Below the pieces are notes generated by a model that worked only from the letters and a program-made list of their open reading frames with translations, ran no database searches and had not been told where the DNA came from. Position numbers and translations under genes: made by a program. Source: a virus. Taken from it: a stretch of 26,353 nt of DNA. This document shows, in pieces, positions 1 to 26,353 of the stretch; position 1 is the stretch's first letter, and every line of letters begins with the position of its first letter. The stretch spans positions 1 through 26,353 of IMG/VR virus record IMGVR_UViG_3300008448_000534. One strand, 5' to 3'.

Positions 1-88
1 ATCTGGTATCATGTATGAAGATGGTTCCGGTTATAAATTTGTGGTATCGTTTGTTGGTGATACTAAACAGTATTTTGTTAAATTGTAG
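1..88 (+). CDS. 3' end of a gene cut by the window edge (28 residues visible)
   Basis: An open frame runs from the window edge to TAG at 86-88 and reads SGIMYEDGSGYKFVVSF...KL. The alternating hydrophobic/polar pattern suggests beta strands, and its composition resembles real protein. The rest of the gene lies outside the window, so no function can be assigned. It is on the same strand as the next genes and 50 nt before the small gene at 139. Confidence 0.55.
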   Translation, partial: SGIMYEDGSGYKFVVSFVGDTKQYFVKL

Positions 89-138
89 GATTACACGGTT
101 TACAGTTGTATATTTAATCAACTTAAAAAATAAAGCAC

Positions 139-348
139 ATGAGCCCAATTGAAAAATTAGAACGAATAGCAACGCTGCTAGAACAACTAGAAACAAAAGC
201 AGAAAAACATGCTGATGAATATGTAGCAAATGGGGTTGCTGGAAATAAAAGAGAAATATCATATTATCCAGCTGCGTTTGGTTATACAATTGGTAACACC
301 AATATGATGGCTAGAGAAATTAGAGAAATATTAACTCAATTAAAATAA
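139..348 (+). CDS. Small hypothetical protein, 69 aa, helical N-terminus
   Basis: The first ~28 residues (MSPIEKLERIATLLEQLETK) form a charged amphipathic helix or short coiled coil. A glycine/tyrosine-rich middle and a second helix (MMAREIREILTQLK) follow. The start is preceded by an A-rich stretch (aaaaaataaagcac) with no Shine-Dalgarno sequence, as is common in this window. It lies 6 nt before a small membrane-protein gene and is probably cotranscribed with it. I do not recognise the family; small soluble proteins like this are common in phage early regions. Confidence 0.6.
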   Translation: MSPIEKLERIATLLEQLETKAEKHADEYVANGVAGNKREISYYPAAFGYTIGNTNMMAREIREILTQLK

Positions 349-354
349 TATACC

Positions 355-525
355 ATGAAAAAGCGTATATTAGGATTGCTCGCGTTTGTATTAGCGTTTG
401 AATGGATTGGTTTATGTGTTGCTGGGATAATGTATCCATCCATACCCGCACTTATTGTAGTGGTAATTAGTGCAATACCAACAGTGTTGGTGTGGGATAA
501 GTGGGCAACCACACCGAGTTGGTAA
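355..525 (+). CDS. Small two-helix membrane protein, 56 aa
   Basis: ATG at 355 opens a frame to TAA at 523-525 that begins MKKRILGLLAFVLAFEW and ends VWDKWATTPSW. Two hydrophobic segments, about residues 5-25 and 29-47, suggest a small inner-membrane protein; the KKR start favours a cytoplasmic N-terminus. It follows the 69-aa gene by 6 nt, and a hairpin with a T-rich tail starts 14 nt after its stop, which supports it as the last gene of a short unit. Function is unknown. Small membrane proteins of this kind can serve in superinfection exclusion or lysis control, but nothing here shows that. Confidence 0.6.
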   Translation: MKKRILGLLAFVLAFEWIGLCVAGIMYPSIPALIVVVISAIPTVLVWDKWATTPSW

Positions 526-538
526 AAGTGTATTATGT

Positions 539-568
539 GGACGGATGCATAAGTCCGTCCTTTATTAT
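539..568 (+). terminator. Terminator-like hairpin after the small membrane-protein gene
   Basis: A perfect 7-bp stem, GGACGGA (539-545) with TCCGTCC (554-560), encloses an 8-nt loop and is followed by TTTATTATT. It starts 14 nt after the stop codon at 525. The stem is GC-rich in a very AT-rich region, as expected for an intrinsic terminator, but the T tract is interrupted by A. Confidence 0.5.
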
Positions 569-570
569 TG

Positions 571-593
571 GTATATATATACGTACGTATGTG
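571..593. repeat. GTATATAT-type repeat block, degenerate copy
   Basis: The block reads GTATATATATACGTACGTAT then GTG. It belongs to the same alternating purine/pyrimidine repeat class as the blocks at 702, 805 and 1742 but is less regular. Confidence 0.4.
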
Positions 594-606
594 TTATTAT
601 ATATAG

Positions 607-648
607 CCCCACGCGCGCCGTATTCCATATAATGGGCGGGCGGTGGGG
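607..648. repeat. GC-rich imperfect inverted repeat
   Basis: CCCCAC (607-612) is the exact reverse complement of GTGGGG (643-648). Inside these arms lie CGCGCGCC (612-619) and GGGCGGGCG (634-642), which can extend pairing with bulges around an AT-rich loop. This is one of the few strongly GC-rich patches in the window. It could be a structured RNA leader or a protein-binding site. No T tract follows, so it is not a normal intrinsic terminator. Confidence 0.4.
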
Positions 649-656
649 AAATGGAC

Positions 657-688
657 TTGGATTAATTTTTAGATCTTATATAACTTTT
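657..688 (+). promoter_or_regulatory. Possible Bacteroidetes-type -33/-7 promoter
   Basis: TTG (657-659), a 21-nt spacer and TAACTTTT (681-688) fit the Bacteroidetes pattern TTTG/TAnnTTTG with one mismatch in the -7 box. The predicted start would fall just before the 8-bp repeat block at 702-725. The region is AT-rich, so a chance match is quite possible. Confidence 0.25.
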
Positions 689-701
689 ACACCCCGACCT
701 C

Positions 702-725
702 GTATATACGTATATATGTATATAC
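702..725. repeat. 8-bp-period repeat GTATATAC-GTATATAT-GTATATAC
   Basis: Three tandem 8-bp units. The last 16 bp (710-725, GTATATATGTATATAC) recur exactly at 813-828 and 1742-1757. The outer unit GTATATAC is a palindrome, which suits binding by a dimeric protein. Confidence 0.6.
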
Positions 726-804
726 AATTCCCAACTCACCCCTTTCACCAAAAATATAAGGGATGCAAACCAACCAAAAAAACGATCTTTTCACCATCGA
801 CAAA

Positions 805-828
805 GTATATATGTATATATGTATATAC
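805..828. repeat. 8-bp-period repeat GTATATAT-GTATATAT-GTATATAC
   Basis: Three tandem 8-bp units sharing the 16-mer GTATATATGTATATAC with the blocks at 702-725 and 1742-1757. The block lies 49 bp before the nucleotidyltransferase-like gene. Confidence 0.6.
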
Positions 829-850
829 TAGTGGTTTTTATTCTACCACC

Positions 851-863
851 ATATTTATAAACA
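851..863 (+). promoter_or_regulatory. Late-type motif ATATTTATAAACA upstream of the gene at 877
   Basis: Contains TATTTATAA (852-860), 16 nt before the ATG at 877. It matches the motif found before 4496 (minus), 6665, 12281, 18717 and 23231, and may place this gene under the same control as the virion genes. Confidence 0.45.
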
Positions 864-876
864 AAAGTACTACCAA

Positions 877-1506
877 ATGAATCTAACAGAGATCTACATC
901 AATATATTTTTAGAAAATTTTTTTCAAGAACTACAAGAGGAAATCTCACTTAACGAGGAAGTAGATCCAAATCTCCAAGAGCTATTAGACATAGCAGACG
1001 AGATTGTTTTTAAAAAATTTGGTATTAACCCACAAGACAAAGTTTATTTTATAGCAGGTTCTGCTGCTCTTTATTTATATCCAGAACTTAGAACCCAATT
1101 TGATCTCCGAGGTACAATAGGTGATCTTGATATTGTAATTCCAGATCCCAAATATTGGGAAAATGCAGGACTAGAGAGTCAAACCATTTATCGTCCTGAG
1201 AAAGATAAACGTATAGAGGTATTTACTAAATGGGACCCAGCTAAAGCTGGAGGTGAGTATGCAAATGTTGATGTTCGTAGTACTAGTACTATTTTAAGTA
1301 ATGCTGTTCAAACCAATGGTTATTGGTTTATGCCATTAAGAGATATTTTAGATTATAAAATTAAACTTGACCGTGAAAAAGAAAAAAATATTGTTTCTTT
1401 AGTTAGGTCATACCAAAGTGGTTCTAAAGCAGAAAAAATTAAACTTTTAAAAGATCTTCTTAAATACTATAAAAGAGATGATATTGCCGAAGAATTTTTA
1501 GATTAA
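877..1506 (+). CDS. Nucleotidyltransferase-fold protein, 209 aa
   Basis: The signature of the polymerase-beta-like nucleotidyltransferase superfamily is visible: FIAGSAALYLYPE (Gly61-Ser62) followed by GDLDIVIPD with Asp83 and Asp85, i.e. the GS...DxD metal and nucleotide-binding arrangement. A third acidic position could be in RIEVFTKWD (~112-120) or NVDVRS (~130-135); I cannot decide which. Residues 1-45 are an acidic helical extension and residues 160-209 a basic helical tail. Such phage proteins could transfer a nucleotide to RNA, a small molecule or protein; the substrate is unknown. The start at 877 follows a late-type motif and an A-rich leader (caaaagtactaccaa). The next gene is a small membrane protein 51 nt away. 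Confidence 0.7.
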   Translation: MNLTEIYINIFLENFFQELQEEISLNEEVDPNLQELLDIADEIVFKKFGINPQDKVYFIAGSAALYLYPELRTQFDLRGTIGDLDIVIPDPKYWENAGLESQTIYRPEKDKRIEVFTKWDPAKAGGEYANVDVRSTSTILSNAVQTNGYWFMPLRDILDYKIKLDREKEKNIVSLVRSYQSGSKAEKIKLLKDLLKYYKRDDIAEEFLD

Positions 1507-1557
1507 ATATTTTTTGGGATTTCAAAATTTTATTTTTATATTACCACAAAAAAAGTT

Positions 1558-1734
1558 ATGGAAAATTTCCTTAAATCTTTACTTTTGATACTCCTAAGTT
1601 TTTTACTGTGGTATCTTGTTTTTTCCTTCATCAATTGGAACTTTGATATATCCACTTGGAGTTGGATTTCACGTTTAGCATTGTTTGTTCTTGGATCATG
1701 GGGCTCCACCAAATCTCTTGAATCCTCTAATTAA
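1558..1734 (+). CDS. Small hydrophobic membrane protein, 58 aa
   Basis: ATG at 1558 opens a frame to TAA at 1732-1734 beginning MENFLKSLLLILLSFLLWYL. Residues ~4-25 are a strong transmembrane segment, and ~38-48 (SRLALFVLGSW) a shorter second one, joined by a tryptophan-rich loop (NWNFDISTWSW). It has an A-rich leader (ccacaaaaaaagtt) and a motif-like TATTTTTATA at 1531-1540. Function is unknown. It is the second small membrane protein of this region, and together with the one at 355 may act at the host envelope. Confidence 0.6.
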   Translation: MENFLKSLLLILLSFLLWYLVFSFINWNFDISTWSWISRLALFVLGSWGSTKSLESSN

Positions 1735-1741
1735 TATATAA

Positions 1742-1757
1742 GTATATATGTATATAC
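1742..1757. repeat. Third exact copy of the 16-bp repeat GTATATATGTATATAC
   Basis: Identical to 710-725 and 813-828. It occupies the 33-nt gap between the membrane-protein gene and the phosphoribosyltransferase-like gene, directly before the AGGAAAG leader of the latter. Confidence 0.6.
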
Positions 1758-1767
1758 GTAGGAAAGT

Positions 1768-2292
1768 ATGGATAGTGAAATATTGTATGGGCATTTAGAG
1801 ATTCAAAAGAAAGTTGTTTCGATTGCTAACTATTTTAATAATAAAGATTATTATGACAAATTATATAAACCAGATGAAGAACTTGTATTTGTTCCTATAC
1901 TACAGGGTGTGGTTCCCTTTTTCTCAGATATTGTTAAGAATCTTGAATTCGACCCCTTTATAGAATACATTGGTGTTTCATCATATGAAGGTGAATCACA
2001 AAAAGGATTTAATTTATATAAACCCATAGATCCTGAAATTGTTAAGGATAGGAAAGTTTGGGTATTTGATGATATTGCTGATTCTGGAAAAACATTAGGT
2101 TTTGTAGTTGGAATGTTAGAACAATATGGTGCTAAAGAGGTTAACACCTGTGTTTTATTGAAGAAAAAACATTGTATCTACCCTATTAACATTCATGGTT
2201 TTGAAATGAATGATGAATGGGTTTGGGGTTATGGAATGGATGCCCCTAATGGTAGAGGGAGAGGTTTAAAAGACATTTATTATAAGTTATGA
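1768..2292 (+). CDS. Hypoxanthine/guanine phosphoribosyltransferase-like protein, 174 aa
   Basis: Residues 97-110, VWVFDDIADSGKTL, match the phosphoribosyltransferase PRPP-binding signature (two acidic residues, then [D/S]SGKT). Residues ~41-55, VPILQGVVPFFSDIV, correspond to the HPRT-type ILKGxxxFxxDL loop, and FEMNDEWVWGYGMD (~145-158) to the purine-contacting C-terminal part of HPRT proteins. The length of 174 aa is normal for bacterial Hpt. By family knowledge it would convert a 6-oxopurine base plus PRPP to the nucleotide, a salvage role, though a different base is possible. Its leader contains AGGAAAG, one of the few Shine-Dalgarno-like sites here. The stop overlaps the next start (ATGA), implying translational coupling. 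Confidence 0.8.
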   Translation: MDSEILYGHLEIQKKVVSIANYFNNKDYYDKLYKPDEELVFVPILQGVVPFFSDIVKNLEFDPFIEYIGVSSYEGESQKGFNLYKPIDPEIVKDRKVWVFDDIADSGKTLGFVVGMLEQYGAKEVNTCVLLKKKHCIYPINIHGFEMNDEWVWGYGMDAPNGRGRGLKDIYYKL

Positions 2293-2783
2293 GAAATAGA
2301 GTTCCTAGATTAAAAGAGATTTCTTTTGAGGAGGCCCAACATTATATCTCTCAAGAGGAAGATGTACAAAATTCCCAAATATATTTTTTTACAAAAACAC
2401 CTGTAGATCCTCTCCCATCGGGTGTTGATGTAAGTTGGGATATTACTTATTACACTAGACGCACTAAACGCTCAGTTCCAACTGATGGAAAAGGAAGTGA
2501 TATTATATATATTCTTTCGAACCCATCATTTCCAGGGTTTTTAAAAATTGGATATACACGTAAGGAAATTGGTATCCGTATTAAAGATCTTTCTAAAGCA
2601 ACAGGTGTACCTACTCCATTTAAACTTGAGTATATATTTAAATGTTATAATGGATTACAATTGGAAGCAGATGTACATAAACATTTGAAAGATTTTAGAG
2701 TAAATTCATATAGAGAATTTTTTGATATTACACTAGCTCAAGCTATTGAAGCAGTTAAATATTTAGGTCAACACTATGTTTGA
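2289..2783 (+). CDS. GIY-YIG-superfamily nuclease-like protein (T5orf172/MUG113 type), 164 aa
   Basis: Residues 71-90, DIIYILSNPS...LKIGYT, form the YxL(S/T)NP...LKIGxT core of the T5orf172/MUG113 branch of GIY-YIG proteins. It is followed by IRIKDLSKATGVPTPFKLEY, the conserved LsxaTGvPxPF segment, then EADVHKHLKDFRVNSYREFF with the expected histidine and REFF motif. Residues 1-65 are an unrelated N-terminal extension. Family members are nucleases or nuclease-derived DNA-binding proteins. The first 4 nt overlap the end of the phosphoribosyltransferase-like gene, and an HNH gene follows, giving two nuclease-type genes in tandem. It could be a free-standing mobile gene or a DNA-processing enzyme. 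Confidence 0.8.
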   Translation: MRNRVPRLKEISFEEAQHYISQEEDVQNSQIYFFTKTPVDPLPSGVDVSWDITYYTRRTKRSVPTDGKGSDIIYILSNPSFPGFLKIGYTRKEIGIRIKDLSKATGVPTPFKLEYIFKCYNGLQLEADVHKHLKDFRVNSYREFFDITLAQAIEAVKYLGQHYV

Positions 2784-2790
2784 TCTTTAA

Positions 2791-2804
2791 AATATTTATC
2801 AATA
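2791..2804 (+). promoter_or_regulatory. Late-type motif with one mismatch (AATATTTATCAATA) before the HNH gene
   Basis: TATTTATCA (2793-2801) differs at one position from the TATTTATAA motif and ends 10 nt before the ATG at 2812. It lies in the only gap between the two nuclease genes. Confidence 0.35.
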
Positions 2805-2811
2805 AAACAAT

Positions 2812-3303
2812 ATGGTAGTACTAGTGTTAAATGCAGACTACTTGCCTATAAATGTAACCACATTTAAAAAGGCTTTTAAATTGGTTTATAAGGGTAAAGC
2901 AGAAATTGTAGAAAATACTGGTGATGTGATGATTACTTATAAGAAAACTTATAGTAAACCGTCTGTAATTCGTTTGATGAATTACGTTTATATACCACAT
3001 AGAAAGGTTATATTGTCTCGAGAAAATATTTTTAAACGAGATGGACATAAATGTGCTTATTGTGAATCCAATAAACATTTAACCCTTGATCATATTCAGC
3101 CTAAATCTAAGGGTGGTTTGAATACTTGGGAAAATTTAGTTACGTGTTGTTTTTCTTGTAACTCTAAAAAAGGAGATAGGACCCCTGAACAGGCAGGAAT
3201 GAAACTTTTGGTTAAACCTTTTAAACCAAACCCCCTTTATTTCATTAGTAAAATTCATAAAAACAAAACTGATTGGCAACCCTACCTAATGTTTAAAGAA
3301 TAG
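2812..3303 (+). CDS. HNH endonuclease, 163 aa
   Basis: A classic HNH/zinc-ribbon module spans residues ~73-125. CAYC (Cys81, Cys84) and CFSC (Cys113, Cys116) form the zinc site, LDHIQPKSKGG supplies Asp93-His94, and WENLV supplies Asn108. The N-terminal ~70 residues (MVVLVLNADYLPINV...) match the conserved lead-in of free-standing bacterial HNH proteins, which is common in Bacteroidetes genomes. It is expected to cut DNA; whether it acts as a homing endonuclease, in packaging or against competitors is not shown. It ends with TAG, unlike the TAA-only late genes, in keeping with an accessory origin. Confidence 0.88.
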   Translation: MVVLVLNADYLPINVTTFKKAFKLVYKGKAEIVENTGDVMITYKKTYSKPSVIRLMNYVYIPHRKVILSRENIFKRDGHKCAYCESNKHLTLDHIQPKSKGGLNTWENLVTCCFSCNSKKGDRTPEQAGMKLLVKPFKPNPLYFISKIHKNKTDWQPYLMFKE

Positions 3304-3320
3304 AGTGCCTCTGATTGAGC

Positions 3321-3344
3321 TATTTCGTATTTATATATGAAATA
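3321..3344. repeat. AT-rich inverted repeat between the HNH gene and the gene at 3378
   Basis: TATTTCGTAT (3321-3330) pairs with ATATGAAATA (3335-3344) through one G-T wobble, with a TTAT loop. It contains a TATTTATA sequence and is followed by AAAAACATTTTTTG. It might be a weak terminator or just AT-rich sequence. Confidence 0.25.
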
Positions 3345-3377
3345 AAAACATTTTTTGTTTTAAAATAATTAAGATAA

Positions 3378-3893
3378 ATGTTTCTAAAAAACAAATTCAA
3401 TTTATTTAAACAGGTATTTAAGTTAAGTGATCATTTGTTTAAAACATTTTTTAGTATTTTTAAAATGAATTTAGATAATATATTTAACCTATTTAGCGAT
3501 CAACCAGATCAGCAACCGGAAGACGATACTTCACTATTGGTAGATTTTTCGGAACACCCATTCTATTGGATTGGTGGGTTTAATAAGGTTATAGCTAATC
3601 ATTCTTATTTCAAACAATATACTATCAAAATGTTTAAAAATGCTTCCTCTGAGTTAGATGAAGATGAAGTTGAAAGAGCTGGCAATCATATGATGTATGA
3701 AAAGGCTTGGGATTATATTAGAGATATAAATTTAAATAATCCTTTCCATGTAGAATGTATAGCTAAAAAATCCTCCTTTGTACTATATAAAAATTTGAAA
3801 GAGGCAATTTCCCATTTCGAACAATTAGAGCAATACGAGAAATGTGTATTGCTCAAAGGTATTGAAACTAAGGTTAAAGAGTTTTTAAGTTAA
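3378..3893 (+). CDS. Hypothetical protein, 171 aa (possibly 142 aa from a later start)
   Basis: I do not recognise the family. From the first ATG the protein starts with a basic, Phe/Leu-rich stretch (MFLKNKFNLFKQVFKLSDHL) that looks amphipathic. A second ATG at 3465 would give MNLDNIFNLFSDQPD..., a more typical soluble start, and I cannot choose between them. The rest is helical and acidic (SSELDEDEVERAGNH), ending in a charged helix (KGIETKVKEFLS). No signal peptide or catalytic motif is evident. It is the last gene of the first + strand block and converges with the minus-strand gene at 3966. Confidence 0.6.
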   Translation: MFLKNKFNLFKQVFKLSDHLFKTFFSIFKMNLDNIFNLFSDQPDQQPEDDTSLLVDFSEHPFYWIGGFNKVIANHSYFKQYTIKMFKNASSELDEDEVERAGNHMMYEKAWDYIRDINLNNPFHVECIAKKSSFVLYKNLKEAISHFEQLEQYEKCVLLKGIETKVKEFLS

Positions 3894-3912
3894 ACTTGAT
3901 TTTCCTTTTCTC

Positions 3913-3938
3913 CAACCGTATATTAGAAATACGGGTTG
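3913..3938. terminator. Inverted repeat between convergent genes
   Basis: CAACCGTAT (3913-3921) pairs with ATACGGGTTG (3929-3938) with a single bulged G. It lies in the 72-nt gap between the convergent genes ending at 3893 and 3966, where a bidirectional terminator is expected. Neither strand has a proper U tract after the stem, so termination is only suggested by position. Confidence 0.4.
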
Positions 3939-3965
3939 AAAGAAAGATGTGGGAAAGAAAGGGGG

Positions 3966-4496
3966 TTAACGCCAATGTGGATATTGGTTGATCAAACGTG
4001 AGAAATACATTTTATCTTTAACTGGTAGGATGTATTTATTTTCTGTTACATAGTTAACTACCTTAATAGAATCAATAGGGTATTTTTTAAGTTTTTGGTT
4101 TTGATACTCTTCTAAATTAAACACAGCCAAAATTTTACAACTCATACGTTTTATACTTTCTACATATACTGAATCTCCATTTGAAAAATAGAAAGTTACA
4201 AGTGTAAGATCTGAACAGTATCCATCAATTGGGGGTACTTTTTTAAGATCAATGGGTTTAGCCATTTTATCTTTATAATAGAGTTTAAATGTCATTATAA
4301 ACTCATATCCTTTCAAATCTATATTATCAACAATAGGTTGAAGTTTAAAATTTGAATCTGCATCTAAAACCAGAGGAGAGGGTTGGGGTAAATCAATTTT
4401 ACTATATGTATTTTCACCATATGTTTTTTTAGCCCCAAAATCAACCATTAATCCACAACATAACAACATTGCCAGAATAAGGGTAAAGGTTTTCAT
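3966..4496 (-). CDS. Exported hypothetical protein with signal peptide, 176 aa
   Basis: The only convincing minus-strand gene. The first ~27 residues (MKTFTLILAMLLCCGLMVDF) form a typical export signal: short basic start, hydrophobic core, then polar residues. The two adjacent cysteines at 13-14 have no clear lipobox, so a lipoprotein is possible but not supported. The mature part is beta-rich and lysine-rich, with Cys94 and Cys120 that could form a disulfide in the periplasm. The C-terminal IDSIKVVNYVTENKYILP resembles a small beta-sheet repeat. It carries its own late-type motif 6 nt upstream of the start. A separately transcribed exported phage gene is typical of a cargo (moron) gene; it could modify the host envelope, but function is unknown. 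Confidence 0.7.
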   Translation of the reverse strand: MKTFTLILAMLLCCGLMVDFGAKKTYGENTYSKIDLPQPSPLVLDADSNFKLQPIVDNIDLKGYEFIMTFKLYYKDKMAKPIDLKKVPPIDGYCSDLTLVTFYFSNGDSVYVESIKRMSCKILAVFNLEEYQNQKLKKYPIDSIKVVNYVTENKYILPVKDKMYFSRLINQYPHWR

Positions 4497-4502
4497 TTTT
4501 TC

Positions 4503-4512
4503 TTATAAATAT
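4503..4512 (-). promoter_or_regulatory. Late-type motif on the minus strand (ATATTTATAA)
   Basis: Read on the minus strand the sequence is GATATTTATAAGAAAAA followed by ATG. The motif keeps the same orientation relative to its gene as at the + strand sites, showing that it is directional and not just AT-rich background. Confidence 0.55.
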
Positions 4513-4531
4513 CAACAACTGTAATTTTAGC

Positions 4532-4562
4532 TTGGAGACCTTAAAATTTATTCTTACATTTA
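4532..4562 (+). promoter_or_regulatory. Possible Bacteroidetes-type promoter for the gene at 4590
   Basis: TTG (4532-4534), a 20-nt spacer and TACATTTA (4555-4562) fit the TTTG/TAnnTTTG pattern with one mismatch in the -7 box. It lies in the divergent intergenic region and would start a transcript about 20 nt before the ATG at 4590. There is no late-type motif on this side. Confidence 0.35.
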
Positions 4563-4589
4563 CTTAACTTAAAACTTAATTAAAATATT

Positions 4590-4778
4590 ATGAGAAATCG
4601 AGAAGCAACCCTTCGTAAATTAGATCAAATTGAATCTAGTTTAACTAAAATTAACATGGCTTTAAACATGGGGAATAGAGAAATGTGCTATGAAATTGTT
4701 GAAGAAGCTAAACTTCAAATTGAACAATGCAAATTGTACATTGAATCTGAACCTATTATTGGACAAGAATTAAACTAA
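4590..4778 (+). CDS. Small coiled-coil hypothetical protein, 62 aa
   Basis: Almost the whole sequence is predicted helix: MRNREATLRKLDQIESSLTK at the start and YEIVEEAKLQIEQCKLYIES near the end, with a short NMGNRE turn between, giving a helical-hairpin shape. It has no enzymatic motif. It precedes the HD-domain gene by 13 nt and is probably cotranscribed with it. Similar short helical proteins occur in T4-like phages as conserved proteins of unknown role. Confidence 0.65.
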   Translation: MRNREATLRKLDQIESSLTKINMALNMGNREMCYEIVEEAKLQIEQCKLYIESEPIIGQELN

Positions 4779-4791
4779 TTAAATTAAGGTT

Positions 4792-5586
4792 ATGAAACTT
4801 ACAGCAGAACAAATCGTAGAAAACTGGGATATGTTTTTAAATATTATTGAAACATATATTACAGGAGAACGTAAAGTTAAGTTATTATCATTCTACAAAA
4901 AATATGAGGATCGCATCACGATGATGCCTGCAGCACATAAAAAAGAATATCATAATGCATTTCCAGGAGGATATGTAGAACATGTTCTTCGTGTTGTGGA
5001 TTGTGCTCTTAAATTAAATGATTTATGGATTGAAATGGGAGCAGATGATTCCTCTTATACTAAAGAAGAATTAGTATTCTCAGCTCTAAACCATGATTTA
5101 GGTAAAATAGGAGATGAAGAAAATGAATCTTATATCCCACAAACAGATCAATGGCGTAGAGATAAATTAGGTGAAGATTATGCCTTTAATAATAAACTCC
5201 CATTTGCCTCAGTTCCAGATCGTGGTTTATTTCTACTTCAATCACATGGTATTCAGTATACATTTAATGAAATGATTACTATTCAGACGCATGATGGTTT
5301 ATATGATGAAGGGAATAAAAAATATCTAATGGCATTTATGCCAGAACAAAAACCACGTACTTCATTACCATATATTGTTCATCAAGCCGATTTAATGGCT
5401 TCACGTATTGAATTTGAACGTGAGTGGTTACCAAAATTTAAGGGTAATTTGGCTCCTAAAGAAGAAAATTATACATTGAATAACAAACAACCGTCTGTGA
5501 AAAAAGCTTCTATTAAAACAAAAGCATTAAGTAACATTCAAAGTGAAGGTTTGAAAAACGTAATGGATGATTTTTTTAAGTCTTAA
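4792..5586 (+). CDS. HD-domain phosphohydrolase, 264 aa
   Basis: The HD-superfamily metal motif is complete: His54 and His64 in YHNAFPGGYVEHVLRV, His101-Asp102 in ALNHDLGKIGD, His167-Asp168 in QTHDGLYDEG and HQADLMASRIEFE (His197, Asp200). The Y-H-N...GG..EH...V layout resembles the YhaM-like HD hydrolases found in bacteria and in T4-like marine phages. Such enzymes hydrolyse nucleotides, cyclic (di)nucleotides or RNA ends; the substrate cannot be told from sequence. The last ~50 residues are basic and low in structure (KEENYTLNNKQPSVKKASIK). The leader has AAGG. A strong terminator follows 23 nt after the stop, making this the last gene of the unit. It could serve nucleotide salvage or defeat a cyclic-nucleotide host defence; both are inference. 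Confidence 0.85.
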   Translation: MKLTAEQIVENWDMFLNIIETYITGERKVKLLSFYKKYEDRITMMPAAHKKEYHNAFPGGYVEHVLRVVDCALKLNDLWIEMGADDSSYTKEELVFSALNHDLGKIGDEENESYIPQTDQWRRDKLGEDYAFNNKLPFASVPDRGLFLLQSHGIQYTFNEMITIQTHDGLYDEGNKKYLMAFMPEQKPRTSLPYIVHQADLMASRIEFEREWLPKFKGNLAPKEENYTLNNKQPSVKKASIKTKALSNIQSEGLKNVMDDFFKS

Positions 5587-5609
5587 GTCAGTTTTTAATT
5601 TTTAACTCT

Positions 5610-5643
5610 AAAAGGTTGTGATATATGTCATGACCTTTTTTTA
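5610..5643 (+). terminator. Rho-independent terminator after the HD-domain gene
   Basis: AAAAGGTTGTGA (5610-5621) pairs with TCATGACCTTTT (5628-5639) as a 12-bp stem, counting two central G-U wobbles, with a TATATG loop. A run of T (5636-5642) follows. It is the clearest terminator in the window and separates the HD gene from the sigma-factor unit. Confidence 0.8.
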
Positions 5644-5654
5644 TTTTTAATTTT

Positions 5655-5924
5655 ATGATTTTAACAATTATTATTCTTTTAGTGTTAGTGGTAGTATTAG
5701 GATTTACCACTCTTAATTTACTTAAGAAAAATGAAAAATGTGAGGATACAATTAAATCATATGAAAACTATATGATTAATTTATCTAACACTATTGAATT
5801 TTCTGATAAAAAACTTAAGGAAATTGATTCAAAAGGTACTTTTGAGGGTGATGATGAAGTAGGATTTTTCTTTAAACAATTGCTTTACCTACAAGAGCAA
5901 CTAAATAATTTCAAAGTAAAATAA
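5655..5924 (+). CDS. Single-pass membrane protein with coiled coil, 89 aa
   Basis: Residues 1-22 (MILTIIILLVLVVVLGFTTL) are one transmembrane helix, followed by a cytoplasmic heptad-like helix (LLKKNEKCEDTIKSYEN, then TIEFSDKKLKEIDSKG). The C-terminus carries a conserved-looking DDEVGFFFKQLLYLQEQLN segment. This architecture is a recurrent small protein of T4-like phages placed beside the late sigma gene; its role is unknown. The gene starts just after the terminator at 5610-5643 and is followed 1 nt later by the sigma gene, so the two are very likely cotranscribed. Confidence 0.72.
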   Translation: MILTIIILLVLVVVLGFTTLNLLKKNEKCEDTIKSYENYMINLSNTIEFSDKKLKEIDSKGTFEGDDEVGFFFKQLLYLQEQLNNFKVK

Positions 5925-5925
5925 A

Positions 5926-6630
5926 ATGTCAAAAAATTATTTCACTCAGGAAACTGAGAATGCTATTGTAGCATACAATTTAAGTGAAGATTTTGCTGAA
6001 AAAAGTCGAATATATAATGATAAAATTCATTATGCTTTTTTTAAATTAACACAAAATATTATTCACACCTTTAAATTCTATTATACCGAGGTAGAAAATA
6101 TAGAAGATCTTCAACATGAGATTATTACATTTTTACTTTCCAAAATCCATAAATTTGATCCTTCTAAAGGAACAAAAGCATATTCATATTTTGGAACTAT
6201 AGTAAAACGCTGGTTGATCTTATATAACGAAACTAATTATAAAAAACGAGTAAATTCCACCCCAGTTTCTACCCTGGAAGAAGATAGTGAATACTCATAT
6301 ACTGTAGAGGAAAATAATTCACCTAGTGATAAATTATCTCATAATGATAAAATATCTCTATTTACAGATTTATATATAGAATATTGCACTAATAATATCT
6401 ATAATTTATTCCCTAAAGATTCAGATGCTAAGATAGCAGATGCAATTTTAGAGCTTTTTAGAAAAAGAGATAGTTTAGAAATATTCAATAAAAAAGCACT
6501 TTACATCTACATTAGAGAAATGGTGGATGTTAAAACCCCTAAAATTACTAAAATTGCGGATAAATTATATGATATATTTAAAAACGGTTATATCTTTTAT
6601 TTAGAAAACGGATATATAAAGTTTCAATAA
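5926..6630 (+). CDS. gp55-like late-transcription sigma factor, 234 aa
   Basis: Residues ~59-100 (IEDLQHEIITFLLSKIHKFD then KGTKAYSYFGTIVKRWLI) match sigma region 2 in the form used by T4 gp55: a helix, an aromatic/acidic FD, then KGxxAYSYFxxIVKR that binds RNA polymerase and the -10 DNA. A Ser/Glu-rich linker (~115-140) and a basic helical C-terminal half follow; I see no clear sigma region 4, as in gp55. At 234 aa it is a little longer than T4 gp55 (185 aa). It would direct host RNA polymerase to late promoters, and the virion genes begin 34 nt downstream behind the first strong late-type motif. T4 late transcription also needs the sliding clamp and gp33; neither is in this window. Confidence 0.82.
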   Translation: MSKNYFTQETENAIVAYNLSEDFAEKSRIYNDKIHYAFFKLTQNIIHTFKFYYTEVENIEDLQHEIITFLLSKIHKFDPSKGTKAYSYFGTIVKRWLILYNETNYKKRVNSTPVSTLEEDSEYSYTVEENNSPSDKLSHNDKISLFTDLYIEYCTNNIYNLFPKDSDAKIADAILELFRKRDSLEIFNKKALYIYIREMVDVKTPKITKIADKLYDIFKNGYIFYLENGYIKFQ

Positions 6631-6633
6631 CTC

Positions 6634-6646
6634 GTATTTATAATAA
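6634..6646 (+). promoter_or_regulatory. Late-type motif GTATTTATAATAA at the head of the virion block
   Basis: TATTTATAA (6635-6643) starts 4 nt after the sigma-gene stop and 21 nt before the ATG at 6665. Read forward it contains TATAATAA, two mismatches from the T4 late promoter TATAAATA. It probably drives 6665-12263. Confidence 0.6.
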
Positions 6647-6664
6647 ATAAATATTTTAAAAAAT

Positions 6665-7009
6665 ATGGATAGTTTAGAATCTAATATTTTTGGCGACAAG
6701 AAACTTAAAGATTTATTTCAAGAAATATATACTAACCAAAAGAAAAAAGAAAGACAAATTTCTGCTTTGATTGAAGAATTAAAGCCTATGGTTGAAAGTA
6801 TTGGGGATGCGACTTTGATTGTGCCCCTATTGAAAGAATATCTTGAGATAGGAGTCAAAAATGATGAACAGCTAATTAAGATGGCTACCATTATCCAACG
6901 TTGTTTAAATACTAACAGTAGTAGTGATAGTGGATTCTTAATTTCGGATGCTGAGAAAGCACAATTGTTAGATGATATCAATAAGTTAAATGATAATTCT
7001 AAGGAATAA
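6665..7009 (+). CDS. Conserved-type helical protein at the head of the virion operon, 114 aa
   Basis: The protein is largely helical: a basic helix (FQEIYTNQKKKERQISALIE) then a leucine-rich one (TLIVPLLKEYLEIGVKNDEQ), ending in a Ser/Asn-rich linker and a short helix. There is no signal or catalytic motif. It is the first gene after the late motif, and its stop overlaps the start of the spike gene (TAATG), so it is translated with virion genes. It could be a small structural protein or an assembly chaperone for the baseplate hub; this is inference from position. Confidence 0.7.
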   Translation: MDSLESNIFGDKKLKDLFQEIYTNQKKKERQISALIEELKPMVESIGDATLIVPLLKEYLEIGVKNDEQLIKMATIIQRCLNTNSSSDSGFLISDAEKAQLLDDINKLNDNSKE

Positions 7010-8313
7010 TGGCAATTTTTACTCCTGGGTGGAAAGGTTTAAATAAAAATTTAAATCGAAATATAAATAGTGGCTTTATTAATAATTTAGCCCAAGATAT
7101 TACTAACCAAATCATTCCAGTTAGGGTATTAGGTATTATATTAGATGAATCTCATCCTTTATTTCAATATTACGGAGGATGGAATGCTTTAGGAGCTATA
7201 CAATATGAATTAATTACACAACCTTCTGGAATTGTTGGAGGAACAGAAGAAATTCAAGGAAATATAAATCTACCAGTTGCATATCCTGCTACTCCTAATA
7301 CTAAAAACTACCCATTAATAAATGAAATTGTTTATATATTAACCTTACCAAATACAGGAATTGGAGAAAACAACACCTCAGTAGTATCATATTATTTAAA
7401 TTTAACTTCATTATGGAATCACCCACACCATAATGCTTATCCTTTTAATTCTAATACACTTAGTCCTTCTCAACAAAAATCATATACTCAAGCTGAAGCA
7501 GGAAGTGTATCTATAATTCCTAATGATATAACTCAAGTATTTTTAGGTAAAACATTTAAAGAGCGTTCTAACATACATCCTCTTTTACCATTTGAAGGAG
7601 ATATAATACAAGAAGGAAGATGGGGAAACTCAATTCGTTTAGGTAGTACGGTTAAAGGTACTGCAAATAATTGGTCAAGTGCTGGAGAAGATGGAGATCC
7701 TATTACCATAATTAGAAATGGACAAGGTACTCAAACAAATGAAGGTTGGATTCCTATTGTTGAAGATATAAATAAAAATAATTCATCTATATATCTAACT
7801 AGTACTCAAAACGTTCCTTTAAAAGCATCTAGTACTAGTTATGTAAGTTATCCTAATGGTCAACAACCTATTTCTCCAAACCAATATTCTGGTGCCCAAA
7901 TACTTTTAGATTCAGGTAGATTAGTATTTAATGCATATAGTGATCATATTTTACTTAGCTCAGCAACCTCAATAAATTTAAATTCTAGAGAAACCGTTAA
8001 TATAGATACTAAAAAATTTATTACTAATGCTGAAAAGATATTTTTAGGTAAGGAAGAACTTGCTATCGAACCTTTATTACTTGGAGATACTACAGTCCAG
8101 GTATTAAAAGATTTAGTCACTTCTTTAAAAGATGTAGTCCAATCACTTCAATCATTAACATCTGCTCCTGTTGCCCCCTTTACACCTGCAGTTTTTCCCC
8201 AATTGCAAGTTCCTATGTCTAATGCATTATTAACCTTACAAAGTTTAGAAAAACAATTAGGAACATCTCCCGAAAATTGTACTATAACTTCAAAACGTAA
8301 TTTTACCCTATAA
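7009..8313 (+). CDS. gp5-like baseplate hub/spike protein without lysozyme domain, 434 aa
   Basis: Residues ~35-115 look like the OB-fold of gp5/VgrG spike proteins (PVRVLGIILDESHPLF, then NYPLINEIVYIL). Residues ~195-240 carry LPFEGDIIQEGRWGNSIRLG and GDPITIIRNGQ, the conserved spike lead-in. Residues ~295-360 show the repeated short strands (SGRLVFNAYSDHILLSSA, INLNSRETVNID) of a triple-stranded beta-helix. The C-terminus has a helix (VLKDLVTSLKDVVQSLQSL) and a proline-rich end. T4 gp5 (575 aa) has a lysozyme domain between OB-fold and helix; here no such domain is apparent. It would form the trimeric membrane-piercing tip at the baseplate centre. Coupled to the preceding gene by TAATG. Confidence 0.78.
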   Translation: MAIFTPGWKGLNKNLNRNINSGFINNLAQDITNQIIPVRVLGIILDESHPLFQYYGGWNALGAIQYELITQPSGIVGGTEEIQGNINLPVAYPATPNTKNYPLINEIVYILTLPNTGIGENNTSVVSYYLNLTSLWNHPHHNAYPFNSNTLSPSQQKSYTQAEAGSVSIIPNDITQVFLGKTFKERSNIHPLLPFEGDIIQEGRWGNSIRLGSTVKGTANNWSSAGEDGDPITIIRNGQGTQTNEGWIPIVEDINKNNSSIYLTSTQNVPLKASSTSYVSYPNGQQPISPNQYSGAQILLDSGRLVFNAYSDHILLSSATSINLNSRETVNIDTKKFITNAEKIFLGKEELAIEPLLLGDTTVQVLKDLVTSLKDVVQSLQSLTSAPVAPFTPAVFPQLQVPMSNALLTLQSLEKQLGTSPENCTITSKRNFTL

Positions 8314-8315
8314 AA

Positions 8316-10217
8316 ATGCCAGGATATAATACTACATCAAAAACACCAAATACATTAATTGTAGAAGAAAAAACATTTTTTGTTCCTGATGGAAATCTAG
8401 ACTGGAAACCAGGTGATCTCATTTATATTTATCTTGAAAGCGCACCTACTAAAAAATATCTTAAAGGTAATGTTATTGAATACTCTCGAGTTTCTTTTAA
8501 TTCTGAATTTCCTTTAAAAGTTAACATTATTGAAGCTTTTGGTTGGAACTATGGTATTGAAAGATTTAAAGCTGCAGATGTTCCAACTCTACGTAGAGGA
8601 ACATTAATTGGAGATGACCTAAGATTTGATAATCCTAATGAAATTACTCAAGCTCCTATAGCAGAATTAACCTCAGATGAGAATATTTCATCTTCAAAAC
8701 TATTGGAATTTGAATATAAATCTTGGGTTATATCTAATAAAGATTTAAATTATCAATTTGGAAGATCTACGGGAGCAAATCTTCTAGCTCCTCTTACACT
8801 TAATGAAAATCCATTAGACATAGAAGAGGTTAATGGTATCCCTCCAGGATTAGTTGCCGAAAAATGGAATTTATTTATAGAATGGTATAATTCTAAGGAT
8901 AATAAGATCAAACTTTCCGTTAAAAATAATTCAAGTAGTGGTAACCAAACTGATAATTTAATTAATGGATTTAATGAATATATTAAATCTTTACCATCTT
9001 TTTCTAAAATATATAATGGAAAACCTAATATTTTAACTAAAAAAGATGTAACCGCAGCTCAGAAATTTCATAAAAAAGTAGATCCTAATATAGTAATAGA
9101 TGAAGGATTTATAGGTACCCAAACTGTACGATTTATCTACCCAGAACCTATATTATTCCCAGTTTTTTCCGTACCTATTCTTAATGCATCTTTCCTTTCT
9201 TCTCCTGATCTACAGTCTGTTCCTAATTATATGAGGAGAGACTTAGCTGTAAATGTAAGTGGAAGAGGTGTAATAGCAGAAGGTGGATATAATGGGACTT
9301 TTACTTCATCTCCTTACATAACAGGAACACCTTCTGATCCTGATTTACCTTCAACTCCATTTCTTGAACAACAATTACAATCTCAACAACTTGCAGATAG
9401 TTTAAATCCAAATCCCCCTAAAAGATTCTTATTAAGACCTGGTGTTTATGTAACAAAAGAACAACTTTATTTTGAAGGAAGTGATGAAGAATTTATCCAA
9501 CAATTAAAAGAAGGATTAGCAGGAGATTATTTTGGAGATGTTTCTCAATCTGAACTTGATCAAAGATACACAAAATTATATGATTTTTATAGAGATAAAA
9601 TACAAACTGAAGGGCAAGGAGATAATGTTTTAGATGGCCGAAATCCTACTGACCCAAATATATCATCTTTTTCACGTTCACTCCCATTATACCCACAAGT
9701 AATTCCTTTTGGTGGAGATACTTTTAAAATTTTAAAAGAAATATATCCAAATTTTGTTTCAAAAGAAAAAGATTTTGCAGGAAATCCTATCCCCCCACTC
9801 TCTCCTAAACCATATTCTCAAGATTTTGTAATTCCAGTTATATGGGGAAATAAAAGATTTATAATTTCACAAGAAAATTATGCTAAAGGAATTAATAATT
9901 TATCACCATTAACAAAATATTTTAATCTAGCTATTTATTTTAAAAGTTATGATTTAGAATTATCATTATATAAAGATAGAATACTTTGGAATTTACCTCC
10001 TTGGGTATTGAAAGAATATTTTCAACAAACACAAACAGAAGAATTTTTATTTGGTAAAATAGCTCCTGATTATAGATGGGAAGATTTAGGTCGAGGAGAA
10101 TTTGTTCCTGCAATAGATGCCAAAAAATATAATGATACCACTAAAGATTTTTATGATAAAACAATTGACAATCTTTCCCAACAAACTAAATTATTGAATA
10201 ATTTAATAAGAAAATAA
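8316..10217 (+). CDS. Baseplate-associated structural protein, peptidoglycan-binding-like segment, 633 aa (paralogue A)
   Basis: The N-terminal ~80 residues (GYNTTSKTPNTLIVEEKTFF...GDLIYIYL...YLKGNVIEY) resemble a small beta domain seen at the start of phage tail proteins. Residues ~243-273 (DVTAAQKFHKKVDPNIVIDE, then GFIGTQTVRF) follow the peptidoglycan-binding-1 pattern (AVxxFQ...vDGxxGxxT). The C-terminus shares WGNKRF, FKSYDLE and a 25-residue end with the next gene. Relative to that paralogue it has extra stretches around residues 88-145 and 285-480. Between the spike and gp25 genes, it probably belongs to the baseplate or a short fibre and may contact the cell wall. The stop overlaps the next start (TAATG). 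The PG-binding match is moderate and needs a profile search. Confidence 0.65.
   Translation: MPGYNTTSKTPNTLIVEEKTFFVPDGNLDWKPGDLIYIYLESAPTKKYLKGNVIEYSRVSFNSEFPLKVNIIEAFGWNYGIERFKAADVPTLRRGTLIGDDLRFDNPNEITQAPIAELTSDENISSSKLLEFEYKSWVISNKDLNYQFGRSTGANLLAPLTLNENPLDIEEVNGIPPGLVAEKWNLFIEWYNSKDNKIKLSVKNNSSSGNQTDNLINGFNEYIKSLPSFSKIYNGKPNILTKKDVTAAQKFHKKVDPNIVIDEGFIGTQTVRFIYPEPILFPVFSVPILNASFLSSPDLQSVPNYMRRDLAVNVSGRGVIAEGGYNGTFTSSPYITGTPSDPDLPSTPFLEQQLQSQQLADSLNPNPPKRFLLRPGVYVTKEQLYFEGSDEEFIQQLKEGLAGDYFGDVSQSELDQRYTKLYDFYRDKIQTEGQGDNVLDGRNPTDPNISSFSRSLPLYPQVIPFGGDTFKILKEIYPNFVSKEKDFAGNPIPPLSPKPYSQDFVIPVIWGNKRFIISQENYAKGINNLSPLTKYFNLAIYFKSYDLELSLYKDRILWNLPPWVLKEYFQQTQTEEFLFGKIAPDYRWEDLGRGEFVPAIDAKKYNDTTKDFYDKTIDNLSQQTKLLNNLIRK
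10140..10211 (+). repeat. 72-bp direct repeat, copy 1 (3' end of paralogue A)
   Basis: Identical over 72 bp to 11342-11413. It runs from ACTAAAGATTTTTATGATAA to TTTAATAAGA and encodes TKDFYDKTIDNLSQQTKLLN plus four residues. Flanking sequence diverges immediately. Confidence 0.85.
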
Positions 10218-11416
10218 TGGCTGGTTATAAAACTAAATCTAATACCCCACACCAACTAACTACTGGAGAAAAAACATTTATTGTTACTACTCCTAATTTA
10301 GATTATAAAAAAGATGATAATATTTGGATTATTGATAGAAATCGTCCTACTATTGTATTTCTTCAAGGTAAAGTAATCTCATATAATACAGGTACAAATA
10401 GTATAACAGTTAATGTTATACAGACTTATGGAGTTAACATTGTTAAAACAGCTTTTGTTAATACATGGGATATTGACAATAAAAATTATGTTTTATCAAC
10501 AGAAGGAGCAAATCTTTTAGCATCTATTAATCTTAATTTAAATCCATTAGACATAGAAGAAGTTAATGGGCTTCCTCCTGGGTTTGTTTCATTTAAATGG
10601 AATAAATTTATAGAGTGGTACTATTCTAGCAATAATACTATTAAACTTGTTATTGATAATAATGCATCTAATGATAATAAAACTAATATTTTAATTAATA
10701 ATTTTAATAATTATATTCAATCTCTTTCTCCCCCACCTTTTCCTCTTATTTATAATGGGAATAGTACTCTTTTAAATGTAAATGATGTAAAAGCCGTTCA
10801 AAGATTTCACAGTAAAACAGATTCTAATGTATTAGTAGATGAAGGATTTATAGGCACTCAAACTATTCGTCTTAGTTATCCAAAATTTGGAAATTCTCCT
10901 ATACCTTTAAATCCATATACCAATGCTAATAAAAATGATAGAGTATTTTATCCAACAACACCAAATGGAATAGGATTAACAATAGCTCAACAAGTTGCAC
11001 AACAAAGACTAGCAAAAAAATACAATGAAGGTAAAATAGATTATATACCATGGCCAAGTGATGCTGTAGCTGCTATAATATGGGGGAATAAAAGATTTAT
11101 ATTAGAACAACAATATATAGGTGTTACTCCAGATTATTTAGTACCTAACTTTTTTAAAAGTTATGATTTAGAACCTACTTTATATAAAGATAGATTAATT
11201 TTTAATTCTTTAAATGCTAAATATACTGCACTCAATTATAATTCCTACAACTCAGTAGTAGAACCTTATAATGTTTCGTGGGAAGACTTAGGTCGTGGTA
11301 ATTTACTTCCTGTGATAGATGCTGATAGATATAATGACGATACTAAAGATTTTTATGATAAAACAATTGACAATCTTTCCCAACAAACTAAATTATTGAA
11401 TAATTTAATAAGATAA
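10217..11416 (+). CDS. Baseplate-associated structural protein, peptidoglycan-binding-like segment, 399 aa (paralogue B)
   Basis: A shorter paralogue of the preceding protein. The N-terminal domain (MAGYKTKSNTPHQLTTGEKT), the NPLDIEEVNGLPPGF segment (~109-123), the PG-binding-like stretch (~189-219, VKAVQRFHSKTDSNVLVDEG), WGNKRF and FKSYDLE all align in order. The last 24 residues are encoded by DNA identical to that of paralogue A. It lacks the long inserts of A. Tandem position and TAATG coupling suggest both are made in similar amounts and may assemble together. The role is structural by context; any cell-wall binding is inference. Confidence 0.65.
   Translation: MAGYKTKSNTPHQLTTGEKTFIVTTPNLDYKKDDNIWIIDRNRPTIVFLQGKVISYNTGTNSITVNVIQTYGVNIVKTAFVNTWDIDNKNYVLSTEGANLLASINLNLNPLDIEEVNGLPPGFVSFKWNKFIEWYYSSNNTIKLVIDNNASNDNKTNILINNFNNYIQSLSPPPFPLIYNGNSTLLNVNDVKAVQRFHSKTDSNVLVDEGFIGTQTIRLSYPKFGNSPIPLNPYTNANKNDRVFYPTTPNGIGLTIAQQVAQQRLAKKYNEGKIDYIPWPSDAVAAIIWGNKRFILEQQYIGVTPDYLVPNFFKSYDLEPTLYKDRLIFNSLNAKYTALNYNSYNSVVEPYNVSWEDLGRGNLLPVIDADRYNDDTKDFYDKTIDNLSQQTKLLNNLIR
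11342..11413 (+). repeat. 72-bp direct repeat, copy 2 (3' end of paralogue B)
   Basis: Exact match of 10140-10211 in the same reading frame, while much of the rest of the two genes is diverged. This suggests recent gene conversion or very strong constraint. Confidence 0.85.
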
Positions 11417-11426
11417 AAACAAATAT

Positions 11427-12263
11427 ATGGCAGCTGAAAGTAAAATCCCTTCCTTAATAATTAAAAATGCTCAAAAACTACTTCAACAGTTAGTTCCATC
11501 TATTGTTCAAATAACAAAAACTACTGGTATTCAAAATATAGGACAGTCTAACATGCAGATGCCTGGAAGTTGTTTGCCCCAAGAAGAACTTCAAAAAATT
11601 GTAAACTTAAGAAATAATTTAACCACTCAGTTAAATGCTATATCTAAAACCATAGAAATATTAGGTAAACCTGTGAGTGTACTTTCTACTACAGTAAATA
11701 CAACCTCTACATTATTAACAGCCACAGATATTGCTAGAATTGCTGCTAATGTGGCATTAGCGGCTATTCCACCTCCTGGAGTTCCAGGTACTCTTCCTGC
11801 TGCTATCAATACTTTAAAAGATGTAACTGAATTTTTAAAACCAAATATCCAAACTATTAAAAATCAAGTATCTTCTATATCAGGAGCCTCAGACTATGCT
11901 AATAATACTATATTTAAAATTACTGGATTATTAAATACTATAGACCAGTATTTACAAGAATGTGGGACATCCCCTTCAGACTTAACTCCAACTAGTGATT
12001 ATGTTAATAAAGTAAACCAACAATATGCAGCTGCTCAAGCATCAGCAGAAAATACTGATTCTGATTCTCAAGTTTATGAAGGATTTACTTTAGAGGTAGT
12101 AGAAGAACCATTTTCTCCTACCGTTAATAGAAAGAAAGCCGTGGCAAAGAACTCTTCTGGTATTATATTGTTAGAAACACCTTTGTCATTTACATCAACT
12201 CCACAAGTTTTAATTCAACAACTTAAATTAATTATTGACAATAGCGATTTAAAAGCTGTCTAA
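11427..12263 (+). CDS. Virion structural protein, helical body plus small C-terminal domain, 278 aa
   Basis: Residues ~50-180 are a long helical region rich in Ala/Thr/Leu (ELQKIVNLRNNLTTQLNAIS; IKNQVSSISGASDYANN), with a proline-glycine hinge (AAIPPPGVPGTLPAA). A Ser/Asp-rich linker leads to a compact C-terminal domain (~217-275, YEGFTLEVVEEPFSP...KAVAKNSSGIILLETPLSFT...LIQQLKLIID) of a type I recall from structural proteins of related marine phages. It is the last gene before the next late-type motif. Position between hub/spike and wedge genes suggests a baseplate component. No enzymatic motif is seen. Confidence 0.65.
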   Translation: MAAESKIPSLIIKNAQKLLQQLVPSIVQITKTTGIQNIGQSNMQMPGSCLPQEELQKIVNLRNNLTTQLNAISKTIEILGKPVSVLSTTVNTTSTLLTATDIARIAANVALAAIPPPGVPGTLPAAINTLKDVTEFLKPNIQTIKNQVSSISGASDYANNTIFKITGLLNTIDQYLQECGTSPSDLTPTSDYVNKVNQQYAAAQASAENTDSDSQVYEGFTLEVVEEPFSPTVNRKKAVAKNSSGIILLETPLSFTSTPQVLIQQLKLIIDNSDLKAV

Positions 12264-12266
12264 TTA

Positions 12267-12280
12267 AATATTTATAACAA
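12267..12280 (+). promoter_or_regulatory. Late-type motif AATATTTATAACAA directly abutting the start codon at 12281
   Basis: TATTTATAA (12269-12277) is only 3 nt (CAA) from the ATG. If it works like a T4 late promoter, the transcript would begin at or after this ATG, implying leaderless translation or a later start. It heads the gp25-gp6 unit. Confidence 0.55.
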
Positions 12281-12634
12281 ATGAAAACGGATATTTTAAA
12301 AAAACTTATTAAAGAAGCGGTTAAAGAAGTGTTTCAAGAAGAAATGCGAGATATTCTTTTAGAGGCTGTTAGATCAAATAAACAACCTGTAAATGAATCT
12401 TTTAACCCGGAAACACGTACTTTAAATTTTAATACAAATTCTTTACCTCACAAACCTATTTCTAACGTAAATCCTAAACAAGCATATATGGATATTTTAA
12501 GTGATATGGCTAAAGGTCCTAAAAATGGATTAGAGGGAGAATTTAAATTACAAGGTAATATAGATCCAGTTAATGGATCTTTACCTGAAGGACAATTAGG
12601 ATTAGACCAGATAATGAATTTAATTAATAAATAA
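12281..12634 (+). CDS. Small hypothetical protein preceding gp25, 117 aa
   Basis: The N-terminus is a basic/acidic amphipathic helix (MKTDILKKLIKEAVKEVFQE, then EMRDILLEAV) typical of short helical adaptor proteins in this kind of phage. The remainder is Asn/Pro/Gly-rich and ends GLDQIMNLINK. The start at 12281 is supported by the long helix, but the late-type motif ends 3 nt before it; an internal Met22 (12344) is the alternative. Its stop overlaps the gp25 start by one base (TAATG). Probably a minor structural or assembly protein; function unknown. Confidence 0.6.
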   Translation: MKTDILKKLIKEAVKEVFQEEMRDILLEAVRSNKQPVNESFNPETRTLNFNTNSLPHKPISNVNPKQAYMDILSDMAKGPKNGLEGEFKLQGNIDPVNGSLPEGQLGLDQIMNLINK

Positions 12635-13041
12635 TGGCATTTGGAGCAAGAAGGATATTTCCCATAGATCAAAGACCTGGAACAGCGGTAGGGATATCTA
12701 TTCCTTTTAATGCTCCAGGAATATTTTATTCAACATACACTACTCAAGATGCTATTAGAAATAATTTATTAAATTTTTTTCTTACTAATAAAACTGAACG
12801 TTATTTAAATAATGGATTTGGTTCTAATTTAAGAGCATTTGTGTTTGAACAAATAACCTCTGGTAATTTAGATTTCTTAAAAGAAGATATTCAATCTCAA
12901 ATAAATCAATATTTCACTAACGTACAAATTGATCAACTAGAAATATTACAATATCCAGATTATAATGAAATTAATATAAAATTATTTTATAGCATTATCA
13001 ACACTGGTATAACTGACCAAATAGAAATCACATTTACGTAA
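12634..13041 (+). CDS. Baseplate wedge protein gp25-like, 135 aa
   Basis: Length (T4 gp25 is 132 aa) and layout match the GPW/gp25 family. Residues ~39-50 form the first helix (DAIRNNLLNFFL), followed by the core signature TNKTERYLNNGFGSNLRAFV (51-70), the counterpart of TxxGERvxxPxFGsxLxxxlF, with Glu55-Arg56 retained. Then come a helix (DIQSQINQYF) and the terminal strands (VQIDQLEILQYPDYNEINIK). In T4, gp25 sits at the inner baseplate wedge near the sheath and, with gp6 and gp53, starts sheath assembly. Gene order gp25 then gp6 is as in T4. Coupled by TAATG on both sides. Confidence 0.88.
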   Translation: MAFGARRIFPIDQRPGTAVGISIPFNAPGIFYSTYTTQDAIRNNLLNFFLTNKTERYLNNGFGSNLRAFVFEQITSGNLDFLKEDIQSQINQYFTNVQIDQLEILQYPDYNEINIKLFYSIINTGITDQIEITFT

Positions 13042-14894
13042 TGGCTGCGAATAAAAATATAAAATATATAAATAAAGATTTTGGTGAATTTAGAGCTAGC
13101 TTAATTGATTACGCTAGAACTTATTTCCCAACTACCTATAATGACTTCAGTCCTGCATCTCCCGGAATGATGTTTATGGAGATGGCATCATATGTAGGGG
13201 ATGTTCTATCTTTTTATTTAGACAATCAAGTACAAGAAAACTATCTACAATTTGCCCGTCAATCAAATAATCTATATGAATTGGCGTATATGTTTGGTTA
13301 TAAACCAAATGTAACTGGTATTGCTACTACAACTATAGATTTTTACCAACAACTTCCTGCTAAATTAGTTGGACCTAATTATGTGCCTGATTTTGATTAT
13401 GCCTTATTAATTAATCAAAATTCAACAGTTATTTCTTCAAACAATACATCATTCTTAATTTCAGATCCTGTAGATTTTTCAGTTTCTAGCTCTACAGATC
13501 CAACACAAGTTACAGTTTATTCTGTTATTGCTGGAGGAAATCCTACATATTATTTACTAAAAAAATCTCGCAGAGCAATTTCTGCTACTATTAACACCAC
13601 AACATTTCCTTTTAATGAACCTACAAGATTTGCAACTATAGAAATAAAAGCTAATAATTTGATAGGTATTTTAGATATTGTAGATAGTGATGGGAATATT
13701 TGGTATGAAGTAGATTATTTAGGTCAAGAAATGGTTTATGATTCTATTAAAAATACAAATGTTAATGATCCTAATTTATCTCAATATAGTGGAGATACTC
13801 CATATCTTCTAAAACTAAAAAAAGTACAACGTAGATTTGCTACTCGTTTTAGAAATTCTACAACACTTCAGATTCAATTTGGTGCAGGTACTACCTCAGA
13901 TGTTGATGAAAACATAATTCCAAATCCAGATAATGTAGGTTTAGGTTTACCATTTGAACAATCTAAACTTACAACAGCATATGCTCCTTCAAACTTTTTA
14001 TTTACAGATACTTATGGTATTGCTCCTTCAAATACAACTTTAACAGTTAGATATTTAACAGGAGGAGGAGTTTCAGCTAATGTAGTTTCAAATACTTTAA
14101 CTAGATTAAATGGTACTATAAATTTCTTAAAATCTAATCTTAATTCTGTTACAGCAGATAATATATTTAACTCATTAGCAGTTACTAATCCAGATGCAGC
14201 AAGTGGGGGAGGAGATGGAGATACAATAGAAGAAATTAGACAAAATGCTTCTGCAAATTTTGCTTCTCAATTACGAAATGTTACTCAAGATGATTATTTA
14301 GTTAGAGCTTTAAGTATGCCAGCTAAATATGGAAATATTGCTAAAGCATATATTGAACCTACCAAAGCTCAAAGTATTTCTTCTGGTGAAGCTGCTGGTA
14401 TTTTAGATTTATATATTTTAACATTTGATATTGCGGGTAGATTAACCCTAGCTTCTCCTGCTTTAAAACAAAATTTAGCAACATATCTTTCTCAATATAG
14501 AATGATAAATGATGCTATTAATATAAAAGATGGATTTATCATTAATATTGGAGTAGATTTTGATATTATAGTATTACCTAATTTTAATAGTAATGAGGTT
14601 TTAACAAATTGCATAACTGCTCTTCAAGATTATTTTGCTATTTCTAAATGGCAAATAAATCAACCTATTATGTTAAGAGATTTGTATATTTTACTTGATA
14701 GAATAGAAGGAGTTCAAACTGTTAAAACTATTAATATTACTAATAAAGTAGGAACTAATCTAGGTTACTCTCAGTACGCATATGATATTTCTGGAGCTAC
14801 TAGAAATAATGTGATATATCCATCATTAGATCCTATGATATTTGAATTAAGATATCCTAATACCGATATTCAAGGTAGAGTATCACCACTATAA
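13041..14894 (+). CDS. Baseplate wedge protein gp6-like (baseplate J family), 617 aa
   Basis: The N-terminus matches gp6/baseplate-J proteins: YINKDFGEFRASLIDYARTY, SPASPGMMFMEMASYVGDVL and YLDNQVQENYLQFARQ. A beta-rich middle follows, then the conserved GGGDGDTIEEIRQNA (~390-405) with SQLRNVTQDDYLVRA and the C-terminal YPSLDPMIFELRYPNTDIQG. T4 gp6 has 660 aa, so 617 is near full length. gp6 dimers form the continuous ring linking baseplate wedges and change shape during sheath contraction. It starts by overlapping the gp25 stop. Identification is strong from both sequence and order. Confidence 0.9.
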   Translation: MAANKNIKYINKDFGEFRASLIDYARTYFPTTYNDFSPASPGMMFMEMASYVGDVLSFYLDNQVQENYLQFARQSNNLYELAYMFGYKPNVTGIATTTIDFYQQLPAKLVGPNYVPDFDYALLINQNSTVISSNNTSFLISDPVDFSVSSSTDPTQVTVYSVIAGGNPTYYLLKKSRRAISATINTTTFPFNEPTRFATIEIKANNLIGILDIVDSDGNIWYEVDYLGQEMVYDSIKNTNVNDPNLSQYSGDTPYLLKLKKVQRRFATRFRNSTTLQIQFGAGTTSDVDENIIPNPDNVGLGLPFEQSKLTTAYAPSNFLFTDTYGIAPSNTTLTVRYLTGGGVSANVVSNTLTRLNGTINFLKSNLNSVTADNIFNSLAVTNPDAASGGGDGDTIEEIRQNASANFASQLRNVTQDDYLVRALSMPAKYGNIAKAYIEPTKAQSISSGEAAGILDLYILTFDIAGRLTLASPALKQNLATYLSQYRMINDAINIKDGFIINIGVDFDIIVLPNFNSNEVLTNCITALQDYFAISKWQINQPIMLRDLYILLDRIEGVQTVKTINITNKVGTNLGYSQYAYDISGATRNNVIYPSLDPMIFELRYPNTDIQGRVSPL

Positions 14895-14903
14895 TTTTAA
14901 AAA

Positions 14904-16016
14904 ATGGCTGTATATAAAATATTTCCAACACAAGATACCACATTATATTCATTATATCCTGAAATAAACACCGGATTAGATGAAATTATAGAAGCTTCTT
15001 TAGAAGTAGGAAACATAGGTACTCCTGCTCCTCAAACAAGCCGATTTTTAATTAAATTTGACTCCACAGAAATTTCAGATGTTATTAACAATAAAATTTC
15101 AGGCTCTCAATGGCAATCTAATTTAAGATGTTTTGTTGCAAATGTTACAGCTTTAAATTCTGATACAACTATAGAGGTATATCCTATATCCCAATCTTGG
15201 AATATGGGAACTGGAAAATATGGATATTCACCTGAAGTACAAAATGGTGCAAGTTGGATTTGGAGAGATTTTCAAGGTGGTACCCAATGGACTACTAGTT
15301 CTTTTGCTCCTGGTTCAACAGGTTCTTATTCATCATCAGTAGATCCTGGAGGAGCTACATGGTATGTAACTCAATCTTTAAGTGGTTCTCAAACATTTGG
15401 ATATTATACAGATAAAGATATTAACATAGATGTAACAAATATTGTTACAACTTGGTATAATTCATCTATTGAAAATGATGGTTTTATAGTTAAACAAGAA
15501 AATGAGTTTATTAATAATGAAAATATTCAACCAAAAATGAAATATTTTTCAATTGATACTCATACAATATATCCTCCATATTTAGAATTTAAATGGGATG
15601 ATACTACTTTCAATATTGGATCTTCAACACTGACCACTTTAAATACAGTTCCATTTGTAGTTACAATAGGAGAAAATCCTGGAACTTTCTATTTAGATAG
15701 TATTAATAAATTTAGAGTATTTTCTCGTCCTGAATATCCTGCTAGAACATTTCAAACATCTTCATATTTTGTTCAAAACTATTACCTACCAGAAGCCTCA
15801 TACTATGCTATAAAAGATTTGGATACAGATGAATTTGTAATAGATTTTGATACAACATATACTCAATTAAGTAAAGACGAAAATAGTAGTTTCTTTACTT
15901 TATATATGAGTGGATTACAACCAGAGAGATATTATAAAATTTTGATTAAAACCATCATAAATGGAAGTACATTTATATTAGATAATGATTATTACTTTAA
16001 AATTATTAACGGATAA
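14904..16016 (+). CDS. Structural protein with DNRLRE/CBM-like beta-sandwich, 370 aa
   Basis: Residues ~1-235 follow the DNRLRE/CBM96-like pattern: FPTQDTTLYSLYPEINTG at the start, TSRFLIKFDSTEI, TIEVYPISQSWNMGTGKY, NGASWIWRDF, then DINIDVTNIVTTWYN and DGFIVKQENE. Such domains are jelly-rolls, often binding sugars or stiffening surface proteins. The C-terminal ~100 residues (YYAIKDLDTDEFVIDFDTTY; GLQPERYYKILIKT) form a second beta domain. It lies just after gp6, where T4 has gp7 and gp8, so a peripheral wedge role is plausible; sequence alone does not equate it with either. Stop overlaps the next start (TAATG). Confidence 0.68.
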   Translation: MAVYKIFPTQDTTLYSLYPEINTGLDEIIEASLEVGNIGTPAPQTSRFLIKFDSTEISDVINNKISGSQWQSNLRCFVANVTALNSDTTIEVYPISQSWNMGTGKYGYSPEVQNGASWIWRDFQGGTQWTTSSFAPGSTGSYSSSVDPGGATWYVTQSLSGSQTFGYYTDKDINIDVTNIVTTWYNSSIENDGFIVKQENEFINNENIQPKMKYFSIDTHTIYPPYLEFKWDDTTFNIGSSTLTTLNTVPFVVTIGENPGTFYLDSINKFRVFSRPEYPARTFQTSSYFVQNYYLPEASYYAIKDLDTDEFVIDFDTTYTQLSKDENSSFFTLYMSGLQPERYYKILIKTIINGSTFILDNDYYFKIING

Positions 16017-16387
16017 TGGCTGAAAAATTAAATTTAGTTAAAAAATTTTATGTTAAAAGTCAATATGAGAAAGTTATAGATACTAAATTTTCTCAATTAG
16101 CTACTTCTGTTTCTACTGATACTACTAGTACTACTACTTCTCCTTTTATAGATAATTCTATTAATGAATTTTTTCAACAATATGAACAATTATTTTTCCA
16201 AATTCCTAAATTTGGACAATCAAATTCTCATGAATATCTTATAAATAATAGTTCAGCATATATTGATTTTACCCCAGTAAATGATGATATTCAAGCTCTT
16301 ATAGATGAAATAAATAGTCTTCAACAACAAAATTTAGAACTTAATCAACAATTGATTGAGTTGCAAGTTTCAAGCTCCCAAGGATAA
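16016..16387 (+). CDS. Small structural protein with C-terminal coiled coil, 123 aa
   Basis: The start (MAEKLNLVKKFYVKSQYEKV) is basic and helical, the middle is Ser/Thr-rich (STDTTSTTTSPF), and the C-terminal ~30 residues (IQALIDEINSLQQQNLELNQ) make a clear coiled coil. Located between two larger baseplate/tail proteins and overlapping both by one base, it is most likely a minor virion component or a trimerising/bridging protein. No close family is recognised. Confidence 0.65.
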   Translation: MAEKLNLVKKFYVKSQYEKVIDTKFSQLATSVSTDTTSTTTSPFIDNSINEFFQQYEQLFFQIPKFGQSNSHEYLINNSSAYIDFTPVNDDIQALIDEINSLQQQNLELNQQLIELQVSSSQG

Positions 16388-18696
16388 TGGCCCGAATAGT
16401 AAATATATTAAATGTAGATCCTGCTACTCTTCAATTTCAAAATTATCTCCCCGAAGATACTTCTCTTATTATAGGTAATATTCAGGAGATAAATTTTAAT
16501 CCATCTGAAGATTATATAGAATATTTTATTTTAGATTTAAACCAGAATATTTTATACAGTAATACTGCTGGCTATCCTCGTTATAGTATCCAAAATGGAG
16601 ATGTAGTAATTGATCCACAAATTGATATCGAATCTCAAGGATATACAGAAGGTCAATATTATACTATATATAATTTTTTAAAACGAAAATTATCATCTTC
16701 CCCTTCTAGTACATTTTATATTCAAGATATAAGTAATGATAGAACAGAATTAAGATTAAATACAACTACTATATCAAGTTTAGATATAGTTGATTTAACA
16801 TCTGCTTTATCTTTTCAAATTTTAAATGCCCAAACATCATATCTAGATTTTTATTTAAATTTTGGTAATAATGATTTATTAATTGCTACCAATATTGCTC
16901 TAGATAATACTAATCCTAGTGATCCTACAGTATTAATTAAATTATACGAGCCTTTACCTGAAGAATTTACATTTAATTCACAGTGTTGGGTTGTTGAACG
17001 GATAGCTGAATCTCAAGCTTATCAAATTGAGTTTCAAATTGTTTTTGATCCTTTATCTTTTAGAACATCAAATTACATATCTAGTCCTAATTTTAATTTA
17101 AGTATTCAAGATCAAGTTAATACTTCAACTCCATATCAAAATCTAAATACTTTAACATCTAATACTTCATTATTAGGATCTGGTAGTTTGCTTTACCAAA
17201 TTAATAGTATTTTAGCTGAAAAAGGAATTGAAATTAACATTGACTATTCAGACTATTCTCAATTTATACATTTTTCTTCAGCACAAACACGATTAGAAAA
17301 TTTTTACTATAAACTATCATTAATTGAAGAATATACATATAGTGGTAGTCTTTCTTCAAATTCAAATAATCAGATTGTTTGGAATAATAGAATAGATGAA
17401 ATTATAACCAATTTTGACGGTTATGAATATTACCTATATTATAGTTCTGAAAGTCATGCTTGGCCTAAAGTTAATTCAACTGCCCCATATATAAATTATT
17501 CTGTAGGATCTGCAACTGCTATTTCTTGGTTAAATACTCAATTAGAATCAGCTTCATTTTTTGACCATGAAAATAAGGATGCTTTAGTAAATGCTATTCC
17601 ATCTTATTTAAGAGAAGATTCAGATAATGATCAATATACATTGTTTACCCAAATGATTGGGCAACATTTTGATAGTATTTGGGTTTATCTGAAAGATATT
17701 ACAAATAAATTTGACGCAGATAATAGATTAGAATTTGGTATCTCCAAAGATATAGTTGCCCAAGCAATTAGAGATTTAGGTATTAAAATATATCAAAATA
17801 ATTTTTCTACATCTGATTTATATTCTGCACTCTTAGGACTTACAGTATCGGGCAGTAATATTAATATTCCTTACATTACAGGATCTTTACCTACACCCAC
17901 TGGATTTGAATATATAAATACATTTATTACAGCCTCAGATTTAAATGTTCTAGCTCCTTTAGATGATGTCAATAAAGAAATTTATAAACGCATTTATCAC
18001 AATTTACCTTACCTACTAAAGAAAAAAGGTACACCTGAAAGTTTAAGATTACTTGCTAATATATATGGAGTTCCTGATACTATTTTCCGTATAAATGAGT
18101 TTAGTGGAAAATCAACTGAAACAACTAATAATTGGGATAACTTTCAAAACCAATTTAACTATGAATTTTTTACTACCAGTTCAGGATATGTAGAAGTCCC
18201 ATTATTAATTGATACAGGTTCAGGAAATGGTAGATATGGAGTAGCAATCTATGGAGATGATTATTATGGAGGAGATTCATTTAACGAAGGATCTTCTTCT
18301 TTTTCTATAGAATTTAGATTTAAAACAATGGGTATTCCCACAGATCCATCCCAATATAACCAAATTTTAGCATATGCCCCAGAAAATGACTTTGCATTAG
18401 TTTTAGAATATACTGGAACTGGATATGCTAGTGGTTCATATAGTGGATCTATTCCAGATCCCCAAAATCAATATGGAGACCTTAAATTTATAGAACTAAG
18501 CTCAGGAAATGTTAATACACTTTATTTACCATTTTTTGATGGAGAATGGTGGTCAGTAATGTATAATTTAAGTGATGATGTTGCAACAATAACAGATTGG
18601 ATTCTTGATTTCCAACCAAATCCAGGAAGAGGTGTTTGGGAAGATTTGGGAGATTGGTATGATTCTGAAGAATGGTATGATGATATTTTCTCTTAA
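16387..18696 (+). CDS. Large tail/baseplate protein ending in the first half of a LamG-like domain, 769 aa
   Basis: Residues 1-500 are a beta-rich structural region with conserved-looking blocks: FIHFSSAQTRLENFYYKLSL, DGYEYYLYYSSESHAWPK, LFTQMIGQHFDSIWVYLKDI and YKRIYHNLPYLLKKKGTPES (~530-550), then YGVPDTIFRINEFSGK. From ~residue 600 a concanavalin-A/LamG-like fold begins (SSSFSIEFRFKTMG; LYLPFFDGEWWSVM at ~712-722). In related phage proteins, as I recall them, this domain continues directly with a strand like FTLYAKNKIYTGNDG. Here it is replaced by ~45 unrelated acidic and Trp/Tyr-rich residues (VWEDLGDWYDSEEWYDD) and a stop; the missing strands start the next ORF. It may be a split receptor-binding or baseplate protein. 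Confidence 0.7.
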   Translation: MARIVNILNVDPATLQFQNYLPEDTSLIIGNIQEINFNPSEDYIEYFILDLNQNILYSNTAGYPRYSIQNGDVVIDPQIDIESQGYTEGQYYTIYNFLKRKLSSSPSSTFYIQDISNDRTELRLNTTTISSLDIVDLTSALSFQILNAQTSYLDFYLNFGNNDLLIATNIALDNTNPSDPTVLIKLYEPLPEEFTFNSQCWVVERIAESQAYQIEFQIVFDPLSFRTSNYISSPNFNLSIQDQVNTSTPYQNLNTLTSNTSLLGSGSLLYQINSILAEKGIEINIDYSDYSQFIHFSSAQTRLENFYYKLSLIEEYTYSGSLSSNSNNQIVWNNRIDEIITNFDGYEYYLYYSSESHAWPKVNSTAPYINYSVGSATAISWLNTQLESASFFDHENKDALVNAIPSYLREDSDNDQYTLFTQMIGQHFDSIWVYLKDITNKFDADNRLEFGISKDIVAQAIRDLGIKIYQNNFSTSDLYSALLGLTVSGSNINIPYITGSLPTPTGFEYINTFITASDLNVLAPLDDVNKEIYKRIYHNLPYLLKKKGTPESLRLLANIYGVPDTIFRINEFSGKSTETTNNWDNFQNQFNYEFFTTSSGYVEVPLLIDTGSGNGRYGVAIYGDDYYGGDSFNEGSSSFSIEFRFKTMGIPTDPSQYNQILAYAPENDFALVLEYTGTGYASGSYSGSIPDPQNQYGDLKFIELSSGNVNTLYLPFFDGEWWSVMYNLSDDVATITDWILDFQPNPGRGVWEDLGDWYDSEEWYDDIFS

Positions 18697-18699
18697 TAA

Positions 18700-18713
18700 A
18701 ATATTTATAATAA
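18700..18713 (+). promoter_or_regulatory. Late-type motif AATATTTATAATAA within the split LamG region
   Basis: TATTTATAA (18702-18710) ends 6 nt before the ATG at 18717 and begins 5 nt after the stop of the 769-aa gene. The stretch ATATTTATAATAAAAA is also found at 23206-23221. Confidence 0.6.
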
Positions 18714-18716
18714 AAA

Positions 18717-19757
18717 ATGGCAAGTTTATACGCTAAAAATAAAATATACACAGGGAATGATGGATATTATTTAGGATTTCAAGCATCTGCTAGTGTAGGT
18801 TCTTTAGCGTTTGCTATAGTAAGAAGTGGAAGTTTTTATCTTTCATACTCTGCTAGTTTAGTTATAAATGGTACTACATACACACCTTTTTCAGGTTCAT
18901 TTCAGGAACTTAGATTTTATAAAAATAATTTAAGTGAAAGTAGATTTGATGACTATGTAATGAATCCTTACTCCATTGAAGGAAATCAAGAATCTGGAAG
19001 TGGTACTTCATTACGTAAATTAATTTTTAGAGCCCCATTAGGAACAGTACTAGATAGTGGTTCGGATACTCCTAGAGAATCTATCCATCCTGGTATTTCA
19101 ACAATACCTCCCAAACCAACTTTTAGAGTATTTAACCCTTTTATTACTAGTAGTGCTTATACTTTAAACGGTGTTTATAATTTCAATCCCCAAACTGAAG
19201 TTATATATCAAGATTCATTTGTAGCTGGGGTTAAAAATACTGTATCTGAAAAAATTAGAATTGTAGATGTAACATTACCCTCAGGAAATACTTTATCTCC
19301 ATATATTTCAGTTCAACAAAAATCTTTAATGAGTAGAGATTTTAATAAAGATATAAATTATGTTGAAGCTGGATTTTCTCCTCAAGATGAAATTAATGAT
19401 GATATTATAGAGCAACTTGGTCCGTACAATATAGGTAATTATATTGGGGATCCAAGACAAGTATCTTCATCTTTAGTTTATTATCCTGATTTTAATAAAT
19501 TAAGAGATGAATATTTTTCTAAATACATTCATAATTATAATTTGTGGGATTATATAAGATTAATTAAATTCTATGATAATTCATTATTTAAAATGATTCA
19601 AGATTTTACACCTGCTCGTGCAGGTTTAGCATCAGGGATTATTATTAAACAAACATTATTAGAAAGAAATAAATATCCATTACCTCAGGTTACAACAAAT
19701 AGTGTTATTACATTTGTTGGTAATCCAACGACAAGAACTCTTAACGTACCGCTTTAA
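18717..19757 (+). CDS. Structural protein starting with the second half of a LamG-like domain, 346 aa
   Basis: The protein starts abruptly with MASLYAKNKIYTGNDGYYLG and FSGSFQELRFYKNNLSESRF (~60-80), the closing strands of a LamG/ConA-like jelly-roll whose first half ends the preceding gene. After this come DDYVMNPYSIEGN, IHPGISTIPPKPTFRVF, the block YVEAGFSPQDEINDDIIEQL and the C-terminal FYDNSLFKMIQDFTPARAGL-ASGIIIKQTLLERNKYP. In related phages I recall these blocks as parts of one long polypeptide with the 769-aa part. The reading frame differs from the upstream gene and has a stop just before the ATG, so this is a separate ORF with its own late-type motif. It overlaps the next start by one base. 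Confidence 0.7.
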   Translation: MASLYAKNKIYTGNDGYYLGFQASASVGSLAFAIVRSGSFYLSYSASLVINGTTYTPFSGSFQELRFYKNNLSESRFDDYVMNPYSIEGNQESGSGTSLRKLIFRAPLGTVLDSGSDTPRESIHPGISTIPPKPTFRVFNPFITSSAYTLNGVYNFNPQTEVIYQDSFVAGVKNTVSEKIRIVDVTLPSGNTLSPYISVQQKSLMSRDFNKDINYVEAGFSPQDEINDDIIEQLGPYNIGNYIGDPRQVSSSLVYYPDFNKLRDEYFSKYIHNYNLWDYIRLIKFYDNSLFKMIQDFTPARAGLASGIIIKQTLLERNKYPLPQVTTNSVITFVGNPTTRTLNVPL

Positions 19758-22700
19758 TGGCTTTAAAAGATATTACAATAACAGGATCTATTAGAAATCA
19801 TCCTACTTTATCATATGGGCAAAAAACATATATTGCTTCAACTGATGAGCAGTCATTTCCTATAGAAATAATGACAGGTGGGGCAGCTGGAACTACTCCT
19901 GATTTTGATGGACAGGTTGTTACTACTAATTTATTTGTAAATGTTACTCAATCTTGGGCATATAGTGTTGATACCCCCATAGGTGAAATTATTGAAATTC
20001 AAGATACAGAAGAAGAATTTATAAATGGTGAATATAGTGGATCAGCAATACAAGTAACCACACAAAGACTAATTGATGAAGATTGTCTTCAATATTTGTA
20101 TCTACAACCATCTACTATAAATTATAAATTATATTTCTATAATAATCCTATTTTCCAAGCATTATACGTTATTGGAGAAGATCCAGATGCTGCACAAACA
20201 TATTATAATAATTTTTTAAATCCACATACTTCTCCAGATTCTGGAGAAATTTATATATTAAATGTTCCAAGACAAAACCAAAGTGTAATTCCTCCATTTA
20301 ATTCTACAACTACTAGACATGTTGAGTATATTAAGATTAATAGAATTGATGGACAAGGAAATGATAATACTGTATCACTTCAAGAACTAGAATCTATACG
20401 GATTATAACATTAGATCCTTTATTACCTAATTATCTTGATTTTTCTATAGATACAATATCAGAATTCCCTACTTATTATTTATATAAAATTTCTTTATCT
20501 CCTCAACCTTTAAGTAATATATCTCCAAATTCTCTTATTCTAACTATAGATAGTAATATTTTAAATTATTTTTTTAAAGTTGAAAAAACTCTTCCCACAT
20601 CTAATATCCCAGTTAATAATGCGGGAACCATTATTACTAACTATAATGTTATTACCGATTTAAACTCTCCTAATAGTTTTAATTCAGTTACGGGAACATA
20701 TACTTTAGGTGCTACTCCTAATACCCCAATTTCAGTAACAGCATCTATTAATTTATATACTCCTATTAGTAATACATACCAATTACAGTTATATGACATT
20801 ACTAATAATATATTAGTTTCTACTTCTTCACTTACTTCGGTTGTTGTTCCTATTGGTGGAGCTAATATACCTATTACATATAGTTCATCATTTTTTCCTG
20901 TAGAAAGTTATCAGTACGTACTTAAACTTAAGTCTCAAACTTCTACTAATGTTACTATAAATAGTACATCGTGGGAAATTAATCCATTAAATAAACCCCA
21001 AGGTCCTGCTTCTAATTTAGTAATTCTAGAACCATATTTAACTGAAAATTTTGAGTATAGTGATTGTAATGTATTAATTAATAATGCTACTAATCCATTA
21101 TATGATTCAGATTTTTTTCTAGTTAATTATGATAATGGACAGATAATTCCTTCAAATTTTCCTCAAATTATTAATGGTACTGCTGAACCTGCCCCTGTAA
21201 ATCCATATAATTATGCTGCTAGAGCTCAAATATATCCTAGATATATTGGGGTTAGAAGTAATGCTCCCGATTTTAACACAGATAGTGATGATGATACAGG
21301 ATATGGAGAACTTGTTGTAGCCGGAAATCCATCTCCATATGTTGGATATTATACAAGTAAAGGAGGATCTACTCCTGAAGTACTAAAGAAAACAATTATT
21401 AATTTAGATTATATAATTGATGAAAATATTCAAACCCAAGTTCCAGCATTAAGTGATTTTACTATAGATACTCAAAAATCTTTATTTCCTAGAGATGGGT
21501 ATTTATTTTTAGATCCCGATAAAAACTCAACTCCTCTTCCATTTGCAGGAAATGAAAAATATAGAATTTACAGATCAGGTGAGTATGCTACCCCTATTTT
21601 ATATTCTCAAATAGGAGTTGATACTGGGTTTTTACCTTCTCTTTCATTTACAGATCCAAATTCAACCCCAATATATCCATATTTATCAGCTAAATACATT
21701 AATAGTATTGGTTCAGGACAAACTTCTATTAATGATGGGTCTGTTCATGCTAATATGTTTAGAAGAATTTTTGATCCTTGGGAACTTATAGGAGGCCCCG
21801 AGGCTGGATATAATAATTTTCCTTATACCAATCCTGAAAATGAAGGATCAAATACTAATCCTGCTCTTTATTTTGGTGATCCATTAAATCCTTTACTTAC
21901 TATATATCCTCATACGTGGAATCAACTTCCATTTAATACTATAATAAATCAAACTGGTACTTCATTATTTAATAGATTAACTACTCCCGCATCTACAGAT
22001 GCATATAATAAATCAAGAATTAATTTTCCTATTAATAGTACTTATCCTGATTATTATTTTAAAGCTAAGTTTTCTGTAACTATTACATGGAATCCTCAAT
22101 CGATAGAAGATGATCCATTCACCCCATCATCTTTAAATTATGGTATAGATCAAGATCAATATAGTGATTTTAATATTTCTTCTAATACCCCACTTAAAGT
22201 AGGATTTAGGATTAGAGGTACTGATACTAACCCTGTAAATCCTCCATTTACTTGGAATTTTCTTGATTTAACTCTTGAACCTGGAGCACCAAATGGTCCT
22301 TCATTTACTTATATAAATCAAGGAGAAACTAAAACCATAACAATAGAAACTTCAATTATTAGTCAAGCATCATTAGAATATGCAAGTCTTAGATATATTT
22401 TTGTTCAAGGGTTGGCATCATTAGGAGATGATGATTATTTAGCAGCTGAATTTTTTGACCCAAATTTCCCAAATGCTTTTACAGATTTAGTATCTACTAG
22501 ACTTCAATGGTATGAAGATGGTCTTACTATTTCTAATCCACTATTAGAAATAATTCAAGTTCCTCAAACTAATGTAGTTGATATTATATATTCTTCAAAT
22601 ACTCCATATATTACTCAAGTAGCAGATTCATCTGATTCTATTACTCCTCAAGGAGATTCATCTATATCAATTATCCAATTTACTTCATCAATTGCTCAAG

Positions 22701-23197
22701 CCTTAGGACTTATATATCCTCAAGTTCCAGGTTCTGGATATGATTCTACAATATATCCATTTGATTTTCCTGATAATTATGAATTAAACGCAGTAGAATT
22801 TCTTTCTTTAGATGGTGGAGCATCATCATTTATATTTAATCCACCTCCATCTGGAACTTTTGATTATGAAATTAGATTTAATGCTGATGAAGAACAAGCA
22901 TATCCAATAATAGGATATTATTATGACCCAATTTCTTCTAATTTTCTATTAGTTATACTTCGCCCTAGAACAAATATTCTAACTTCAGATACTACATTCC
23001 CACCAGGTCCAGTTCCAATAACAAATTATCAATCTTTTTTAATTCGACGTTGGATACCTAGAGCAGGATTTATATATTTAGATGTAGATGCACCTTTAGG
23101 TAAAGGTATTGTTAAACCTCAATTTATCACAACTGAAATACAAAATAAACTTCCAGAAATAATCAAGGAATTAACAGATAAAGGTTTAATTACTTAA
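19757..23197 (+). CDS. Very large virion structural protein, 1146 aa
   Basis: It opens with KDITITGSIRNHPTLSYG, IEIMTGGAAGTTPDFDG and TQSWAYSVDTPIGEIIE / EEFINGEYSGSAIQVTTQ, blocks that continue the structural relay of the two preceding genes. Residues ~300-420 look like a beta-sandwich (TYTLGATPNTPISVTASINL; SYQYVLKLKSQTSTNVTINS). The rest is Asp/Asn/Ser/Pro-rich with many short beta segments and no enzymatic motif. The end is helical (IQNKLPEIIKELTDKGLIT). It is the longest protein here and likely a tail-fibre, baseplate-periphery or adhesin-like component. Weak general similarity to adhesins does not prove receptor binding. TAATG coupling to the preceding gene. Confidence 0.68.
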   Translation: MALKDITITGSIRNHPTLSYGQKTYIASTDEQSFPIEIMTGGAAGTTPDFDGQVVTTNLFVNVTQSWAYSVDTPIGEIIEIQDTEEEFINGEYSGSAIQVTTQRLIDEDCLQYLYLQPSTINYKLYFYNNPIFQALYVIGEDPDAAQTYYNNFLNPHTSPDSGEIYILNVPRQNQSVIPPFNSTTTRHVEYIKINRIDGQGNDNTVSLQELESIRIITLDPLLPNYLDFSIDTISEFPTYYLYKISLSPQPLSNISPNSLILTIDSNILNYFFKVEKTLPTSNIPVNNAGTIITNYNVITDLNSPNSFNSVTGTYTLGATPNTPISVTASINLYTPISNTYQLQLYDITNNILVSTSSLTSVVVPIGGANIPITYSSSFFPVESYQYVLKLKSQTSTNVTINSTSWEINPLNKPQGPASNLVILEPYLTENFEYSDCNVLINNATNPLYDSDFFLVNYDNGQIIPSNFPQIINGTAEPAPVNPYNYAARAQIYPRYIGVRSNAPDFNTDSDDDTGYGELVVAGNPSPYVGYYTSKGGSTPEVLKKTIINLDYIIDENIQTQVPALSDFTIDTQKSLFPRDGYLFLDPDKNSTPLPFAGNEKYRIYRSGEYATPILYSQIGVDTGFLPSLSFTDPNSTPIYPYLSAKYINSIGSGQTSINDGSVHANMFRRIFDPWELIGGPEAGYNNFPYTNPENEGSNTNPALYFGDPLNPLLTIYPHTWNQLPFNTIINQTGTSLFNRLTTPASTDAYNKSRINFPINSTYPDYYFKAKFSVTITWNPQSIEDDPFTPSSLNYGIDQDQYSDFNISSNTPLKVGFRIRGTDTNPVNPPFTWNFLDLTLEPGAPNGPSFTYINQGETKTITIETSIISQASLEYASLRYIFVQGLASLGDDDYLAAEFFDPNFPNAFTDLVSTRLQWYEDGLTISNPLLEIIQVPQTNVVDIIYSSNTPYITQVADSSDSITPQGDSSISIIQFTSSIAQALGLIYPQVPGSGYDSTIYPFDFPDNYELNAVEFLSLDGGASSFIFNPPPSGTFDYEIRFNADEEQAYPIIGYYYDPISSNFLLVILRPRTNILTSDTTFPPGPVPITNYQSFLIRRWIPRAGFIYLDVDAPLGKGIVKPQFITTEIQNKLPEIIKELTDKGLIT

Positions 23198-23204
23198 AAT
23201 CAAT

Positions 23205-23218
23205 AATATTTATAATAA
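23205..23218 (+). promoter_or_regulatory. Late-type motif AATATTTATAATAA before the gene at 23231
   Basis: TATTTATAA (23207-23215) lies 15 nt before the ATG and 9 nt after the stop of the 1146-aa gene. It probably starts the unit 23231 to beyond the window end. Confidence 0.6.
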
Positions 23219-23230
23219 AAATACAAAATA

Positions 23231-23890
23231 ATGGGATATTTAAATAATAGCGTTATAACAGTAGATGCAATTTTAACTACTAAAGGAAGACAGTTATTAG
23301 CTAGAAACGATGGTTCTTTTAGAATTACTCAATTTGCTTTAGCCGACGATGAAATTGATTATACAATGTATAATCCTGATCATCCATCCGGATCTGCATA
23401 CTATGGAGAAGCAATTTTGAATATGCCTTTATTAGAGGCATTTCCTCAGGAAACCCAAATTATGAAATATAAATTGGTTACATTACCTAGAGGAACAGCT
23501 AGATTACCAATTTTGAATTTAGGTTACTCAGCAATTGTTTTACCACAAGGTTCTTCATTAGCTATTACTCCTCAAACATTAAATTATTCTGGAGGTAATA
23601 CAGTTGAAAGTGCTGGATATACATTCACTATTTCAGATGTTAGATTAATGAATACATTTGATGGAGTAGGTATTAATACTACTACAGCTCAAACATTAAA
23701 TTCAACTACTACTTTAGGTACTAATGTTTCTAAAACTGTTATTGGTACTACATTAAATTTAAGAGCAACCACAGTAAACGTATTGTTTACTTCTAATAAC
23801 GTTACTACTTTACAAGCTACACTAACTGTAGAAGGTAGAGATAGTGGTGCTCGCTTAACAATTCCAGTAAGTATTACACAAGTTCAATAA
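23231..23890 (+). CDS. Conserved virion structural protein, 219 aa
   Basis: The N-terminal block MGYLNNSVITVDAILTTKGR followed by RITQFALADDEIDYTMYNPD, then AILNMPLLEAFPQETQIMKY, is a recognisable family of structural proteins in uncultured marine T4-like phages, as I recall it. The second half (residues ~105-219) is Thr/Ser/Asn-rich beta, ending EGRDSGARLTIPVSIT, which looks like an Ig-like domain. It heads a new transcription unit with two other structural genes. Exact location in the particle is unknown; head, neck or tail decoration is possible. Confidence 0.7.
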   Translation: MGYLNNSVITVDAILTTKGRQLLARNDGSFRITQFALADDEIDYTMYNPDHPSGSAYYGEAILNMPLLEAFPQETQIMKYKLVTLPRGTARLPILNLGYSAIVLPQGSSLAITPQTLNYSGGNTVESAGYTFTISDVRLMNTFDGVGINTTTAQTLNSTTTLGTNVSKTVIGTTLNLRATTVNVLFTSNNVTTLQATLTVEGRDSGARLTIPVSITQVQ

Positions 23891-23919
23891 TGGTTTTTAA
23901 AAAATTTTACAAATAAATT

Positions 23920-24948
23920 ATGGCAGGTACATTTAATCGTTTAGATCCTCTAGATTTTGTTATTAGTGCAGATTCAATTACATCTACATTATGGTCAGGA
24001 AATAATCCAACATTAACAACTTTTTTCTTAGATTCTTCCCAAACAGCAGGATCCTCAGGAGACTATTACTACAATGTTTTTCAATCAAATCCCGCAATAT
24101 CTAGTGGTGCTGAAATTCAATTTGCTATAGCATATGGTAATGAATTTGGCAGTGGAAGTGTTTGGTATAACAGTGCTGTACCTGGAGCATCTCCTACAAG
24201 AACTACATATGGTCAGTATAGAACATTAGTACTAGGAGACGAATATTCAGGATTTGTTTTTGGAAATGTTTCATCTTCTGATTTTTGGGCTTTATCAATT
24301 GATAGATCTAGATATAAACAATCTTTATTTCCTGGTTCTTTAACATTAAAGTTACGAGGTCCAAATGGAGATATAATTTCACTAACAGATAATAGCCAAT
24401 ACGTTCCATCACTTGTTTTCAATGATGCTGGGAGAGTTTTCCAATTAATTAGTGGTTCTTCAGGCACTGGGTACTTTGGAGCAGGTGTAAATTCAAATGG
24501 ATTTAGTCCAGATTCTGGATCTTATGGCTATTTACTTCCAGATATTGGAACAATTTTATTAAATCCATTAGCATTATCTCAATCTATTAACTTAGAACCT
24601 AATAGAACACTAAATTCAGATGGGGGTAATTATCAAATATTATTTAATGCCATTAATGGAACCAATGCTAAATTTTTTAGATTAAATAGTGAAGAAACCA
24701 TTTCTTCAGATTATATTTTCATTAGAGCAAGAAACGCTGAATTTAACTATTCAGAAAATCCAAGTTTCATTTCAGGAAGTACAGGTGATGTAATATATGG
24801 TAATTTTATAAATAATCCTCAAACATTTCCTACTACAATTGGACTATATAATGATGCTAATGAATTACTAGCTGTTGCTAAATTATCAAGACCATTATTA
24901 AAAGATTTTACAAAAGAAGCATTAGTTCGCGTTAAATTAGATTTCTAA
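23920..24948 (+). CDS. Virion structural protein with conserved C-terminal module, 342 aa
   Basis: Blocks such as GSVWYNSAVPGASPTRTTYG, QYRTLVLGDEYSGFVFGN, FWALSIDRSRYKQSLFPGSL and LTDNSQYVPSLVFNDAGRVF fit the pattern of a large marine-phage structural family. The C-terminus (FIRARNAEFNYSENPSFISG; TTIGLYNDANELLAVAKLSR-PLLKDF) is shared with the next gene. The GLYND.ELLAVAKL segment is a recurrent ending of virion proteins in this lineage. It lies 29 nt after the previous gene with an A-rich leader (ttttacaaataaatt). No enzymatic motif is seen. Confidence 0.7.
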   Translation: MAGTFNRLDPLDFVISADSITSTLWSGNNPTLTTFFLDSSQTAGSSGDYYYNVFQSNPAISSGAEIQFAIAYGNEFGSGSVWYNSAVPGASPTRTTYGQYRTLVLGDEYSGFVFGNVSSSDFWALSIDRSRYKQSLFPGSLTLKLRGPNGDIISLTDNSQYVPSLVFNDAGRVFQLISGSSGTGYFGAGVNSNGFSPDSGSYGYLLPDIGTILLNPLALSQSINLEPNRTLNSDGGNYQILFNAINGTNAKFFRLNSEETISSDYIFIRARNAEFNYSENPSFISGSTGDVIYGNFINNPQTFPTTIGLYNDANELLAVAKLSRPLLKDFTKEALVRVKLDF

Positions 24949-24953
24949 AATGA

Positions 24954-25949
24954 ATGAGTGCTTACAAGCAACTTTTAACCTCAGATATAATTGTTACTCC
25001 ATTTGAAGTACACAAAGACTTTACCTTCACAGGAGGTAATAGTTTAGTTGATCCTTCAGTTGGTATAGACAGATTATTGGGGCAAAATTTAGAAGGAACA
25101 CTATTTGATCCAGATACTGATCCCACAACAGGAAATCTAGGTACCCAATATCAACGACAAGTATATTCTTCTATTAGACATCTATATTATACTAACTACT
25201 TATCTTGTAGTTATGGAGATACAGCTAATTTACAAATTTTAATTCCAGGAAGAGATAGCTCAGGAGATGTTTTTATAGGGGCATCTGAGAGTACTCAGTA
25301 CTACAACTATCCCCAAACCACATTATCTTATCCTAGATATTACCCCACTTCATTCGGAGCATATATAGGTGCTATATCTATACCAGCTCGATTATTTGGA
25401 GATTATATAAATCCAAATACATTTGTATTTTCTAACGGTGTAACTAGAGTATTAACAGACGATGGAGAGGGAAACATATTATATAATAATGAAATAGTAG
25501 GAAATATATTTTATCCTCATGGCATAATTACTATTACTTCTGCTTCATTAGTTGATATACTTGGATTTATTAATTCATCAGATGTTACTTGTTCATTCCA
25601 AAGTTCATATACTATACATGAAACTCAATATAAATGTACTATTAGAGAAAGTGAATTTAATTACACATTAAATCCTAGTACATTCACAACTATTAGTTCT
25701 TCTCTTACAGTTTATGAAACTAGCCAAAATTTATCATTTTGTGAAATTAATTTCTCTAGCAGTACTACTCCTGTATATAATCCAGGAATACCATATGGAT
25801 ATGTAACTGAATCGTATTTTTCTCCGTTTATTACTACGGTTGGTTTATATGATGAACAACAAAATTTACTTGCTATAGGTAAATTAGCTCAACCCCTACC
25901 TGTATCCCCTACAACAGATACAACAATATTAATCAATATAGATAGATAA
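24954..25949 (+). CDS. Virion structural protein with the same C-terminal module, 331 aa
   Basis: It starts MSAYKQLLTSDIIVTPFEVH, followed by QYQRQVYSSIRHLYYTNYLS-CSYGD, SYPRYYPTSFGAYIGAISIP and VGNIFYPHGIITITSASL, a conserved family of T4-like marine-phage structural proteins as I recall it. Its end (ESEFNYTLNPSTF...FITTVGLYDEQQNLLAIGKL-AQPL) parallels the preceding protein's C-terminus, so the two are partial paralogues or share an attachment module. ATG at 24954 is chosen over the out-of-frame ATG at 24950. It stops immediately before the next ATG (25950). Confidence 0.7.
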   Translation: MSAYKQLLTSDIIVTPFEVHKDFTFTGGNSLVDPSVGIDRLLGQNLEGTLFDPDTDPTTGNLGTQYQRQVYSSIRHLYYTNYLSCSYGDTANLQILIPGRDSSGDVFIGASESTQYYNYPQTTLSYPRYYPTSFGAYIGAISIPARLFGDYINPNTFVFSNGVTRVLTDDGEGNILYNNEIVGNIFYPHGIITITSASLVDILGFINSSDVTCSFQSSYTIHETQYKCTIRESEFNYTLNPSTFTTISSSLTVYETSQNLSFCEINFSSSTTPVYNPGIPYGYVTESYFSPFITTVGLYDEQQNLLAIGKLAQPLPVSPTTDTTILINIDR

Positions 25950-26353
25950 ATGTGGTTATATAAAGATAAAGTTATAGATTCACTTGAAGATTTTCCTGAA
26001 GGGACTTATGGTTTTGTATACATTACTACACATAATCCCTCAGGAACTTCTTATATAGGAAAAAAATCACTTTTTCACAATATAAAGAAAAAGCTTACCA
26101 AAAAAGAATTAGCAGAACAAACAGGTCCCGGCCGTAAATCAACTAGTAAAGTTGTTCAAAAGGAATCGGACTGGAAAACATATTATGGTTCTGCTAAACC
26201 AATTGTAGAGTTGATAAAGGATGGTAAACACTCGGAATTTACTCGTGAGATTTTACAGTTGGTTAATAGTAAAAAACTACTTACATACTACGAATGTAAG
26301 TATCTATTTAAATACGGAGTGCTAGAAAACCCAATAGAGTACTTTAACGACAA
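25950..26353 (+). CDS. GIY-YIG endonuclease, 5' part (window ends inside the gene)
   Basis: The GIY-YIG core is visible: GFVYITTHNPSGTSYIGKKS (residues ~21-40), in which VYI and YIG replace GIY and YIG. Then come ESDWKTYYGSAKPIVELIKD (~72-91) and EFTREILQLV / LLTYYECKYLFKYGVLENP (~95-127), with the expected Arg and catalytic-type Glu. This matches the putative endonuclease family (SegE-like) encoded by many T4-like phages, often beside the large terminase gene. ATG follows the preceding stop without a gap, so it is cotranscribed with virion genes. 134 codons are present; the 3' end is missing. Confidence 0.82.
   Translation, partial: MWLYKDKVIDSLEDFPEGTYGFVYITTHNPSGTSYIGKKSLFHNIKKKLTKKELAEQTGPGRKSTSKVVQKESDWKTYYGSAKPIVELIKDGKHSEFTREILQLVNSKKLLTYYECKYLFKYGVLENPIEYFND

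Follow-up and report, generated by a model that had tools for sequence, protein, structure and literature searches.

We showed that a gene at positions 5926-6630 of IMG/VR virus record IMGVR_UViG_3300008448_000534 (the whole 26,353-nt stretch analysed is referred to below as the window) is homologous to the late sigma factor gp55 of phage T4 and contains sigma region 2; its 234-aa product is predicted to be a divergent late sigma factor of the gp55 family. Moreover, we demonstrated that the relatives of this virus have two distinct promoter classes, one of which, a box with the core TATTTATA, has no -35 element and is linked to virion genes in Flavobacterium phage immuto. It is highly probable, in our opinion, that protein and box together constitute a switch from early to late transcription. 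In T4, gp55 is the known late sigma factor, which redirects the host RNA polymerase to late viral genes.

The putative sigma factor and its genetic surroundings

The window contains the following features related to the putative sigma gene:

4532-4562, + strand: TTGGAGACC...TACATTTA, a candidate promoter of host type (-33/-7) preceding the sigma cluster 4590-6630 (sequence; weak)
4792-5586, + strand: HD-type phosphohydrolase in the gene cluster ending with the sigma gene (PHROG 5889, E=1e-15; PHROG 28876, metal-dependent phosphohydrolase, E=5e-11; same order in immuto)
5655-5924, + strand: small protein, N-terminal membrane helix; its gene immediately precedes the sigma gene (sequence; only weak matches)
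5926-6630, + strand: predicted gp55-family late sigma factor, 234 aa (ATG start; profile matches)
6016-6240, + strand: sigma region 2, residues ~31-105, including FDPSKGTKAYSYFGTIVKRWLI (Pfam match to residues 51-95; invariant residues)
6343-6627, + strand: conserved C-terminal helical domain, residues 140-234, with KKALYIYIRE, absent from gp55 (AlphaFold)
6665-7009, + strand: 114-aa protein, first gene behind the putative late box, N-terminus conserved across the family (no PHROG or Pfam family match)
12634-13041, + strand: gp25-like baseplate wedge subunit (PHROG 261, E=6.7e-17)
13041-14894, + strand: gp6-like baseplate wedge subunit (PHROG 219, E=4.5e-16; 47% identity with the baseplate wedge protein of immuto)

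The initial annotation had regarded the protein as gp55-like on account of a sigma region 2-like segment (KGTKAYSYFGTIVKRW, residues 81-96), and had staked this claim on a profile search. The search did match region 2, with Pfam Sigma70_r2 aligning to residues 51-95 (E=9.2e-5). The score of 22.6 bits lies under the curated cut-off of 24 bits, which is no argument against a sigma identity, because T4 gp55, used as a control, reaches only 13.1 bits (E=0.087) on the same profile. The likeness to gp55 was borne out by the late sigma family PHROG 234 (E=4.6e-4) and by an hhalign comparison of the family with an alignment of eight gp55 proteins (95% probability, E=2.2e-8), which covered the N-terminal ~100 residues including the N-terminal start. 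The corresponding comparison with E. coli sigma factors gave E=0.06, a weak contrast to the gp55 result given the small alignment of three sequences. Homology over the sigma region 2 domain, by which we define the gp55 family, was therefore found with PHROG 234, among the relatives and by hhalign.

Sigma70_r2 was matched by 40 of the 52 aligned relatives and the late sigma family by 25 of them, while distant family members encoded on genome contigs matched the latter at 2e-6 and 4e-6. Residues A85, S87, Y88, F89, K94 and I98 are invariant in 19 divergent members, down to 30% identity. The AlphaFold model of the full-length protein had a mean pLDDT of 77 and a pTM of only 0.45; the best viral and PDB matches obtained with it in Foldseek were mainly sigma factors, each with a weak or modest score. 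PDB sequence searches with the protein and with profiles gave no matches, and a weak match to an NCBIfam sigma70-ECF family was noted. One relative (L079:10001-10873) has ~60 extra residues, inserted in frame, within region 2 of its sigma, immediately ahead of KAYSYFG.

The C-terminal domain (residues 140-234) is confidently predicted to be helical (pLDDT 87, pTM 0.78), and its KKALY and RE positions are invariant. It showed no profile match to sigma region 4, gp33 or gp55, and no significant PDB fold match when searched by itself in Foldseek. The helix pattern and the helix-turn-helix-like stretch KKALYIYIRE...TPKITK suggested a possible sigma region 4, but neither hmmscan for region 4, nor hhalign against E. 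coli FliA, RpoS and RpoH, nor Foldseek returned anything. A fused gp33 was discarded (hhalign probability only 0.2%).

Relatives of the sigma gene occur on at least 600 viral contigs, and 80-locus families were at 58-92% identity to their queries. The isolated relative is immuto, whose ortholog (47% identical) is annotated as a hypothetical protein. The gene order of the window is also that of immuto: phosphohydrolase, small protein, sigma, a protein of ~115 aa and baseplate genes. The placement of the sigma gene in front of a late operon, as proposed earlier, agrees with the virion operon that follows it (the gp25-like and gp6-like baseplate wedge genes). The promoter ahead of the sigma cluster is a weak candidate: among 94 relatives, only 29 contain a strict host-type promoter anywhere within the 2.6 kb upstream. 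MAG contigs with relatives fall mainly into bins of Flavobacteriales and other Bacteroidota, with some in other bins, and the host of the window virus is most likely a member of Bacteroidota. The deep branches, Microcystis phage Mel-JY01 and LR756508, encode a protein 37-40% identical; a scan with the Mel-JY01 protein yielded no further loci.

The TATTTATA box and the two promoter classes

The sigma stop codon (6628-6630) is separated by exactly 4 nt from the sequence TATTTATAA at 6635-6643. This distance had been noted correctly in the initial annotation, as had the recurrence of the motif before other genes. The raw count of the 9-mer is only mildly unusual (nine copies in the window versus 4.1 expected; 4 of 100 shuffles reach nine). 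Its placement is far more telling: of the 18 copies of TATTTATA in the window, 6 precede a gene on the same strand by no more than 40 nt, where chance would give 0.3 (P=4.5e-7). No antisense copy is placed in this way, and none of 2000 shuffles yielded six. The genes preceded by the motif are 877, 4496 (minus strand), 6665, 12281, 18717 and 23231, and the putative late boxes, all TATTTATAA, are:

852-860, + strand: upstream of gene 877 (placement)
4503-4511, - strand: upstream of the minus-strand gene 3966-4496 (placement)
6635-6643, + strand: before gene 6665 and the baseplate operon (placement; kept in relatives)
12269-12277, + strand: 4 nt from TATTTATA to the ATG of gene 12281, predicted leaderless (same spacing in orthologs)
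18702-18710, + strand: upstream of gene 18717 (placement)
23207-23215, + strand: upstream of gene 23231 (placement)

Several other arrangements were observed in the window. Palindromic runs, of the TATATGTATATA type and TATACGTATA, recur in the region 540-850, upstream of the box at 852. Two putative endonucleases adjoin each other at 2289-3303, one of the GIY-YIG type (T5orf172) and the other an HNH protein, the HNH stretch of which scores best against IscB. Relatives of gene 3378-3893 begin at an internal Met (MNLDNIFNLF, ~3465), some of them with a late box 3-4 nt upstream; the window has no late box at this position. The neighbouring genes 8316-10217 and 10217-11416 have near-identical ends (DFYDKTIDNLSQQTKLLNNLIR), an apparent tandem duplication within 8316-11416. 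At 16387-19757, two ORFs (769 and 346 aa) align to successive parts of a single 1265-aa protein of the immuto baseplate region, with a copy of TATTTATAA between them, apparently a split gene that has a promoter of its own.

De novo counting of 8-mers in 1,053 upstream regions (176 loci plus the window, with no prior choice of motif) gave two clear signals, [AC]TATTTATA and the host-like TCGTATATTTAGGTAT, the latter belonging to an early promoter of the form GTTG ... TATnTTTAG. TATTTATA was present in 278 upstream regions, versus 55 expected and 61 in antisense. When the regions were thinned to 690, TATTTATA was found in 136, the host-like box in 53, and both in none. The early sites have GTTG at -33 (G at 97% of sites), which demonstrates that the method sees -33 elements; the same method detected no upstream signal of a -33/-35 element at the late-box sites. 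Some 30 nt ahead of the box there is a weak [AG][GA] signal, which was dismissed as probably being coding sequence of the sigma 3' end (KL 0.31, falling to 0.20 without the sites behind sigma). TATTTATA therefore has the form of a lone TATA-type box of 8 bp that lacks a -35 partner and that the 234-aa protein may bind. As a positive control, the same counting in the T4 late region returned TATAAATA as the top 8-mer (12 upstream regions, 14-28 nt from box to ATG).

Of the 157 scorable relatives of groups A-C, 156 have the box immediately after the sigma gene, versus 7% in shuffles; these sites share ancestry and represent conservation rather than 156 independent events. In group D the box is not directly behind the sigma gene, and in Mel-JY01 and LR756508 no excess of TATTTATA was detected; these deep branches may use another late box.

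In immuto, the late box precedes 16 of the 40 genes of the virion block that have a gap upstream, versus 7 of the 85 other genes (P=4.7e-5), and the host-type box 1 of the 40 versus 22 of the 85. The former sites include the terminase, the portal (gp20), the tail sheath, the next tail gene, the tape measure and a chitinase/holin lysis cluster. Many virion genes, including the major capsid gene of immuto, have no box directly upstream, and may be read through. The box thus occurs upstream of virion genes, on their own strand, and is distinct from the early promoters, as are T4-like late promoters. What had been a candidate promoter motif has become, by comparative genomics, a recurrent promoter of late type, belonging to one of two separate classes and linked to virion genes. 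In the early region of immuto (60-76 kb; L082-L086) many small genes have a near-identical promoter, AGTTG-N18-20-TATATTTAGGTATCAATAATTAAAA. Among open-access papers we found none that describes the TATTTATA motif for phages or gp55 for Flavobacterium phages.

Comparison with known systems and alternative explanations

Late transcription in T4 employs gp33 and the gp45 sliding clamp, a trait of the T4 system and not of gp55 homology. T4 gp33 is a late co-activator that mimics sigma region 4 on the beta flap. Profiles of gp33 (PF16805), gp45 (PF02916, PF09116) and the bacterial clamp (PF00712) found nothing over the cut-off in immuto, Mel-JY01 and four large contigs, a search which divergent homologs could escape and in which some contigs are fragments; in T4, PF16805, PF02916 and PF09116 detected gp33 and gp45. 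The family shares with gp55 and its T4-like homologs (PHROG 234) the N-terminal ~100 residues, including sigma region 2, but differs in the extra C-terminal domain, which has no profile match to gp55. This domain may perhaps stand in for gp33 as a functional counterpart, even though the two have no detectable sequence or profile similarity, and gp33 and gp45 would then be dispensable in these phages. Bacterial ECF (group 4) sigma factors are likewise short and have a helical domain C-terminal to region 2. Unlike them, however, the family has no region 4 that could be detected by sequence, profile or fold, and its late promoter lacks a -35 element.

T4 late promoters are reported to have an 8-bp box roughly one helical turn ahead of the start and an A/T-rich downstream, without conservation at -35 (PMC2988020). 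The phage promoter similarly consists of one A/T box of 8 bp, lacks a -35 element, is A/T-rich downstream and is placed before virion genes, and TATTTATA is identical to the T4 box TATAAATA at 6 of 8 positions, with two bases changed. The distance to the ATG differs: 14-28 nt in T4, whereas the family box may be as near as 3-4 nt. Most distances fall between 3 and 23 nt, the lower limit being sharp, and 36 of 127 sites have 3 or 4 nt, in several unrelated gene families. If the phage box is placed as the -7 box of Flavobacterium psychrophilum, which spans -12 to -5 (PMC9723704), transcription would begin at the A of the ATG (+1, leaderless) when the gap is 4 nt, and for a gap of 3 nt the start would have to lie one nucleotide nearer to the box. 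The exact T4 distance (first T of the box at -13; PMC2988020) would make the 3-4 nt class start 1-2 nt inside the ATG, a point against the late-sigma explanation. We infer that the 3-4 nt class gives leaderless or nearly leaderless mRNAs.

Such proximity to start codons, in phages that rarely use Shine-Dalgarno sites (1-4% of upstream regions in groups A-C), might indicate that the box is not a promoter but an RNA element, i.e. a translation-initiation signal in hosts without Shine-Dalgarno sites. We consider this very unlikely: the distance varies from 3 to over 20 nt (directly behind sigma from 3 to 23 nt among orthologs), the box never accompanies a host-type promoter in the 690 upstream regions, and it resembles the T4 late promoter as described above. 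A DNA promoter is favoured by group D, where Shine-Dalgarno-like sites occur in 45% of upstream regions. There, an apparent ortholog of gene 12281 (judged by its N-terminal sequence) has TATTTATA ~28 nt upstream and, as in T4, a ribosome site (AGAGGAG) between the box and the ATG.

A late promoter could also be read by an alternative sigma factor of the host or by another phage protein, with the gp55-like protein recognising something else. The pairing of protein and box is deduced from sequence comparison, the deep branches encode the protein but show no excess of the box, and F. psychrophilum has non-sigmaA promoter motifs (PMC9723704). This explanation nevertheless seems improbable, as immuto has no match to a sigma region 4 family and its sigma gene is the only match to the late sigma family, while the box resembles the known gp55 target and is retained behind the sigma gene in all but one of the scorable relatives of groups A-C. 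That the protein is no working sigma factor at all, but a structural or regulatory one (e.g. an anti-sigma or baseplate protein) in which the region 2 fold has decayed, is scarcely credible. Its gene does sit among virion genes and its Pfam score is below the cut-off, but T4 gp55 scores still lower, the region 2 core is invariant in the divergent members, and the hhalign match is specific to gp55.

A probable late-transcription switch in these phages

We therefore favour the gp55-family late sigma factor acting at a TATTTATA promoter. The sigma factor would be made before the late genes, bind the host core RNA polymerase through its region 2 module and direct it to a -35-less promoter composed of the core TATTTATA and an A-rich stretch, with the box about one helical turn upstream of the late transcript start. 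Virion operons would carry this box and other genes the host-type -33/-7 promoter, so that the phage, like T4, would turn the host polymerase from its early genes to its late ones. That the 234-aa protein itself reads TATTTATA is suggested by homology, shared architecture and co-occurrence; the deep branches without an excess of the box and its different location in group D speak against the explanation. A more far-reaching proposal, which we regard as possible but doubtful, is a one-protein, clamp-independent form of T4-type late transcription, in which the C-terminal domain has taken over from gp33 (and the clamp) within the same polypeptide, TATTTATA serves as the altered box, and the 5' end of many late mRNAs coincides with the start codon or is at most a nucleotide away from it. 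Such mRNAs would suit Bacteroidota, with their closer -7 promoter geometry and translation free of Shine-Dalgarno sites.

To conclude, a control circuit familiar from T4 appears to exist, without the two helper proteins of T4, in a group of phages that is widespread but has been little studied. This would supply the missing late-transcription switch for very abundant uncultured phages, known from hundreds of contigs and one isolated relative, together with a simple rule for annotating late operons in this group (TATTTATA, no -35 element). A relative of gp55 without gp33 and gp45, and with a changed box, is also a natural experiment, in which one can directly ask which part of gp55 determines the box it recognises and what stands in for the sliding clamp. 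The near-leaderless class likewise makes a prediction open to test.
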